From Gammaproteobacteria bacterium (lineage in GTDB: Bacteria > Pseudomonadota > Gammaproteobacteria > Burkholderiales > Burkholderiaceae_C): a stretch of DNA of 64,000 nt. A program made the position numbers and the translations under genes. Where the stretch lies: contig JAHJWB010000003.1 in NCBI GenBank assembly GCA_018828125.1, forward strand, positions 62,001 through 126,000, in the 5' to 3' direction. The notes beneath the pieces are model-generated. The model was not told where the DNA came from, did not search any database, and saw nothing but the letters and a program-made list of their open reading frames with translations. Position 1 is the first letter of the stretch. Each line of letters opens with the position of its first letter. Shown here in pieces: positions 1 through 64,000 of this stretch.

Positions 1-656
1 ACCCCGGCTACAACGTGTGGGGCGCAGACCTGGGTATCACCTCTAACCCATCGCCCGTGCAACCGGTGGTGACCTTCCTGGCGCTGGGAACCACCGCACC
101 CACCATGCCCATGCCGCGCTCGGCGCCGTATATCAGCGTGCTGGTGGACCAGTGGATCAAGTATTCGGTCACGCGCGACGCCAACTTCAATTCGCTGCTG
201 CTCGACCCCGAAAACCCCGGCCCCTACGCCACGCGCATCAGCGACCTGAGCCGCCAGCTGGACACCAGCACCGACATCTCGGCGTTTGCCGCACGCGGGG
301 GCAAGCTGCTGCTGGCCCATGGCCTGGCCGACGTGCTGGTCAGCTCCCGCGCCACCGAGGACTACTACCGGCGCCTTCAAACACAGCTGGGCACCGACCG
401 CGTGAAATCATTTGCCAGGTACTACGAAGTGCCTGGCCTGGGCCATGCCGTCAGCACAGCCTTCAACGCCACTTGGGACTCGTTGACCACGCTGGAGCGC
501 TGGACGGAACAGGGCGTCAGCCCCTCCGGCCAGGTCACCACCGACGTGACGGGCGTTCCCGGCCGCACCCGCCCGCTGTGCGACTACCCCCAGTGGCCCA
601 AGTACAAGGGCACGGGCGACGTCAACGCCGCCGCATCGTTTGTGTGTGCTGAGTAG
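1..656 (+). CDS. Tannase/feruloyl esterase family protein, C-terminal part (gene cut by window start)
   Basis: The reading frame is open from base 3 (first residues PGYNVWGADLG) and ends at TAG 654-656, so only about the last 217 residues are present. The fragment has features of tannase/feruloyl-esterase serine hydrolases: a C-terminal LLLAHGLADVLVSS segment that would hold the acid residue of the triad, and PGLGHAVS holding the catalytic histidine. The nucleophile serine would lie upstream, outside the window. Such enzymes are usually exported and cleave ester bonds in plant phenolics or related aromatic esters. The substrate cannot be told from this fragment. A GTG at 15 is in frame but is not a credible start, because family-like sequence precedes it. 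Confidence 0.8.
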   Translation, partial: PGYNVWGADLGITSNPSPVQPVVTFLALGTTAPTMPMPRSAPYISVLVDQWIKYSVTRDANFNSLLLDPENPGPYATRISDLSRQLDTSTDISAFAARGGKLLLAHGLADVLVSSRATEDYYRRLQTQLGTDRVKSFARYYEVPGLGHAVSTAFNATWDSLTTLERWTEQGVSPSGQVTTDVTGVPGRTRPLCDYPQWPKYKGTGDVNAAASFVCAE

Positions 657-732
657 CCGGTAGTGGCCGGGGCAGGGGGCCTGCCCGCAGCGCGGTCTGG
701 TGGGCGCGTCTGCGGGCAATCGGGTACGATGG

Positions 733-748
733 CTGTATGAAAACACAG
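733..748. promoter_or_regulatory. LexA (SOS) box candidate
   Basis: CTGTATGAAAACACAG fits the CTGT-N8-ACAG LexA consensus with both half-sites perfect. It ends 46 bp before the radical SAM start at 795. Repression of that gene by LexA is inference. From memory, the Pseudomonas aeruginosa homologue PA0069 has been placed in the LexA regulon. Confidence 0.55.
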
Positions 749-794
749 TTATCAAGTCGCCGCGGAGGCAACCAGCGCCTTGCCCTGACCCACC

Positions 795-1976
795 ATGCCC
801 CCCACCGTTACCGACACGTCTGACATTCCCACACCGCCTGAAGAGGTCCGCATACCCTTGCAGGCCATTCGCGGCCGGGGCGCGGCCTCGGCCATGGCCC
901 ACCGGTTTGTGCGGGATGCGCGCGAAACGGTGGACGACGGGTGGAACCACGCGCCCTGGCCAGATGAAAGCGGCATAGATCACGCAGACGGCACCGAACC
1001 CGCCCCCGCGCTGGCCACCCGCGTGCATCTGGAGACCGCGCGCAGCGCCATCTGCGCCAATGACTCGCCAGACATCTTCTTTGAGCTGTCCGTCAACCCC
1101 TACCGTGGCTGCGAGCACGGTTGCATTTATTGCTACGCTAGGCCCACCCACAGTTACCTCAACTGGTCGCCGGGGCTGGACTTTGAAACGCAGATCATCG
1201 CCAAGCAGAACATCGCGCAGTTGCTGCGCAGCGAGCTGTGCGCGCCGCGCTATGTACCGCGTTTGCTCAACATCGGTTCGGCCACCGATTGTTATCAGCC
1301 GGTGGAGCGCGACCTGCGACTCACCCGCAGCCTCATCGAAGTGATGCGCGACGCGCGCCACCCGTTTTCACTCATCACCAAGTCAAGCGGCGTCGAGCGC
1401 GACCTGGACCTGCTGGCGCCGCTGGCCGCGCAGCGGCTGGCCGCCGTGTACGTCACCATCACCACGCTGGACCCGGCCCTGGCCCGCCGCATGGAGCCCC
1501 GCGCCGCCGCGCCCCACCGGCGCCTGCGCACCATCCGCGCGCTGGCCGATGCAGGTGTGCCCGTGGGCGTGAGCGTGGCGCCGCAAATTCCTTTCATCAC
1601 TGAAGACATGGAGCAGGTGCTGGAGGCTGCACACGAGGCCGGTGCCCGCAGCGCCTTCTACACCGTGCTGCGCCTGCCGTGGGAGCTGGACACGCTGTTC
1701 CGTGAATGGCTGCAGGTGCACTACCCGCAGCGCGCCGCCCGCGTGATGGCGCGGGTGCAAGACCTGCACAACCTTACGGACGCCCAGCGCGTCGCGGGCA
1801 AAACCTACAACAGCGACTTCGTGTCCCGCATGAAAGGCAGCGGCCTGTGGGCCGACCTGGTGCGCCAGCGGTTTGCCACCACCTGCCGCAAGCTGGGGCT
1901 GAACCGCGAACGGGTGGAGCTGGACCTGGCCCAGTTTCGTCCGGGGTTGCTGCAAGGGCAGAGCAGCCTGTTTTGA
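795..1976 (+). CDS. PA0069-family radical SAM protein (SplB-like)
   Basis: This 393-aa protein has a radical-SAM cluster motif CX3CX2C at Cys106, Cys110 and Cys113 (GCEHGCIYC), preceded by the N-terminal RGRGAASAMAHRF and VDDGW block typical of the PA0069 family (COG1533, relatives of spore photoproduct lyase). The motif binds a 4Fe-4S cluster that cleaves S-adenosylmethionine. The substrate is not established; relationship to SplB and the LexA-like box just upstream suggest a DNA-damage role, which is inference. ATG 795 is used; a GGAGG at 764-768 lies too far away to be its ribosome site and the in-frame TTG at 780 is followed by a stop. The gene stands alone. Confidence 0.9.
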   Translation: MPPTVTDTSDIPTPPEEVRIPLQAIRGRGAASAMAHRFVRDARETVDDGWNHAPWPDESGIDHADGTEPAPALATRVHLETARSAICANDSPDIFFELSVNPYRGCEHGCIYCYARPTHSYLNWSPGLDFETQIIAKQNIAQLLRSELCAPRYVPRLLNIGSATDCYQPVERDLRLTRSLIEVMRDARHPFSLITKSSGVERDLDLLAPLAAQRLAAVYVTITTLDPALARRMEPRAAAPHRRLRTIRALADAGVPVGVSVAPQIPFITEDMEQVLEAAHEAGARSAFYTVLRLPWELDTLFREWLQVHYPQRAARVMARVQDLHNLTDAQRVAGKTYNSDFVSRMKGSGLWADLVRQRFATTCRKLGLNRERVELDLAQFRPGLLQGQSSLF

Positions 1977-2000
1977 CGGGCGGTGCCGAAAAAATATGAG

Positions 2001-2050
2001 TGAAAATGGCCTCTGGCGCTTATCCATAAAGCGCGAGTAGCTATAAAAAA
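2001..2050 (+). repeat. Interspersed intergenic repeat, copy 1 (forward)
   Basis: The core GCGCTTATCCATAAAGCGC at 2016-2034 is an imperfect palindrome, with a left arm ending GGCCTCTG and a right arm GAGTAGCTATAAAA. It lies between two convergent genes. I take this reading as the forward orientation of a family with about 13 copies in the window. Confidence 0.85.
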
Positions 2051-2077
2051 CGTTGTAGGTAAAAGGGGGCTTCCGCG

Positions 2078-3142
2078 CTATGCACCCCAAAGCCCCTGCA
2101 CCACCTGCGTGTACAGCGGAATCCCCAGCACGATGTTGAGCGGGAATGTCAGCCCCAGCGACAGGCTGACGTACAGCGACGGATCCGCCTCGGGGATGGC
2201 AAAGCGCACCACCGCAGGCACCGCGATGTACGACGCACTGGCGGCCAACACCATCAGCAGCACCGCATCGCCTGCGGGCACCTTGGCCACCCATGCCAGC
2301 CCCAGCGCCAGGCTGGCGTGCACCAGGGGCCCCAGCACCGCATAGGCCAGCAGCCAGGGGGACTGGTGGCGCACCGCGGGCAGGTTGCGGGCAGTGGCCA
2401 GCCCCATGTCCAGCAAGAACAGGCACAGCATGCCCTTGAACAGGTCGCCCGAAAACGGCTGCATGGCCGCCTTGCCCGCGTCGCCGGTCACAAGGCCGAT
2501 CACCATCGCGCCCAACAGCAACAGTTGTGTGCCGTCGGTGAACGATTCATGCAGGATTTTGCCCATCGAAAAACCAGGCCCGCCGTGCCCCGCCCTTGGC
2601 GTGGCCGTTGCCACCCCGCCTGTGCCCGGGGTCGCCATGGCCAGCACCGTTGGCGTGTGGAGCGAGTGGGGCGCAGTGCCTGCAGCCGCCAGTCGCTGGC
2701 GCTGCGCATTGGCCAGCATCACCGCCAGGATGATCGCGGGCGACTCCATCAGTGCCATGGCCGCCGCCATGTAGCCACCGTAGGGCACCGCCTGCGATTC
2801 GAGGTACTGCGTTGCGGTCACAAACGTCACCGCACTCACCGACCCATACGTGGCCGCCACCGCCGCCGCGTTGAAGCCCGACAGCACCCGCCGCAGCAGC
2901 ACGTAGCCCACCAGCGGCACCACCACCGCCAGCAGCATTGCCAGGCCCAGGCTGCTCAGCACGCTGGGTGTCAGCCCCGACGCGGCCAGCGCGAAGCCGC
3001 CCTTGAGCCCCAGCGCCATCAGCAGGTAGATCGACAGAAATTTGGAGATGGCCGCTGGCATCTCCAGGTTGGATCGGACCAGGCCCGCAAACACCCCCAG
3101 GGCAAAAAACAAGATGGCAGGGTCTAACAGGCTTTGCATCAT
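2078..3142 (-). CDS. Sodium-dependent bicarbonate transport family permease (SbtA-like)
   Basis: This is a 354-aa hydrophobic protein with about ten predicted membrane segments in two halves, matching the SbtA/DUF897 family (N-terminus LLDPAILFFALGVFAGLVRS, then ISKFLSIYLLMALGLKGG). Family members import bicarbonate with sodium in cyanobacteria; in heterotrophs the role is inferred, perhaps supply of bicarbonate for carboxylases. A central hydrophilic loop of about 45 residues (roughly 150-195, rich in Ala, Thr and Pro) separates the halves, as in the family. It starts at tandem ATGs (3142, 3139) behind AAAGGAG. A LysR gene is divergent, 82 bp away, and probably regulates it. Confidence 0.85.
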   Translation of the reverse strand: MMQSLLDPAILFFALGVFAGLVRSNLEMPAAISKFLSIYLLMALGLKGGFALAASGLTPSVLSSLGLAMLLAVVVPLVGYVLLRRVLSGFNAAAVAATYGSVSAVTFVTATQYLESQAVPYGGYMAAAMALMESPAIILAVMLANAQRQRLAAAGTAPHSLHTPTVLAMATPGTGGVATATPRAGHGGPGFSMGKILHESFTDGTQLLLLGAMVIGLVTGDAGKAAMQPFSGDLFKGMLCLFLLDMGLATARNLPAVRHQSPWLLAYAVLGPLVHASLALGLAWVAKVPAGDAVLLMVLAASASYIAVPAVVRFAIPEADPSLYVSLSLGLTFPLNIVLGIPLYTQVVQGLWGA

Positions 3143-3210
3143 TCACTCCTTTTGCGGCAATGGTAGGCAGCGCAGGCTGCAAAGTAAAATCGATTCGAAT
3201 GCATTTATGT

Positions 3211-3226
3211 ATAGATAAAAATCTAT
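3211..3226. promoter_or_regulatory. Palindromic operator candidate between sbtA-like gene and LysR gene
   Basis: ATAGAT-AAAA-ATCTAT is a perfect 6-bp dyad whose right arm overlaps the first two bases of the LysR start codon at 3225. Its position fits autoregulation by the LysR protein; binding is inferred. Confidence 0.45.
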
Positions 3227-4127
3227 GAACATCACCTTTCGCCAGTTGCGGCTTTTCCTGGCGTTGGCGGAGACCGGCAGCGTCAGCGCCGCTGCGCGGG
3301 TCATGCACGTCACGCAGCCCACTGCATCCATGCAGCTGCGCGAGGTGACCCAGGCGGTGGGCCTGCCGCTGTACGAAGTCATCTCGCGCCGGGTGCACCT
3401 GACCGAGGCAGGCCAGGCGCTGGCCCGCACGGCACGCGCCATTGCGGGCGAGTGGGATGCGTTTGAGCAGCGCGTGTCCGGCGCCAAGGGGCTGACCAGC
3501 GGGCGCCTGAAGGTCGCCGTGGTCAGCACCGCCAAATATTTTGTGCCGCGCCTGCTGGGCAGCTTCTGCAAGCTACACCCGCACATCGACATCTCGCTGG
3601 AGGTCCTCAACCGCGACCACGTCATTCACCGGCTGCGCAGCAACCTGGACGACCTCTACGTCATGTCGATGCCCCCGGCCGATCTGCCGCTGGAGGACGA
3701 GATCCTCATGCCGAACCCGCTCGTGGTCATCGCCCCGGCAGGCCATCCACTCGCGCACAAAAAACGCGTCACGCTCGGCCATCTGCAGGCCGAGCGGTTC
3801 ATCCTGCGCGAAAAAGGCTCTGGCACCCGCATGGCTACCGACGCGCACTTGCGCCAGTTGGGCTTTGCCCCCGGCGCCGTGCTGGAACTGGGCAGCAACG
3901 AGGCCATTAAGGAGTCGGTGGAGGGCCAGCTGGGCGTGTCCATCGTGTCGCGCCACGCGCTGGGTGCCCACCACGACGGCCTGGCCGTGCTCAACGTGCA
4001 GGGCTTCCCTATCCAGTCGCAATGGCACCTGGTGTGGCCCAAGGGCAAGCAGCTGTCACCGATTGCGCAGGTGTTCCGGGCGCACCTGATGGGCGAGGTG
4101 GAGGGGTGGCTCAACGGCTGGCAGTAG
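3225..4127 (+). CDS. LysR-family transcriptional regulator (CbbR/CmpR-like)
   Basis: This 300-aa protein has a winged helix-turn-helix at residues 1-60 (FRQLRLFLALAETGSVSAAAR) and a LysR substrate-binding domain at about 90-295. The overall sequence resembles CbbR/CmpR-type regulators that respond to carbon status. It is divergent from the SbtA-like permease and shares an 82-bp promoter region with it, so regulation of bicarbonate uptake is the likeliest job. The effector is unknown. A short palindrome overlaps the start codon. Confidence 0.88.
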   Translation: MNITFRQLRLFLALAETGSVSAAARVMHVTQPTASMQLREVTQAVGLPLYEVISRRVHLTEAGQALARTARAIAGEWDAFEQRVSGAKGLTSGRLKVAVVSTAKYFVPRLLGSFCKLHPHIDISLEVLNRDHVIHRLRSNLDDLYVMSMPPADLPLEDEILMPNPLVVIAPAGHPLAHKKRVTLGHLQAERFILREKGSGTRMATDAHLRQLGFAPGAVLELGSNEAIKESVEGQLGVSIVSRHALGAHHDGLAVLNVQGFPIQSQWHLVWPKGKQLSPIAQVFRAHLMGEVEGWLNGWQ

Positions 4128-4150
4128 GGGGCTGGCGTTGGTGGCTGAAG

Positions 4151-4999
4151 TCAGCCCGCTCCGCGCGATTCCTGCATCAGCCAAGCCGTGGGTGACTGGC
4201 CCAGCCGTTGTGTGAAGGCCCGCGCCAGCGCGCTGGCATTGGCGTAGCCAACCTCCGGGGCCACCTGCTTGACCGACCTGCCCTGGCGCAGCAGCGACCG
4301 CGCCAGACCAATGCGCCAGGTGCCCAGGTATTCCCCAGGCGGGGTGCCCAGCGCCGCACTGAAATGCGCCGCAAATCGTGCACGCGACATGCCGGCCAGC
4401 AGCGCCATCGAGTCCAGCGTCCAGGGCCGCTCGGGCTCGGCGTGCAGCGCATTCAAAACCCGCGCCAGCCGCGCATCGCCCAGCCCGGCCAGCACGCCCA
4501 CGTCCACCAGGCGCTGCGCCATGGCGTGCCGCAGCAGCTGTATCAACAAAACCTCCACCAGCCGGTCTACCACTGCCGTGTGGCCGCAGCGCTGCGCAGC
4601 CGCCTCGGCAAACAGTGACTGCAGCACCGGCGCCAGGGCGGCGGCGTCCGCCTGCAATTGCGCCAGCGGCACCTGCATCACGTCGGGCAGACCCCGCAGC
4701 AGGGGGTTCTCGTCGCTGGGCCCAAAGTCGATGGCGGCGCTGACCAGTTCGGTCGCTGCCTGGGGCTGCCCCAGCAACAGGTGTCCGAGTGGGCGCGGCA
4801 GCAGTAGCACGCTGGGCTCGGTCACCGTCAACCGTTGTCCGGTGGTGGTCACCAGGTCCACCTGGCCCGCGCACAGCAGGTGCAGGTGGCTGCCATGGCG
4901 GGTGTCTTGCAGGTCCAGCATGCGGGGCAGTGCGCCGCTGTGCAGCACCCGCGCGTGCAGGGGGAAGCGCGCCAATAGCGCGGATAGTCGGTCAAGCAT
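4151..4999 (-). CDS. AraC-family transcriptional regulator with N-terminal cupin domain
   Basis: This 282-aa protein has an N-terminal cupin-type sensor domain (about residues 5-170, AraC_binding/cupin_6 style) and a C-terminal pair of helix-turn-helix motifs (about 185-278; MALLAGMSRARFAAHFSAALG and the later VAPEVGYANASALARAF). Such regulators often control adjacent reductases or oxidative-stress genes. It is divergent from the peroxiredoxin-like gene (about 100 bp between starts), which is the obvious candidate target. The ligand is not known. Confidence 0.88.
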   Translation of the reverse strand: MLDRLSALLARFPLHARVLHSGALPRMLDLQDTRHGSHLHLLCAGQVDLVTTTGQRLTVTEPSVLLLPRPLGHLLLGQPQAATELVSAAIDFGPSDENPLLRGLPDVMQVPLAQLQADAAALAPVLQSLFAEAAAQRCGHTAVVDRLVEVLLIQLLRHAMAQRLVDVGVLAGLGDARLARVLNALHAEPERPWTLDSMALLAGMSRARFAAHFSAALGTPPGEYLGTWRIGLARSLLRQGRSVKQVAPEVGYANASALARAFTQRLGQSPTAWLMQESRGAG

Positions 5000-5103
5000 G
5001 AGACGAATGGTATCTTGTTGGAGACGTATCGATTCATTGCGTCTCGGTATCGCGGGTACATTGGCGCGGATGCCTGACCGTTTTGCACTTTGAAGGACCT
5101 ACC

Positions 5104-5640
5104 GTGCTGATACCCCGCCAACCCGTTCCTGCCCTTTCCGTCCCCACGCTTGCGCATGGGGACTTCACCCTCGCCAGCGACGCCGCGCAACACTTCACGC
5201 TGGTCGTGTTTTACCGGGGCCTGCATTGCCCCATTTGCCTCAAGTACCTGCTGGAACTGGGCCGTCTGGTGCCCGAATTTGAGCAGCGGGGCGTCAAGGT
5301 GATCGCGCTGTCCAGTGACACGGCCGAGCGCGCGCAGGCCATGGCCGACAAGGTCCGTGCACCCGGCTTGCGCATGGGCCACAGCTTGCCGCTGGCCGTG
5401 GCGCGTGCATGGGGCCTGTACATCAGCACCTCGCGCGGCATGACGTCGATTGGTGTGGAAGAACCCGCGCTGTTCTCCGAGCCCGGCGTGTTCCTGGTGC
5501 GACCCGATGGCACCCTCTACTACGGCGCAGTGCAGACCATGCCGTTCGCGCGGCCCCATTTCGATGAGCTGCGAGATGCGCTGGACTTTGCGCTGGCAAA
5601 GGACTATCCGGCACGGGGCGAGTACACCGCCGAGGTGTAG
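5104..5640 (+). CDS. Peroxiredoxin-like (AhpC/TSA) family protein
   Basis: This 178-aa thioredoxin-fold protein carries a CPIC motif (Cys42, Cys45 in YRGLHCPICLKYL), as in the peroxiredoxin-like branch of the AhpC/TSA family; classical peroxiredoxins have a PxxxTxxC context instead. It probably reduces peroxides or acts as a thiol oxidoreductase. The GTG at 5104 is preferred because TGAAGGA lies 7-8 bases upstream; an in-frame TTG at 5083 lacks a ribosome site. The AraC regulator is divergent and two glutathione transferases follow on the same strand. Confidence 0.85.
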   Translation: MLIPRQPVPALSVPTLAHGDFTLASDAAQHFTLVVFYRGLHCPICLKYLLELGRLVPEFEQRGVKVIALSSDTAERAQAMADKVRAPGLRMGHSLPLAVARAWGLYISTSRGMTSIGVEEPALFSEPGVFLVRPDGTLYYGAVQTMPFARPHFDELRDALDFALAKDYPARGEYTAEV

Positions 5641-5777
5641 GCCCGCCAGCCCAGCAAGCGGGAAGGCACTGAACGGCGCAAGACTCTGCCCCCGCGCGCC
5701 CATGCCGCCTCGGCAGTCTTGCCCGAGCAGGGCCTTCCGACCCCATCCACTTCTTTCATCGTTTTGAGGAGCACCCC

Positions 5778-6476
5778 ATGATCAAGTTTTACTACCACCC
5801 GTCGCCCAACCCGGCCAAGGTCGCACTGTTTCTGGAAGAGGCCGCATTGCCGTATGAGGTGGTGCCGGTGGACACGCGCCGCGGCGAGCAGCACGACCCC
5901 GCGTTTCTGGCCATCAACCCGAATGCCAAGACGCCCGCGCTGGTGGACGGTGACGCCGTTGTGTTCGACAGCAACGCCATCCTGCTCTACCTGGCCGAAA
6001 AGACGGGCTTGTTCCTGCCCCAGAACACGCCCGCGGCCCGGGCGGCCATGCACTCGTGGCTGATGTTTGTGGCCACCGGCATCGGGCCGTACTCGGGCCA
6101 GTCGGTGCACTTTCGGCATGTGGCGCCCGAACCCAAGACCTATGCGCTCAACCGGTATGACTTTGAAGCCTGGCGGCACTGGAAGCTCATTGATGACCGC
6201 CTGGCCGACCGCGCGTGGATGCTGGGTGACGACTACACCATTGTCGACATGGCGGTTTGGGGCTGGGCACGCGTGGTGCCCTATGTGCTGGGCACAGACC
6301 CGTGGGAGCAGTTGCCCCACGTCAAGCGGCTGCTCGACACCATCAACGCGCGGCCAGCAGCGCAGCGCGCCGAAGCCCTAAAAACTCAACATGCGTTCAA
6401 GGCGGTTGTGGATGACGAGGCGCGGCGGGCCCTGTTCCCGCAAAACAGCCGCCTGCCTGCAGCGCCCGGAGTCTGA
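5778..6476 (+). CDS. Glutathione S-transferase family protein (first of a tandem pair)
   Basis: This 232-aa protein has an N-terminal thioredoxin-like GST domain (residues 1-80, with the NPNAKTPAL and FDSNAILLYLAEKTG glutathione-site motifs) and a helical C-terminal domain (90-205, with LGDDYTIVDMAVWGW, the usual folding-motif aspartate). It resembles the YghU/YfcG group. TTGAGGAG precedes ATG 5778. It is followed one base after its stop by a second GST of nearly the same length, so the two form an operon and probably arose by duplication. The substrate is unknown. Confidence 0.88.
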   Translation: MIKFYYHPSPNPAKVALFLEEAALPYEVVPVDTRRGEQHDPAFLAINPNAKTPALVDGDAVVFDSNAILLYLAEKTGLFLPQNTPAARAAMHSWLMFVATGIGPYSGQSVHFRHVAPEPKTYALNRYDFEAWRHWKLIDDRLADRAWMLGDDYTIVDMAVWGWARVVPYVLGTDPWEQLPHVKRLLDTINARPAAQRAEALKTQHAFKAVVDDEARRALFPQNSRLPAAPGV

Positions 6477-6477
6477 G

Positions 6478-7179
6478 GTGATCGACCTCTACTACTGGAC
6501 AACGCCGAACGGCCACAAGGTCACGATGTTCCTGGAGGAGGCCGGGTTGCCGTACCGCATCGTGCCCGTGCACATCGGCAAGGGAGAGCAGTTTGCGCCC
6601 GAGTTCCTGCGCATCGCCCCCAACAACCGCATCCCGGCGATCGTGGACCATCACCCCGAAGACGGGGGTGGGCCTTTGTCGCTGTTTGAGTCGGGGGCCA
6701 TCTTGCAGTACCTGGCCGACAAGACGAAACGCTTCATCCCCCAGGACCTGCGCGGCCGCAACACGGTGCTGCAATGGCTGTACTGGCAGATGGGTGGGCT
6801 GGGGCCCATGGCCGGACAGAACCACCACTTCGTGCAGTACGCGCCTGAACCGTTGCCCTACGCCATCGAGCGCTATGTCAAGGAAACGTCGCGTCTGTAC
6901 GGCGTGTTGAACAAGCAGCTGAGCGACGGTCGGGCATTTATCGCAGGCGACGACTATTCGATTGCCGATATGGCGTGTTACCCCTGGGTCGTCCCGCACG
7001 AAAGGCAACGCCAGACGCTGCCCGACTTCCCGCACCTGCTCCGCTGGTTGGAGCGTGTGCGCGAGCGCCCCGCCACGGTCCGCGCCTACCAACGCGCCAG
7101 CGAGATCAACACCGCACCAGTGGTCGATGCGGCATCGCGCAGCCTGCTGTTCGGGCAGGACGCTGGCGTGGTGCGCTAG
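6478..7179 (+). CDS. Glutathione S-transferase family protein, nu-class/YfcG-like (second of pair)
   Basis: This 233-aa protein begins MIDLYYWTTPNGHKV and continues FLEEAGLPY, the signature of YfcG-like disulfide-bond oxidoreductases, in which a Thr/Asn site replaces the catalytic Tyr or Ser of classical GSTs. The C-terminal domain has AGDDYSIADMACYPW. I start it at GTG 6478, one base after the TGA of the upstream GST; the upstream reading is open but unlike the family. It is co-transcribed with its paralogue. Reduction of disulfides or peroxides with glutathione is the likely activity. Confidence 0.85.
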   Translation: MIDLYYWTTPNGHKVTMFLEEAGLPYRIVPVHIGKGEQFAPEFLRIAPNNRIPAIVDHHPEDGGGPLSLFESGAILQYLADKTKRFIPQDLRGRNTVLQWLYWQMGGLGPMAGQNHHFVQYAPEPLPYAIERYVKETSRLYGVLNKQLSDGRAFIAGDDYSIADMACYPWVVPHERQRQTLPDFPHLLRWLERVRERPATVRAYQRASEINTAPVVDAASRSLLFGQDAGVVR

Positions 7180-7190
7180 TGGTGGGCAGC

Positions 7191-7258
7191 CAAAAAAACT
7201 GAATAGAAATACGTTCTATCGCTTGTTGGTAGGGTGCTGGTAGCTATCTATTTCGTAG
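7191..7258 (+). repeat. Degenerate interspersed repeat, copy 2
   Basis: The segment after the GST pair keeps the outer parts of the family (GAATAGAAATACG, CTATCGCTTG, GGTAGCTATC) but has lost the symmetrical core. I read it as a decayed copy. Confidence 0.5.
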
Positions 7259-7377
7259 CGGTCCGAAACATCGATGGGCCATGGCCGTGCTACGGCACGG
7301 GGCCGACACCCTGGTGTTGCACGGCCGCGTCGACGGGCCTGAGCGACCCCCGCAAAAACGTGCGCGGCGACACGCTG

Positions 7378-8289
7378 TTACCGGGAGCTGGGCAGGTCCC
7401 GATCCAGCATGCAGTCGATGAACGCCGTCAGCGCGGGAGAAGGGTGGCGCCGGTTGGAGTAGTACAGAAACAGCCCGGGCTTTGCCACTGACCAGTCGGC
7501 AAGCACCTGCACCAGACGCCCCTGGCCGATGTGCGCGTCCACGCGCTCGCGGTCAAACGCATACGCAATGCCCAGGCCCTGCAAGGCCGCGGCCACGCCG
7601 GTGTCCGAGTGGTTGGTGACCAGCGGTCCTTCCGCGGCTACCTCCACCCGCTTGCCTTTCTTTTCAAACTCCCAGCGGTAGGTGCGGCCGTCCACCTGCA
7701 GCCGCCAGTTGATACAGGCGTGGCCATGCAGGTCGGCAGGTGCCTTGGGCGTGCCGTGCTGCGCCAGGTAGCTGGGCGATGCCACGGCGATCATCTTCAC
7801 GTCCGGGGTCAGGCGCACGGCGATCATGTCCTTCTCCAGCCGCCCGCCCACGCGGATGCCCGCGTCGAAGCGGCCTGCAACGATGTCGCTCAGCGCGTCG
7901 TCCACCACGATGTCCAGCACCACGTCCGGGTGCGCCTGGTGAAACCGTCCCAGCCGTGGAGCGATGACCTGAGAGGCGGCCATGCCCAGCGTGTTGATGC
8001 GCAGCGAGCCGCCCGTCTGGCCCGCCGCTGCGCTGGCCTCGGCCACCGCGTCGGCCATGTCCCTGAACAGGGGCGCGATGCGCGCATACAGCTGCGCCCC
8101 GGTGGCGGTGGGTGCCACGCTGCGCGTGGTGCGGTTCAACAGCCGTGCGCACAGCCGCGCTTCCAGCTGGCGAATCGTCTGGCTCAGCGCGGAGGGCGAC
8201 AACCCCAGGTGCTCCGCCGCGCGCGCAAAGCTCGCGCGTTCCACCACGGCGGCAAAGGCTTTCAGTTCGGCAAAGTCCGATCCACGCAT
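7378..8289 (-). CDS. LysR-family transcriptional regulator
   Basis: This 303-aa protein has an N-terminal winged helix-turn-helix (residues 5-65; FAAVVERASFARAAEHLGLSPSALSQTI) and a LysR effector domain. The architecture is of the PecT/CrgA-like group that often represses a divergent oxidoreductase operon. The start ATG lies about 100 bp from the divergent NTF2-like/SDR operon, the probable target. The region between has no perfect palindrome that I can see. Confidence 0.88.
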   Translation of the reverse strand: MRGSDFAELKAFAAVVERASFARAAEHLGLSPSALSQTIRQLEARLCARLLNRTTRSVAPTATGAQLYARIAPLFRDMADAVAEASAAAGQTGGSLRINTLGMAASQVIAPRLGRFHQAHPDVVLDIVVDDALSDIVAGRFDAGIRVGGRLEKDMIAVRLTPDVKMIAVASPSYLAQHGTPKAPADLHGHACINWRLQVDGRTYRWEFEKKGKRVEVAAEGPLVTNHSDTGVAAALQGLGIAYAFDRERVDAHIGQGRLVQVLADWSVAKPGLFLYYSNRRHPSPALTAFIDCMLDRDLPSSR

Positions 8290-8391
8290 TGTGTATTGCT
8301 TTCTACATAGCTAATTCAAATTCTAGGCCATTCACTAATGGCTGCAGTCGGCGCATCCTGACGGCTTCAACCACACAAGGAGTTCCACACC

Positions 8392-8724
8392 ATGGCCACT
8401 TTGATCCTCCCCGAACCCATTGCCGCGTACTTTGCGGCCGACCAACACCAGAATGCCGACGCCGTGGCCAGGTGCTTTACGGCCCACGCTGTCGTCAAGG
8501 ACGAGGGCCGCACCCATGCAGGCGTTGACGCCATCAAGGCCTGGAAGGCCGCGGCATCTACCCAGTACACGTACACCACCAAACCCTTTGCGCTGGAGCA
8601 CAGCGACGGCCACCCGGTCGTCACCAGTCGCGTGGAGGGCAACTTCCCGGGCAGCCCGGTCGACTTGCGCTACCGCTTTCGTCTGGAGCGCGGGCTGATC
8701 GCATCCCTGGAGATCAGCGCATGA
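8392..8724 (+). CDS. NTF2-like/SnoaL-like family protein
   Basis: This 110-aa protein is a single alpha+beta barrel domain of the nuclear transport factor 2-like superfamily ([28 protein letters not shown] near the N-terminus). Members include small enzymes and binding proteins; the specific activity is unknown. ACAAGGAG lies upstream of the ATG. Its stop overlaps the start of the following SDR gene by 4 bp (ATGA), so translation is likely coupled and the two products may act in the same pathway. Confidence 0.85.
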
Positions 8725-9503
8725 GCTTTGATCTTCAACTGCGCGGTCAGCGCGCGCTGGTCACGGGTGGCACCAAGGGGCTGGGCGCTGCGGTGGTGCA
8801 AGGTTTGCTGGACGCCGGAGTGCAGGTGATCGCCACTGCCCGTTCGGTGCCTGCGCACGCAGCCCAAGGCCTGATGTATGTGCCCGCTGACGTCTCCACC
8901 GCAGAGGGCGCCGCAGAGGTCGCGCAGGCGGTGCGGGTGCGCTGGGGCGGCGTGGACATCGTCGTGCATGTGGTGGGTGGCTCCAGCGCGCCGGGCGGCG
9001 GCTTTGCGGCGCTGGACGATGGGCAGTGGTTCAACGAACTGAACCTGAACCTCATGCCTGCCGTGCGCCTGGACCGCGCCCTGCTGCCCGCCATGCTGGC
9101 CCAGGGCTCGGGCGTCATCGTCCACGTCAGCTCCATCCAGCGCGTGCTGCCACTGCCAGAGTCGACCACCGCCTACGCGGCCGCCAAGGCAGCCTTGTCC
9201 ACCTACAGCAAGGCATTGTCCAAAGAGGTCACGCCACAAGGCGTCCGGGTGCTGAGCGTCTCGCCCGGCTGGATTGAAACCGATGCCGCCATCGCTTTGG
9301 CCGACCGTGTGGCTGCGCAGGCCGGCACGGACTACGAGGGTGGCAAGCAGATCATCATGCAGGCGCTGGGTGGCATCCCGCTGGGACGACCAGCCAAGCC
9401 ACAGGAGGTGGCCGACCTGATCATTTTTCTGGCGTCACCACGGGCGGGGGCGATATCGGGCTCGGAGCATGTGATCGATGGGGGGACATTGCCGACGGTC
9501 TAG
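8721..9503 (+). CDS. SDR-family oxidoreductase
   Basis: This 260-aa Rossmann-fold enzyme has the nucleotide motif TGGTKGLG (residues 15-22), a catalytic serine region (VHVSS), the YAAAK active-site Tyr/Lys pair, and the C-terminal [15 protein letters not shown] typical of classical short-chain dehydrogenases. The substrate is unknown. It is co-transcribed with the NTF2-like gene and probably controlled by the divergent LysR gene. Confidence 0.9.
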
Positions 9504-9555
9504 AAGCACATCCTCTGCTATGTCCAGTGTCCTAGGTGCTATCAACCAAAAAAAT

Positions 9556-9616
9556 CAAGCTAAATTGGCCTCTAGCGCTTATCCATAAAGCGCTATTAGC
9601 TATTCTATTTATAGCT
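9556..9616 (+). repeat. Interspersed repeat, copy 3 (forward)
   Basis: This well-kept copy reads AAATTGGCCTCTAGCG, then the core TTATCCATAAAGCGC, then TATTAGCTATTCTATTTATAG. It lies between the convergent SDR and outer-membrane channel genes. The stem AGCGCTTtat/ATAAAGCGCT could form a hairpin in either transcript. Confidence 0.88.
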
Positions 9617-9649
9617 TAATCCCCGCAGAAAACCGAGGCGCCAGCGAAG

Positions 9650-11110
9650 TTAGCGGGGCGCTTCGGCGGCAGACGCAAGCTGCCCGCCCAGCACCTTCCA
9701 CAGCGCCACGCGGTTGGCTTGCTCGGACTGCCGCAGGCCGATCAGCGTCTGCTGTGCGGCGTACAGGCTGCGTTGCGCGTCCAGCACTGTGAGGTAGTTG
9801 TCCACGCCCGAGGTGAATCGCGCCTCGGACAGCTCGAACGCCCGTGCGTTGGCGTCCACGACGGCCTGCTGCGCCGACAGGCGCTCTTGCCACTGCGCAC
9901 GCTCGGCGAGGGCGTCCGACACTTCGCGGAAAGCGGTCTGGATGGATTTTTCGTACTGGGCCACGGCGATGTCGCGGTTGGCCTGCGCCACATCCACCGC
10001 CGCGCGGGCACTGCCGCCGTCAAAGATGGGCCAGCGGATCTGGGGCACAAAGCTCCAGGTGTTGTTGCCGCTGCCCAGCAGGTTGCCCAGCTCGCGGCTG
10101 CCAAAGCCGATGGTGGTGCTCAGCGTGATGGTGGGGAACATCGCCGCCCGTGCTGCCGCGACGTTGGCCGACAGAGACTGCAGGTTGTATTCGGAGACAC
10201 GCACATCGGGGCGAGCCAGCAACAGGCTGGACGGCAGTTCAGCGGGCAGCGCCATCAGGGCTGTGGGCGCCGCAGCGGCTTCGCCGCGCAGGGTGTCGGC
10301 GGTGGGCAGCCAGTCGGGGCGCAAGCCACTGCCCACCAGTGCGTCGAGCGCATTGCGGTCTTTGGCCACCTGGGCGGTGAAGGCGGCGACATCTCCGCGC
10401 GCGGTTTCCACCGTGATCCGGTTTTGCGCCAGCACCAGGCCGGATGTGCCGCCAAGCTGGTGGATGCGCTCGGTGAGCTGGTACGCCTTCTGCCGGCTGG
10501 CCAGGGTATCGCGCGCCAGAACGAGGCGGGCCTCGTTGGCGGCCAGGTTCAGCCACGCGTTGGTCACATCGGCCACCAGCATGATCTGCACGTTCAGCTG
10601 GTTTGCCTCGGACTGCAGAAACTGCCCCAGCGCTGCCTCGTTGAGGTTGCGTACACGGCCCCACAGATCCAGCTCGAAACTGGTGGCGGCAAGTTGCGCG
10701 CTGTACTGGCTGGAGGTGGCGGCCTGCCCGGTGCCAGACAGATCCGCCGCCGTGCGGCTGCGGCTGCCCTGCGCAGCGGCGGCGATGGTGGGCAATTGCG
10801 CAGCACTGGTGATGCCGTACTGCGCCCGTGCCCGCTCGATGTTGGCCAAGGCCACGCGCAGGTCGCGGTTGTGGGTGAGCGCCTGCGCAATCGACTGGCG
10901 CAAACCCGGGTGCTGCACCCAGGCAAGCCGCTGCGACGTTTGCAGTGCTGTCGCACTGGCGTCGGCAACGGCCAGTGGCTGGCCCAGCGTGGGGGCGACC
11001 ACGCCCAACACGTCGGGTTTGGCGGGCGGTTGCTGGGCGCATCCGGTCAGCAGCACGATGAGCGCAGAGACGGTGACCAGGGGTTTCAAGCCATCAATCG
11101 ACCGGTGCAT
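9650..11110 (-). CDS. RND efflux system outer-membrane channel lipoprotein (NodT/OprM-like)
   Basis: This 486-aa TolC-family channel has a lipoprotein signal (VTVSALIVLLTGC, lipobox LTGC) and two long repeated coiled-coil/beta-barrel halves (repeat motifs around LPTIAAAAQGSRSRT and MFPTITLSTTIGFGS). It completes the tripartite pump with the two upstream genes. ATG 11110 is preferred: it forms a TGATG junction with the pump stop and has AAGGAG about 8 bases upstream; an alternative GTG at 11113 is adjacent. Confidence 0.9.
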   Translation of the reverse strand: MHRSIDGLKPLVTVSALIVLLTGCAQQPPAKPDVLGVVAPTLGQPLAVADASATALQTSQRLAWVQHPGLRQSIAQALTHNRDLRVALANIERARAQYGITSAAQLPTIAAAAQGSRSRTAADLSGTGQAATSSQYSAQLAATSFELDLWGRVRNLNEAALGQFLQSEANQLNVQIMLVADVTNAWLNLAANEARLVLARDTLASRQKAYQLTERIHQLGGTSGLVLAQNRITVETARGDVAAFTAQVAKDRNALDALVGSGLRPDWLPTADTLRGEAAAAPTALMALPAELPSSLLLARPDVRVSEYNLQSLSANVAAARAAMFPTITLSTTIGFGSRELGNLLGSGNNTWSFVPQIRWPIFDGGSARAAVDVAQANRDIAVAQYEKSIQTAFREVSDALAERAQWQERLSAQQAVVDANARAFELSEARFTSGVDNYLTVLDAQRSLYAAQQTLIGLRQSEQANRVALWKVLGGQLASAAEAPR

Positions 11111-14100
11111 CACGGTTCTCCTTGTTGCGAGAGCGAAGGATCCACACTGGGTGTGGGCGGTGTCTCTTTCGGTCGCTTTCTGTTGACCCAGTTGCGCACC
11201 AGCAGGAAGAACACGGGCACGAAGAACAGCCCCAACAGGGTGGACAGCACCGTGCCACCCAGCACCGCCGTGCCGATGGCCTGGCGGCTGGCGGCGCCAG
11301 GGCCGGTGCCCAGTGCCAGCGGCAGCACGCCGAAGCCGAACGCCAGCGAGGTCATCAAGATGGGCCGCAGCCGGCGGCGCACGGCCTCCAGCGTGGCGTC
11401 GAACACGCTTTTGCCCTGGTCCTGCAGTTGCACCGCAAACTCCACGATCAGGATGGCGTTTTTGGAGGCCAGGCCCACGGTGGTCAACAGGCCGACCTGA
11501 AAGTACACATCGTTCGACATGTCGCGGAAGTAGGTGGCCAGCAAGGCGCCCACAATGCCCAGGGGCACGGCCAGGATGACCGAGAACGGCACGCTCCAGC
11601 TTTCATACAGCGCCGCCAGGCACAAGAAGACGAACAGGATGGAGATGGCGTACAGCAACGGCGCCTGCGCGCCGGACTGGCGCTCTTGCAAGGATGCTCC
11701 CGTCCACTCATAGCCAATGCCCACAGGCATCTCGCGCATGATTTCCTCCACGGCGCGCATGGCAGCACCTGAACTCACCCCGGGGGCTGTGTTCGAGACC
11801 ATTTCCATGGCCGGAGATCCGTTGTAACGCAGCAGTTGGGGAGGGCCGCTGGTCCAGGCGGTCGAGGTGAAAGCCGAGAGCGGCACCATGTCGCCGGTGC
11901 GGTTGCGCACCGTCCACTGCCCGATGTCCTGCGGCAGCATGCGAAACGGCGCATCGCCCTGCACATAGACACGTTTGACGCGGCCGTTGTGCACGAAGTC
12001 GTTCACGTACGAGCCGCCCACGGCGCTGGAGAGCACGTTGTTGATATCGGCGGTGGACACGCCCAGGGCAGCCGCCTTGCGGTCGTCAATCACCACCTTG
12101 AGCTCCGAGGTGACGTCGAAGTCGGTGGTGCGCATGCTGGCCAGTTCCGGCCGCGCCCTGGCCAGTTCGATCACGCGATCCTTGGCTGCTCGCAAGGCGT
12201 CATTGCCCAGGCCATTGATGTCCTTGAGCATGAAGTTCACGCCAGCATCCGAGCCCAGGCCCCGGACGGCGGGGGGCTGGGATACGAAGACGCGGGCCGA
12301 GCGGATGCGGGAAAGATCGCGCGTGGCCTTGCGCGCTATGGCCTCGGCACTCTGTTCGGCGTTCGGCCGGTCGTCCCACGGCTTGAGGCGCACGTACAGG
12401 TTGCCCGAGCTCTGGTTGCCGCTGTTGCCCGCCACGGAGAACACCCGCAGGATGTCGGGCTGGGCGTTGAAGTAACGGGTGATGTCCTGCAGCACCAGCT
12501 CCAGCTGCGCATCCGAAGTTCCGCTGGGCATGGTCACGCTGGTAATGAGGAAGCCCTGGTCTTCCACCGGCAGAAACGACGTGGGCAGCTTCTGGAACAG
12601 CAGCACCACACCGCCGATGACCAGCAGGAACACCAGCATCGCGCGCTTGCCGCGCAACAGCAACTGGCGCACAGCGCCTTGGTAACGGGTGGAGTTGCGG
12701 TCAAAGCTGGCGTTGAACCAGCGAAAGAACCGGTCGACCCAGCCCAGAACACCTTTGCGGGCGGGGGTGCCTTCGTGCAGGTGTTCCGTGGGCTTGAGCA
12801 GCGTCGCGCACAGCGCCGGGGTCAGCGTGAGCGCCACCAGCACCGAGAACGCCATGGCCGAGACGATGGCGACCGAGAACTGCCGGTAGATGACCCCCAC
12901 CGAGCCCGAGAAGAACGCCATCGGGATGAACACCGCCGACAGCGTGAGCCCGATGCCCACCAGCGCGGGCGTGATCTCGGCCATGGACTTGATCGTGGCC
13001 TCCTTGGCGGGCAGGCCTTCCTGGTGCATCACCCGCTCCACGTTTTCGACCACCACGATGGCGTCATCCACCAGCAGGCCGATGGCCAGCACCATCGCAA
13101 ACATGGTGAGCATGTTGATGGAGTAGCCCAGCGCCGACAACACGCCAAATGTGCCCAGCAGCACCACTGGTACGGCAATGGCCGGAATCAGCGTGGCACG
13201 CAGGTTCTGCAGAAAAATGAACATCACGATCACCACCAGCACCATCGCCTCTGCCAGGGTGATGGCGACTTCCTTGATCGACGCGCGCACATAGGGCGTG
13301 CTGTCCGAGCTGATGACACCGGTGATGCCATCCGGAAAGAACGGTGCCAGTTCGGCCATCTTGGCGTTGATGGCGCCGGCCACTGCCATGGCGTTGGCGC
13401 CGTCGGCCAGCACGATGCCCAGGCCCGCACCCGGCTGGTTGTTGAGGCGGGATTTCACCGTCAGATTGTCGGCAGCCAGTTCCACGCGGGCCACATCGCC
13501 CACGGTGACCAGCGATCCGTCGGTGGCGGCCTTGAGCACAATGCCCTGGAACTCCTCGACCGTCCTAAGCTTGGTGCGCGCCGTGATGGTGGCGTTGAGC
13601 ATCTGGTCCTTCACGGCCGGCAGCGCCCCCAGCTGCCCTGCGGACACCTGGGCGTTTTGCGAGTTCAGCGCCGAGATGAGGTCTGACGGCATCAGCGCAA
13701 ACTGCTCCAGCTTGCCGGGATCCATCCAGATGCGCATGGCGTAGCTGGTCCCGAACACGTTGACATCGCCCACGCCGTCGATGCGCGAGATCACGTCCAC
13801 CACATTGCTGGAGATGTAGTCGCCAATCGCCACCTGCGTGACCGTGGGGTCGGGCGAAGTGAAGACATAGGTCATCAGGTTGTCCTGACCGCCCTTGTTC
13901 ACAAACACGCCGCGGCTTTTGACCGCTTCGGGCAGCCGGTTCATCGCGGTCTGCAGCTTGTTTTGCACCTGCACCTGGGCCACGTCGATATCGGTGCCGG
14001 GCGCAAATGTCAGCTGCGTGCGCGAGCGCCCGGCGGAGTCGCTGGTTGAGCTCATGTAGAGCACGTTGTCGATGCCCTTGAGCTGCTGCTCGATCACCTG

Positions 14101-14286
14101 CGTCACCGAGTCCGCCACTGTCTCGGCCGAGGCGCCGGTGTAGGTGGTGTTGATCGACACACGCGGGGGGGCGATGTCGGGGTACTGCTCCAGCGGCAGG
14201 GTGAAGATGGACATCGCCCCCGCCAGCATGATGACGATGGAGAGCACCCAGGCGAAGACCGGACGGTGGATAAAGAAATAAGCCAT
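11110..14286 (-). CDS. RND multidrug efflux permease, HAE1 (AcrB/MexB-like)
   Basis: This 1058-aa inner-membrane pump has the usual 12 membrane segments and two large periplasmic loops. The proton-relay residues are present: the Asp pair in GLLVDDAIVVVENVER and the Lys in GLASKNAILIVEFA. It exports hydrophobic or amphipathic drugs in exchange for protons; the substrates cannot be read from sequence. The operon order is adaptor, pump, channel. No TetR or MarR regulator gene is adjacent, unlike many such operons. Confidence 0.95.
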   Translation of the reverse strand: MAYFFIHRPVFAWVLSIVIMLAGAMSIFTLPLEQYPDIAPPRVSINTTYTGASAETVADSVTQVIEQQLKGIDNVLYMSSTSDSAGRSRTQLTFAPGTDIDVAQVQVQNKLQTAMNRLPEAVKSRGVFVNKGGQDNLMTYVFTSPDPTVTQVAIGDYISSNVVDVISRIDGVGDVNVFGTSYAMRIWMDPGKLEQFALMPSDLISALNSQNAQVSAGQLGALPAVKDQMLNATITARTKLRTVEEFQGIVLKAATDGSLVTVGDVARVELAADNLTVKSRLNNQPGAGLGIVLADGANAMAVAGAINAKMAELAPFFPDGITGVISSDSTPYVRASIKEVAITLAEAMVLVVIVMFIFLQNLRATLIPAIAVPVVLLGTFGVLSALGYSINMLTMFAMVLAIGLLVDDAIVVVENVERVMHQEGLPAKEATIKSMAEITPALVGIGLTLSAVFIPMAFFSGSVGVIYRQFSVAIVSAMAFSVLVALTLTPALCATLLKPTEHLHEGTPARKGVLGWVDRFFRWFNASFDRNSTRYQGAVRQLLLRGKRAMLVFLLVIGGVVLLFQKLPTSFLPVEDQGFLITSVTMPSGTSDAQLELVLQDITRYFNAQPDILRVFSVAGNSGNQSSGNLYVRLKPWDDRPNAEQSAEAIARKATRDLSRIRSARVFVSQPPAVRGLGSDAGVNFMLKDINGLGNDALRAAKDRVIELARARPELASMRTTDFDVTSELKVVIDDRKAAALGVSTADINNVLSSAVGGSYVNDFVHNGRVKRVYVQGDAPFRMLPQDIGQWTVRNRTGDMVPLSAFTSTAWTSGPPQLLRYNGSPAMEMVSNTAPGVSSGAAMRAVEEIMREMPVGIGYEWTGASLQERQSGAQAPLLYAISILFVFLCLAALYESWSVPFSVILAVPLGIVGALLATYFRDMSNDVYFQVGLLTTVGLASKNAILIVEFAVQLQDQGKSVFDATLEAVRRRLRPILMTSLAFGFGVLPLALGTGPGAASRQAIGTAVLGGTVLSTLLGLFFVPVFFLLVRNWVNRKRPKETPPTPSVDPSLSQQGEP

Positions 14287-14423
14287 GGTGCAGCGTGGGG
14301 AGTTCTGTGGGCTCTAAAAGATGACAGGGTCACCCGGCGCTACCGGGCATTGAGTGGGCGTTTCGCGGACCCACCAAGCCAATCCGGGCCACCCGGTTCG
14401 TCGGCGTGGCCCCGTGGGCGGGG

Positions 14424-15713
14424 TCAGGGTTTGGGTGGGGCGGAGGCCGCCTGTCCTGCTGGCGCCGAAGCCTGGGCTTCCACCACCCGGCTGCCTTCGA
14501 CGCGCATCGCCACTGGCGTCACGGCCTGGCCCACGCGGGCCTTCTGAAACCCATCGACCATCACACGGTCTCCGGCCTTCAAACCACCCAGCACCAGCCA
14601 CTGCGCGCCCAGGGCCTGGCCCAGCTGGATTGGGCGTTTTTCAATCTTGTTGTCGGCATTGACGAGCTGCACGCTGGGTTTGCCTGCAGGGTCGCGCTGA
14701 ACCGCCTGCTGCGGCACCACGATGGCATCGCTCGATACACCCGTGGCCAGCTGTGCCCGCACGTACATGCCGGGCATCAACAGCTGGTCGGGGTTGGGGA
14801 ACACCGCGCGCAGGGTGATGGCCCCGGTGTTCTGGCCGACGGTGGCGCCGGTGAACTGCAGCTTGCCGACGTGCGGATACGCACTGCCATCCTCCAGCAT
14901 CAAACGCACCGGGGCACCGCTGGCGTCCACCTTGCCGAATACCCCGGCCTGCCATTGCCGCCGAAGCGCCAGCAGCTCGGCGCTGGACTGGGTGATGTCG
15001 ACATGGATGGGATCAAGCTGGCTGATGGTCGTCAGGGCCTGGGCCTGGTTGGCGGTGACCAGCGAGCCGGGGAGCACCACGGACAGATCGGTCTGCCCGC
15101 CGATGGGCGCGACGATGCGGCTGAACTGCAAGTTGATGCGGGCGTTGTCCAGCGCCGCCTGGGCCACCGCGACATCGGCGGCCGACTGCGCGACCTGCGC
15201 CTGGCTTTCGTCAAACACCTGGCGGCTGATGGCGTCGATCTTCACCAGTTCCGCATTGCGCTCGGCATTGGTGCGGGCAGTCTGTGCCGAGGCCCGCGCC
15301 TTGGTCAGCGCTGCCTCCGCACTCTTGGCCGCTGCTTCAAGCGTGCGGGCATCGATCTGGTACAGCGGCTGGCCTGCCTTGACCGTGCTCCCTTCGGTGA
15401 AGAGACGCTTTTGCAGAATGCCCGACACCTGGGGCCGTACCTCCGCGCTTTGGGAGGCCTTGGTGCGGCCCGTCAGCTCGGTGTGCAGCCCTTGCGACTG
15501 CGCCACCAATGTCAGTACGCCGACTGGCGGGGCTGCAGGTGCAGCGCTGGGCGCTTTCTTATCGCCACAGGCGGACAGCAAAAGCGCAGCCGTTGCCACG
15601 AGCACCCATGCCCCGCGCCGTGCACCGGCTGGCCGATCGGACCTGGAGGAAAGCGACAGGGTTGCGGTGGTCGCCTGGTGCGGCGCGGAAGATGAAACGA
15701 ATGTGAGTGGCAT
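14424..15713 (-). CDS. RND efflux periplasmic adaptor (AcrA/MexA-like) lipoprotein
   Basis: This 429-aa adaptor starts at ATG 15713 (MPLTFVSSS), followed by a signal with a lipobox LLLSAC, then barrel-sandwich hybrid, helical hairpin and beta-barrel domains (for example VRPQVSGILQKRLFTEGSTVKAGQPLYQID). It links the inner pump to the outer channel. The pump gene begins 137 bp downstream. Upstream in-frame starts exist but would put the signal peptide far from the N-terminus. Confidence 0.92.
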   Translation of the reverse strand: MPLTFVSSSAPHQATTATLSLSSRSDRPAGARRGAWVLVATAALLLSACGDKKAPSAAPAAPPVGVLTLVAQSQGLHTELTGRTKASQSAEVRPQVSGILQKRLFTEGSTVKAGQPLYQIDARTLEAAAKSAEAALTKARASAQTARTNAERNAELVKIDAISRQVFDESQAQVAQSAADVAVAQAALDNARINLQFSRIVAPIGGQTDLSVVLPGSLVTANQAQALTTISQLDPIHVDITQSSAELLALRRQWQAGVFGKVDASGAPVRLMLEDGSAYPHVGKLQFTGATVGQNTGAITLRAVFPNPDQLLMPGMYVRAQLATGVSSDAIVVPQQAVQRDPAGKPSVQLVNADNKIEKRPIQLGQALGAQWLVLGGLKAGDRVMVDGFQKARVGQAVTPVAMRVEGSRVVEAQASAPAGQAASAPPKP

Positions 15714-16099
15714 GGATGTGCGCGTGGGGCCTGGGTCTGGGTAGACGGAGAGACGGGTGGACGCGAGGCTGGGCGCCATTCGGGAGCGGGTCAGCACTGA
15801 ATCGTGCATTCTGCGCACGCAATATGTCTGGAATGTATACCGGCCGAAAGGCCCCAAAAATGCGCTTTCTGGGGACGAGCAGCATCTGTGCCGGGGTCGG
15901 CTCGGCGCCTTCATTTCAGTGCCTGCACGGGCTCGTGTTGTCTGTGCCTCAGCCGCCCGTCATCACCAAAAATACAAGCAAAATAGGGCTCTAGCGCTTA
16001 TCCATCAAGCGCTGATAGCTACCAAATTGATAGTATTGGAGGCCCGCGCGGTGCGGGTGGTGGTGGTCCCGCTGGCGCACCGCTTGCCCGCGGGATGGC
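15714..16099. other. 386-bp intergenic region upstream of the efflux operon
   Basis: It holds the promoter side of the efflux operon (transcribed leftward) and an interspersed repeat copy at 15967-16035. A GTATAC near 15838 is the only short dyad I noticed there. I see no gene and no regulator-binding site I would defend. Confidence 0.6.
15967..16035 (+). repeat. Interspersed repeat, copy 4 (forward)
   Basis: AAAATACAAGCAAAATAGGG, then CTCTAGCGCTTATCC, ATCAAGCGCTGATAGC and TACCAAATTGATAG. The core differs from the consensus by one base (ATC for ATA). Confidence 0.85.
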
Positions 16100-16387
16100 T
16101 TACACCAGAACGTCCCGAAGCGTGGCGTCCTTGCCAAACTGCGCCTTGGCGAATGGGCACAGCGGCATCACCTTGGTGCCTGTCGCCCGGGCCCACTGCA
16201 CCAGTGCCCCCAGCAACTCACGGCCCACGCCCTGCCCGCTGAGTGACGGGTCGACTTCGGTGTGGTCCACGATGATCATCGTGGCGTTGGTGCGGCTGTA
16301 GGTCATCTCGGCCAGGCGCTGGCCGTCTTTCTCTACGTAAAAGGCGCCCTTGGCGTCTTGTTCCTGGTGCTGAATGGTGTGGGGCAT
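16100..16387 (-). CDS. Small GNAT-family N-acetyltransferase (COG2388-like)
   Basis: This 95-aa single-domain protein matches the short GNAT group (COG2388): MTYSRTNATMIIVDHTEVDP, the acetyl-CoA loop SGQGVGRELLGALV, and a C-terminal CPFAKAQFGKD. These proteins are about 90-100 aa, so the length is normal. The acceptor is unknown. ATG 16387 (MPHTIQHQEQ) is chosen; an in-frame TTG six codons upstream is less likely. Confidence 0.85.
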   Translation of the reverse strand: MPHTIQHQEQDAKGAFYVEKDGQRLAEMTYSRTNATMIIVDHTEVDPSLSGQGVGRELLGALVQWARATGTKVMPLCPFAKAQFGKDATLRDVLV

Positions 16388-16538
16388 GGATTGGCGAATC
16401 GACAAAGCTGATGGGTTGGCGTTGGAGTATGGCGCAGCAGCCTGTGCCCGCCGCTGCTTGTTGGGTTATTGGATTGTTGGTTCGCTTGCTGACGCGCTTT
16501 GGGTCGGGGGCGACGTGCAGCCGTCCGCCGCTTTGAAT

Positions 16539-17408
16539 CTACCCGGCTCCAAAAGCCTCGCATAGAAACTCTGCCGTTGCGCGGACGCGGGCGGTGCGTT
16601 GCAGGTCGGGGTGCATGACTTGCCAGACCTCGTAGTCGGTGGCACGACGGCGTTGGGGCCAGATGCGTACCAGGCCTTCACGCTCCCCCATCCACACCGG
16701 CATTTCGCCAAGCCCGACGCCCGCCGCCACCGCCTTGCGCACCAGCAGGCTGGAGCGCACGGCCATGGCGATGCGGGCCTGGCGGGCGGGCACACCGGCC
16801 ATGGTCAGAAACGGGCTTTGCTCCAGGTAGGGGCCGTAGGCCACCAGGTGGTGGCCGCGCAGCTCGTCGTCGGGCACGGGTTCGCCAAAGCGCTCGACAT
16901 AGCCTGCGTTGGCAAACAAGCCCACCGGCCATGACACCACGCGGCGCACGACCAGGTCGGGTGTCTCCGGGCGGACGTTGCGAAACGCTATGTCCACCTG
17001 CCTGCGGCTGAGGCTGAGCAACTGGGTGGAGACCTCCAGGTCCACACGGATGTGGGGCCAGTGCCGCTGCAGGCGCTCGACGGCGGGCAGCAGCAGGTCG
17101 ATGGCAATCGAGTCGGTGCTGGTCACGCGCACGATGCCGCCGGGGCTTTCGTCCTGGCCTTCGATTTTGGTGCGCAGGTCGAGGGCTGCGCTTTCCATGC
17201 GGCGGGCGGCTGCCAGGGCTGTTTCGCCTGCCGGTGTGAGCAGGTATCCATCTTTGGCACGCAGGAACAGCTTGGCGCCCAGCTCGGCCTCCAGTGCATT
17301 CAGCCGCCGCCCCACGGTGGCCTGGTCGATGCCCAGGCTGCGCGCTGCGGCGCGCAAGGAGGGGGCTCTTGTCAGCGCGAGAAAGATGCGGGTGTCGTCC
17401 CAGTTCAT
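16539..17408 (-). CDS. LysR-family transcriptional regulator
   Basis: This 289-aa protein starts MNWDDTRIFLALTRAPSLRAAARSLG, a winged helix-turn-helix, followed by a LysR effector domain. ATG 17408 fits family N-termini; the upstream open frame does not. It is divergent from a quinone-oxidoreductase gene. A 10-bp-arm palindrome lies 20 bp upstream of its start, strongly suggesting that it controls itself and the neighbour. Confidence 0.88.
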   Translation of the reverse strand: MNWDDTRIFLALTRAPSLRAAARSLGIDQATVGRRLNALEAELGAKLFLRAKDGYLLTPAGETALAAARRMESAALDLRTKIEGQDESPGGIVRVTSTDSIAIDLLLPAVERLQRHWPHIRVDLEVSTQLLSLSRRQVDIAFRNVRPETPDLVVRRVVSWPVGLFANAGYVERFGEPVPDDELRGHHLVAYGPYLEQSPFLTMAGVPARQARIAMAVRSSLLVRKAVAAGVGLGEMPVWMGEREGLVRIWPQRRRATDYEVWQVMHPDLQRTARVRATAEFLCEAFGAG

Positions 17409-17428
17409 GGTGGTGCCCATTGGGTAGC

Positions 17429-17450
17429 AGTGATGCAATTTTGCATCACT
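17429..17450. promoter_or_regulatory. Palindromic LysR operator candidate
   Basis: Arms AGTGATGCAA and TTGCATCACT are perfectly complementary around a 2-bp centre (TT). The site sits between the divergent LysR and quinone-oxidoreductase genes. A 22-bp dyad of this quality is a good LysR recognition site candidate; binding itself is inferred. Confidence 0.7.
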
Positions 17451-17533
17451 ACAGAGCGAAATTGCTGCGTTTGAACAGTGCGTTGGCGCTGTAACCTTGC
17501 AGGCCTGAATGACATTTTTGAGGACTGCAACCC

Positions 17534-18646
17534 ATGCCCACCGCTGTGACTGAACAACATCCCGCCACGGTGCAGACCGCCGTACCACCCACCATGCAGG
17601 CCATCGTGTTAGACGACTTCGGTGGGCCTGGGGTGCTGGTGGCCCGTGAGGTCCCGACCCCCGGGGTGCGCCCGCACGACCTGTTGGTGCGCAACGCCTC
17701 CATCGGCGTGAACCGCGCGGACCTGTTGCACCGCAAGGGGGCCTACGGCCGAGCCTACTTTGGCGATGCGGACACTATGGGGCTGGAGATCGCGGGCACG
17801 GTGGTCGCGGTGGGCCCGCTGGTGCACGGCTTTGCCGTGGGCGACCGGGTGATGGGAATTGTGGGTGGTGGGGCCTACGCCGAGCTGTCGCGCATTGACC
17901 ACCGCATGGCCATGCACGTGCCGGCGGGCCTGGATATCGTGGCAGCGGGTGCGGTGGCGGAGGTGTTTGTGACCGCGCACGAGGCGCTGTTTCACCTGGC
18001 CAACCTGCAGGCGGGCGAGTCGGTGCTGATCCACGCAGCCGCAGGCGGCGTGGGCTCGGCGGCGGTGCAACTGGCGAAAGCGGCGGGCGCCCGGGTGTTT
18101 GCCACGGCAAGCGCAGACAAGCGTGACGCGGTACTGGGCTTTGGTGCGGATGTGTTCATTGATTACCGCAGCGAGGACTTTGCGGCCGTGGTGGCGCAGG
18201 TGACGGACGGCAAGGGCTTGAACGTGGTGATCGACTTCATTGGTGCGCCATACCTGGAGCGCAACGTGCGGTCGTTGGCCGTGGGCGGGCGCATGGTGGC
18301 CGTGGGCTTGCTGGGTGGCGCACAAGGCGCTACGTTGCCGATGGACGCCGTGCTGTACCGCCATCTGCAGATCTTTGGCACGGTGATGAAGTCGCGCCCG
18401 CCCGAGGTCAAGCAGGCCATGGTGCAGCGCTTTGCCGCGCGGTGGCTGCCCGCGCTGGCGGCCGGTGCGATCCGGCCGGTGATCGACAGCGCCTACCCGT
18501 TGGCAGACGCTGCGCAGGCGCACAGTCGCATGGAGTCTGGCGTGAACGTCGGCAAGATACTGTTGCTGCCGCTGTGTCAGCCCGCCACCCCGGCTATCCC
18601 TGGCGCCTGCCTGCACGCCGCAAACATGTCCAGCCCGGGGTTGTAG
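17534..18646 (+). CDS. Zinc-type alcohol dehydrogenase-like / NAD(P)H:quinone oxidoreductase (MDR superfamily)
   Basis: This 370-aa medium-chain dehydrogenase/reductase has an N-terminal GroES-like fold (MQAIVLDDFGGPGVL, NRADLLHRKGAYG) and a Rossmann domain (HAAAGGVGSAAVQLAKAAG). It lacks the cysteine ligands of catalytic zinc, so it fits the quinone-oxidoreductase (QOR/PIG3) branch. A 20-residue N-terminal extension precedes the family start. Its 3' end overlaps the convergent phosphoethanolamine transferase gene by 70 bp. The divergent LysR gene and the palindrome at 17429-17450 suggest inducible expression. Confidence 0.85.
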   Translation: MPTAVTEQHPATVQTAVPPTMQAIVLDDFGGPGVLVAREVPTPGVRPHDLLVRNASIGVNRADLLHRKGAYGRAYFGDADTMGLEIAGTVVAVGPLVHGFAVGDRVMGIVGGGAYAELSRIDHRMAMHVPAGLDIVAAGAVAEVFVTAHEALFHLANLQAGESVLIHAAAGGVGSAAVQLAKAAGARVFATASADKRDAVLGFGADVFIDYRSEDFAAVVAQVTDGKGLNVVIDFIGAPYLERNVRSLAVGGRMVAVGLLGGAQGATLPMDAVLYRHLQIFGTVMKSRPPEVKQAMVQRFAARWLPALAAGAIRPVIDSAYPLADAAQAHSRMESGVNVGKILLLPLCQPATPAIPGACLHAANMSSPGL

Positions 18647-20349
18647 GCGCCGGTCTTCACTTCCATCAACCCCAGCACCGAATGAAAGTAGTTGTCGTGC
18701 GTGATGCGCCGCTCGGCCAGGTCTTGCTGCAGGCAGCCAGTGGCCACGTGGGTGCGGTCCTGCATGGCGGGTGACAGCCAGGTGATCCAGGGCACATGCT
18801 TTTGCACGTCGGGTGCTATGGAGTAGGGCAGGCCGTGCAGGTACAGGTTGTTCTCGCCCAGCGATTCGCCATGGTCTGCTGCGTAAACCATAGCTGTCTG
18901 CGCTTTGCTGTCCTGCGCTGAGAGCCATTTGAGCACTGAGTCGAGGAAGAAGTCAGTTTCAACAATGCTGTTGTCATAGGCGTTGACGACCTGTTGGCGG
19001 TCACATTCCTGCAGCGATGTGGATGTGCATTCGGGGCCAAACTTCTTGTTGTCGGGCGCCGAGCGTTTGTAGTACGCGGGGCCGTGGCTGCCCATCTGGT
19101 GCAGCACGACCACGGTGCCGCGCTGGCGTTGTTCGGCGGGCAGGGCGGCGATGCGGGCGTCGAGGTCTTGCAGCATCACGCGGTCCAGGCACTCGCCGCC
19201 GGGGCACAGGGCGGGGTTTGGCGCCACGTCTTTTTGCTGGCTGGTGATGGTCTCTCCCACGCGGTCGCACACGCCTTTGCAGCCAGACTGGTTGTCCACC
19301 CACAGCACGGCCAGGCCTGCGTGGTGCAGCACGTCGATCAGGCTTTCAAAGTTGGCTGAGCGTGCCTCGTACCCGGTGCGCCCCAGATGCGAAAACATGC
19401 AGGGCACCGATGCTGCCGTGCTGGTGCCACACGACCAGGCGTTGCGGGCGCTGACCAGGTCGGTGCGGGCGGACAGCAGCGGGGTGGTGTTGCGTGCGTA
19501 GCCGTTGATGCCGAAGTTGCCGCTGCGGCCGGTTTCGCCCACCACCAGCACCAAGAGCGGCGGCTTGGCCTGGCCGCTGTAACTGGCCCCCAGTTGGGCG
19601 TCGCGCCCCACCGGAATCAGCGTGCGGGTGTCCATGCGCAGAGGCTTGGTGGCAATGTTGCCCAGCGCGTACACGCTGTTGAGCGGGTTGATAAGGTAGC
19701 GCAGCTTGGTGTGGTTGCGCATGGTGGACGCAAAGTCCTGGAACACCAGCAGCAGGCACACCACGATGACGACGACAGAGCCCGCCAGCAGCAGCCCGTT
19801 GTGCGCCACCTGGCGCAGGGGGCTCAGACGCTGCACGGGGCGGCGCAGCAGCCACCAGAGCGGCGGCACGGCCAGTGCCAGAACGGTGCCCAGCATGCGC
19901 CAGTTGAGCAGGTCACCCGCCTCGTGCACATCCGTCTGCAGCACGTTGGTGAGCATGCTGGCGTCGATGGCCACGCCATAGGCCAGCATGAAATACGCGC
20001 CGAACGCCGCCATGACCACCAGCAGGGCGGCCGCAGGCTTGAGCGTCCAGCGCCAGGCCAGCAGGCTGAGCAGCGCGGCATTGCCTGCCGCCACGATGAG
20101 CGCAAACGCGATGGCAAAGCCCCAGCCGCGCAGGCTGCCCTGGCCCGGCAGTTGCGCTACCTCGCGCCACAGCGGCACGTTGCAGGCGGTGGCCAGCCAG
20201 GAACTGATGAACACCACCACCCAGGCGGGGTGCAGCGGGCGCGGCGCAGAGACAGCAGCAGCCGCGGCGGCGGGGGAGAGGGAGTTGGCGCGGGGCGGGG
20301 CGCCAGCGGCGAGGTGAGGGTGCAGCAGGCGCTGCAGGATCAAGGGCAT
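18577..20349 (-). CDS. Phosphoethanolamine transferase, EptA/MCR family
   Basis: This 590-aa inner-membrane enzyme has about five N-terminal membrane segments (residues 40-200) and a periplasmic alkaline-phosphatase-like domain. Active-site motifs are present: VVGETGRSGNFG (metal-binding Glu), a TAASVPCMF segment holding the phospho-accepting Thr, and ADHGESLGE. Several Cys pairs would make disulfides. The family transfers phosphoethanolamine from phosphatidylethanolamine to lipid A, which lowers polymyxin binding; whether this copy is expressed is unknown. ATG 20349 is chosen over a GTG at 20358. It lies downstream of fghA on the same strand, 91 bp away. Confidence 0.9.
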   Translation of the reverse strand: MPLILQRLLHPHLAAGAPPRANSLSPAAAAAAVSAPRPLHPAWVVVFISSWLATACNVPLWREVAQLPGQGSLRGWGFAIAFALIVAAGNAALLSLLAWRWTLKPAAALLVVMAAFGAYFMLAYGVAIDASMLTNVLQTDVHEAGDLLNWRMLGTVLALAVPPLWWLLRRPVQRLSPLRQVAHNGLLLAGSVVVIVVCLLLVFQDFASTMRNHTKLRYLINPLNSVYALGNIATKPLRMDTRTLIPVGRDAQLGASYSGQAKPPLLVLVVGETGRSGNFGINGYARNTTPLLSARTDLVSARNAWSCGTSTAASVPCMFSHLGRTGYEARSANFESLIDVLHHAGLAVLWVDNQSGCKGVCDRVGETITSQQKDVAPNPALCPGGECLDRVMLQDLDARIAALPAEQRQRGTVVVLHQMGSHGPAYYKRSAPDNKKFGPECTSTSLQECDRQQVVNAYDNSIVETDFFLDSVLKWLSAQDSKAQTAMVYAADHGESLGENNLYLHGLPYSIAPDVQKHVPWITWLSPAMQDRTHVATGCLQQDLAERRITHDNYFHSVLGLMEVKTGAYNPGLDMFAACRQAPGIAGVAG

Positions 20350-20440
20350 GGGGCGCACTGTGGCGCCGCAGACTTAAGGCCGCATTAACGTCCCGCGCGG
20401 TGCCTTAGTGGCTTGTTCAACCACCCCAGCCTGGATGGTT

Positions 20441-21310
20441 TCAGCGTTGCAGCAACCCCTGGGCATGGTGCTGCAGGTGGTCGGCCATGAAGCTCTGCAC
20501 AAAGTAATAGCCGTGGTCGTACCCCGCATGGCGGCGCAGCGTCAGCGGCTGGCCGATGGCGGCGCAGGCTTCTTCCAGCAAATGCGGGTGCAACTGCTCG
20601 GCCAGAAACTTGTCACCCAGGCCTTGGTCGATGAGGATGCCCCCGGGGTAGGGCGCCACTGGCTGGTTCTGCATCAGCACGGTGGCGTCGTGCTCTTGCC
20701 ACGCGGTGCGGTCGGCGCCCAGGTAGCCGGTGAACGCCTTGTCGCCCCACGGGCACTGCGTGGGTGCGCAGATGGGCGCAAAGGCCGACACGGTCTTGAA
20801 CCGGCCCGGGTGGCGCAGGGCCAGGGTGAGCGCGCCGTGGCCGCCCATCGAGTGGCCGAAGATGCCAACACGCTCGACGTCGATGGGCAGGTGCTGCGCC
20901 AGCAGCGGCAGTAGCTCCTGCACGAGGTAGCTTTCCATCCGCCAGTGGGCGCGCCAGGGTTCCTGCGTGGCGTTCAGGTAAAAGCCCGCACCGACGCCGA
21001 AGTCCCAGCTGGCGGTGGCGTCGGGCAGGGATTCGACCGCTTCGCCGCGCGGGCTGGTGTCGGGCGCAATCAGTGCCAGGCCCAGTTCTGCGGCCAGGCG
21101 CTGAGCTCCGGCCTTGACCATGAAGGTCTCTTCATTGCAGGTCAGGCCCGCCAGGTACAGCACCGCAGGCACCGGGCCCTGCGCGGCCTGGGGCGGCAGA
21201 TAGACCGAGAACTTCATCGGCAGCCCGATCTCGGTGGAGGCGTGCTTGTAAAAGCGCTGCTCGCCGCCGAAGCAGGCGTGGGTGCTTTGCAGGTCCAGGG
21301 AGTTGGTCAT
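20441..21310 (-). CDS. fghA: S-formylglutathione hydrolase
   Basis: This 289-aa alpha/beta hydrolase of the esterase D family has the nucleophile motif GHSMGGHGA, an Asp/His pair late in the chain (AGYDHGYYF), and the family N-terminus ACFGGEQRFYKHAS. It hydrolyses S-formylglutathione to formate and glutathione, the last step of formaldehyde detoxification. It is downstream of frmA in the frmR-frmA-fghA order, with 87 bp between that includes an interspersed repeat copy. Confidence 0.95.
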   Translation of the reverse strand: MTNSLDLQSTHACFGGEQRFYKHASTEIGLPMKFSVYLPPQAAQGPVPAVLYLAGLTCNEETFMVKAGAQRLAAELGLALIAPDTSPRGEAVESLPDATASWDFGVGAGFYLNATQEPWRAHWRMESYLVQELLPLLAQHLPIDVERVGIFGHSMGGHGALTLALRHPGRFKTVSAFAPICAPTQCPWGDKAFTGYLGADRTAWQEHDATVLMQNQPVAPYPGGILIDQGLGDKFLAEQLHPHLLEEACAAIGQPLTLRRHAGYDHGYYFVQSFMADHLQHHAQGLLQR

Positions 21311-21324
21311 GGGGTGTTTGCTCT

Positions 21325-21378
21325 GTAAATAATAGCTGCTAGCGCTTTATGAATAAGAGCTAGAGGCCAATTTGGCCT
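21325..21378 (-). repeat. Interspersed repeat, copy 5 (reverse)
   Basis: AAATAATAGCTGCTAGCGC, TTTATGAATAAGAGC, TAGAGGCCAATTTGG: the reverse complement of the family, located inside the frmA-fghA operon gap. The right half of the core is AGAGCT rather than AGCGCT. Confidence 0.82.
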
Positions 21379-21397
21379 TAAGCGCCCATTGTTCAGG

Positions 21398-22525
<1,128 letters not shown>

Positions 22526-22550
22526 TCAGTCAAACGGATGGGTGTGGGGG

Positions 22551-22817
22551 CTATTTGAGGTACGAGCGCAGCAGCGCCAGTGTTTCCTCTACAGACTCTT
22601 GTGACGGCGCAGGCTTTTCGGCAAGGATCTCGCGCACATGGCCGTCCAGCAGGTCGGCCATCAAGCCGTGCACCGCGCCGCGCATGGCGGCGAGCTGCTG
22701 CAGGATGGGGGCACATTCGCGGCCCGCTTCCACGGCGCGCTCCAGCGCCTCGGCCTGGCCCTTGATGCGGCGCAGGCGGGTGATGGCGCGTTGCTTGTCT
22801 TCAGGGCTATGGGGCAT
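22551..22817 (-). CDS. frmR: Formaldehyde-responsive repressor FrmR (CsoR/RcnR family)
   Basis: This 88-aa all-helical repressor starts MPHSPEDKQRAITRLRRIKGQ. The residues known to sense formaldehyde in FrmR are present at the exact positions: Pro2, which becomes the N-terminus, and Cys35 (GRECAPIL), which a methylene bridge joins; His60 is also kept. Loss of DNA binding on reaction de-represses the operon. Two G-tract dyads lie upstream at 22873-22886 and 22937-22951. It is the first gene of the frm operon, 37 bp before frmA. Confidence 0.92.
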   Translation of the reverse strand: MPHSPEDKQRAITRLRRIKGQAEALERAVEAGRECAPILQQLAAMRGAVHGLMADLLDGHVREILAEKPAPSQESVEETLALLRSYLK

Positions 22818-22872
22818 GGAGAGTGGCGGTGGGCCAGTTCGGCCAGTGGGGCAACGGTCCGTTCTGAGGATG

Positions 22873-22886
22873 TACTGGGGGCAGTA
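22873..22886. promoter_or_regulatory. FrmR operator candidate, promoter-proximal
   Basis: TACTGGGGGCAGTA: a 5-bp inverted repeat around a G tract, as in CsoR/RcnR/FrmR operators. On the minus strand it includes TATACT (with the two flanking bases), a possible -10 element, 55 bp before frmR. Confidence 0.65.
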
Positions 22887-22930
22887 TAAATTCAACGCGC
22901 TTATGGATAAAGCGGTAGGGCATATAAAAC
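22885..22930 (-). repeat. Interspersed repeat, partial copy 6
   Basis: The core GCGCTTATGGATAAAGCGG with flanking TAAATTCAAC and TAGGGCATATAAAAC is a diverged or partial copy lying exactly between the two FrmR operator candidates. Confidence 0.6.
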
Positions 22931-22936
22931 AACCAC

Positions 22937-22951
22937 TACTAGGGGGTAGTA
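22937..22951. promoter_or_regulatory. FrmR operator candidate, distal
   Basis: TACTAGGGGGTAGTA: perfect 5-bp arms around GGGGG, also preceded on the minus strand by TATACT. It repeats the design of the site 64 bp nearer to frmR. Confidence 0.65.
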
Positions 22952-23112
22952 TAAGTTGATGTGCTCGCCGCGCTGGCCTCAACCCGCGCCCTCCAGCGTG
23001 CCAGCCTTCTCGCCAAAACACCATGACAGATGGCCCCCCGCTCTCGATTGCGCGGTGTCGCAACTGCCACCCAAGGTGCGTGTCCATGCTTTGGGCTCGC
23101 CCTTGCGACATG

Positions 23113-23147
23113 AAAAAAGCCCGCTGGCGGTGGGGCCTGCGGGCTTT
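23113..23147 (-). terminator. Rho-independent terminator of the sdh-gltA operon
   Basis: Read leftward, arms AAAGCCCGC and GCGGGCTTT (23116-23124 and 23139-23147) pair perfectly around a 14-base loop, followed by a T6 run (A13-18 on the plus strand). It lies 37 bp past the gltA stop. Confidence 0.88.
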
Positions 23148-23183
23148 GCGGTGGAGGTGGGCGGCAGCGTTGCCGCGCACTGA

Positions 23184-24494
23184 TCAACGGTTGCTGATGG
23201 GCGGCACGTCGCGGCGCTCGGAGCCGGTGAACAGCTGGCGGGGGCGGCCGATCTTGTATTCGGGGTCGCCGATCATTTCGTTCAGCTGGGCAATCCAGCC
23301 CACAGTGCGGGCCAGACTGAAGATGCCAGTGAAGAGGTTCACAGGGATGCCGATGGCGCGCTGCACGATGCCCGAGTAGAAGTCCACATTGGGGTACAGC
23401 TTGCGCGAGACGAAGTATTCGTCTTCCAGGGCGATCTTTTCCAGTTCCTTGGCCAGCTTGAACAGCGGGTCGTTTTCCAGGCCCAGCTCGGCCAGCACTT
23501 CATTGCAAGTTTCTTGCATGAGCTTGGCGCGGGGGTCGTAGTTCTTGTACACGCGGTGACCAAAGCCCATCAGCTTGACGCCGGAGTTCTTGTCCTTGAC
23601 CTGCTTGATGAAGTCGCCGATCTTTTCCACGCCGCCTTGGGCCTGGATGTCGTACAGCATGTTCAGCGCAGCTTCGTTGGCGCCACCGTGTGCGGGGCCC
23701 CAGAGGCAGGCCACGCCCGCAGCGATGGCTGCAAATGGGTTCGTGCCCGACGAACCGCACAGGCGCACGGTGGAGGTCGATGCGTTTTGCTCGTGGTCTG
23801 CGTGCAGGATGAAGATGCGGTCCAGTGCGCGTTCAAGCACAGGGTTGACCTTGTACTCTTCGCACGGCGTGCCAAACATCATGCGCAGGAAATTGCCCGA
23901 ATAGCTCAGGTTGTTCTGCGGGTACATGTAAGGCTGACCCATGCCGTACTTGTAGGCCATGGCGACCAGCGTCGGCATTTTGGCGATCAGGCGAATGGCC
24001 GAGATCTCGCGGTGCTGTGGATTGTTGATGTCGGTGCTGTCGTGATAGAACGCCGACAGCGCGCCCACCAGCCCGGTCAGCACGGCCATGGGGTGTGCAT
24101 CACGGCGGAAACCACGCAGGAAGAACTGCATCTGCTCATTGACCATGGTGTGGTTGGTCACGCGGCTGGTGAAGTCGGCCTTCTGCGCTTCGTTGGGCAG
24201 TTCTCCGTACAGCAGCAGGTGGCAGGTTTCCATGAAGTCGCAGTTTTCAGCCAGCTGCTCAATGGGGTAGCCGCGGTACAGCAGCTCGCCCTTGTCGCCA
24301 TCGATGTAGGTGATGGCCGACTGGGTGGCTGCCGTCGACATGAAGCCCGGGTCATAGGTGAACATGCCCGTCTGCGCATACAGCTTGCGGATGTCGATGA
24401 CTTCCGGGCCAATGCTGCCCTGGTAGACCGGCAGGTCCACGCTGGGGCTGCCGTTGCTGAAGGACAGGGTGGCTTTGTTGTCAGCTAGCTTCAT
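23184..24494 (-). CDS. gltA: Citrate synthase (type II)
   Basis: This 436-aa enzyme condenses oxaloacetate and acetyl-CoA to citrate. Conserved catalytic segments are visible: [23 protein letters not shown] and [13 protein letters not shown]. The length and the N-terminal domain ([20 protein letters not shown]) are those of the hexameric NADH-sensitive Gram-negative type. It is the last gene of the sdhC-sdhD-sdhA-sdhB-sdhE-gltA operon, 81 bp after sdhE. Confidence 0.97.
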
Positions 24495-24575
24495 TGTTAC
24501 TTTCCTTAGGTTTGCCGATGATCATCCGGGCTTGAGGGGCTGGTGCTTGAAAGCGCAATCAGAAAAGATGCGTAT

Positions 24576-24896
24576 TCAGGACACCAGCACGGGGGTGCCG
24601 CCGCTTTGCCGCAGCATGCCGAGCACTTCATGCACCTCGGGTGCATCCAGCGCTGCTTCGGGTTCCTTGCGGCGAAGCAGCAGGTCCAGAAGGTCGTTGT
24701 CTGCAAGGTCCATCAGGGCTGCGAGGCCCTGGGCGTGGCGCTGGGTCAGCTCGGGCTCGAAATGGGCGAAGAACTGTTCGATGAACAGGTCGTTTTCCAG
24801 CAGGCCGCGCCGGCAGCGCCAGTGCAGCTTGCTCAGTTCGCGCTCGGTCAGCAGCGGTGAGGCTGCTGCCGTTGCAGTGGTGGCGGTTTCACCCAT
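24576..24896 (-). CDS. sdhE: Succinate dehydrogenase flavinylation factor SdhE
   Basis: This 106-aa member of the SdhE/Sdh5 family carries the signature RRGLLENDLF (family RGxxExD), needed for covalent attachment of FAD to the SdhA histidine. The N-terminal 15 residues are a low-complexity Ala/Thr tail. It lies between sdhB and gltA, as usual in Betaproteobacteria. Confidence 0.93.
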   Translation of the reverse strand: MGETATTATAAASPLLTERELSKLHWRCRRGLLENDLFIEQFFAHFEPELTQRHAQGLAALMDLADNDLLDLLLRRKEPEAALDAPEVHEVLGMLRQSGGTPVLVS

Positions 24897-24929
24897 GGCG
24901 TGGCTATCGGGTCTTGACGTCGAGTCAGG

Positions 24930-25634
24930 TCAGACGGCGCGGCGCACCATCAGTTCCTTGATCTTGCCAATGGCCTTGGTGGGGTTCAGGCCCTTGGGGC
25001 ACACGTCCACGCAGTTCATGATGGTGTGGCAGCGGAACAGGCGGTACGGGTCTTCGAGGTTGTCCAGGCGCTGGGCCGTGGCGTCATCGCGGCTGTCGGC
25101 GATGAAGCGGTAGGCTTGCAGCAGACCGGCAGGGCCCACGAACTTGTCGGGGTTCCACCAGAAGCTGGGGCAGCTGGTGGAGCAGCTGGCGCACAGAATG
25201 CACTCGTACAGGCCGTTCAGCTCGTCGCGCTCTTCGGGCGACTGCAGGCGCTCGCGGTCAGGGGCCAGTTCTTCGTTGATGAGGTACGGCTTGATCGAGT
25301 TGTACTGCTTGAAGAACTGCGTCATGTCCACGATCAAATCGCGGATCACGGGCAGGCCGGGCAGGGGCTTGAGAACAATGGTGCCCTTGAGGGTGTTCAT
25401 GTTCGTCAGGCACGCCAGGCCGTTCTTGCCGTTGATGTTCATGGCGTCCGAGCCGCAAACACCTTCGCGGCACGAGCGGCGGAACGACAGCGTGGGGTCT
25501 TGTTCCTTGAGCTTGACCAGAGCGTCCAGCAGCATGCGTTCGTGGCCGTCGAGTTCGATCTCGATGGTCTGCATGTAAGGCTTGGCGTCCTTGTCCGGGT
25601 CGTAGCGGTAGATTTGGAATGTGCGTTTTTGCAT
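24930..25634 (-). CDS. sdhB: Succinate dehydrogenase iron-sulfur subunit
   Basis: This 234-aa protein has a 2Fe-2S domain (CREGVCGSDAMNINGKNGLAC) and a dicluster domain (CILCASCSTSCP and CHTIMNCVDVCPKG) carrying 4Fe-4S and 3Fe-4S centres. It passes electrons from SdhA to quinone at the membrane anchors. It lies 25 bp after sdhA. Confidence 0.97.
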   Translation of the reverse strand: MQKRTFQIYRYDPDKDAKPYMQTIEIELDGHERMLLDALVKLKEQDPTLSFRRSCREGVCGSDAMNINGKNGLACLTNMNTLKGTIVLKPLPGLPVIRDLIVDMTQFFKQYNSIKPYLINEELAPDRERLQSPEERDELNGLYECILCASCSTSCPSFWWNPDKFVGPAGLLQAYRFIADSRDDATAQRLDNLEDPYRLFRCHTIMNCVDVCPKGLNPTKAIGKIKELMVRRAV

Positions 25635-25659
25635 GGTTCTTCTCTCGTGGGGCTACTGG

Positions 25660-27468
25660 TTAGAACGTACGGACCTTGGGAGGCACGCTGTCCACCGTCA
25701 GGGGCTTGAGGTTGACCGGCTTGTAGGCGAGGCGGTTGTCTGCGCTGTACCACAGGGTGTGTTTCATCCACTCCTGGTCGTTGCGGCCCAGCGGGAACTC
25801 GGCGTGGTCGGCAGGGTGCTCGTAGTCGTACACGGTGTGCGCGCCACGGCATTCCTTGCGGGCTGCGGCCGACACCATGGTGGCCTGCGCCACTTCGATC
25901 AGGTTGTCCACTTCCAGCGCCTCGATGCGCGCGGTGTTGAACACCTTGGACTTGTCCTTCAGGGTCACGTTGGCAACGCGGCTGCGGATCTCTGCGATCT
26001 TCTGCACGCCTTCGTCCATGCTCACCTGGGTGCGGAACACGCCAGCGTGTTGCTGCATGGCGGCGCGGATGTCGCCCGCGAGGTCTTGCGCGTAAATACC
26101 CTCGTTGGAATTGTCGAGCTGGTTCAAGCGCGCAAGGGTGCGGTCGGCCGCATCTTTGGGCAGGGGCTTGTGCTCCTTGTGCTTGTTGTTGAACTCGACA
26201 ATGTGGCGGCCGGCGGCCTTGCCAAACACCAGCAGGTCCAGCAGCGAGTTGGTGCCCAGGCGGTTGGCGCCGTGCACCGATACGCAAGCGCATTCGCCCA
26301 CGGCGTACAGGCCGTTGACCACTTCGTTGTGAATGCCGTTGGCTTGTGCAATGACCTGGCCGTTGATGTTGGTGGGCACGCCGCCCATCTGGTAGTGAAT
26401 GGTGGGCACCACAGGAATTGGCTCCTTGGTGATGTCCACGTTGGCGAAGTTGACGCCGATCTCATACACCGAAGGCAGGCGTTTGTGGATGGTGTCTGCG
26501 CCCAGGTGGTCCAGCTTGAGCAGGATGTAGTCCTTGTTCGGACCACAGCCTCGGCCTTCCTTGATTTCCTGGTCCATGCAGCGGGACACGAAGTCACGCG
26601 GTGCCAAGTCCTTCATGGTGGGCGCATAGCGCTCCATGAAGCGTTCGCCATTGCTGTTGAGCAAAATAGCGCCTTCGCCACGGCAGCCTTCGGTCAGCAG
26701 CACGCCTGCGCCAGCCACGCCGGTGGGGTGGAACTGCCAGAACTCCATGTCCTGCAGCGCAATGCCGGCACGCGCCGCCATGCCCAGGCCGTCGCCGGTG
26801 TTGATGAAGGCGTTGGTCGATGCGGCAAAGATGCGGCCAGCACCGCCGGTGGCCAGCAGCACGGTCTTGGCCTCAAGGATGTACAGGTCGCCGGTTTCCA
26901 TCTCCAGTGCGGTCACGCCCACCACGTCGCCGTCGGCGTCGCGGACCAGGTCCAGCGCCATCCATTCAACGAAGAAGTTGGTCTTGGCTTTCACGTTCTG
27001 CTGGTACAGCGTGTGCAGCATGGCGTGGCCGGTACGGTCAGCAGCGGCGCAAGCGCGTTGCACGGGCTTTTCGCCGTAGTTGGCGGTGTGGCCACCAAAA
27101 GGGCGCTGATAGATGGTGCCGTCGGGGTTGCGGTCAAACGGCATGCCGAAGTGTTCAAGCTCGTACACGACCTTGGGGGCTTCGCGGCACATGAACTCGA
27201 TGGCGTCCTGGTCACCCAGCCAGTCCGAACCCTTGATGGTGTCGTAGAAGTGGTAGTGCCAGTTGTCCTCGGACATGTTGCCCAGCGATGCGGACACGCC
27301 GCCCTGCGCCGCCACGGTGTGTGAACGGGTGGGAAACACCTTGGACAGCGAGGCCACGTTCAGGCCTGCGCGGGAGAGTTCAAGCGCGGCACGCATGCCG
27401 GAGCCGCCTGCGCCGACGATGACGACGTCGAACTTGCGCTTGGTGATGTTAGCGTTGGTGTAGCTCAT
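25660..27468 (-). CDS. sdhA: Succinate dehydrogenase flavoprotein subunit
   Basis: This 602-aa catalytic subunit has the dinucleotide motif VIVGAGGSGMRAALEL near the N-terminus, SHTVAAQGG holding the histidine that binds FAD covalently, and the active-site arginine/histidine segments (HPTGVAGAG, then RGAHTVYDYEHP). It oxidises succinate to fumarate on the cytoplasmic face of the inner membrane. It lies 29 bp after sdhD. Confidence 0.98.
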   Translation of the reverse strand: MSYTNANITKRKFDVVIVGAGGSGMRAALELSRAGLNVASLSKVFPTRSHTVAAQGGVSASLGNMSEDNWHYHFYDTIKGSDWLGDQDAIEFMCREAPKVVYELEHFGMPFDRNPDGTIYQRPFGGHTANYGEKPVQRACAAADRTGHAMLHTLYQQNVKAKTNFFVEWMALDLVRDADGDVVGVTALEMETGDLYILEAKTVLLATGGAGRIFAASTNAFINTGDGLGMAARAGIALQDMEFWQFHPTGVAGAGVLLTEGCRGEGAILLNSNGERFMERYAPTMKDLAPRDFVSRCMDQEIKEGRGCGPNKDYILLKLDHLGADTIHKRLPSVYEIGVNFANVDITKEPIPVVPTIHYQMGGVPTNINGQVIAQANGIHNEVVNGLYAVGECACVSVHGANRLGTNSLLDLLVFGKAAGRHIVEFNNKHKEHKPLPKDAADRTLARLNQLDNSNEGIYAQDLAGDIRAAMQQHAGVFRTQVSMDEGVQKIAEIRSRVANVTLKDKSKVFNTARIEALEVDNLIEVAQATMVSAAARKECRGAHTVYDYEHPADHAEFPLGRNDQEWMKHTLWYSADNRLAYKPVNLKPLTVDSVPPKVRTF

Positions 27469-27497
27469 TATTTTTTGCCTTCAGTCGCGGGGATCAA

Positions 27498-27863
27498 TCA
27501 GAGACGCCACAGAACCTGGATACCCCAGCCAGCACAGCCGACCAGCCAGACGATGCTGAACACCTGCAGGGCCAGACGCAGTCCCACGGGCTTGATGTAG
27601 TCCATCAGCACTTCGCGCAGGCCGATCCAGGCGTGCCAGGCCAAGGCAATGATCACGGAGAAGGTCAACACCTTCATCCACTGGGCCGAGAAGATGCCTG
27701 CCCATTTGTCGTAGCCGATGGGGCCGCTGGAGAAAATCACCTGGGCCAGCAGGGCCAGGGTGAACAGTGCCATCAGGACTGCCGTGACACGCTGGCTGAG
27801 CCAGTCGCGCAGGCCATAGTGGGCGCCGACGACGACGCGTTTGGAACCGTAATTGACGGACAT
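27498..27863 (-). CDS. sdhD: Succinate dehydrogenase membrane anchor subunit
   Basis: This 121-aa protein has three membrane segments (residues about 25-45, 63-85 and 97-118). The segment IIALAWHAWIGLREVLMDY holds the conserved haem/quinone-site histidine and aspartate. The N-terminus is MSVNYGSKRVVVGAHYGLRDW. With SdhC it binds haem b and quinone. The start at 27863 has a purine-rich GAGAGG upstream. Confidence 0.94.
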   Translation of the reverse strand: MSVNYGSKRVVVGAHYGLRDWLSQRVTAVLMALFTLALLAQVIFSSGPIGYDKWAGIFSAQWMKVLTFSVIIALAWHAWIGLREVLMDYIKPVGLRLALQVFSIVWLVGCAGWGIQVLWRL

Positions 27864-27931
27864 GGAATTCCTCTCGTTCTTTTCTTTGGCGGGCGCTGTC
27901 TGGCAGCAACCACCGTTTGTGGGTGGATCGA

Positions 27932-28366
27932 TCAGTACAGGCCGAAAAGCTTGGCGCCCAGCACCAGGGTCAGCGCAATGCTGATGGCCAGCACGACAAA
28001 AGCGGAGGACTTGCCGAATTCCTTGGTCACGGCGCTGTGGCTCACATCCATCCACAGGTGGCGCAGGCCCGCAGTGAAGTGGTGCAGGTAAGACCAGATC
28101 AGGGCCAGCGCCACAAGCTTGATGAACCAGCCGGGCACAAAGCCAACGCCGATGTTGAACACCGCCGCAAACTTGGCAAACGAGATTTCGGAGGACACCG
28201 AGGTGTCGAACATCCAGATGATGAAAGGAAGCAGCAAGAACATGATCAGCCCGCTGGCGCGGTGCAGGATCGACACCCAAGCGGCAGGCGTCATGCGGTA
28301 GGTGGTGAGGTCCTTGAAGGCATTGATGTTGCGGAATTCAGGCCGTTTTTTGGCGAGTTCAGTCAT
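27932..28366 (-). CDS. sdhC: Succinate dehydrogenase cytochrome b556 subunit
   Basis: This 144-aa subunit has the family motif SILHRASGLIMF and a second histidine-rich segment (YLHHFTAGLRHLWMD) that supplies the haem ligand. Three membrane segments are predicted. It is the first gene of the sdh operon; the promoter must lie in the 143 bp between it and the GntR gene, but I see no strong -35/-10 pair there. Confidence 0.95.
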   Translation of the reverse strand: MTELAKKRPEFRNINAFKDLTTYRMTPAAWVSILHRASGLIMFLLLPFIIWMFDTSVSSEISFAKFAAVFNIGVGFVPGWFIKLVALALIWSYLHHFTAGLRHLWMDVSHSAVTKEFGKSSAFVVLAISIALTLVLGAKLFGLY

Positions 28367-28509
28367 GTTTTGTGCTTTCGTGGATGTAACTGCTTTGTAA
28401 TTTGAAGATGCAAAGAACGCAAAATTCTATTGCAACGCAACAAGGGCGGTGACCTTCGGGCATAAAGATCGACAGTTCCGCTCAGTTGCCCAGGCTTGCC
28501 AGGGTGGTG

Positions 28510-29298
28510 TCAGCTCAGTTCATTACGGTAGTGGTGGGTGTCTGTGAGGTACAGCCCACGCCGTAACTCCATCGGAACATCGTTGTAGGTGTAGGCCACG
28601 CGCTCCACGCTCAGCAAAGGCGTCACGGGCGTGATGTGCAGCAAGCCTGCCTGCTCCTCATCGGGTAGCACAGCGCGGATTTTTTCTTCGGCGCGCACCA
28701 TGCGAACCCCGAAATCAATTTCGAACATGGCGTAGGTAGGCCCCTGGTAGTTGGCCAGTTGTTCTGCCGTCAGCCCTTTGAAAGCTTGTCCGGGCAGCCA
28801 GATGTCTTCCAGGATGGTGGGCACACCCCCAAACGACAGAATACGTTTTGCCTGCATCACGGCATCGCCGCTGCGCAAGGCCAGCGCGCGCGCCACGTCA
28901 GCGCTGGCGCGCATCCGGCGGCAATCGATCACGCTGCGCTGGGCGGGGCCTTCTACCCGCGCATCACCCGTGTCGGGCAGCAATTTCAAAAATCGGTACT
29001 GCACATGCTGCTCGGCATGGGTGGCCACAAACGTGCCCTTGCCCTGGCGGCGCATGACCAGATTTTCGGCGGCCAGTTCGTCGATGGCTTTGCGCACGGT
29101 GCCCTGGCTGACGCGAAAGCGCGCGGCCAGCTCCATCTCGCTCGGGATGGCTTCGCCGGGTTTCCATTCGCCTTGTTGCAGGCTTTGCAGGATAAGGCCC
29201 TTGATCTGCTGATACAGCGGGCTGAATGCCGGCGTATTGGCGCCCGCTGCGCCCGAGGACGTGGCAGAAGGGTCGGCGGCGAACGGAAGGGACGACAT
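28510..29298 (-). CDS. GntR-family regulator (HutC-like)
   Basis: This 262-aa protein has an N-terminal GntR winged helix (residues about 30-95; FRVSQGTVRKAIDELAAENLVMRRQGKGTF) and a UTRA/chorismate-lyase-like ligand domain. ATG 29298 is preferred over in-frame starts further up. It lies between the sdh operon and the divergent mdh gene, so control of TCA genes by a small ligand is likely. A palindrome at 29391-29402 is the candidate site. The ligand is unknown. Confidence 0.88.
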   Translation of the reverse strand: MSSLPFAADPSATSSGAAGANTPAFSPLYQQIKGLILQSLQQGEWKPGEAIPSEMELAARFRVSQGTVRKAIDELAAENLVMRRQGKGTFVATHAEQHVQYRFLKLLPDTGDARVEGPAQRSVIDCRRMRASADVARALALRSGDAVMQAKRILSFGGVPTILEDIWLPGQAFKGLTAEQLANYQGPTYAMFEIDFGVRMVRAEEKIRAVLPDEEQAGLLHITPVTPLLSVERVAYTYNDVPMELRRGLYLTDTHHYRNELS

Positions 29299-29390
29299 GG
29301 TGGTGGGCGGGTGCGTAAAGGGTTCGGCGGCGGCGTTGCGGCAGCGCGTTTGCCACATGACAAGCAGACGGCGAACAGGTAACAATCATA

Positions 29391-29410
29391 TCTTATATAA
29401 GACATAAGAC
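29391..29410. promoter_or_regulatory. GntR operator candidate upstream of mdh
   Basis: TCTTATATAAGA is a perfect 12-bp palindrome, immediately extended by a second direct copy of the half-site ATAAGAC (29397-29403 and 29404-29410). It lies between divergent GntR and mdh genes and abuts the proposed mdh -35. Confidence 0.6.
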
Positions 29411-29413
29411 AAA

Positions 29414-29443
29414 TTGACCTGCACCCTCAATCGGCAGTACACT
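29414..29443 (+). promoter_or_regulatory. Candidate mdh promoter
   Basis: TTGACC (29414-29419) and TACACT (29438-29443) are separated by 18 bp, resembling a sigma-70 promoter, with the palindromic site directly upstream. Confidence 0.4.
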
Positions 29444-29538
29444 CCTGGGCTGTTTTGCGGGGCACGGGCTGCTGGTAACAGGCGCTGGTGCTTGCGTTGC
29501 ATCACCCTCTGTTTTTTCACTTCCTGGAGTTTTTCACC

Positions 29539-30525
29539 ATGAGCAAGAAGCCTGTTCGCGTGGCCGTCACCGGCGCCGCTGGCCAAATTGGTTACGCCCT
29601 GCTGTTCCGCATCGCCTCCGGCGAAATGCTGGGCAAAGACCAGCCCGTCATCCTGCAACTGCTCGAAGTGCCCGTGGAAGGCCCCCAGAAAGCGCTCAAG
29701 GGCGTGATGATGGAACTGGATGACTGCGCGTTCCCCCTGCTGGTTGGCATGGAAGCCCACAGCGACCCCATGACCGCCTTCAAGGATGCCGACTACGCCC
29801 TGCTGGTCGGTTCGCGCCCCCGCGGCCCCGGTATGGAACGCGCCGAGTTGTTGGCCGTCAACGGCGCCATCTTCACGGCACAGGGCAAGGCGCTGAACGC
29901 CGTGGCTTCGCGCAACGTGAAGGTGCTGGTGGTGGGCAACCCCGCCAATACCAACGCCTACATCGCCATGAAGTCGGCTCCTGACCTGCCACGCAAGAAC
30001 TTCACCGCCATGCTGCGCCTGGACCACAACCGCGCTGCCAGCCAGATCGCTGCCAAGACCGGCAAGGCTGTGGCCGACATTGAAAAGCTGACCGTCTGGG
30101 GCAACCACTCGCCCACGATGTACGCCGACTACCGTTTCGCCACCATCAACGGCGAAAGCGTCGCCAAGATGATCAACGACCAGGAATGGAACGCCAACAC
30201 CTTCCTGCCCACCGTGGGCAAGCGCGGCGCCGCCATCATCGAAGCGCGTGGCCTGTCGTCGGCTGCATCGGCTGCCAACGCCGCCATCGACCACATGCGC
30301 GACTGGGCCCTGGGCACCAACGGCAAGTGGGTCACCATGGGCATCCCATCGGATGGTCAGTACGGCATCCCCAAGGACACCATGTTCGGTTTCCCCGTCA
30401 CCTGCGAAAACGGCGAGTACAAGCTGGTCGAAGGCCTGGAGATCGACGCCTTCTCGCAAGAGCGCATCGACAAGACCCTGGCCGAGCTGCAAGGCGAGCA
30501 AGACGGCGTCAAGCACCTGCTGTAA
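29539..30525 (+). CDS. mdh: Malate dehydrogenase
   Basis: This 328-aa NAD-dependent enzyme has the dinucleotide motif [19 protein letters not shown], the substrate arginines in [11 protein letters not shown], and the catalytic histidine in [11 protein letters not shown]. It belongs to the cytosolic-type (MDH type 2) clade. It converts malate to oxaloacetate. ATG 29539 follows CTGGAG. A CitE-like gene begins 13 bp downstream. Confidence 0.97.
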
Positions 30526-30538
30526 ACCAGGCGCACAC

Positions 30539-31615
30539 ATGCAGCCGACGCCACAGGCATCGGGCCTTCGGGCCGCCCAGGTCCCCGCCGAGGGGCTGGG
30601 CGCTGCGCCATCTCCACCATCCCATCCCCGCGATGTGCTGCTGGGGGCTCAGGCACAGACGGGATTTTTGCCGGTCTGTGACCACTACAGTGGTGTGGAA
30701 GCGCGCATGCGCAAAAGCCTGCAGCTGCAGGCCGAAATGGCGCAAGAGTTCGGTACCTGCGTTTTCGATGTCACGCTCGACTGTGAAGACGGCGCGCCCG
30801 TCGGGCTCGAAAGAGACCATGCCTGGCTGGTGGCTCGCCTGGCCCTGGATGCTGCGCCCAAGGCCCGCGTCGCCGCCCGGGTCCACGCGGTAGACCACCC
30901 GGCGTTCGCCAATGATGTCGCCACGATTGCAGGCGAGGCGGGGCACAGGCTGTGCCACCTCATGGTGCCCAAAGTGGAATCGGTGGACGATGTGCTGCAG
31001 GTAGAGCGTGCGCTTGAACGCGCCTCTGCCGCACAGTTGCCCATCCATGTATTGATCGAATCCCCGGCGGCGGTGCACCGCGCGTTTGAGATTGCCGCGC
31101 ACCCCCGGGTGCAGAGTTTGAGTTTCGGGCTCATGGATTTCGTGTCTGCCCACGGTGGTGCCATCCCTGCGCTAGGCATGACCTCGTCGGGGCAGTTTTC
31201 GCACCCACTGGTGGTGCGTGCCAAGCTGGAGATTGCCGCAGCCTGCCATGCCCATGGCAAGGTACCGTCGCACTGCGTGGTCACCGAGTTTGCGGATACC
31301 GCCGCCATGCAAGGCGCGGCCACCCGGGCAGCGCGCGAGCTGGGCTATACCCGGATGTGGAGCATCCATCCCGCGCAGATCCGGCCCATCCTGCAGGCGT
31401 TTGCACCGTTGCAGGATGACATTGAAGTTGCTTCCAAAATAATAGCTGCTGCCGCTGATTCTGATTGGGCTCCCATCAGTTTCGATGGCACATTGCATGA
31501 CCGCGCCAGCTACCGCTTTTACTGGCAGGTCCTGGAGCGCGCCCACAGCACGGGGCGCGCACTACCCGTTGCCGTGCGCCAGTGGTTTGGCGCACCGGCC
31601 TTCGTTTCGCAGTGA
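30539..31615 (+). CDS. HpcH/HpaI aldolase / citrate lyase beta-like (CitE-like) protein
   Basis: This 358-aa TIM-barrel protein has the CitE superfamily metal/acyl-CoA features (DVTLDCEDGAPVG, HVLIESPAAVHRAFEIAAHP, FGLMDFVSAHGG). Family members cleave or make acyl-CoA esters such as malyl-CoA or citryl-CoA; the specific substrate is unknown. It follows mdh by 13 bp in the TCA block, so a malyl- or citramalyl-related reaction is plausible. Near the C-terminus, DNA at 31435-31478 resembles the intergenic repeat, giving the residues ASKIIAAAADSDWAPI. Confidence 0.8.
   Translation: MQPTPQASGLRAAQVPAEGLGAAPSPPSHPRDVLLGAQAQTGFLPVCDHYSGVEARMRKSLQLQAEMAQEFGTCVFDVTLDCEDGAPVGLERDHAWLVARLALDAAPKARVAARVHAVDHPAFANDVATIAGEAGHRLCHLMVPKVESVDDVLQVERALERASAAQLPIHVLIESPAAVHRAFEIAAHPRVQSLSFGLMDFVSAHGGAIPALGMTSSGQFSHPLVVRAKLEIAAACHAHGKVPSHCVVTEFADTAAMQGAATRAARELGYTRMWSIHPAQIRPILQAFAPLQDDIEVASKIIAAAADSDWAPISFDGTLHDRASYRFYWQVLERAHSTGRALPVAVRQWFGAPAFVSQ
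31435..31478 (-). repeat. Interspersed repeat remnant inside a coding region (copy 7)
   Basis: AAAATAATAGCTGCT followed by GCCGCTGATTCTGATTGGGCT resembles the reverse-oriented family (AAATAATAGCTGCTAGCGC at 21326), with the core worn away. It is in frame in the CitE-like gene. Confidence 0.45.
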
Positions 31616-31652
31616 ACTCCGTTCAGAACATTTCCACCCAGGACCTCTTCCC

Positions 31653-32282
31653 ATGAAATCTTTCATTGCCTCCGCCTTGATGTTGTTGGCTCCAGCCCTC
31701 GTCCTGGCCCAAACGCCTGCACAATCTGCCGCGAAGGCAGAGACAAAGCCTGCCGCCAAAGCGGCGGCCAAGCCAGTGGCCAAGTCCAGCGACAAGGCAG
31801 CCGCAGCCAAAACCACCAAGAAAACCACCAAGAAGGCGGACGCCGACAAGGCCGATGCCACCAGCAGCCGCACCCAGCTCAAGAGCGCCACCGGTCAGGT
31901 GGCTGCGGGCATCATCGCGGCCGAGGCTGCCCTGACGCCTGTAGAACTGGAAATCGCCGAGCGTGTGCATGTAGGCCGCATTCCCTGCGAGCTGGGCGCT
32001 TTTGTGACCGTGACGGCCGACACCGTGAACCCCGGCCGCTTCCACATCGAAGGCAAGGGCTTCAAGTACTACATGGCGCCTGTGGCCACCACGACCAACA
32101 CGGTGCGCCTGGAAGACCAGAAGGGCGGCGCCGTCTGGCTGCAGATCGGCAACAAATCCATGCTGATGAACCAGAAGCTCGGTCAGCGACTGGCGGACGA
32201 GTGCATGAGCCCACAGCAACTGCTGGTGGCCGAAGCCATCAAGAAGAATCCGCCCGTGAGCGTGTTGGAACCCATCAAGTAA
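31653..32282 (+). CDS. Secreted Lys/Ala-rich protein of unknown function
   Basis: I do not recognise a family. This 209-aa protein has a signal peptide (MKSFIASALMLLAPALVLAQ, cleavage likely after ALA), a low-complexity Ala/Lys/Thr linker from about 25 to 75 resembling histone-H1-like tails, and a C-terminal domain of about 110 residues with two cysteines (RIPCELG and ADECMSP) that could form a disulfide. The basic linker may contact cell wall or nucleic acid; that is inference. It sits between the CitE-like gene and acnB on the same strand. Confidence 0.75.
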   Translation: MKSFIASALMLLAPALVLAQTPAQSAAKAETKPAAKAAAKPVAKSSDKAAAAKTTKKTTKKADADKADATSSRTQLKSATGQVAAGIIAAEAALTPVELEIAERVHVGRIPCELGAFVTVTADTVNPGRFHIEGKGFKYYMAPVATTTNTVRLEDQKGGAVWLQIGNKSMLMNQKLGQRLADECMSPQQLLVAEAIKKNPPVSVLEPIK

Positions 32283-32419
32283 TCAATACGCCGTCGGGTT
32301 CTGAAACACCCGCCCCGTCCCTGGAAGAACGCACAAATACCCCTGCGCATAGGCCTTGAAGCCTTTGCGCCAACGGTGCCACCGCACACCGCCCCACTTT
32401 AGAACGCAACCGGAGAAAA

Positions 32420-35008
32420 ATGATGTTGAAAGCCTACCGTGACCATGTGGCAGAGCGTGCCGCTCTGGGCATCCCACCCCTGCCACTGACTGCCAAGCAA
32501 ACCGGCGAGCTGATCGAACTGCTCAAGAACCCGCCTGCGGGCGAAGAATCCATGCTGGTGGACCTGATCACGCACCGGGTGCCTGCTGGTGTGGACGATG
32601 CCGCCAAAGTCAAGGCCAGCTACCTGGCTGCCGTAGCGCACGGCACCGAAGTGTGCACGCTGATCGGCCGCGAGCGCGCCACGCAGCTCTTGGGCACCAT
32701 GCTGGGCGGCTACAACCTCACCCCCCTGATCGACCTGCTGGACGACGCGGCCGTGGCCTCCGTCGCCGCCGAAGCGCTGAAGAAGACGCTGCTGATGTTC
32801 GACCAGTTCCATGACGTCAAGGAGAAGGCCGACAAGGGCAACACCTTCGCCAAGGCCGTGCTGCAAAGCTGGGCCGATGCCGAATGGTTCACCAGCCGTC
32901 CCGAAGTGCCCCAGAGCATCAAGCTCACCGTGCTTAAGGTTACCGGCGAAACCAACACTGACGACCTGTCGCCCGCGCCCGATGCGTGGAGCCGTCCTGA
33001 CATCCCGCTGCATGCGCTGGCCATGCTCAAGAACAAGCGCGACGGCATCACGCCTGAAGAAGACGGCAAGCGCGGCCCGGTGAAATTTATCGAAGACCTG
33101 CGTGCCAAGGGCAACCTCGTGGCCTATGTGGGCGACGTGGTGGGCACGGGCTCCAGCCGCAAGTCGGCCACCAACAGCGTGCTGTGGTTCACGGGCGAAG
33201 ACATCCCGTTCGTGCCCAACAAGCGTTTTGGTGGTGTGTGCCTGGGCAGCAAGATCGCGCCCATCTTCTACAACACGATGGAAGACGCAGGCGCGCTGCC
33301 CATCGAGCTGGACGTGAGCCAGATGAACATGGGCGACGAGATCGAACTGCTGCCCTACGCTGGCAAGGCGCTCAAGGACGGCAATGTGATTGCCGAATTC
33401 GAAGTCAAGAGCGAAGTGCTGTTTGACGAAGTGCGCGCTGGCGGCCGCATTCCGTTGATCATCGGCCGCGGCCTGACCACCAAGGCCCGCGAAGCGCTGG
33501 GCCTGCCCCTCTCCACGCTGTTCCGCCTGCCCACCGTGCCCGCTGCCACCGGCAAGGGCTTCACGCTGGCGCAAAAGATGGTCGGCCGTGCCTGCGGTCT
33601 GCCTGAAGGCCAGGGCGTGGTGCCAGGCACTTATTGCGAACCGCGCATGACCTCGGTCGGCTCGCAAGACACCACCGGCCCCATGACCCGCGACGAACTG
33701 AAGGACCTAGCCTGCCTGGGTTTCAGCTCCGACCTGGTGATGCAGTCCTTCTGCCACACGGCCGCCTATCCCAAGCCCGTGGACGTGAAGATGCACCACG
33801 AGCTGCCCGACTTCATCAGCACGCGCGGCGGCATCTCGCTCAAGCCCGGCGACGGCATCATCCACAGCTGGCTCAACCGTATGCTGCTGCCCGACACCGT
33901 CGGCACGGGCGGCGACTCGCACACGCGTTTCCCCATCGGAATCAGCTTCCCGGCCGGTTCCGGCCTGGTGGCGTTTGCCGCCGCTACGGGCGTGATGCCC
34001 CTCGACATGCCGGAATCGGTGCTGGTGCGCTTCAAGGGCCAGATGCAACCTGGCGTCACGCTGCGCGACCTGGTGCATGCGATCCCGCTGTACGCCATCA
34101 AGGCCGGTCTGCTGACCGTGGCCAAGCAGGGCAAGAAGAACATCTTCTCGGGCCGCATCCTCGAAATCGAAGGTCTGCCAGACATGAAGGTCGAGCAGGC
34201 GTTCGAGCTGTCTGACGCATCGGCCGAGCGCTCTGCCGCTGGCTGCACGGTGCGCCTGAACAAGGAACCCGTGATCGAGTACATCAACTCGAACATCGTG
34301 CTGCTCAAGAACATGATCGCCCAGGGCTATGCCGACGCCCGCACCATCGGTCGCCGTATCAAGGCCATGGAAGCCTGGCTGGCCAACCCTCAGCTGCTGG
34401 CACCTGATGAGGATGCAGAGTACGCGGCCGTCATCGAGATCGACCTGGCCGAAATCACCGAACCCATCGTGTGCTGCCCCAACGACCCCGATGACGCCAA
34501 GACGCTGTCGGACGTGGCGGGCGCCGCCATCGACGAAGTGTTCATCGGCTCGTGCATGACCAACATCGGCCACTTCCGCGCAGCTTCCAAGCTGCTCGAA
34601 GGCAAGCGTGACATCCCCGTCAAGCTGTGGATGGCGCCGCCTACCAAGATGGACGCGCACCAGCTCACCGAAGAAGGGCACTACGGCGTGTTCGGCGCGG
34701 CCGGTGCCCGCATGGAAATGCCCGGCTGCTCGCTGTGCATGGGCAACCAGGCGCAGGTGAAAGAGGGCGCTACTGTCATGTCGACCAGCACCCGCAACTT
34801 CCCGAACCGCCTGGGCAAGAACACCAACGTGTACCTGGGCTCAGCCGAACTCTCGGCCATCTGCTCCAAGCTGGGCCGCATTCCTTCCAAGGAAGAGTAC
34901 CTGGCCGACATGGGTGTGCTCAACCAGAACGGCGACAAGGTCTACAAGTACATGAACTTTGACCAGATCGCCGAATTCAAGGAAGTGGCGGACGGCGTCA
35001 CCGCCTGA
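32420..35008 (+). CDS. acnB: Aconitate hydratase B
   Basis: This 862-aa bifunctional aconitase has the AcnB order: N-terminal HEAT-like domain ([19 protein letters not shown]), swivel domain, then catalytic domains. Cluster ligands are in [10 protein letters not shown] and MPGCSLCMG. It isomerises citrate to isocitrate through a 4Fe-4S cluster. CGGAGAAAA precedes tandem ATGs (32420, 32423). A very stable hairpin follows at 35086-35123. Confidence 0.97.
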
Positions 35009-35085
35009 ACGGCACTTTGGGGGCCTCCGGCCCGTTCGGCGCGCTTGGCGCGCTGAATTCGGGTCGGCTCTTGAAAGCCCGAAGC

Positions 35086-35123
35086 GACAAAGCCCCGCAG
35101 GCAGCCGCCTGCGGGGCTTTGTC
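35086..35123. terminator. Bidirectional terminator-like hairpin after acnB
   Basis: A 17-bp perfect stem (35086-35102 with 35107-35123; core AAAGCCCCGCAGGC) closes a 4-base loop (AGCC). It lies between acnB and the convergent DUF5610 gene. There is no long T run on either side, but stem ends carry AAA/TTT. Confidence 0.75.
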
Positions 35124-35222
35124 ATTGCGGAGGGGGCGTGCCGACCGCCGATGTGCGGCTGGGCCTTTTTGTGGCCCGCTGCCGATGAATCTGCGTTGAT
35201 GCGCGGCAGCAGGGCAGAGCGC

Positions 35223-35885
35223 TCAGGCGGCTGAGGCGTCCTTGCTGTCGTTCTGCGCTGGCGGGTTGGGGGACGTGGCCGATGCCAATTTGCCCGCCAG
35301 AAAATCGTCATACCCTTTCATGACCAGTGCATACGTCTGGTTGATGCCCTGTTCGATGGGGCTGTCCTCGCCCAGCACATTCAGGCCGCTGAGGATGTCT
35401 TTTGCTTCGCCGAAGCCGCGCTCAAACCCTCCCCGAATCAGATTGACAAACTCCTGCGCCAGCGCGTCGGGGCTCTTGTCCTTGTTCTTGCCCTGTGCCG
35501 CAAAGGCGTCATAGAAGGCTGTGGACAAGGACAGGATGCGGGCGGCCGTGGCCTCAGGGGTGTTGTCTGGAGCCTCTGCGGTGGCAATGGCATTGGGCCC
35601 GAACTCGGGGGCCAGAAATTCGTTGATGCGGTCAATGGCGGTGCGGTACAGCAAAGTCAGCGACGCATTGCCGGACTGGATGGACACGTCCATCGACGCC
35701 TGCAGGATTTGCGCGTTCTGCTGGGTGCGCAAATTGCCTGCGGAGGTGCCGCTATTGACCGCCGGTACGGACGCCAGGGCTTCTTGCGCTTCTGACGTGC
35801 CGCCGCCTGGCGGGGCCGTGGTGCCGGCCGGGTTGGGGGGTGTTAGTGTAACGGCGCGGGGGAATCCGATGGAAGGCGTGACCAT
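35223..35885 (-). CDS. DUF5610 domain-containing protein
   Basis: This 220-aa protein without signal peptide or membrane segment has a low-complexity Pro/Thr N-terminal third and a C-terminal helical domain (about 85-205) matching DUF5610 (ATAARILSLSTAFYDAFAAQ, then GGFERGFGEAKDILSGL). The function of the domain is unknown. It stands alone, convergent with acnB. ATG 35885 (MVTPSIGFPRAV) is preferred to the upstream in-frame ATG. Confidence 0.75.
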   Translation of the reverse strand: MVTPSIGFPRAVTLTPPNPAGTTAPPGGGTSEAQEALASVPAVNSGTSAGNLRTQQNAQILQASMDVSIQSGNASLTLLYRTAIDRINEFLAPEFGPNAIATAEAPDNTPEATAARILSLSTAFYDAFAAQGKNKDKSPDALAQEFVNLIRGGFERGFGEAKDILSGLNVLGEDSPIEQGINQTYALVMKGYDDFLAGKLASATSPNPPAQNDSKDASAA

Positions 35886-36195
35886 GCTGATCTCCGGTGG
35901 GGGTGGCACGGGGCGTGTCCCTATGGTTATCGACCAAGCCGCCGAAAGGTTGAATCAGAGGGGTGAAGGCGGGTCTTTTGGGGCTTTAGTGGCGCGCCGA
36001 CATGCCGACGAGGCCAGCGCAGTGACGTTCCAAGATCCACTGCGCCATACAGGGATCTGTATGGCGTCTGAATGCTAGAAAAAGCATAGCTGCTAGCGCT
36101 TAATGGATAAGCGATAGAGCCACTTTTGACCAATATTTCTGACGATTTGCTGTGCTGCGCCAATTTCTGCGGCGGCAGGCAGCCCTGGGGCTGTT
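35886..36195. other. 310-bp intergenic region between tolA and the DUF5610 gene
   Basis: Apart from an interspersed repeat at 36076-36135 I see nothing. In particular tolB and pal, which normally follow tolA, are absent. Confidence 0.65.
36076..36135 (-). repeat. Interspersed repeat, copy 8 (reverse)
   Basis: GAAAAAGCATAGCTGCTAGC, GCTTAATGGATAAGCG, ATAGAGCCACTTTTGAC. It lies downstream of tolA. Confidence 0.8.
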
Positions 36196-37158
36196 TCAAT
36201 CCTGCGGCCGGAATCCGATGGTCAGCGACGAAGGCACGCGGCCATCGACATCGCGGGGCAGGGTTTCTGTCTTGTCCAGCGCGCGCAGCACCGCGTCGTC
36301 CCAGGCTTTGTTGCCGCTGGACTGCACCAGGCGCTTGCCGACGATGGTGCCGTCTGGCGACAGGCGAACCTCCACTTCCGCGCGCGGGTTGCCCGAGATC
36401 GCGTCGGGGTAGACGATGTTGGGCTTGACCTTGGCCGCCACCTTGTCGCCGTAGCCGCCCGATGGGCCCGCACTGCGCGCGGCGGTGCCTGTTGCCGTCG
36501 CGGGCCCTGTGCCCACTGCAAGGCCTTGCATGCGGCGAAGGTTGTCCTCACGCTGCTTGGCCAGTTGCTTCTCTTCAGCCTCGGCCCTGCGCTTGGCGGC
36601 TTCTTCCGCCTTGCGTTTGTCTTCGGCCAGCTTCTTTTGCTTTTCCTGCTCGGCCTTTTTCTGCTCGGCCAGTTGCTTCTCGCGCTGTTCCTTTTCCTTT
36701 TGCAGGCGCTCTTTTTTCTCCTGCTCCACACGGTCGCGGCGCTCGTCTTCCTTGCGTTCGCGCTCACGTTTGTCGCGCTCTGCCTGCTGTTCGCGCAATT
36801 TCTTTTCCTGCTCCAGGCGCTTCTTTTCGCGCTCAATGGCAATGTCGGCCTCGCGCGTGTCGGGCGGTTCCACCGCACGGGGTGGCGGTGGTGCTGGCGG
36901 TGGGGGTGTTCTGACCTCCGGTGTGGGAGGAGGCGGTGGGGGCGGGGGTGGTTCCACAGCGCGCGGCGCTGCCTGTTGGGGCACGGCGGCCCACAGCTCG
37001 GCTTCTACCGCAGGTTGGTCAGAGCTGTTTTTCCAGTTCACGCCCCAGGTCAACGCGCCAATCAACACCGCATGCACCAGCACCGCCAGCGTGATGGCGC
37101 GCAGGCGCGCCGGGGGGCGGGGCGGAGAAAACTGGTCGCGGTCGTCGTGGGCGTGCAT
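36196..37158 (-). CDS. tolA: Cell envelope integrity protein TolA
   Basis: This 320-aa protein has an N-terminal membrane segment (about 22-43), a proline-rich stretch (about 65-98), a long charged Lys/Glu/Arg/Gln coiled coil (about 100-215), and a C-terminal globular TolA III domain (YPDAISGNPRAEVEVRLSPDG). It spans the periplasm and links TolQR to TolB/Pal for outer-membrane constriction at division. It is the last gene of the ybgC-tolQ-tolR-tolA run here, 29 bp after tolR. Confidence 0.92.
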   Translation of the reverse strand: MHAHDDRDQFSPPRPPARLRAITLAVLVHAVLIGALTWGVNWKNSSDQPAVEAELWAAVPQQAAPRAVEPPPPPPPPPTPEVRTPPPPAPPPPRAVEPPDTREADIAIEREKKRLEQEKKLREQQAERDKRERERKEDERRDRVEQEKKERLQKEKEQREKQLAEQKKAEQEKQKKLAEDKRKAEEAAKRRAEAEEKQLAKQREDNLRRMQGLAVGTGPATATGTAARSAGPSGGYGDKVAAKVKPNIVYPDAISGNPRAEVEVRLSPDGTIVGKRLVQSSGNKAWDDAVLRALDKTETLPRDVDGRVPSSLTIGFRPQD

Positions 37159-37187
37159 GGAGTGTGAAGAACGGCGAGGGGAGCGGG

Positions 37188-37613
37188 TCAGCCGCCTTGT
37201 TTGACAGACAAGCCGACGCGTTGCACGCCGGCTTTTTGCAGGGCATCCATGGCTTTCACCACGTTTTCATACTGCACGCCCTTGTCCGCGCTGATGACCA
37301 CCGCGCTGTTGGGCTCGCCCTGGCTCTTCTGCCAGCGGCTGGCTGCGTCGCCGATCTCGCGTTGGGTCACGCTGCGGGTCGCTTCTGGGGTCTTGAACTG
37401 CAGCGATCCATCCTTGTTGACGATGACCTGCGCCACGACCTTGGGCATGTTCTTGCCTTTTCCGACGCTGGGCACGTCGATCACGCCGGGCGTGAGCATG
37501 GGGGCGGTCACCATGAAGATGATGAGCAGCACCAGCATCACGTCGATGAACGGGACCATGTTGATCTCGTTGATGGTGCGGCGGCCACGGCCGCGAGATG
37601 CCATTCCGGGCAT
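37188..37613 (-). CDS. tolR: Tol-Pal system proton-channel subunit TolR (ExbD family)
   Basis: This 141-aa protein has one N-terminal membrane segment containing the proton-coupling Asp (INMVPFIDVMLVLLIIFMV) and a periplasmic domain. It forms the TolQ-TolR motor. It begins 12 bp after the tolQ stop. Confidence 0.93.
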   Translation of the reverse strand: MPGMASRGRGRRTINEINMVPFIDVMLVLLIIFMVTAPMLTPGVIDVPSVGKGKNMPKVVAQVIVNKDGSLQFKTPEATRSVTQREIGDAASRWQKSQGEPNSAVVISADKGVQYENVVKAMDALQKAGVQRVGLSVKQGG

Positions 37614-37625
37614 TTTGCAGCCCCC

Positions 37626-38339
37626 TTAGTGACCCGAGGCCGACTGGCCTGCGGCTGCGGGCTGGGCGCCCAGGTTGCGCTGCAGGATGTTGGAGAACTC
37701 TTCGATGAATGTCTCCTGGTGCGTCGCCACGCGGTCGATGTCTCGTGCAAAGCGGTTGTAGGCGATCACGGCGGGGATGGCAGCAAACAGGCCCAGGGCC
37801 GTGGCCACTAGCGCCTCGGCAATGCCGGGGGCCACGGTGGCCAGCGTCACCTGCTCCATGCCCGCGAAGCCGGTGAACGCATGCATGATGCCCCACACGG
37901 TGCCAAACAAGCCCACATAAGGCGACACAGAGCCGACGGAGGCCAGGAACGACAGACTGGATTCGACCACGTCCATCTCACGCTGAAAGCTGGCGCGCAT
38001 GGCGCGGCGTGCGCCGTCCAGCAACGTGCCAGGGTCTGCAATGCGGCGCTCGCGCAGTTTTTGGTATTCGCGCATGCCGCTGGCGAAAATGCGTTCCATG
38101 GGCCCGGCCTGCTTGGCGTTTTGCGCAGCGCTGGCGAACAGGTCGTTCAGGCTGGTGCCCGACCAGAAGTCCCGCTCGAAATCATCGTTCAGGGCCTTCA
38201 CGCGCTTCAAGGCAAACAGCTTGCGGAAGATGGCGGCCCAGCTGGCGACCGAAACGATCAGCAGCAACAGCATGACGAGTTGCACCACCCAGCTGGCGTG
38301 CAGCACCAGGTTGATGATGGACATGTCTTGGGAGTTCAT
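37626..38339 (-). CDS. tolQ: Tol-Pal system motor subunit TolQ (ExbB/MotA family)
   Basis: This 237-aa protein has three membrane segments, with the family segment GLFGTVWGIMHAFTGF and LVATALGLFAAIPAVIAYN. It forms the proton-driven motor with TolR. Its ATG overlaps the ybgC stop by 4 bp. Confidence 0.94.
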   Translation of the reverse strand: MNSQDMSIINLVLHASWVVQLVMLLLLIVSVASWAAIFRKLFALKRVKALNDDFERDFWSGTSLNDLFASAAQNAKQAGPMERIFASGMREYQKLRERRIADPGTLLDGARRAMRASFQREMDVVESSLSFLASVGSVSPYVGLFGTVWGIMHAFTGFAGMEQVTLATVAPGIAEALVATALGLFAAIPAVIAYNRFARDIDRVATHQETFIEEFSNILQRNLGAQPAAAGQSASGH

Positions 38340-38755
38340 GGTGTGAGTTGTTCCAGAAGGGTGTTCGGAATTCTTGCGGGTCGCAGGGTGGCAGCATCAA
38401 CCCATCCGATGCGGATGGTGCCTTCGCTCAGCAACAACGGGGCTTGTTCGGTCATCTGCTCTGGTTTCAGGAGCGCTTGCTGCACTATTGTCAACGATGC
38501 GCGGCCCGTGGCTTGCAGGGCGGCGGTAACAATCAGTTCATCGTCCAGCCGCGCCGGGCGGTGGTAGCGCAGCTGCGCATCGGTTACGACAAACATGCCT
38601 CCGGTTTGTTCCCGCAATTGCTGCTGGCCCACGCCCAGCGACCGCAGCCACTCGGTGCGGGCGCGTTCAAAGAACTTGAGGTAGTTGGCATAAAACACGA
38701 TGCCGCCCGCATCGGTGTCTTCCCAATAAATGCGAATCGGAAACTCGAATGCCAT
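38336..38755 (-). CDS. ybgC: Tol-Pal-associated acyl-CoA thioesterase YbgC
   Basis: This 139-aa hot-dog-fold thioesterase carries the signature YWEDTDAGGIVFYANYLKFFERAR, including the catalytic Asp. It hydrolyses short- to medium-chain acyl-CoA and is linked to phospholipid metabolism at the Tol complex. ATG 38755 lies 4 bp after the aminotransferase stop. Confidence 0.92.
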   Translation of the reverse strand: MAFEFPIRIYWEDTDAGGIVFYANYLKFFERARTEWLRSLGVGQQQLREQTGGMFVVTDAQLRYHRPARLDDELIVTAALQATGRASLTIVQQALLKPEQMTEQAPLLLSEGTIRIGWVDAATLRPARIPNTLLEQLTP

Positions 38756-38759
38756 CGGG

Positions 38760-39944
38760 TTATCCGAGCACGCTTCGCAGCCGCGCTGCCGACTCCTGCA
38801 GCTGTGCCATCGAGTTGGCGGTCGAAAAGCGGACAAAACGCTCGGGCTCGGCCGTGCCAAAGTCGCGCCCCGGCGTCACTGCAATGTGCGTGCGGCGCAT
38901 CAGCTCAAACGCAAAGTCCCAACTGCCGCTCACCCCCAGCTTCTGCGCAGCCTGCGTGCAGTCGGCCCAGGCGTAGAAGGCGCCGTCCGGCATCACGGGC
39001 ACGTTCAGGCCCAGCGACTGCAATTGAGGGATGAAGAAGTCGCGGCGCGCCTTGAACTCTGCGCGGCGGCGTTCGTATTCGGCAATGCTCTCTGCCTCGA
39101 AGCAGGCCAGTGCCGCGTGCTGCGACACGGTGCTGGCGCAGATGAACAGGTTTTGCGCCAGGCGCTCCACCACTGGCACCATCGCATCAGGCACCACCAT
39201 CCAGCCCAGGCGCCAGCCGGTCATGTTGAAGTATTTACTGAAGCTGTTGATGCTGATGATGTTCTCGTCAATGGCCAGTGCCGTGTGGCCAAACTCTTCT
39301 TCGTACGACAGGCCCAAGTAGATCTCATCGATCATCGTGATGCCGTCGTGTTCGCGCACCACCTCGTGGATGCGGCGCAGCTCGTCTGGGGCAATGGAAG
39401 TGCCCGTGGGGTTCGACGGCGAGGCCAGCAGCACACCCCGTGTTTTTTCGCCCCATGCGGCGCGCACCTTGTCCGCGCTCAACTGGTAGCGCTCGGCCGC
39501 CGTGGTGGGCAGCAGCACGGCCTTGCCCTCTGCGGCGCTCACGAAGTGGCGGTTGCAGGGGTAGCTGGGGTCGGGCATCAAAATCTCGTCGCCCGATTCG
39601 ATGAGCGCGAGGCACGCCAGTTGCAGCGCGGCCGACGCACCGGCCGTGATCACAATGCGGCGTGCCGGAACGTTTACGCCAAAGCGGCTTTGGTACCAGC
39701 CGCTGATGCGTTCGCGCAGCGGCTCCAGGCCCAGGGCGTTGGTGTATTGCGTGGCTCCGTCGCGCACGGCGCGCGTGGCGGCCTCCTGCACAAGCGGCGG
39801 CGCGGTGAAGTCCGGCTCGCCGATGTTCAGAAAAATCATCGGCTCGCGCGTGCCGGCCACTTCGCGGGCCAGGGTCTGCGCGGCCTTGGCCACTTCCATC
39901 ACATAGAACGGTTCAATGCGCTCGGCGCGCGTGGAAAACTTCAT
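38760..39944 (-). CDS. PLP-dependent aminotransferase, class I/II
   Basis: This 394-aa enzyme has the fold-type I active site: the PLP lysine in SFSKYFNMTGWRLG, the ASPSNPTGT substrate motif and the aspartate in MIDEIYLGLSYEE. It fits the AspC/AAT subgroup I-gamma; the substrate is unknown. It is tightly linked to ybgC (4 bp) and downstream of nusB. Confidence 0.9.
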   Translation of the reverse strand: MKFSTRAERIEPFYVMEVAKAAQTLAREVAGTREPMIFLNIGEPDFTAPPLVQEAATRAVRDGATQYTNALGLEPLRERISGWYQSRFGVNVPARRIVITAGASAALQLACLALIESGDEILMPDPSYPCNRHFVSAAEGKAVLLPTTAAERYQLSADKVRAAWGEKTRGVLLASPSNPTGTSIAPDELRRIHEVVREHDGITMIDEIYLGLSYEEEFGHTALAIDENIISINSFSKYFNMTGWRLGWMVVPDAMVPVVERLAQNLFICASTVSQHAALACFEAESIAEYERRRAEFKARRDFFIPQLQSLGLNVPVMPDGAFYAWADCTQAAQKLGVSGSWDFAFELMRRTHIAVTPGRDFGTAEPERFVRFSTANSMAQLQESAARLRSVLG

Positions 39945-40054
39945 GGGAAGGCGTCCTGCCCGATGCAGGTCGGGCGTTGGTTCACAACCAAAAGAGGGAA
40001 GGCTCCGGGCGTGTCAGTGGGTTGCACACGCGGCGGGGGCATTCGGCGATGCGC

Positions 40055-40618
40055 TCAGGCGTCGTCGGCGGGTGTGGGAGTCGATGGCGTCGCGCCCGAA
40101 GCCTTGTCAGCAGCCACTTCCATCGCGCGCAGCTTGGGGGCCAGGCCGTTGAGCACGGCGTTCACGTACTTGTGGCCGTCGGTGCCGCCAAACTCCTTGG
40201 CCAGTTCGATGCATTCATTGAGCACCACGCGCCATGGCACATCCAGGCAGTGCTGAAACTCGTACACGCCGATCCACATCACGGCGTGTTCGATGGGCGA
40301 GATCTCGGCCATCTTGCGGTCCAGCAAGGGCGTGATCAGCGCATCCATCTCAGCTGCAGTCTTGATGCTGCCATGCAGCAGCGCGTCGTAGTGCACCGAG
40401 TCGGCCTTGTGAAAGCCCGCCAGGTCGCGCGTGAACGCGTCGATGGCTTCGGGTGCGTTGCCGCCCACCAGGTGCTGGTACAGCGCCTGCAACGCGAATT
40501 CGCGCGCGCGGCTGCGGTTGGACTTGGACGCTGCTTTGCGCACGCCGGTGCTTTTCAGACCGGTGCGGACCTGCTTGGGCGGGCGTGCCGACGACGGCGT
40601 GGGGGTGTTTTCGCTCAT
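40055..40618 (-). CDS. nusB: Transcription antitermination protein NusB
   Basis: This 187-aa all-helical protein has a basic low-complexity N-terminus of about 35 residues and the NusB domain ([18 protein letters not shown], then [14 protein letters not shown] and [15 protein letters not shown]). It acts with NusE on the boxA of rRNA leaders. Its start overlaps the ribH stop by 4 bp. Confidence 0.94.
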
Positions 40619-41079
40619 GACAGATCTTCCAGCAGGTTGGCCATTTCCACCGCCACGCGGGCAGCATCGGTGCCTTTTTCGGACTGGCGGGCGATGGCTT
40701 GTTCCATGTTCTCGGTGGTGATGATGGCGTTGGCAATCGGGATCTGGTAGTCCAGGCTCAGGCGGGTCACGCCCGCGCCAGACTCATTGGCCACCAATTC
40801 GAAGTGGTAGGTCTCGCCCCGGATGATGCAGCCCAGCGCAATCAGCGCGTCGAACTCATCGCTTTCGGCCATGGCCTGCAATGCCACGGGTACCTCCAGC
40901 GCGCCGGGCACCAGCACATGCTTGATGTGCTTTTCTTGCACGCCCAGGGCCAGCAGCTCTGCGCGGCAGGCGGCGGCCAGGGTGTTGGTGATGCTCTCGT
41001 TGAAGCGGGCCTGCACGATGCCGATGTGCAGCTTCTTGCCGTCCAGCTTGTCCGCTGTTCCTTTGTCTGCGCCAAACAT
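40615..41079 (-). CDS. ribH: 6,7-dimethyl-8-ribityllumazine synthase
   Basis: This 154-aa subunit of the lumazine synthase shell contains the substrate motifs [13 protein letters not shown] and [14 protein letters not shown]. It joins the RibBA product 3,4-dihydroxybutanone phosphate with the pyrimidine diamine in riboflavin synthesis. It lies 16 bp after ribBA. Confidence 0.96.
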
Positions 41080-41095
41080 AGTGATCCTGTTCTTT

Positions 41096-42217
41096 TTACT
41101 CTTTGGGGATGAAACCGGTGATTTCGAGGCCGTAGCCGGTCATGCTGGGCATGCGGCGCGGCTGGCCCATGAGGGCCATCTTGTGCACGCCACATTCGCG
41201 CAGGATCTGTGCGCCCACGCCGTAGGTGCGCAGGTCCATGCGGCCGCGTTCGGGCGCCTGGGCGGAGCGGGCGGTGCCTTCAAATTGCGCCAGCAGCTGG
41301 CCCGCGCTTTCGCCGCAGTTGAGCAGCACGGCCACGCCCTTGCCTTGTGCATTGAGGTATTGCAGGCTGGTGTCCAGGCCCCACGAGTGCATGGAACGGT
41401 TGATTTCGAGCGCGTCAAACACCGACAGCGGCTCGTGCACGCGCACAGGCACTACATCCTCGGCGCTCCACTGGCCTTTGACCAGCGCCAGGTGCACGGC
41501 CTGGCTGGGCTTGTCGCGGAACGCGTGGGCGGTGAACTCGCCGTAGGCGGTTTGCAGCGTGCGCTGGCCGACTTTTTCGACCAAGGATTCATTGCGGCTG
41601 CGGTGTTCGATCAGGTCGGCGATGGTGCCGATCTTGAGGCCATGCTCGGCGGCAAACAGCTGCAAATCGGGCAGGCGGGCCATGGTGCCGTCGTCCTTCA
41701 TGATCTCGCAGATCACCGATGCGGGGCTGCAGCCGGCCATGGCGGCCAGGTCGCACCCGGCTTCGGTATGGCCTGCGCGCATCAGCACGCCGCCGTCCAC
41801 GGCCTGCAGCGGAAAGATGTGGCCGGGCTGCACGAGGTCGGTGGGCTTGGAGTTGCGGTCCACCGCCACCTGCACGGTGCGGGCGCGGTCGGCGGCCGAG
41901 ATGCCGGTGGTCACGCCTTCGGCGGCTTCGATGGAGACGGTGAAGGCTGTGCTGTACACCGTGCCGTTGCGCGCAGCCATGGGCGGTAGCTTCAAAAACT
42001 CGCAGCGCTCGCGGCTTAAGGTCAGGCAGATCAGGCCCCGGCCAAAGCGGGCCATGAAATTGATGGCCTCGGGTGTCACGTGGTCGGCGGCCAGCACGAG
42101 GTCGCCTTCGTTTTCGCGGTCTTCTTCATCCACCAGGATGACGATGCGCCCGGCGCGCATCTCGGCCACGATGTCCTCGACAGGCGAGATCGGCACGGGG
42201 GTGAGGGGGGAGGTCAT
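41096..42217 (-). CDS. ribBA: 3,4-dihydroxy-2-butanone-4-phosphate synthase with degenerate GTP cyclohydrolase II domain
   Basis: This 373-aa protein has an intact RibB half ([11 protein letters not shown] and [11 protein letters not shown], the metal and catalytic motifs). The RibA half is present in length, but the zinc cysteines and catalytic Arg are gone: [10 protein letters not shown] stands where RibA has [18 protein letters not shown] replaces RCDCG, and [12 protein letters not shown] replaces the HRQEGRNIGL helix. It should therefore make the butanone phosphate but not hydrolyse GTP. Such a RibBX-like state is known in Betaproteobacteria. ATG 42217 is chosen. I see no FMN riboswitch upstream. 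Confidence 0.92.
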
Positions 42218-42403
42218 GGAAGGCTGGGGCTTTCTGTGGGGGCCGCTGGCGATTTGCCTGCTGGCGGTGTGCTGCAGCACAGGTTCCCGTGGCCGGAGGC
42301 GACTGCTGTGCCTCCAAGAAACCGCCCCAAAGAACATGCGATGCGGCGCTGCCGCACGTCAATGGGGCAAATTGCCCCGGAAGCCGAGGATTTTAGTCCA
42401 CCG

Positions 42404-42430
42404 AGCGCCGGTTCCTCTGCAACCGGCGCT
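42404..42430 (-). terminator. Hairpin between ferredoxin gene and ribBA
   Basis: Arms AGCGCCGGTT and AACCGGCGCT are perfectly complementary around a 7-base loop, just past the ferredoxin stop when read leftward. There is no clear T run, so it may be an intrinsic terminator of low efficiency or an mRNA stabiliser. Confidence 0.5.
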
Positions 42431-42444
42431 TTACCCAATGTCGA

Positions 42445-42741
42445 TCAGATGGCGCTGCCTTGCAGAACGACGTCCGATGCCGGGTAGGCCACGCAGGGCA
42501 GCACACAGCCTTCTTCCTTTTCTTCGGCCGTCAGGCCCGGCCATTCGATGGCGTAGCGCACCGTGCCCTCGACCAACTGGCCGATGCAGGTGCGGCAGGT
42601 GCCGTTGCGGCAGGAGCTGGGCCAGTCGATGCCACCTTGCTCCAGTGACAGCAGCAGGGGTTGTTCGGGCCAGGCGTCGCATTGCTGGCCATCGGGCTCC
42701 ACCTTGGCGATGAAGAAGGGAGCAGCGGTGGGTGTGTTCAT
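42445..42741 (-). CDS. 2Fe-2S ferredoxin-like protein
   Basis: This 98-aa plant-type ferredoxin fold has cluster ligands Cys44, Cys49, Cys52 and Cys83 ([11 protein letters not shown], then LPCVAYP). It is an electron carrier of unknown partner. It starts 14 bp after the methyltransferase stop, so the two are probably one transcript. ATG 42741 is the family-like start. Confidence 0.87.
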
Positions 42742-42755
42742 GGTGGCGTTTTCGT

Positions 42756-43391
42756 TCAAGCGTTGCGTGTGGCGTGGGTCCACACCAGCAGCAGGTTGTT
42801 GGCGGGCAGGGCATGCCGTGCGGCCAGTTGCAGGCCTGCTTCGGCAGCCACGGCGGCCACGTCTTCGATGCGGCGGATGCCCCAGTTCGCGTCTTGTGCG
42901 CGCAGGCTGGCGTCAAACGACAGGTTGCCAGGTGCGGTGGGCACGCCGTCTTCCAGATAGGGGCCGTAGGTGACAAGGTGGCCACCGGGCGTCAGGTGGT
43001 GCGCGGTGCCGTGCATCAGCCCGGCGCAGCAGGCCCAGGGGGCGATGTGCAGCATGTTGGCGCAGTAGATGAGGTCAAACGCGGCGCCGAAAGCGGGGCC
43101 CTCGCTGGGCCAGGGGCTTTGCAGCACGTCCAGCCGCAGTGGCGCACTCACATTGCGGGCGCCCACCTGGGCGGCCCAGCCGCTGATGGAGCCAAAGTGC
43201 GTGGCGTGCTGGTCGGTGGGCTGCCAGGTCCAGCCGGGCAGGGCGGCGGCAAAGTGCGCGGCGTGCTGGCCGGTGCCGCTGGCAATCTCCAGCGCTGCAC
43301 CAGCGGGCGCCAGCAAGGCCTGCAACTGCGCCAGTATGGGGGCCTGGTTGCGTTCGGCGGCGGGGCTGTGCTGAAGTTGCGGGACGGCCAT
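42756..43391 (-). CDS. DUF938 class I SAM-dependent methyltransferase
   Basis: This 211-aa protein has the SAM-binding motif LEIASGTGQHAAHFA and the DUF938 features YCANMLHIAPW and YGPYLEDG. The substrate is unknown. ATG 43391 (MAVPQLQHSPAAER) is chosen because the upstream extension is not family-like and would run into an interspersed repeat. The promoter probably lies within the repeat-rich region upstream. Confidence 0.88.
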   Translation of the reverse strand: MAVPQLQHSPAAERNQAPILAQLQALLAPAGAALEIASGTGQHAAHFAAALPGWTWQPTDQHATHFGSISGWAAQVGARNVSAPLRLDVLQSPWPSEGPAFGAAFDLIYCANMLHIAPWACCAGLMHGTAHHLTPGGHLVTYGPYLEDGVPTAPGNLSFDASLRAQDANWGIRRIEDVAAVAAEAGLQLAARHALPANNLLLVWTHATRNA

Positions 43392-43394
43392 GGA

Positions 43395-43456
43395 TAATTT
43401 TGAGTGTTTTTGGCCTCTATCGCTTATCTGATAAGCGGTAGAAGCTATCAAATTGG
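43395..43456 (+). repeat. Interspersed repeat, copy 9 (forward)
   Basis: TTTGGCCTCTATCGC, TTATCTGATAAGCGG, TAGAAGCTATCAAATTGGG. It starts four bases from the methyltransferase start codon. The core is TATCTGATA, with altered central bases. Confidence 0.8.
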
Positions 43457-43520
43457 GAGCGGCACAAGAGCGCTGACCTGGACTGTATCGCAGTCGTCTT
43501 GCCCACACGGTATTGCCCAT

Positions 43521-43627
43521 TTTTTAAGCGACACAAGGATAATCCTTGTAAATCAAGCACTTAAGCCTGTCATACAAGGCTTGTTCAAGGTTATCCACAA
43601 GATTGTCCAGTGCGGGCAGGGATAACC
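43521..43627 (+). repeat. 107-bp DnaA-box repeat, unit A
   Basis: It starts TTTTTAAGCG and ends GGGATAACC. It carries the DnaA box TTATCCACA at 43591-43599 (offset 70) and an inverted GGATAA at 43620-43625 (offset 99). A short dyad CAAGGAT-AATCCTTG lies near its left end, and AAGCCT/AGGCTT flank GTCATACA. Confidence 0.85.
43591..43599 (+). promoter_or_regulatory. DnaA box, unit A
   Basis: TTATCCACA is an exact match to the high-affinity DnaA consensus. Confidence 0.75.
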
Positions 43628-43692
43628 ACCGGTTTTGGGGCTGTCTCAGGCTTGGGGGCCGCCCCGTTGGAACGGGATTTGCGCATGCCTGT

Positions 43693-43799
43693 TTTTTAAG
43701 CGATGCAAGGATATTCCTTTTGAATCAATCACTTAAGAGTGTCATACAACGCTTATCCAAGGTTATCCACAAGATTGTCCAGCGCACTACGGGATAACT
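43693..43799 (+). repeat. 107-bp DnaA-box repeat, unit B
   Basis: It is the same length as unit A with no gap, about 80% identical by eye, and starts TTTTTAAGCGATGCAAGG. The DnaA box is at 43763-43771 and the inverted GGATAA at 43792-43797, at identical offsets. It also has an extra TTATCCAA at 43753-43760. Confidence 0.85.
43763..43771 (+). promoter_or_regulatory. DnaA box, unit B
   Basis: TTATCCACA, exact consensus, same orientation as the box in unit A, 172 bp away. Confidence 0.75.
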
Positions 43800-43826
43800 A
43801 TCGACTTGGCAAATCGATCTGCTTAA

Positions 43827-43933
43827 AAATTAAGCGATGCAGGCCGGTCCATTACAAATCAAGCACTTGGCGCTTTCATACAAGGCTTGTCCAAACTTAT
43901 CCACATGATTGTCCAGCGCTGGCAGGGATAACC
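43827..43933 (+). repeat. 107-bp DnaA-box repeat, unit C
   Basis: It is the most diverged unit, especially in its first 35 bases, but identical in length and spacing: box at 43897-43905, inverted GGATAA at 43926-43931, and the shared ATTGTCCAGCGC. It ends 24 bp before the DUF427 stop codon. Confidence 0.8.
43897..43905 (+). promoter_or_regulatory. DnaA box, unit C
   Basis: TTATCCACA, exact consensus, same orientation, 134 bp from the box in unit B. Confidence 0.75.
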
Positions 43934-43956
43934 CGCCGCGCAGGTTGCAAGCAGGC

Positions 43957-44238
43957 TCAGGCCGACACCTTCACGCCCTTCCAGAAAGCGACGCGGCCCT
44001 TGATTTCTTGTGCTTCGGGCTTGGGGTCGGCATAGAACCAGGCGGCGTCGGTGTTCATTTCGCCGTTGACCAGGAGCGACAGGTAGCTGGCCTGGCCCTT
44101 CCAGTGGCAGGTGGTCTTGTGGTTGCTGAAGGTGAAGTAGTCGCGGTGGAGTGCGCTTTCAGGAAAGTAGTGGTTGCCTTCGACCACCACAGTGTCGTCG
44201 CTCTCGGCCACCACCACGTCGTTCCAGATTGCTTTCAT
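43957..44238 (-). CDS. DUF427 domain-containing protein
   Basis: This 93-aa single-domain protein matches DUF427 (MKAIWNDVVVAESDDTVVVEGNHYFP, KTTCHWKGQASYLSL, AAWFYADPKPEAQEIKGRVAFW). The family is widespread and small; its biochemical role is not established. ATG 44238 is chosen. Confidence 0.9.
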   Translation of the reverse strand: MKAIWNDVVVAESDDTVVVEGNHYFPESALHRDYFTFSNHKTTCHWKGQASYLSLLVNGEMNTDAAWFYADPKPEAQEIKGRVAFWKGVKVSA

Positions 44239-44573
44239 GATGAAAATCCTTGGTAAAAATAGCCTGTAGCGCTTGATTAACAAGCGTGATTAGCTATGAA
44301 ATTGTGAGTAATGGCGCGCCGCAGCAGGCGCGGTGCCCGGGAAAGGATTGCGAGGCAGATTATTCCCAATGTGCCGCGCGTGTGCACGCGAACTTGGCAA
44401 CCCGGGAGCTTGGCGGGGGGCAAGCGCCCTGGGTTCAGTCGCCTGCGCAACCGGGCGCCCACGGCGCGTGGCTTACAGTGCAGCGCGCGGCGCCAGTGCC
44501 CTGGAGCAGTTGCCAGGCTTTTTTGGCTTCACATTCATTTGGTTATTCATTGAGACAACAGGAGAGCTTCACC
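44239..44573. other. 335-bp intergenic region between DUF427 and SDR genes
   Basis: It contains an interspersed repeat copy at 44253-44306 near the DUF427 start, and a purine-rich ACAGGAGAG before the SDR start. I see no gene or clear promoter. Confidence 0.6.
44253..44306 (+). repeat. Interspersed repeat, copy 10 (forward)
   Basis: TGGTAAAAATAGCCTGTAGC, GCTTGATTAACAAGCG, TGATTAGCTATGAAATTGTG. The palindromic core is kept but the central bases are changed (GATTAAC). Confidence 0.78.
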
Positions 44574-45482
44574 ATGGGTATCGATTTCAAGGGCCGTGTG
44601 GCCATCGTGACGGGCGCGGGCGGCGGTCTGGGCCGTCAGCATGCGCTGGCCCTGGCGGAACGCGGCGCCAAGGTGCTGGTCAACGACCTGGGCGGCGCGG
44701 TGGACGGCAGCGGTGCCACGGTGGGCGCCGCGCAGGCGGTGGTGGACGAGATCCGCGCGGCGGGTGGCGAGGCGCTGGCCAATGGCGCTTCGGTCACCGA
44801 CTTCGCTGCGGTCGAGGCCATGGTGCAGCAGGCCATCGACGCCTGGGGCCGGGTTGATGTGCTGGTCAACAACGCGGGCATCTTGCGCGACAAATCGTTC
44901 TCCAAGATGAGCATGGACGACTTCCGCCTGGTGGTGGACGTGCACCTGATAGGCGCCGCCAATTGCTGCAAGGCCGTGTGGCCGCACATGGTGGCCCAGC
45001 AATATGGCCGCATCGTCATGACCACATCGTCCACCGGCCTGTATGGCAACTTTGGCCAAAGCAACTACGGCGCGGCCAAGCTGGCCCAGGTGGGGCTGAT
45101 GCAGACCCTGGCCATCGAGGGCGCCAAGTACAACATCCATGTGAACGCCCTGGCCCCCACGGCCGCCACCCGCATGACCGAGGGCCTGATGCCCCAGGAA
45201 GTGCTGGACGCCTTGAAGCCCGAAGCCGTGGTGCCCGCCATGTTGGTGCTGGCGCACGAAAGCGCGCCGTCGCGCACCATTCTGTGTGCAGGCGCGGGCA
45301 CGTTTGAAGCGGCCCACATCACGCTGACGCAGGGAGTGCATCTGGGCATCGGCGCCGATGTGCCCGAGCAACTGGCGGCCCACCTGGCCCAGGTGACGGA
45401 CCGTGCCGGCGAGCAAGTACCACAAAGTGGCGCAGCCCAAGGAACCAACGAAGTTGGAAAGGCCTTGGCTGCAAGGGCTTGA
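44574..45482 (+). CDS. SDR-family oxidoreductase (MFE-2-type 3-hydroxyacyl-CoA dehydrogenase-like)
   Basis: This 302-aa Rossmann enzyme has VTGAGGGLGRQHALALAERGAKVLVND, VLVNNAGILRDKSF and the active site NYGAAKL. The sequence is closest in style to the dehydrogenase module of multifunctional enzyme type 2, so oxidation of 3-hydroxyacyl-CoA is likely. ACAGGAGAG precedes ATG 44574. It stands upstream of gshA without obvious functional linkage. Confidence 0.87.
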   Translation: MGIDFKGRVAIVTGAGGGLGRQHALALAERGAKVLVNDLGGAVDGSGATVGAAQAVVDEIRAAGGEALANGASVTDFAAVEAMVQQAIDAWGRVDVLVNNAGILRDKSFSKMSMDDFRLVVDVHLIGAANCCKAVWPHMVAQQYGRIVMTTSSTGLYGNFGQSNYGAAKLAQVGLMQTLAIEGAKYNIHVNALAPTAATRMTEGLMPQEVLDALKPEAVVPAMLVLAHESAPSRTILCAGAGTFEAAHITLTQGVHLGIGADVPEQLAAHLAQVTDRAGEQVPQSGAAQGTNEVGKALAARA

Positions 45483-45553
45483 TTTCCCCAGAGGCGGGCC
45501 AGCGCTCAACGTGCTAAGTTCCGGGCCGACAGAAGTTGGATCGGTATAAACAT

Positions 45554-47080
45554 ATGAGCACACTGCACGAGAGACTGGCCGCCTACCCGGCGGACGCCCT
45601 GGGGGGGATTCGCCGCGGCATCGAGAAGGAAGGACTGCGCGTGCTGCCGACCGGTGGCCTGGCCCTGACGCCCCACCCGTTGGCACTGGGCTCGGCCCTC
45701 ACGCACCCGCTGATCACCACCGACTACAGCGAGTCGCAGCTGGAGCTGATCACCGGCGCCCACAAGGGCGTGATGCAGTGCCTGGATGAGCTGACCGAGG
45801 TGCACCAGTTTGTGCACCACACCTTGAAGGACAGCGGCGAGCTGCTGTGGGCCTCCAGCATGCCCTGTGGCCTGCCCACGGACGAGACGATTCCCTTGGG
45901 GCGCTACGGCGGCTCCAACGTGGGCCGCGCCAAAAGCGTGTACCGCATGGGCCTGGGCCACCGCTACGGTCGGCGCATGCAGACCATCTCGGGCATTCAC
46001 TACAACTGGTCGCTGCCGGGGGTGGACAGCGAGCAGTATTTCTCGTTGATCCGCAACTTCCGCCGCCACGCGTTTGTGCTGCTGTACCTGTTTGGCGCTT
46101 CGCCCGCGCTGTGTCCTTGTTTTGTGGAAGGCCGCGAACACGGACTGCAGCAGATGGCAGGCGGCAGCGCGCTGTACCTGCCCCACGCTACGTCGCTGCG
46201 CATGGGCCGCCTGGGCTACCAAAGCGATGCCCAGTCCACGCTGGCCGTGAGCTACAACGGCCTCACGGGTTATGCCAATTCGCTGCACGAGGCGCTGACC
46301 AAGCCGTATCCCGCCTACGAAACCGTGGGCGTGCGCAACCCGGGTGGCGACTACAACCAGCTGGGCACCAGCCTGCTGCAGATCGAGAACGAGTTCTACG
46401 GCACCATCCGCCCCAAGCGCACCGTGCGCACGGGCGAGCGCCCGCTGCACGCACTGCGCGAGCGCGGTGTCGAATACGTCGAAGTGCGCCTGATGGACCT
46501 GGACCCGTTTGTGCCCGTAGGCATTACGGCCAGCACCATGCGCATGCTGGACGTGTTTTTGCTGCACTGCCTGCTGTCCGACAGCCCGCCCGACACGCCG
46601 GCCGAAATTGCCGAACTCAAACACAACCAGCACCTCACGGCCGAGCGCGGCCGCGAGCAGGGCCTGCAGCTGATGCGCAATGGCCAAAGCGTGGCGCTGA
46701 CCGAATGGGGCGCTGAAGTGCTGGCCGCGTGCGAACCGCTGGCCGCCGCGCTGGACGCCACGCACGGAACCGACGACTACAGCACCGCCCTGCGCGAAGC
46801 CCGCGCACTGATGGCGGCGCCCGCCCAGACGCCGTCTGCTCGCGTGCTGGACCACATGGTGCAGGGTCACGCAAACAGCTTTGAATCGTTTGCCCGCCAA
46901 CGGTCCGTCGCTGCGCGCGACGCGTTGCTGGCGCTGCCCTGGACGGCCGAGCAGCAGGCCCGCTACCTGGCCATGGCCGATGAATCGATTGCTGCGCAAA
47001 AGGCCATCGAGGCGGCAGACACTCTACCGTTTGAAGAGTGGCGCGAGCAGTATATGTCGGTGAAGGAATTGACCCCCTGA
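45554..47080 (+). CDS. gshA: Glutamate-cysteine ligase
   Basis: This 508-aa enzyme of the proteobacterial GshA family has the N-terminal RRGIEKEGLRV, TDYSESQLELIT (metal/glutamate site), SSMPCGLP, and ISGIHYNWSLP. It joins glutamate and cysteine with ATP, the first step of glutathione synthesis. ATG 45554 is chosen; an upstream in-frame start adds only six residues. The product supports the glutathione-dependent genes elsewhere in the window. Confidence 0.95.
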   Translation: MSTLHERLAAYPADALGGIRRGIEKEGLRVLPTGGLALTPHPLALGSALTHPLITTDYSESQLELITGAHKGVMQCLDELTEVHQFVHHTLKDSGELLWASSMPCGLPTDETIPLGRYGGSNVGRAKSVYRMGLGHRYGRRMQTISGIHYNWSLPGVDSEQYFSLIRNFRRHAFVLLYLFGASPALCPCFVEGREHGLQQMAGGSALYLPHATSLRMGRLGYQSDAQSTLAVSYNGLTGYANSLHEALTKPYPAYETVGVRNPGGDYNQLGTSLLQIENEFYGTIRPKRTVRTGERPLHALRERGVEYVEVRLMDLDPFVPVGITASTMRMLDVFLLHCLLSDSPPDTPAEIAELKHNQHLTAERGREQGLQLMRNGQSVALTEWGAEVLAACEPLAAALDATHGTDDYSTALREARALMAAPAQTPSARVLDHMVQGHANSFESFARQRSVAARDALLALPWTAEQQARYLAMADESIAAQKAIEAADTLPFEEWREQYMSVKELTP

Positions 47081-47121
47081 GCGGCTGCGCCACTTCCCCC
47101 AAGGGGGACGCCACCGGTGGC
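47081..47121 (+). terminator. Hairpin-rich 3' element after gshA
   Basis: It contains TCCCCC-AA-GGGGGA (47095-47108) and the perfect palindrome GCCACCGGTGGC (47110-47121) directly after the gshA stop. The arrangement resembles the post-gene hairpins common in Comamonadaceae; there is no T run, so intrinsic termination is uncertain. Confidence 0.5.
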
Positions 47122-47206
47122 CTGGCAGAGCCAGTTCCACGGTGGCACAGGCTTTGGCTGCGCAGTTTCAGGCCATATCTGCTGCAAGGTAGTGTTATTT
47201 GTACTC

Positions 47207-47269
47207 TTAATTTGATAGCTGTTGGCGCTTGCCTATCAAGCGCTAGAGGCCAATTTAGCTTGAAATTCA
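47207..47269 (-). repeat. Interspersed repeat, copy 11 (reverse)
   Basis: TAATTTGATAGCTGTTGGCG, CTTGCCTATCAAGCGC, TAGAGGCCAATTTAGCTTG. It lies between convergent genes and its outer end reaches the stop codon of the CxxC protein at 47267. Confidence 0.82.
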
Positions 47270-47497
47270 GCCCGGTAGCTGTAGCAGCGCCTCTTGCCGC
47301 CAGTATTCGGCCGCGTCCAGAAACCCCTCCCACACGCAGCCATTGCAGCCGCGCCCACAGCAGGTGGTGGGCTCAGGGGGCGGGTTGCGCAGCGTGATGC
47401 CAGCGTCTGTAGCGCGCTGCTGCATTGCCAGGAACATGGCCTGGGCTGTGGCGCCGTCCACAGCGGGGGTTGGGGCTGCGACAGCGGCCGATGTCAC
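47267..47497 (-). CDS. Oxidoreductase-like domain protein (cysteine-rich, PF09791-like)
   Basis: This 76-aa protein has an Ala-rich N-terminus and a C-terminal Oxidored-like motif PPEPTTCCGRGCNGCVWEGF, with five cysteines. The start is GTG 47497, whose GTGA overlaps the stop of the upstream membrane-protein gene; this coupling supports the choice. The domain occurs in small redox or metal-binding proteins of uncertain role. Confidence 0.75.
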   Translation of the reverse strand: MTSAAVAAPTPAVDGATAQAMFLAMQQRATDAGITLRNPPPEPTTCCGRGCNGCVWEGFLDAAEYWRQEALLQLPG

Positions 47498-47745
47498 GGC
47501 TGGCGACGCCCGGCCTTGGCACGGCGCAGGCCGTACTGCACCCCGAACGCAATGCCCAGCACCAGCGCAAACCAGCCCACCAGGGCCGCCTGCCCCATGA
47601 GGTCGCGCACGCTGGCGGACCGGGCCACGTACGGCGCCAGCAAGATGACCAGGCCAATCATGGCCAGGGTCACGCTCTTGAACAGCAGCTCTTTCTGGGC
47701 CTTGGTGGTGGCGGCTTGGCGTGGGGTGTCGAGAGGGGCTGGCAT
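47494..47745 (-). CDS. Small two-segment inner-membrane protein, unknown function
   Basis: This 83-aa protein has two predicted membrane segments (about 23-43 and 50-70; SVTLAMIGLVILLAPYVARS and LVGWFALVLGIAFGVQYGL) and a basic C-terminus (RRAKAGRRQP). No family is recognised. It is translationally coupled to the CxxC protein, suggesting that the two act together at the membrane. It is divergent from rbgA. Confidence 0.7.
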   Translation of the reverse strand: MPAPLDTPRQAATTKAQKELLFKSVTLAMIGLVILLAPYVARSASVRDLMGQAALVGWFALVLGIAFGVQYGLRRAKAGRRQP

Positions 47746-47839
47746 AGGGGGCAATGAACGCCGTGGCGCGGGGCAAGTGGGACCGCGATTATCCTTGCGA
47801 CCCTGATAGATCCCAGAACAACGAAGAAAGTACCCCCGC

Positions 47840-48811
47840 ATGGCCATCCAGTGGTTCCCCGGTCACATGCACCTGACCCGTAAAGCCATCACCGAACGCA
47901 TCAAGGACATTGATGTGGTGATCGAGGTGCTGGACGCGCGCCTGCCGGGCTCCAGCGCCAACCCGCTGCTGGCCGAGATCACGGGCCACAAGCCCACGCT
48001 CAAGGTTCTCAACAAGCAGGACGTGGCCGACCCCGAACGCACCGCGCTGTGGGTGGACTGGTACAACGCCCAGAGCGACACGCGCGCCCTGCCGCTGGAT
48101 GCGTCCGACCCGGCCCCCACGCGCAAGCTGATCGACGCCTGCCACCAGTTGTCGCCCAACCGGGGCGGCATGGCCAAGCCCATGCGGGTGCTGATCTGCG
48201 GCGTGCCCAACGTGGGCAAGTCCACACTCATCAATACGCTCAGCAACAAGCGCCAAGCCAAGACCGGTGACGAGGCGGGCATTACCAAGCTGGAACAGCG
48301 CATCACGCTGGCCGACGACTTTTACCTGTGGGACACGCCCGGCATGCTGTGGCCGCGCATTGTGGTGCCCGAGAGCGGCTACAACCTGGCCGCCAGCGGT
48401 GCCGTGGGCCGCAATGCGTACGACGAAGAACTGGTCGCGCTGGAGCTGCTGCGCCGCCTGCAGAAGAACTACGCACCCTTGCTGGAGGCGCGCTACAAGC
48501 TGGGCCTGCCTGCGGGCGCGGTGGCCGAGATGCATGACGAGGAACTGCTCGAAGCCATTGGCCGCAAACGCGGCGCCATGCTGGGCGGCGGCAAGGTCAA
48601 CCTGCAAAAGACGGCCGAGATCGTGATGACGGACTTTCGCACCGCCATCCTGGGCCGCATCACGCTGGAGACGCCCACCGAGTTTGAAGCCTGGCGCGCA
48701 GCAGGTCTGGCCGAAGACGCCAAGCGGCAGGCCAAAAAAGATGCGCGCACCAAAGCCAAGGGTAAAGGGTCGGGTGTGCGCGAGCCTGCACCGGGCAGCG
48801 ACGAAGACTGA
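47840..48811 (+). CDS. rbgA: Ribosome biogenesis GTPase RbgA/YlqF
   Basis: This 323-aa circularly permuted GTPase has the motif order G4 (NKQD, 58-61), G1 (GVPNVGKST, 121-129), G3 (DTPG, 165-168). The N-terminal WFPGHM motif is diagnostic of the YlqF/RbgA family, which acts in large-subunit assembly. The basic C-terminal tail (AKRQAKKDARTKAKGKG) may contact rRNA. Confidence 0.93.
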   Translation: MAIQWFPGHMHLTRKAITERIKDIDVVIEVLDARLPGSSANPLLAEITGHKPTLKVLNKQDVADPERTALWVDWYNAQSDTRALPLDASDPAPTRKLIDACHQLSPNRGGMAKPMRVLICGVPNVGKSTLINTLSNKRQAKTGDEAGITKLEQRITLADDFYLWDTPGMLWPRIVVPESGYNLAASGAVGRNAYDEELVALELLRRLQKNYAPLLEARYKLGLPAGAVAEMHDEELLEAIGRKRGAMLGGGKVNLQKTAEIVMTDFRTAILGRITLETPTEFEAWRAAGLAEDAKRQAKKDARTKAKGKGSGVREPAPGSDED

Positions 48812-48835
48812 GTGCGTTATAGGCGCCTCGCTGGC

Positions 48836-49360
48836 TCAGTCTGCGGGCCGGGCCTTGTCTGCGCAGCGTTGGCACAGCCCCTTGATCTCCAGGCCCCGGG
48901 CCTCAAACCCCGGAAGGTAGGCGGCCACTTGCGCGCTCAACGCGTTGAACTGTGGGTCGTCGTGCCACTCGGTGATCTCGCCGCACTGGGTGCACACCAG
49001 CATCATGCTGGGATGGTCGTGTTCGGCGTCGGTGCACACCACATAGGTGTTGGTGGCGTCCACCTTGTGCACCAGCCGCTGCTCCATCAAGAAGTCCAGC
49101 GCCCGGTACACCGTGGTGGGGGCCACGCGGCCTTTGCGGGTCTGCATGTCGTCTTGCAGGTCATAGGCCTTGGCGCTACCCCCGCGGTGCAGCAGCAGCT
49201 CCAGCACCTCGCGGCGCTGCTCGGTCAGCTGCGCGCCGTTGTGGCTGCAGTGCGCGCGGGCCGCGTCCAGCCACTGGCCCAGGGCCTGCGGGTCCGAAGC
49301 ATCGGGCATGGCATGGGGGGCGTGGCTGTGGGAGGCTGTGGACTTTTTCTTGGCAGGCAT
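48836..49360 (-). CDS. zur: Fur-family regulator, probably zinc uptake regulator Zur
   Basis: This 174-aa protein has a Fur winged helix (RVAPTTVYRALDFLMEQRLVH), metal-site residues (ATNTYVVC, EHDHPSMM) and structural zinc cysteines Cys123/Cys126 and Cys163/Cys166. The His-rich N-terminal tail (SHSHAPH) is unusual. It is the second gene after a zinc-chaperone-like lipoprotein gene (56 bp gap), which points to Zur rather than Fur or PerR. Confidence 0.82.
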   Translation of the reverse strand: MPAKKKSTASHSHAPHAMPDASDPQALGQWLDAARAHCSHNGAQLTEQRREVLELLLHRGGSAKAYDLQDDMQTRKGRVAPTTVYRALDFLMEQRLVHKVDATNTYVVCTDAEHDHPSMMLVCTQCGEITEWHDDPQFNALSAQVAAYLPGFEARGLEIKGLCQRCADKARPAD

Positions 49361-49416
49361 GCGCGGCAGTTTAGCGGCGCGCGCGGCCGGTAAGGGCCGC
49401 GGGCGCCGCCAGGGCA

Positions 49417-50688
49417 TCAGGGCGCAATACCCAGCCAGGCCAGACCCGTGGGCGCAAAGCCCATGTCCAGCCGCTTGCCCACCTTAGCGCTGGGCACGTC
49501 CACCACCGCCACCTGGCGGGCCGCGGGGTCTGACACCAACAATTCATCCCGCGTAAGGCTGGTCACCAGGCTAGGGAAGGGTGCGGCCGTGGGCATCTGT
49601 GCCAACACGTTCACCTTGGCTCGCGTGGCAAAAGCGTTGGCGGGGCTGGTGATGTGCAGCGCGCCCTGGTCGTCCAGCACCGCGTAGTTGTTGCCTGCGC
49701 GGTCAAAGCCCTGAGCGCGCACGGTGCGGCCTTCAGCCCAGTTCAGGCGCGTGATGCGGCCTGCATCCGCATCGATGACGAACAAATGCCCCGGCGACGC
49801 CAGGCCCACCAGCTGCGCCACCTTGTCGTGGCCCTTGATGGTGCCAATGCGTACGCCTGTGGGCATGTCGGCAGGGTTGAGCAGCTTGCGTGCAGTGAAG
49901 GTGGCGCTGGCGCCCGTGCCGGAGCGGCTGACCACCAGCACACCGTCGCTGCAGCCAAATGCCGTGTGTTTTGCGTTGGTAAAACTGCCATGCAGGTCGG
50001 GGCAGGTTTCCGCAAAACGCTGCACAAATGTGAACCCGGTGGCGGTGCGGCGGTACAGATCCACCTGCACGGGCAGGGTGCCGGTGCTGGCGGAGTCGCG
50101 GTAGGTGGTCAGCAGGTGCTCGCCCAATGGTTCTGCCGTGCCATGCATGGGCAGGGGCAGCGGCAGGCGTGCATCTGCCGTGCCTTTGCCAATGCCCGCG
50201 TCGCTGAGCAACACCACTTCGGCGTTCTTGTTGTCGGCCACCAGGCCGTCGTTAAACAAAGCGGCCTGGCTGCCATGCGTCTCGAAATGCGTAGGGCGCA
50301 CGGCGGGCATGCGCAGGCTCAGCAGGCGCGGCGCCTGGCGGTAGTCGTGCAGGTGGTCGCCATGGTCCTCCTGCCACAGACCACCGTCGATGAACTGCGC
50401 CTGGTCTTGCGTGCGCTGCAGGGCGATGGCGTAGCGGCCCTCCGGGCTGGCGACCACGGCGGCGGGTGGGTGGTCCAGCGCGAATGACTGCGCAAGCTTG
50501 CCTTCGTCCAGGTCCCAGATGCGCACGTTGGCGCTGTCGGCCTGCAGCACGGCCAGGCGCCCGGCAGAGTCAATGCGCTCTGCTTCGTCGACAGGCGCGT
50601 CGCCTGAGCCGCCGCCGCCACAACCGGCCAGCAGCGCGGCACTGGCCACGGTGAGCGCGCCCAGGCGCAAGAAGGCGTGTCGATTCAT
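49417..50688 (-). CDS. Lipoprotein with beta-propeller, AztD-like zinc metallochaperone candidate
   Basis: This 423-aa protein has a lipoprotein signal (Cys23, LLAGC, then GGGGSG) and repeated propeller-like blades (VRIWDLDEGKLAQSF, HLFVIDADAGRITRLNW, RQVAVVDVPSAKVG). A histidine-rich loop EDHGDHLHDY (His109, His112, His114) resembles the zinc loop of AztD proteins, which hand zinc to an ABC transporter. The pairing with a Zur-like gene and the nested palindrome upstream support a zinc role. No ABC-transporter genes are adjacent. It could instead be another lipoprotein of the propeller group. Confidence 0.65.
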   Translation of the reverse strand: MNRHAFLRLGALTVASAALLAGCGGGGSGDAPVDEAERIDSAGRLAVLQADSANVRIWDLDEGKLAQSFALDHPPAAVVASPEGRYAIALQRTQDQAQFIDGGLWQEDHGDHLHDYRQAPRLLSLRMPAVRPTHFETHGSQAALFNDGLVADNKNAEVVLLSDAGIGKGTADARLPLPLPMHGTAEPLGEHLLTTYRDSASTGTLPVQVDLYRRTATGFTFVQRFAETCPDLHGSFTNAKHTAFGCSDGVLVVSRSGTGASATFTARKLLNPADMPTGVRIGTIKGHDKVAQLVGLASPGHLFVIDADAGRITRLNWAEGRTVRAQGFDRAGNNYAVLDDQGALHITSPANAFATRAKVNVLAQMPTAAPFPSLVTSLTRDELLVSDPAARQVAVVDVPSAKVGKRLDMGFAPTGLAWLGIAP

Positions 50689-50710
50689 GATGGAAATCCT
50701 CCAATGTTGA

Positions 50711-50739
50711 TGTTACATCGTTACTGTAACACTATAACA
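50711..50739. promoter_or_regulatory. Nested palindrome, Zur-box candidate
   Basis: The outer arms TGTTA (50711-50715) and TAACA (50735-50739) enclose the inner dyad GTTACTGTAAC (50720-50730), all centred on 50725, 23 bp upstream of the lipoprotein start. A/T-rich GTTA/TAAC dyads are typical of Zur boxes. Regulation by the Zur-like protein is inferred. Confidence 0.6.
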
Positions 50740-50829
50740 ATTGGAGGTGGCTCGACTGGGTCCGTTTGCGGGTGACGCTTGCAGCGCGTGGTGTTTTGCC
50801 GGTAGCTGATTCCAAAAGCCGCAGTTAGG

Positions 50830-53154
50830 ATGGTCTCCCGCCTTCCAACCCCAGTCGCCATGGCCGAAGCCTCTGCTGTTCCGCCCCTGCACCACCAAGA
50901 CGCCACCACCCGCCATCTGGTCCGTGTGGCGGGTTGGGCAGTGATGGTGTTGGGCGTTGTCATTGGGCTGCTGCTGATGTGGGACGAACCGGTGCAGCCT
51001 TTGCGGGTGGCGCTGAACCTGGTGGCGGGCGCGGTGGGCGGCAGCGCGCTGCTGCTGGCCCGCATGGGGCGCTGGACGCAGGCGGCCCACCTGCTGGTGT
51101 GGGGGGTGTGGGTGTCGGTGTCGCTGGTGGCGGCCCGCAACGGCGGGGTCAACGGCCCCAACCTGCTCAACTACCCGGTGATCATCGTGCTGGCGGGCTG
51201 GCTGCTGGGGGTGCGCGCTACGCTCACGCTGGTGGGGTTGACGGCGCTGCTGTTCATGGGATTCATATGGGCAGATGTCCAGGGCATGTTCAAACCGGTG
51301 CAAGTGGCCAACCGTGTGGCGGGGGCGGTGTATCTGGCGGGGATTCTGGTGCTGACGGCGGCGGCCACCTTGCTGTCGCGCCGCAACTACATGAGCCGCG
51401 TGCACGAAGCGCAGCAGACCGCCGCCAACCTGGCCGCCAGCGAGGCGGAGTTGCGCAAACTGCTGCGCGCCGTGGAGCAAAGCCCGGAGAGCATCGTCAT
51501 CACCGATCTGCAGGAAGACATCGAGTACGTGAACGATGCCTTTGTGCGCCGCACCGGCTATGCACGCGACGAGGTGGTGGGCGGTGCGTCGGCCCGCTTT
51601 TCGAGCAACGGACTGGCGCCCGCGCAGCGCGAAGGCGTGCGGTCCGCGCTGGCGCGGGGGGATTCCTGGGCGGGCGAGCAGGTCAATTACCGCAAGGACG
51701 GCCAGGCGCTGATCGAGTCGGTGGTGGTGGCGCCCATCCGCCAGCCCGACGGGCATGTGAGCCACTATGTAGAACTCAAGCAGGACATCACCGAGCGCAA
51801 ACGTGCGGCTGATGAAATCCACCGGCTTGCGCATTTCGACAGCCTCACCAGCCTGCCCAATCGCTTCACGCTGATGGAGCGGTTGTCGGTGCTGCAGGGT
51901 CGCCCCGGCCGTCCCTCTGTGGCGCAACACGCGCTGCTGTTGCTGGACCTGGACAGGTTCACCACCTTCAACGACGCGCGCGGCAGCGAAATGGGCGACC
52001 GGCTGCTGTGCGCTGTGGCCTTGCGCCTGTCGGAAATACTGCCCGCGCAGGGCCTGCTGGTGCGCGTGGCCGGGGACGAGTTTGCGGTGGTGCTGCACGG
52101 CCTGGGTGCTGACGTGTCGCTGGCGGGCAGCCAGGCCCTGTTGTTTGCCGAAAAACTGCAGGCTGCGCTGTTGCGCCCTCTGCGGCTGGACGGTGATGCC
52201 GAAGAAGCCCAGTTGGGTGCCAGCGTGGGCATCACCCTGTACCCGCAAACGGCCGACGACGGCGCGCACGACGCCCTGCGCCGCGCAGGCACCGCGCTGC
52301 ACCGCGCCAAGCAGGCGGGGGGCGGGCGTGCCGAGTTTTTTGAGCAGGGCATGGGCGAGGCGGCTGAGCAGCGGTTTCGGGTGGAGCGCGAGCTTCGCCA
52401 GGCCGTGGGCGCAGGCGATTTGCGGCTGTACCTGCAGTCGCAAGTGGACGTGCACGGCCAGCTCACCGGTGCCGAGGTGCTGGTGCGGTGGCAACACCCG
52501 CGCGATGGGCTGGTGGCGCCGGGAGTGTTCATTCCCATCGCAGAAGAGTCCGATCTCATCGTCAGCGTGGGCGGCTGGGTACTGGCGCAGTCATGCGCGC
52601 TGCTGGCCCAGCCCGCCTTCAAGGCGCGGCGGCTGCGGCTGTCGGTCAACCTCAGCGCGCGGCAGTTTCGGCAAACGCGTTTTGTGCCGCAATTGCGGGC
52701 TCTGCTGGCCGCGAGCGGCGCTGACCCGCGGCTGTTGACCCTGGAAGTCACCGAAGGCCTGGTGATTGAAGACTTTGACGACGTGGTGGCCAAAATGCAC
52801 GAGCTGGCCGCGCTGGGCGTGGACATGTCGCTGGATGACTTCGGGACGGGCTATTCATCGCTGGCGTACCTCAAGCGACTGCCCATTCAAGAGATCAAGA
52901 TCGACCGGTCTTTTGTGCACGACGCCCCCACCAACGCCGACGACGGCGTGCTGGTGGAAGGCATCTTGTCGGTGGCCCGCCACTTTGGCCTGCGCGTGGT
53001 GGCCGAGGGGGTGGAGACGCGTGCACAGGCCGACTTCTTGAGCCAGCGCGCGCCAGACATCGTCTACCAGGGCTATTTGTTTGGTCGCCCCGAGCCGGAT
53101 GTGGACTGGTTGGCCCGCCTGGCACCGGTTGCTCCCGCCGAGGCGTTGGGGTAG
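50830..53154 (+). CDS. Membrane-bound PAS-GGDEF-EAL cyclic-di-GMP protein
   Basis: This 774-aa protein has an N-terminal hydrophobic sensor region of about six membrane segments (27-185), a coiled stretch, a PAS domain (about 205-325), a GGDEF domain in which the signature reads AGDEF (414-418), and an EAL domain reading EVL (549-551) with the catalytic segments DDFGTGYSS, IKIDRSF and AEGVET present. The EAL half probably hydrolyses c-di-GMP; the GGDEF half has a substituted first glycine and may be a weak synthase or a GTP sensor. ATG 50830 is chosen; an ATG at 50860 is possible. Confidence 0.88.
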   Translation: MVSRLPTPVAMAEASAVPPLHHQDATTRHLVRVAGWAVMVLGVVIGLLLMWDEPVQPLRVALNLVAGAVGGSALLLARMGRWTQAAHLLVWGVWVSVSLVAARNGGVNGPNLLNYPVIIVLAGWLLGVRATLTLVGLTALLFMGFIWADVQGMFKPVQVANRVAGAVYLAGILVLTAAATLLSRRNYMSRVHEAQQTAANLAASEAELRKLLRAVEQSPESIVITDLQEDIEYVNDAFVRRTGYARDEVVGGASARFSSNGLAPAQREGVRSALARGDSWAGEQVNYRKDGQALIESVVVAPIRQPDGHVSHYVELKQDITERKRAADEIHRLAHFDSLTSLPNRFTLMERLSVLQGRPGRPSVAQHALLLLDLDRFTTFNDARGSEMGDRLLCAVALRLSEILPAQGLLVRVAGDEFAVVLHGLGADVSLAGSQALLFAEKLQAALLRPLRLDGDAEEAQLGASVGITLYPQTADDGAHDALRRAGTALHRAKQAGGGRAEFFEQGMGEAAEQRFRVERELRQAVGAGDLRLYLQSQVDVHGQLTGAEVLVRWQHPRDGLVAPGVFIPIAEESDLIVSVGGWVLAQSCALLAQPAFKARRLRLSVNLSARQFRQTRFVPQLRALLAASGADPRLLTLEVTEGLVIEDFDDVVAKMHELAALGVDMSLDDFGTGYSSLAYLKRLPIQEIKIDRSFVHDAPTNADDGVLVEGILSVARHFGLRVVAEGVETRAQADFLSQRAPDIVYQGYLFGRPEPDVDWLARLAPVAPAEALG

Positions 53155-53196
53155 ACCGCGTGCCGGAGGCGGTGCGCGAGCCCAGTGAAGCCCACT

Positions 53197-53258
53197 GAAA
53201 ATACAAGTAAAAATAGCTGCTAGCGCTTTATGGATAAGCGCTGGCAGCTATGTTTTTA
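53197..53258 (-). repeat. Interspersed repeat, copy 12 (reverse)
   Basis: AAATACAAGTAAAAATAGC, TGCTAGCGCTTTATGG, ATAAGCGCTGGCAGCTATG. It lies between convergent genes and is one of the best-kept copies, with the core perfectly matching in reverse. Confidence 0.87.
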
Positions 53259-53295
53259 GCAGCAATCAAAGTCTGCGGCGAATCCGCAGCGCCGA

Positions 53296-53439
53296 CTACT
53301 TGTTCTTGTCTTTGCCGCGAGGAATCACCGCGGTCGTCGGTGGCATGGGCCGGTCAGAGCCGCTGCTCTCCTTGGGGAGCGAAGTATCCTTCTTGGGTTT
53401 CTTCGCCATCTTGTTACTGCGTTGTTCGCCTTTGGCCAT
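53296..53439 (-). CDS. Small basic protein (47 aa), unknown function
   Basis: This 47-aa Lys/Arg-rich protein has no predicted fold or membrane segment (MAKGEQRSNKMAKKPKKDTS start, RGKDKNK end). A consensus ribosome site AGGAGG lies 5 bases before the ATG, which is the main reason to call it a gene. It resembles short highly charged proteins of Burkholderiales, with no assigned role. Confidence 0.7.
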   Translation of the reverse strand: MAKGEQRSNKMAKKPKKDTSLPKESSGSDRPMPPTTAVIPRGKDKNK

Positions 53440-53597
53440 AGTGCCTCCTGTAAGGTCTCGGGATGGGACCGCTGCGCAGGATGGTACGCCACAACCAGGG
53501 GCATCGCAGTGGCCCGCCGGGCTCTTTTGCGTGGCTGCGCTGATGGCGCCGCGGGCTGCCGTTGAATGCCTCGCCTGCGGTCCAGGGGAACCCGTTC

Positions 53598-54011
53598 TTA
53601 CTCCGGCGCTGCCGCCACCACGGCCGTGGCTTCCATCTCCACCAACATGCCGTCCAGAGCCAGTCGCGGCACCGGAATCAGCGTGCAGCCCGGGGCTGGG
53701 CCGTCGGTCCACGTCCGGCGCGCGGCATCGGCCCAGATCGCCAGGCGGGCTTCGGAATGGTCCACCACCAGCAAGGTCAGGCGCACCACATCGTTCACCG
53801 TGGCGCCCGCCGCTGTAAGCGCCGTGCGCATGTTGGCCAGCGCTTGTTCCAGCTGCTGCGCAAAGTCGGGCGACAACTCGCCCGCCAGATTCTCCCCACC
53901 CTGGCCCGATGCGTAGATGGTGCGGCCCCGCAGCGGCGCCACCACCACGTGCGAATACCCGTTGGGCACGGGGTCGTACAGCCCGGTCGGTTTGATGTGG
54001 GTGAGTGACAT
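53598..54011 (-). CDS. RidA (YjgF/YER057c) family protein
   Basis: This 137-aa protein matches the RidA fold (GRTIYASGQGGEN, QQLEQALANMRTALTAAGATVNDVVRLTLLVVDH). Classical RidA proteins hydrolyse reactive enamine/imine intermediates; the usual C-terminal RxxxP/E residues are only partly kept, so this may be a divergent Rid subgroup. The promoter overlaps a SoxR box with a 19-bp spacer. ATG 54011 (MSLTHIKPT) is family-like; an ATG at 54047 is possible and would shorten the leader. Confidence 0.82.
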   Translation of the reverse strand: MSLTHIKPTGLYDPVPNGYSHVVVAPLRGRTIYASGQGGENLAGELSPDFAQQLEQALANMRTALTAAGATVNDVVRLTLLVVDHSEARLAIWADAARRTWTDGPAPGCTLIPVPRLALDGMLVEMEATAVVAAAPE

Positions 54012-54079
54012 GTGGGTCTGCGAAAGTTTTGAAGCGATCTGCGGCATGGTGTGATCCGTTCAGGGTTGAAGAAGTGGGT

Positions 54080-54110
54080 AGTGTCAAACCTCAAGTAAAG
54101 TTAAGGTCAA
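54080..54110 (-). promoter_or_regulatory. Promoter of the RidA-like gene with 19-bp spacer
   Basis: Read leftward, -35 TTGACC (54105-54110) and -10 GACACT (54080-54085) are separated by exactly 19 bp, the hallmark of promoters twisted open by MerR-family activators. The SoxR box occupies the spacer. Confidence 0.68.
54089..54106. promoter_or_regulatory. SoxR box
   Basis: CCTCAAGTAAAGTTAAGG differs from the enterobacterial SoxR palindrome CCTCAAGTTAACTTGAGG at 3 of 18 positions and lies between soxR and the RidA-like gene. Confidence 0.7.
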
Positions 54111-54135
54111 CCCATTTTTTTTTTGAGGCACACGC

Positions 54136-54600
54136 ATGAAACACGACGATTCCGCTGGCGATGGCGCCATAGACCTGACGGCCGAGCTTTCGGTGGGTGA
54201 GGTGGCACGGCGCAGCGGCCTTGCGGTATCGGCCCTGCATTTTTATGAATCACGTGGTCTGCTGGCCAGCGTGCGCAACGCGGGCAACCAGCGCCGCTAC
54301 CCCCGCTCGGTACTGCGCCGGGTGGCCGTGATCAAGGTGGCCCAGCGCATGGGCGTTCCCTTGGCTGCCATTGCCCAGGCGCTGCAGGCCCTGCCCTCTG
54401 GCCGCACCCCCACGGTGGCTGACTGGCGGCGCCTGTCGCAGCGCTGGCGTGAAGACCTGGACGAGCGCATTCGCACGCTGACGGCACTGCGTGACCAGCT
54501 GGATGGGTGCATTGGCTGCGGCTGCCTGTCGCTCAAGGTCTGCCCGCTGCGCAATGCGCAAGACACGCTGGCCCAACAGGGACCCGGGCCGCATTTTTGA
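54136..54600 (+). CDS. soxR: Redox-sensitive transcriptional activator SoxR
   Basis: This 154-aa MerR-family activator has an N-terminal winged helix ([26 protein letters not shown]) and the 2Fe-2S cluster motif CX2CX1CX5C at Cys125, Cys128, Cys130 and Cys136 ([12 protein letters not shown]). Oxidation of the cluster by redox-cycling compounds activates transcription. It is divergent from the RidA-like gene; no soxS gene is present, as expected outside enterics. Confidence 0.95.
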
Positions 54601-54805
54601 GTCGGCGTGTGCATTTGCATGCCAGCCCGGCCCACTGGGGGGCGTTTGTGTGGTTCCTCTGGATGGAAATCACACACCCAGCCTGCATCCGTCAATGCCC
54701 GCGCAAAAATGGGCCTTTGCTCTCCAGCCCTGTGGTGCTATGCGCTTGGAGCGCTCTCAGCGATTTAACTGCTTGGGATGCGTGCTGTGCGATGTTGACA
54801 GCGCC

Positions 54806-55174
54806 TCAGGCCTTCACTTCGACCACGGGTTCGAAACCGCCGAAGATCATGCGTTTGCCATCAAAAGGCATGGGCGGGTTGCCGGGTGTGGACGGGTCCA
54901 TGCGGGGGTCTTCCATCATCTTCTTCATGCCCGCATCGCGCGTTGCTTTGTCCGGCCATTCAACCCACGAAAAGGCCACCGTCTCCTCGGCCGTGGCCTG
55001 AACTGCACGGCGGAAATCGGTGACTTTGCCGTCGGGGACGTCATCACCCCAACCCTCGATCACCCGGATCGCGCCCAGTTCTATGAATATCGGATCGAGC
55101 TGGCGCGCGTGCTCAATGAACTTCTGCTTGTTGGCGGTCGGGACCGCGATCACGAAACCATCGATGTAAGACAT
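54806..55174 (-). CDS. DUF1428 domain-containing protein (YbaA-like)
   Basis: This 122-aa ferredoxin-like-fold protein matches DUF1428 (MSYIDGFVIAVPTANKQKF, DPMFIELGAIRVIEGWGDDVPDGKVTDF pattern, PDKATRDAG, MPFDGKRMIFGGFEP). The function is unknown; homologues are seen near stress genes. It is transcribed leftward. Confidence 0.9.
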   Translation of the reverse strand: MSYIDGFVIAVPTANKQKFIEHARQLDPIFIELGAIRVIEGWGDDVPDGKVTDFRRAVQATAEETVAFSWVEWPDKATRDAGMKKMMEDPRMDPSTPGNPPMPFDGKRMIFGGFEPVVEVKA

Positions 55175-55340
55175 ATCTTGACTCCTGTTGGTTGACCATT
55201 CGACGTGCCCGCAGATGGGCACCTCGTACCTTCTCGACGAATGACAGCAAGCCAAATCGACATGAGGCTGTGTTTTTTTGGCCCTGGCGCAATGCGAGCG
55301 CAGAAAGACCGCTCGTCGGCCAGGCCAATTTCCGCACGGT

Positions 55341-58300
55341 CTACCACCGTAGCGGTGCTGCTTCATCCGTCCAGAAAATCCAGCGCCGCCTCTCCACCCA
55401 GGGCGATGTCCCGATGGAATACAGGTCCATGCCCGTTTCCACCCGTTCCAGCATGACCAGATAGCCGCCATAGCTGCAGGCCACGATCGAGCTGCCGTCC
55501 GGCGACACATCAATGGCGCTGATGGTGCTGCCGATGTGGTGCCGCCACAGGTTCTGGCCCGTGTCATCCACCGCATGCAGGTAGCCATTGGCGTCGCCCA
55601 TGATGACCATGCCCGGCAGGGTGGCAGACGCATAGACGCGCCACTGGGTGTTGATGGCCGGGGCTTCCAGCGTTTCCGCTTCGCTGTTCGCCGCGAGGTC
55701 TGGCAATGCTTCACCCACGGGCGCGGCCAGCGTGCAGCCGACGTAGAAGTGGCAGGAATTGGCAAACAGCTGCGCGCCATCGTGCGAGAAGGTGGCGTGG
55801 TGCGGGTAGGACGACAGGGGTTCGTAGCGGCACAACAACTGGCCGGCAGCGTTCAGCAGGATGTGCACACTGTCCTGGTCGCCCACGGCGATGTGGCGCT
55901 CGTCCGGTGACAGGGCCATGTGCAGCATGTTCAGGGACAGCGCCGCACCCCGGTCTTCGTCGGACTGGTTTTTGGGCCAGTTGTAGGGGCCGTCTTCGTC
56001 AAAAGTCTGGGGGTGCAGGCGTTGCACACCGTGTTCCCCCAGAAGGTAGATGCCTGTGGGGTTGCGCAGCAACACGCGCTGGCCATTGTCAAAGGGAATG
56101 AGTTCGTCGCTCCGCTGGCCGAGCGGGTCTGCCACGATTTCTAGCGCGGGCGGCAAGTCTTCGTTGCCTCGTGGAAGCGCAAAACGCGCCACCACGGGGC
56201 CGTCGAAACCGCGGTGTGTGGTGATGTGCTGGCCATCGCTTTGGGCGAAGCAGCTCCGGTCGGACGAGCGGCCCAACCCCTTGAGCGCGGGCAATGGTTT
56301 GGCATGGCCGCCGTGCAGGGCCACCCAGTGCGCAGCGTCTTCGTATGGGGCGCCGATGCACGCCAGGACCCTGCCATCGTCCAGCTCGAAAACGGGGCCG
56401 ATGAAGCGACCTGCGTGGGCGGCATGCGGGGCGAAGGCATCCGCTGCAAACGCAAAGCGCTGGCGAAACCTTTCGGACAAGTCTTCGTCGCCCCACGCGC
56501 TGACCACGCGGGCCAGTTGCAGCACGGTGGGGGCGGATGCCTTGCGGGGGTCTTCGGGCAGCTCGTTTTCGGCCTCCTCCTCGGACTTTTCTTCGGCATC
56601 GTCGTCACTGCGCTCGGGTGCACCGGGATCTGCACTGGCCCGGTCCGCGGCGTCCAGGGTGAACTGGTGCGTGCGGATGGCCGCCACATAACGTTCTCCA
56701 TCTGCCTGCCATTGGCCTGACAGCACCATCAGTTCCACCGGGAAAACGGCTGAATCGGGCAGATCCGGTGCCAGCGGGGGCGTGGTCAGCAGATGGACTG
56801 TGGCCTCAATGCGCCGCGCTTCAGACTGGCGGGCTTGTTCCTGTTGCTGGTGGGTATTGATGCGCGCCTCCATCGCACCATAAAAGCGCAGCAAGCGCGC
56901 AATGTGGTCTGCAGCGCACGCGGGCAGGGCGGTGCGGCTGTCGGATTGGCGTTGTGAATAGGTGAAATCCACCACACCCGGCCCGTCGCGGGCTTCATCC
57001 ACATCGAGCTGGTAGGCGCTGTGTGCGTTGTCGGCAGCGTCGCCGGGCGCTGTGTCGCCGTTTTTCCAGCTGAGCTTGAGCGCGCGGCCCCAGGGCTCGC
57101 CGTCGTGCATGCAGGGCTGGCGGGCGCCCACCCAGATGTCATCTTCCCAGTAGCCGTTTTTGTCGCTGTCCCACCAGTCGTTGTAGCGCTCGGTGAACAC
57201 GGGCAGGGTGGTCAAGGTTTCAATGCGCGCAGTGGTCAGCTCCGCTTTGAGGCGCTGGTGCAGCGGGTAGCGCGCGCGGTGTTGGCCCACGGCCTTGCGC
57301 ACGTAGTCCAGCACTCCGCGCCAAGCATGTTGGCAGGCCTTCCAGGCTTTCGGGTCGGTGTCGGGCGCCAATGCTTTCCAATCGCCAGGTTCGCCATCGA
57401 TGTAGCCGCGGTAAATCAGCGTGAGCTGGAGGCTGGTGGGCACCGTGCGGCGCAGCACGGCTGCGGCCAGCCGTGCCATCAGTCCCTGGGGCAAGGGCAC
57501 CTGTTCCACCGACAGATAAAAGTCCCAGGTTTTCCAGACCGTGATGAACACGTTGTCATCGCGCTGGTCTTGCTCCTCGTCCACATGGCGCTGACACAGC
57601 GAAAAGTCGGTTTCTTGGAACCAGCCGTAGGCCTTGTATTGTTTGTGCGCGATCACCGGTGTGCGCAGCACCGCCATGATGTTTTCGACGCTGATGGCGT
57701 TGTCAGCGCAGAGGTCGTGGGCAATGGGGGAGAGGGTGTGGATGTCTGCGCTGCTGCGCGTGGCGCTGTCGCCCGCGCGCACGGCCGCCAGCACGGCGTC
57801 GCGGTTCAGCAGCGCGCTGATCCCGTATGCGCCGGTGTCGGCATCGTCGAGAAACTCGGTGTCAAACACCGCTGCCATCACTTCGCACGAGAACTCTGCC
57901 AGGTGCGCCACCCCGCGCACTTCGTCCAGCAAAAACTCCGCCTGCTCGGGCCCCGCGATGTGCAGGTGGTACTTGTCTGTGAAGACGGCCACCCGTGCCG
58001 TCAGCCCACCCTGCACCCGTAGCTCGCCGTGGTTGCCGTGGTTGCCGTGCCCCCACAGCAAGTCGTCCACGTGCAGCATTCCGCCCACATTCAGCAGTTG
58101 CCCGGCCACCACCATGTTCTGCGCTTGGGTGTCGCCCGTCACGATAAGGTGGGTGGTGCCATCAGTGTCATTCGAGGTCAGCGCACCGTCGACCTGCAAA
58201 TTGCCTTCGATGAGGATAAGAAACGGAGCGCTGGGGAGTTTCGTGTCGCTGGTGTCGTTTGGCAGGCGTTGCAGCCACGTGCGCAGTGCGCTGCCTGTGG

Positions 58301-58469
58301 CCAGGGGCGCGTTGAGGTGCAGTTCGGGCAGCTGCACATCGCTGCAGATGTGCAGCACCATTTCGCTGCCCAGAGCGTTTGGGTCGTTGGCCAAGCGCTC
58401 CGCGATCCAGCAGCCGAGCGGAATCAGCGCGGTCACCTCGGTCAGCGGGCAAAGTCGTGCAATGGGCAT
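55341..58469 (-). CDS. Large protein of unknown function with beta-helix-like N-terminus and C-terminal propeller
   Basis: No family is recognised for this 1042-aa protein. The first 200 residues have polymer-forming/beta-helix character (PFLILIEGNLQVDGALTSND, then VVAGQLLNVGGMLHVDDLLWGHG), including a tandem GNHGNHG. The middle is a mostly helical, Trp-rich region, and about residue 630 is a very acidic linker (RSDDDAEEKSEEEAENELPED). The last 350 residues look like WD40/propeller blades (MLHMALSPDERHIAVGDQDS, HLGST-like). No signal or membrane segment is seen, so it is probably cytoplasmic. ATG 58469 (MPIARLCPLTEV) is preferred to starts that approach the divergent gene. Possibly a contact- or storage-related protein; function unknown. 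Confidence 0.72.
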   Translation of the reverse strand: MPIARLCPLTEVTALIPLGCWIAERLANDPNALGSEMVLHICSDVQLPELHLNAPLATGSALRTWLQRLPNDTSDTKLPSAPFLILIEGNLQVDGALTSNDTDGTTHLIVTGDTQAQNMVVAGQLLNVGGMLHVDDLLWGHGNHGNHGELRVQGGLTARVAVFTDKYHLHIAGPEQAEFLLDEVRGVAHLAEFSCEVMAAVFDTEFLDDADTGAYGISALLNRDAVLAAVRAGDSATRSSADIHTLSPIAHDLCADNAISVENIMAVLRTPVIAHKQYKAYGWFQETDFSLCQRHVDEEQDQRDDNVFITVWKTWDFYLSVEQVPLPQGLMARLAAAVLRRTVPTSLQLTLIYRGYIDGEPGDWKALAPDTDPKAWKACQHAWRGVLDYVRKAVGQHRARYPLHQRLKAELTTARIETLTTLPVFTERYNDWWDSDKNGYWEDDIWVGARQPCMHDGEPWGRALKLSWKNGDTAPGDAADNAHSAYQLDVDEARDGPGVVDFTYSQRQSDSRTALPACAADHIARLLRFYGAMEARINTHQQQEQARQSEARRIEATVHLLTTPPLAPDLPDSAVFPVELMVLSGQWQADGERYVAAIRTHQFTLDAADRASADPGAPERSDDDAEEKSEEEAENELPEDPRKASAPTVLQLARVVSAWGDEDLSERFRQRFAFAADAFAPHAAHAGRFIGPVFELDDGRVLACIGAPYEDAAHWVALHGGHAKPLPALKGLGRSSDRSCFAQSDGQHITTHRGFDGPVVARFALPRGNEDLPPALEIVADPLGQRSDELIPFDNGQRVLLRNPTGIYLLGEHGVQRLHPQTFDEDGPYNWPKNQSDEDRGAALSLNMLHMALSPDERHIAVGDQDSVHILLNAAGQLLCRYEPLSSYPHHATFSHDGAQLFANSCHFYVGCTLAAPVGEALPDLAANSEAETLEAPAINTQWRVYASATLPGMVIMGDANGYLHAVDDTGQNLWRHHIGSTISAIDVSPDGSSIVACSYGGYLVMLERVETGMDLYSIGTSPWVERRRWIFWTDEAAPLRW

Positions 58470-58572
58470 GGCAGCAGAGGGCAGTGGGGACAACCGGCGG
58501 GCATCGTACACCCCGGTCTGCACGGTTCCGGCTTTGCGTTGACAATGATGTGTTGTCTTATCAATTACCCCC

Positions 58573-59508
58573 ATGTCCCTCAATCCTCCCGTTCTTGAAG
58601 TCCTGCCACGCGACTTGTCTGCCTACCGCACGGGCAATGTCGGAATTGACTATGTGCACCGTTTTGAGTCTGGCAAGCCCGGCCCCCATGTGTTGATCAA
58701 TGCGCTGACACATGGCAACGAGATCTGCGGCATGGTGGCTGCCACACACCTGCTGGACACGGGTGTGCGCCCCCTCATCGGCACACTCACCATCAGCTTT
58801 GCCAACGTGGCCGCATATGAATCGTTCGACCAGAGCCGGCCGTTTGAAAGCCGCCAATTGGTGCACAACCTCAACCGCGTGTGGTCTGCGGCCGAGCTGG
58901 ACGGCTCCGCAGAGAGCCCCGAACTGAACCGCGCGCGGGTAATGCGCCCGGTGGTGGCCGCAGCCGATCACATTCTGGACATTCACTCCACCAGCCAGGA
59001 TGTGCAGCCTTTCTGGGTGTACCCGGGCTATCCCCGCAACGCCGAAGCGGCGATGGCGATTGGCCAGCCGCCGGTGCACCTGGTGATGCCCGGGGGGTTG
59101 GGCTCGGGCACGCCCCTGATCCAGCACGGCCGGCACGGGCAGGCCGATGGCGGCGGCGTGGCCTTGGTGGTGGAGTGCGGGCAGCACTTTTTGCAGTCAG
59201 CGGCGGACGTGGCAACGGCGGCGGCGCTGGATTTTCTGGCGCATTTCGGCCTGGTCGAAGCAACACCGGGTCGGCCTGCGCCCGGGGCCCAGCGCCGCTA
59301 TGAGCTTCTGGAGACCTGCATGGTGCGAACCCCGGACTTTGCGTTTGCCCGTCCGGTGAACGGCTTTGAGGTGTTTGCCAAGGACGAGCTGATTGCGACC
59401 GACGGCACACACGAAATCCGAGCGCTGTGTGACGATTGCACCGTTCTCATGCCAACGCGCGAACCCATCGTGGGCCGTGAGGCCGTTTACCTGACGCGAC
59501 CTTTGTGA
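58573..59508 (+). CDS. Succinylglutamate desuccinylase/aspartoacylase family protein (M14-like)
   Basis: This 311-aa zinc carboxypeptidase-fold protein has zinc-binding motifs THGNE (near residue 48) and DIHSTSQ (later). It acts on acyl or N-acyl amino acids in known relatives; this subtype (AstE/aspartoacylase-like) is unassigned. Divergent from the 1042-aa gene. Confidence 0.87.
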   Translation: MSLNPPVLEVLPRDLSAYRTGNVGIDYVHRFESGKPGPHVLINALTHGNEICGMVAATHLLDTGVRPLIGTLTISFANVAAYESFDQSRPFESRQLVHNLNRVWSAAELDGSAESPELNRARVMRPVVAAADHILDIHSTSQDVQPFWVYPGYPRNAEAAMAIGQPPVHLVMPGGLGSGTPLIQHGRHGQADGGGVALVVECGQHFLQSAADVATAAALDFLAHFGLVEATPGRPAPGAQRRYELLETCMVRTPDFAFARPVNGFEVFAKDELIATDGTHEIRALCDDCTVLMPTREPIVGREAVYLTRPL

Positions 59509-59533
59509 CGAGGAGGGCCGGGCGGCAACCGTG

Positions 59534-60073
59534 TCAGAACGACGAGCCCGGCTGTTCCAAAAATGCCAGCTCCTGGGCTGTGGAGGTCCGGCCCAGCACG
59601 ACATTGCGGTGTGGGTAGCGACCAAACCGCGCAATGATGTCGCGGTGCTGCACTTCAAACTTCAGATTGTTCTCCAGCCCTGGCTGGTCGAACAGCACCA
59701 GGGCCTGCTCGTGTACGGCGGCTGATTCGCTGTGCATGTAGGGCATATAGGCAAAAGCGCGCTGGGCGGGTGTCAGCGCGCCGTCGTGCTGCCCGGCCAC
59801 CAGTTCCTGGGCCAGCGCCAGGGCCTGCGCGTCCTGCGTAAACGCCAGCGGCGAGCCGCGGTGGATGTTGCGCGAGAACTGGTCCAGCACCAGGATCTCC
59901 GCCAGCCGACCCTGTGGCGTCGCCCGCCATGACCACAGTTCACACCGCTGCGCTGCTTGCCATGTGGTACCGAAACGAACGCGAATCATCGCGTCGATCG
60001 CGTCCTCTTGTGCAAAGTGTTGGGCGGGAGAGAGTTCTTCGAACCAGAAATGAAGAATGTCTTCTGCTTGCAT
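59534..60073 (-). CDS. DUF924 family protein
   Basis: This 179-aa helical protein matches DUF924 (ILHFWFEELSPAQHF, LAEILVLDQFSRNIHRGSP, FAYMPYMHSESAAVHEQAL, HRDIIARFGRYPHRNVVLGR). It is a tetratricopeptide-like fold of unknown activity. ATG 60073 starts 8 bases before an interspersed repeat. Confidence 0.9.
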   Translation of the reverse strand: MQAEDILHFWFEELSPAQHFAQEDAIDAMIRVRFGTTWQAAQRCELWSWRATPQGRLAEILVLDQFSRNIHRGSPLAFTQDAQALALAQELVAGQHDGALTPAQRAFAYMPYMHSESAAVHEQALVLFDQPGLENNLKFEVQHRDIIARFGRYPHRNVVLGRTSTAQELAFLEQPGSSF

Positions 60074-60080
60074 GGTGATT

Positions 60081-60141
60081 TTGGAGTGAAATTGGGCTCT
60101 AGCGCTTGATCATAAAGCGTTAGCAGCTATCAATTTCATAG
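60081..60141 (+). repeat. Interspersed repeat, copy 13 (forward)
   Basis: TTGGAGTGAAATTGGGCTC, TAGCGCTTGATCATAAAGCG, TTAGCAGCTATCAATTTCAT. The core is TTGATCATAA; the arms are typical. Confidence 0.82.
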
Positions 60142-60153
60142 TTTCTTCCTGCG

Positions 60154-60369
60154 TTAAGACTTGAGCTTGATCTTCCCTTCGCGCACGTACTGATTGAACT
60201 GGTCGTTGGGGATGGCAGCCGAGCCTGCGGCTTCGTTATCTGCGGTCCAGCTCAGCGTGGTGCTGTCTTTGGACGGTTCCAGTTCGACGGGGCCTTTGGG
60301 AATGGTCAGTGGCGCGCCGTCCCCGGGGGTGTAGGTGACGTGGCCGTGGATGGTGGCTTGTTGGGTCAT
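60154..60369 (-). CDS. Small conserved hypothetical protein (71 aa)
   Basis: This 71-aa protein (MTQQATIHGHVTYTPGDGAP start, GKIKLKS end) has no signal or membrane segment and looks like a single small beta-rich domain. Proteins of this kind are common singletons in Burkholderiales; no function is known to me. GGAGAGAAAC precedes the ATG. Confidence 0.72.
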   Translation of the reverse strand: MTQQATIHGHVTYTPGDGAPLTIPKGPVELEPSKDSTTLSWTADNEAAGSAAIPNDQFNQYVREGKIKLKS

Positions 60370-60531
60370 GGCAGTTTCTCTCCTTGTTTGCGGCGTCTGC
60401 CGCTGTGGTCGTCCGCACATTACAAATCGCGGCTGCGTAAAGAGGTGTAAGACCATGCCCCTCAAACCCGCGGGCCGTTGCCGCCGTTGGGCGGGTGGGA
60501 AAGGTGGGCGCGCTGGGTTTGGTGGCGTGTA

Positions 60532-61425
60532 TCAGGGCGGAATGACCGGCTGCGTGCGCTCTTGCCGCACCAGATACAGCCCGCTGCCGATGATGATGGC
60601 ACCGCCCAGCAAGGTGTAGGCACCGGGCACCGCCTGCCACAGCACCCAATCAAGCCCCATGCCCCAGGCCAGGGCTGTGTATTCAAACGGCGCCACCACC
60701 GACACCTGCCCGTGCCGGAACGCCTCGGTGATCGCCAACTGGCCCGCAAACCCCGTCACCGCCAGGCCCGCTACCAACGGCCAGTGCGCCTGAGCCACCC
60801 CGACCCACTGGGGCCATGCCAACGCACCCGCGCCCAGCGCCAGAAAGGCGGTAGTCCAGAAAACCAGGCTGGCACTGGAGTCCGTGCGCGTCAGCACGCG
60901 CCCCGTGATGGCCGACACGGCGTAGCCCACCGCGGCACCCAGCACTGCCAGCGCACCCACGGTCAAAAATGCGTCCTGGCTGGGCCGCAACGCCACCACC
61001 ACGCCCACCAGCCCCAGCGCAATCGCCACCCAGTGGGCAGCGCGCACCTTCTCGCGCAGCACCACGGTCGAGAGTGCCGTGATCAACAATGGGGCGATGA
61101 AAAACAGGGAGTAGGCTTCGGCCAGTGCCAGCTCCTTGAGGGCGTAGGCAAACAGTGCCAGCATCGCCACATTGAGCACGCCACGCAGCAGGTGCAGCCG
61201 CCAGCGCACCTTGAGCAACCGGGTCACTTCGCCGCGCCACACCGCGTACAGCACCACCAGCGGCAGCGCCGCCCACCCCCGCAGTGCAGCGACCTGCATG
61301 GCCGGGTAGTGGGCCGACAGGGTTTTGAGCAGCGCGTCCATGGCGGAGAAAAAACCTACGGCCACCACCATGGCGATGATGCCGCGCAGGTTTTCGGAAC
61401 TGACGGAGGGAGGAGTTGATGGCAT
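60532..61425 (-). CDS. DMT-superfamily (EamA) transporter
   Basis: This 297-aa protein has ten predicted membrane segments in two EamA repeats (LRGIIAMVVAVGFFSAMDALLK and the second half from AVGYAVSAITGR). Family members export amino acids or other metabolites; the substrate here is unknown. ATG 61425 is chosen. Confidence 0.88.
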   Translation of the reverse strand: MPSTPPSVSSENLRGIIAMVVAVGFFSAMDALLKTLSAHYPAMQVAALRGWAALPLVVLYAVWRGEVTRLLKVRWRLHLLRGVLNVAMLALFAYALKELALAEAYSLFFIAPLLITALSTVVLREKVRAAHWVAIALGLVGVVVALRPSQDAFLTVGALAVLGAAVGYAVSAITGRVLTRTDSSASLVFWTTAFLALGAGALAWPQWVGVAQAHWPLVAGLAVTGFAGQLAITEAFRHGQVSVVAPFEYTALAWGMGLDWVLWQAVPGAYTLLGGAIIIGSGLYLVRQERTQPVIPP

Positions 61426-61634
61426 GGTGGGGAGATGGACAGGGCGCGCGTAACGAGCCAAAAAGTGTAGATGGTTCAAGGATCCCGATCCGGTCTTGAT
61501 CGCCGTGCAGTGGCGGCATTTGCGCATGCTGCGTCGCTATACTCCGCGGGCCTTTCGAGGCCTGTTGCAACGGCTGACCCATGTGCAGCGGGTGGTGTTG
61601 CAGAGTCTGTCTCTGGTCGATCAATGGAGTGCGT

Positions 61635-61958
61635 ATGCTGGATCCCGCCCTTTTTTCTCGTCAGCTAACCTGGGCCGACGCATTGCGGTTCGTGGACCAG
61701 CAGGTGGTGGTGTACGTGCCTGCCGCGTCTGGTGTCGCGGAAATACCGCTGATGGTGCACAGCGTGACCGAGTCGCCAGCAGCGCCCGGAACCCACCAGT
61801 TCGCCATCTCGTTTCAAGGCCCACCGAATGGACCCATGGCACAAGGGACCTATCGACTGCGGCATCCGGAACTTGGTGATTTCGCAGTGTTCATGACCCC
61901 CATGGCCCAAAAGGCTGATGGCTTTTTGTACGAGGCCTGCTTTTCCCATGTGGTGTGA
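61635..61958 (+). CDS. DUF6916-like protein
   Basis: This 107-aa protein has two cysteines and a small beta-rich domain, with the segment AQGTYRLRHPELGDFAVFMTP near the C-terminus. A paralogue on the opposite strand has AQGTWDVTHPTLGTHAIFVSP. The family I assign is DUF6916, from recall. It starts at ATG 61635 behind GGAG, and its stop overlaps the GNAT start by 11 bp, so the two are probably coupled. Confidence 0.68.
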   Translation: MLDPALFSRQLTWADALRFVDQQVVVYVPAASGVAEIPLMVHSVTESPAAPGTHQFAISFQGPPNGPMAQGTYRLRHPELGDFAVFMTPMAQKADGFLYEACFSHVV

Positions 61959-62466
61959 GCCCGACCTGTCGAGCATTCCGCTTGAACTGCAGTTGCGCAA
62001 CGCTGAAGAGTCTGATCTCGCGTTTTTGCGCTCGCTGTATCGCACCGTGCGCGACCCGGAGTTGGCGCTGACGCCGTGGTCCGAGGCTCAGCGCCAGGCC
62101 TTCTCTGATTCGCAATTTGCGCTGCAAGATCGCCACTACCGCGCACATTACCCTGGCGCACTGTTTCTTGTGATTGAACACCAAGGCGTCCCCGTAGGGC
62201 GCTTGTATCTGGGTACCGCACCTGGCCCATTGCGCCTGATGGATCTGGCTTTCATGCCTGTGTGGCGGGGACGGGGTTGGGGCACGGCATTGGTGCGCGC
62301 TGTAGTCGGACGTGCTGACCGCGAAGCTCGCGACACGTTGTTGTTCGTGGAATCCAACAACCCGGCATACCGGCTTTATGAACGCGAGGGCTTTATCGAC
62401 GAAGGTGTCGAGGGCGTCTACAGGCGTATGCGACGGCGGCCCTCACCGGTCAAGTCTGCCGATTGA
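61948..62466 (+). CDS. GNAT-family N-acetyltransferase
   Basis: This 172-aa protein has the full acetyltransferase fold (RNAEESDLAFLRSLYRTVRD start, WRGRGWGTALVRAVVGRAD acetyl-CoA motif, NNPAYRLYEREGF). It overlaps the upstream DUF6916-like gene by 11 bp and converges on the second DUF6916 gene with a 17-bp overlap. The acceptor, perhaps a partner in this cluster, is unknown. Confidence 0.87.
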   Translation: MWCEPDLSSIPLELQLRNAEESDLAFLRSLYRTVRDPELALTPWSEAQRQAFSDSQFALQDRHYRAHYPGALFLVIEHQGVPVGRLYLGTAPGPLRLMDLAFMPVWRGRGWGTALVRAVVGRADREARDTLLFVESNNPAYRLYEREGFIDEGVEGVYRRMRRRPSPVKSAD

Positions 62467-62845
62467 AGACGGCCTCGAACTCTTGACCTAGCGCATCGTT
62501 GGGGCTGACAAAGATGGCGTGTGTTCCCAAGGTCGGGTGCGTGACGTCCCAGGTCCCCTGGGCCAATGAGTGAGGTGAAGAGGGGGCGAAGAGCAGACGG
62601 AAATTCCGGTCTGCATCTGTTGTTTCTTGTAGCGCCGTTGCATGTTGCAGGACTGCACGGGCCTGCACGCCGTTCATGCTGAAACCGAAAGCGTCTCCCT
62701 CCAAAGGCACAAAGTGTTGCCGCAACAACGAGCCCCCAGATAGGGGTGCAGATGCAGGGTGGAATGCGGCATGAACAAGTCCTGTCGAAGCGGCAGCGGG
62801 TGCGATACCCGCAGCTTTGAGAAGAGAGCGTCTTTGGTGGTTCAT
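62450..62845 (-). CDS. DUF6916-like protein with Tat signal peptide
   Basis: This 131-aa protein begins with a twin-arginine signal MNHQRRSLLKAAGIAPAAAS, indicating folded export. The mature part shares AQGTWDVTHPTLGTHAIFVSP with the nearby cytoplasmic-looking copy. ATG 62845 is chosen; the TTG six bases upstream is less likely. The protein is transcribed leftward, convergent with the GNAT gene. Confidence 0.68.
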   Translation of the reverse strand: MNHQRRSLLKAAGIAPAAASTGLVHAAFHPASAPLSGGSLLRQHFVPLEGDAFGFSMNGVQARAVLQHATALQETTDADRNFRLLFAPSSPHSLAQGTWDVTHPTLGTHAIFVSPNDALGQEFEAVFNRQT

Positions 62846-63094
62846 CGTCAAACTGAATCAGAAGTTCCGGCCCCAGTCGTAGGTCGATAGGGGCTTGGAA
62901 GTTTGGGCGGAGCGATCTTGCCTCAGATTTTGCTGCAACGCCATATTTGTCTTGCGCCGATTTCCGGCAGCCCCTATATTTGCCTCCGTTTTTGGGAGAA
63001 AGGCTGCTCAGCTTGGCTTTACGCCTTCAGCACCGCCTCCTCCCGTCTGATCAAACCCCCCAATACTCGCGGGCCGTATGGCCTGCAGCGCGTC

Positions 63095-63598
63095 ATGGCA
63101 CAACCTTATGTGGGCGAGATTCGTATGTTCGCCGGAAATTTTGCCCCTGCGGGATGGGCCCTGTGCGATGGGCGATTGCTGCCGATCTCCGAAAACGAGA
63201 CGATCTTCCAATTGATAGGCACTACTTATGGTGGCGACGGGCAGTCCACCCTCGCATTGCCAGACCTGCGCGGTCGGATCCCCATTCATCAAGGCAACGG
63301 TTTCATTCTTGCGGAAACCGGCGGTGCTGAAGAGATCACGCTGACGGTGAACCAGATTCCGAATCACAACCACACACTGATGGCCTCTGCGGGCACGGGT
63401 TATGTGGCGTCTCCTGTCGGGGCATTGCCCGCCCGCCATCGCGACTACAAGGCCTTTGTCAACGCCGCTGCCTCGCAGAACATGCACGTGGCGACGCTGC
63501 CGCCGGTTGGAGGCAGCCAGCCGCATGAGAACCGACCTCCATTTCTCTGCGTGAACTTCATCATCTCGCTCTTCGGCATTTTTCCGTCCCCGACCTGA
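63095..63598 (+). CDS. Phage tail-collar domain protein (MdpB-like)
   Basis: This 167-aa protein has an N-terminal phage tail-collar domain (YVGEIRMFAGNFAPAGWALCDG, LIGTTYGGDGQSTLALPDLRGRIPIHQG) and a C-terminal HNHTLMASAGTGY plus PPFLCVNFIISLFG. These 'microcystin-dependent protein'-like genes are chromosomal in many bacteria. ATG 63095 gives the family-typical start MAQPYVGEIRMF; the upstream frame is open but unrelated. A second copy follows by 4 bp. Confidence 0.87.
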   Translation: MAQPYVGEIRMFAGNFAPAGWALCDGRLLPISENETIFQLIGTTYGGDGQSTLALPDLRGRIPIHQGNGFILAETGGAEEITLTVNQIPNHNHTLMASAGTGYVASPVGALPARHRDYKAFVNAAASQNMHVATLPPVGGSQPHENRPPFLCVNFIISLFGIFPSPT

Positions 63599-63602
63599 CG
63601 CC

Positions 63603-64000
63603 ATGGCAGAACCTTTTCTCTCCGAGATCCGTATCGTCTCGTTTGGCTTCCCGCCCAAGGGATGGGCTTTTTGCAACGGGCAGCTTTTGCCCATTAATCA
63701 GAACCAGGCGCTGTTTTCCCTGTTGGGTACCACCTTTGGCGGCGACGGGCGTGTCAATTTTGCGCTGCCGGATTTCCGTGCACGCATGCCCCTCCATGTC
63801 GGGGGATCGCATGCGCTGGGAGAGCGCGGCGGAGAGCAGGCGCATACCTTGTCCGTGAGTGAGTTACCGATGCACACCCATGTCCCGCTTGCGACTTCTG
63901 CGGTGGGCCGCGCTACAGGCCCGACAGGCAACGTGTTTGCTGCATCACGCGGCAGTTACGCCGCTTCGGCAACTGCGGCCACCCGAGCGGACACTATTAC
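63603..64000 (+). CDS. Phage tail-collar domain protein, partial (cut by window end)
   Basis: The first 132 residues are present. The tail-collar domain (EPFLSEIRIVSFGFPPKGWAFCNG, LLGTTFGGDGRVNFALPDFRARMPLHVGG) is complete. It follows the first copy by 4 bp and shares the plan, so the pair arose by duplication; the rest lies beyond the window. Confidence 0.88.
   Translation, partial: MAEPFLSEIRIVSFGFPPKGWAFCNGQLLPINQNQALFSLLGTTFGGDGRVNFALPDFRARMPLHVGGSHALGERGGEQAHTLSVSELPMHTHVPLATSAVGRATGPTGNVFAASRGSYAASATAATRADTI

Follow-up and report, generated by a model that had tools for sequence, protein, structure and literature searches.

A tandem array of three probable DnaA-reactivating (DARS-type) modules outside oriC in Acidovorax

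In Escherichia coli, the DnaA-reactivating sequences DARS1 and DARS2 share a core of three DnaA boxes with the same spacing, in which box I is opposed to boxes II and III, and the head-to-head pair I-II is essential for DARS, according to the passages cited here (PMC5742627, PMC10380432); one of these sources terms the pair characteristic of DARS (PMC10380432). Passages on DARS2 state that it requires IHF and Fis (PMC10380432, PMC4245941, PMC8682772). As to how far such sites extend, one source passage describes sequences similar to DARS1 and DARS2 as conserved in many proteobacteria (PMC10380432, citing Fujimitsu 2009), another restricts the conservation of Fis and the DARS2 core to those gamma-proteobacteria that are relatives of E. 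coli (PMC4245941), and DARS-like sequences are mentioned for Vibrio cholerae in a review excerpt. In Bacillus subtilis, according to a review excerpt, DnaA-box clusters at nonorigin loci affect initiation, but this organism is without IHF and DARS loci. Our literature search found no account of DARS in Burkholderiales; the available passages of a Burkholderia cenocepacia paper, which plots DnaA-box clusters, contain no mention of DARS. DnaA recharging far from E. coli has thus far been little described.

Here, we describe three gapless repeat units at positions 43514 to 43933 of the window (the whole stretch of 64,000 nucleotides that was analyzed, which we take to be Acidovorax DNA), each with one perfect DnaA box, which we interpret, from sequence comparison, as probably a tandem array of three IHF/Fis-assisted DnaA-reactivating (DARS-type) sites outside oriC. 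A repeat search of the window gave repeat starts at 43514, 43686, and 43820 and a length of 118 nt, over which unit B shares 82% identity with unit A and unit C shares 73%. The preliminary description of this DNA had called the units gapless repeats of 107 bp; gapless they are, and the length is to be replaced by the one given here. The three units were found where it had placed them, with TTATCCACA (starting at 43591, 43763, and 43897) at offset 70 and GGATAA (starting at 43620, 43792, and 43926) at offset 99 in every unit, as counted there. It had also paired TTATCC with GGATAA at 29 bp; that spacing is correct, but the pair that matters is probably the head-to-head TTGTCC/GGATAA at 23 bp, TTATCCACA then being the third box. 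An IHF consensus and a Fis-like dyad, which are present in each unit, were absent from that description. The order in every unit is Fis-like dyad, IHF consensus, and DnaA core, as follows (R1 is the unit model introduced below).

43514-43627, + strand: unit A, whole module (repeat search; R1 match 1-114)
43515-43529, + strand: unit A, Fis-like dyad GCCCATTTTTTAAGC, fitting GnnYAnnnnnTRnnC (sequence compared with the Fis consensus)
43551-43563, + strand: unit A, IHF consensus AATCAAGCACTTA (WATCAANNNNTTR) (consensus match)
43581-43589, + strand: unit A, weak extra direct box (TTGTTCAAG) (unit alignment)
43591-43599, + strand: unit A, DnaA box III-equivalent TTATCCACA (box search, geometry scoring)
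43603-43611, + strand: unit A, box II-equivalent TTGTCCAGT (pattern search, geometry scoring)
43617-43625, - strand: unit A, box I-equivalent, inverted (TTATCCCTG) (pattern search, geometry scoring)
43686-43799, + strand: unit B, whole module (repeat search; R1 match 1-113, to 43798)
43687-43701, + strand: unit B, Fis-like dyad GCCTGTTTTTTAAGC, one mismatch (sequence compared with the Fis consensus)
43723-43735, + strand: unit B, IHF consensus AATCAATCACTTA (consensus match)
43753-43761, + strand: unit B, extra direct box (TTATCCAAG) (sequence)
43763-43771, + strand: unit B, box III-equivalent TTATCCACA (box search, geometry scoring)
43775-43783, + strand: unit B, box II-equivalent TTGTCCAGC (pattern search, geometry scoring)
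43789-43797, - strand: unit B, box I-equivalent, inverted (TTATCCCGT) (pattern search, geometry scoring)
43820-43933, + strand: unit C, whole module (repeat search; R1 match 1-114)
43821-43835, + strand: unit C, Fis-like dyad GCTTAAAAATTAAGC, perfect consensus (sequence compared with the Fis consensus)
43857-43869, + strand: unit C, IHF consensus AATCAAGCACTTG (consensus match)
43887-43895, + strand: unit C, weak extra direct box (TTGTCCAAA) (sequence)
43897-43905, + strand: unit C, box III-equivalent TTATCCACA (box search, geometry scoring)
43909-43917, + strand: unit C, box II-equivalent TTGTCCAGC (pattern search, geometry scoring)
43923-43931, - strand: unit C, box I-equivalent, inverted (TTATCCCTG) (pattern search, geometry scoring)

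DnaA-box matches with at most one mismatch numbered 13 in the window, compared with 4.4 expected, and a count of 13 was reached in 0 of 100 shuffles. Genome-wide, on both strands, exact TTATCCACA occurs 23 times and the same pattern read backwards 5 times. The pattern TTRTCC-N11-GGATAA has three matches in the 5.18-Mb genome, all inside units A, B, and C. When the whole array was used as a DNA query against its own genome, the single match was the array itself, and model R1 likewise matched only the three units. Distances between units vary among the same-genus loci (A to B, 150/151, 172/173, or 184, differing by about one or two helical turns; B to C, 134/135 at most loci and 137/138 at two), and a single helical phase between units was not found among them.

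The unit alignment and model R1 comprise 64 of 84 complete units, from 22 of 30 loci. These 64 units align over 115 columns with zero gaps, and the order and columns of the three boxes, with box I opposite to boxes II and III, are kept in all of them. In the core, two direct boxes follow each other at 12 bp, and an inverted box lies head to head with the second of them at 23 bp; in alignment columns, the weak direct box is at 68, TTATCCACA at 78, and TTGTCCAG at 90, and the inverted GGATAA ends at 112. The IHF consensus, WATCAANNNNTTR as printed in PMC4585315, is perfect at column 38 (38 to 50) in 63 of the 64 units; the 64-kb window holds four perfect IHF sites, and all but one of them belong to the units. 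The dyad occupies columns 2 to 16, with an A/T center (97% over five positions) and invariant outer G and C. With the Fis consensus GnnYAnnnnnTRnnC as printed in the passage of PMC8682772, 58 of the 64 units fit at column 2 with no more than one mismatch (17 perfect, 41 with one mismatch; the other 6 have two), compared with 1.6% of window positions, and column 59 also fits at this level in 37 of the 64. The Fis reading of the dyad is less sure than the IHF reading. The genome encodes IhfA and IhfB, each above the curated cutoff of one model, as well as a Fis-family gene with 40% identity to E. coli Fis over 73 residues; a 73-residue piece of it scores 120.3 bits against a cutoff of 122, and the gene is followed by an ORF that we take to be purH. 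Across 18 Acidovorax genomes, pairwise identity was 0.80 to 1.00 in the boxes, IHF site, and Fis-like dyad and 0.93 to 1.00 in a CATACA stretch between the IHF site and the boxes, compared with 0.42 to 0.74 in the other unit columns, 0.37 to 0.43 in the spacers between units, and 0.57 in the upstream flank.

For comparison of the box geometry, we used E. coli K-12 stretches with DARS1, DARS2, and datA, along with the annotated oriC. When the complete intergenic regions of DARS1 and DARS2 were scanned over direct-box offsets of 9 to 30 on either side and pair lengths of 18 to 44, the top joint arrangement had spacings of 12 and 23 bp (43/48; an equal-scoring entry was this arrangement relabeled), and the next different one scored 41. 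The 12/23 arrangement also came first on 200-bp slices, of which the DARS2 slice had been picked after geometry scoring; the whole-locus scan placed the DARS2 core at ∼1335 to 1375 of its stretch (L065). Scored for this geometry against TTWTNCACA, which is the E. coli consensus (maximum, 24), DARS1 reached 22, DARS2 21, datA 18, oriC 16, and each window unit 18, and units A, B, and C are the top three places of the 64-kb window, the next place scoring 17. The score of a window unit is made up of one perfect box and boxes II and I at 5/8 counted positions. Since it is no higher than that of datA, the likeness to DARS is one of conserved geometry and not of box strength, and, given boxes II and I at 5/8, the support for the head-to-head pair is its conservation.

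That conservation could be followed beyond the genus. Weak R1 matches in other genera and families mostly stop at about column 88, short of the inverted box. Of twenty stretches hand-picked from these weak matches, 14 had an HMM match that reached no further than column 91, and these were tested, with box II located by the direct box alone. Counted from the box II start, the inverted-box score had its peak at exactly 23 bp (mean, 5.79/8), the next best offset giving 3.29 and the best of 2,000 shuffles 3.64 (3.79 in a repeat run). One of the 14 (L226) had a longer original match in another search; without it, the values were 5.77 versus 3.77, and without two near-identical stretches as well, 5.55 versus 3.73. 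In this distant form, TTATCCACA is usually box II and is preceded, as in E. coli, by a direct box at a distance of 12 bp. The Acidovorax core stands 10 bp (about one helical turn) away from the place that the core has in the distant form, and the extra box of Acidovorax occupies the position of the distant box III.

The array therefore resembles DARS1 and DARS2 in its three-box core, with box I opposing boxes II and III and spacings of 12 and 23 bp, and in lying outside oriC (the array is on contig 6 of the assembly and dnaA on contig 20); it resembles DARS2 also in its IHF consensus and, less surely, in its Fis-like dyad, both compared by presence. It differs in being built of compact 114-bp modules in which the IHF consensus precedes box III by 27 bp, in the tandem repetition of three modules, and, for the Acidovorax unit, in the extra direct box and the core moved 10 bp relative to the distant form. 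The strong box of the Acidovorax unit is III, not II as in DARS1 and DARS2, and the neighbors differ, the E. coli DARS sites lying at bioD-uvrB and rppH-mutH.

A second model, R2, was built from 17 distant units; the inverted box was used in trimming these sequences, so R2 is no independent evidence for the 23-bp spacing. On the E. coli pieces, R2 gave 19.8 bits for DARS1, 15.7 for DARS2, 14.4 for datA, and 12.8 for oriC, and only the matches to DARS1 and DARS2 covered all three boxes. In the order sample, 299 of 399 genomes and 134 of 165 genera had R2 matches at an E value of 1e-4 (the E values are rough); the box scores of these order-level units are no test, because the box position was chosen to maximize the score. 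Five R2 matches were obtained in the Acidovorax genome itself, namely, the three units and two modules at hemE-priA on contig 18, of which the second, seen by local search, is presumed to be the fifth match. Among the 30 loci of the best R2 matches, PriA was found at nine, eight of which also had HemE, and the fdx locus described below at three. Arrays also occur at some other loci, with up to seven R2 matches within 3.1 kb.

Several further sites were noted along the way. The hemE-priA modules have the distant form (L017, 1487 to 1587 and 1822 to 1921; contig 18, ∼104.68 to 105.12 kb). On contig 4 at ∼145.3 kb (L004, 1484 to 1518), TTGCCCACA-3-TTATCCACA occurs with a partial inverted box, and this site matches the R2 core without the upstream half at 22 bits. 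Contig 20 carries three more exact DnaA boxes at 269.92 to 270.45 kb (L022, ∼1460 to 2000), of which two, on opposite strands, are separated by 40 bp; R2 has no match there, and we read the flanking ORFs as encoding a small secreted-type protein and an EAL-domain protein. Four stretches from another family of the order (L246, L252, L260, and L270) have five to seven R2-type matches in ∼3 kb.

The preliminary description had asked whether the unit and its place are conserved beyond one strain, and both are; neither this check nor the one for a mobile repeat refuted a role in replication control. A DNA search of 60 genomes, including the array's own, at an E value of 0.01 gave matches in 33, namely, the array's own genome, 30 of the 35 other Acidovorax genomes, and two genomes with short order-level matches near an E value of 0.005, which are regarded as chance. 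The other five of the 35 had no DNA match to the array, one of them (G002) being an assembly in two contigs. A pattern search of the species collection returned 69 stretches, whose named genera are Acidovorax, Paracidovorax, Giesbergeria, Simplicispira, Extensimonas, Alicycliphilus, Diaphorobacter, Ottowia, Hydrogenophaga, and Oryzisolibacter, with the exception of one metagenome bin labeled Dechloromonas; we take these ten genera to be Comamonadaceae throughout. R1 matched 162 of 399 genomes and 68 of 141 genera in the family at an E value of 0.001 and 10 of 399 genomes in the order sample at 1e-5, four of them outside the family.

In the same-genus genomes, the array lies mostly at one syntenic place, from fdx to gshA. 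The ferredoxin-like gene fdx was found within 2.5 kb of the units in 27 of 29 same-genus stretches and in 46 of the 69 named stretches (the two sets overlap in genomes), and where fdx was near, the units were always on the opposite strand (27/27 and 46/46). Single units occur in 14 of the 69 named stretches, 11 of which lie away from the stretch ends, so a unit need not be part of an array; at the other extreme, the fdx locus of Paracidovorax wautersii carries seven (L171, 4579 to 5690). Some genera have further sites at other loci, one of them common to at least two genera, where it adjoins an NAD synthase gene or PALP and lysine-decarboxylase-like genes (one genome of each genus). A four-unit cluster was seen at a second locus in genus g43 (L192, 4226 to 4772; L167, 6269 to 6814), at 0.08 to 0.15 of the chromosome from dnaA in two genomes; the coordinates of one member agree with those in Diaphorobacter caeni. 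In the 18 family genomes in one or two contigs, the fdx-locus element, for which fdx was confirmed to adjoin the units, is 0.297 to 0.476 of the chromosome from dnaA; 9 of the 18 fall at 0.297 to 0.354 and the others reach up to 0.48, and no fixed position is therefore claimed. By arithmetic, the corresponding fractions from oriC in E. coli are 0.33 for DARS1, 0.21 for DARS2, and 0.10 for datA.

At the level of sequence, the main uncertainty is whether the array serves to reactivate DnaA, to titrate it, or to promote hydrolysis. A DnaA-titrating or datA-like site, at which IHF would loop the DNA and DnaA-ATP on neighboring boxes would be stored or hydrolyzed, had been put forward in the preliminary description next to a DARS-like one, and we consider it unlikely, though it is the main rival. 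Like datA, the array has several DnaA boxes and IHF sites outside oriC, with strong boxes clustered with the IHF sites; the IHF site of a unit lies between the preceding unit's core and its own core, not within the core, and passages on datA describe IHF as likewise serving boxes 2 and 3 (PMC4585315, PMC5742627). The raw geometry score of datA equals that of the window units (18/24), and its R2 score is close to that of DARS2, which counts against a DARS assignment. Titration, however, needs no inverted box at a fixed 23 bp, which is the conserved feature; the best fit of datA is without a good inverted box at this distance (box I, 4/8), its R2 match stops before box I, and single units occur. 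The inverted box is kept at 23 bp even where the core has moved, and reactivation is therefore preferred. The DARS-like possibility is thus well supported by the E. coli DARS1/DARS2 box order, orientation, and spacing, by the IHF and Fis-like sites, and by the location outside oriC; the datA-like one is weaker, since the head-to-head pair is termed characteristic of DARS.

The remaining explanations are less probable still. A DnaA/IHF-regulated promoter region of the neighboring DUF938 or DUF427 gene would agree with the array lying upstream of the DUF938 gene and with both neighbors being on the minus strand, but we hold it to be highly unlikely: among 28 named stretches in which the units are bracketed by fdx and SDR/gshA, 6 had no DUF938 hit, 6 no DUF427 hit, and 4 neither, and DUF427 was not found in 3 of 19 same-genus stretches, some genomes being common to both sets. 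That the units persist when neighbor genes are lost argues against a promoter role, as do the related modules elsewhere, such as at hemE-priA. A secondary or relic origin, for which the chance seems slight indeed, would share with oriC its DnaA boxes plus an IHF site, which the available passage of PMC4585315 describes there. The boxes of oriC, however, are arranged head to tail, according to the passage of PMC10380432, and fit the geometry poorly (16/24, versus 21 to 22 for DARS). In this genome, dnaA, with an exact box ∼1.2 kb from its matched domain, does not adjoin the array, its region has no R2 match at an E value of 0.1, the GC skew keeps its sign at 43.5 kb, and no replication gene was recognized among the ORFs neighboring the array; DnaA or DnaN was found within ∼1.5 kb at none of the 30 loci of the best R2 matches. 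The earlier idea of an old replicon's footprint finds no support, the motif columns being conserved while the spacers diverge and dnaA being on another contig. A plasmid relic was rejected as well, as a search of the plasmid collection gave no match. Least probable of all is a small RNA gene family or a mobile repeat, which gapless repeated units of ∼114 bp might bring to mind. The consensus fold has 6 pairs with zero compensatory changes and the only Rfam match was weak and lay outside the units, so an RNA gene was rejected; the constant orientation of the units relative to nearby fdx also speaks against this explanation.

If the array acts as a DARS-type site, IHF and the Fis-family protein would shape the DNA and help ADP-DnaA to fill the core. 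ADP-DnaA would assemble there such that the head-to-head DnaA pair touch via their AAA+ domains, and this pair would drive ADP out, after which apo-DnaA could leave and bind ATP. The array would thereby raise the supply of ATP-DnaA before initiation, and three copies in series may multiply the output.

DARS is a kind of site that is already known; what appears to be new, within the literature searched, is that the module is compact, that it is repeated in tandem, that its core is shifted, and that it is spread across the order. On the broadest interpretation, to which we give an even chance, Burkholderiales would own a widespread modular DARS family (dyad, IHF site, and three-box core), single or arrayed at hemE-priA and at other places with up to seven modules in tandem, whose number and place would set the ATP-DnaA supply of a lineage, and the Acidovorax form would be derived, its core having moved by one helical turn and a box having been gained. 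The 12/23 geometry and R2 offer a means to look for such sites elsewhere. With a compact repeated module whose copy number varies naturally, it becomes possible to test whether DARS belongs to the ancient, general machinery of the DnaA cycle and whether the timing of initiation is set by its dose. The finding suggests that the recharging circuit is also present, in the form of compact repeated modules, in a large group of other bacteria.
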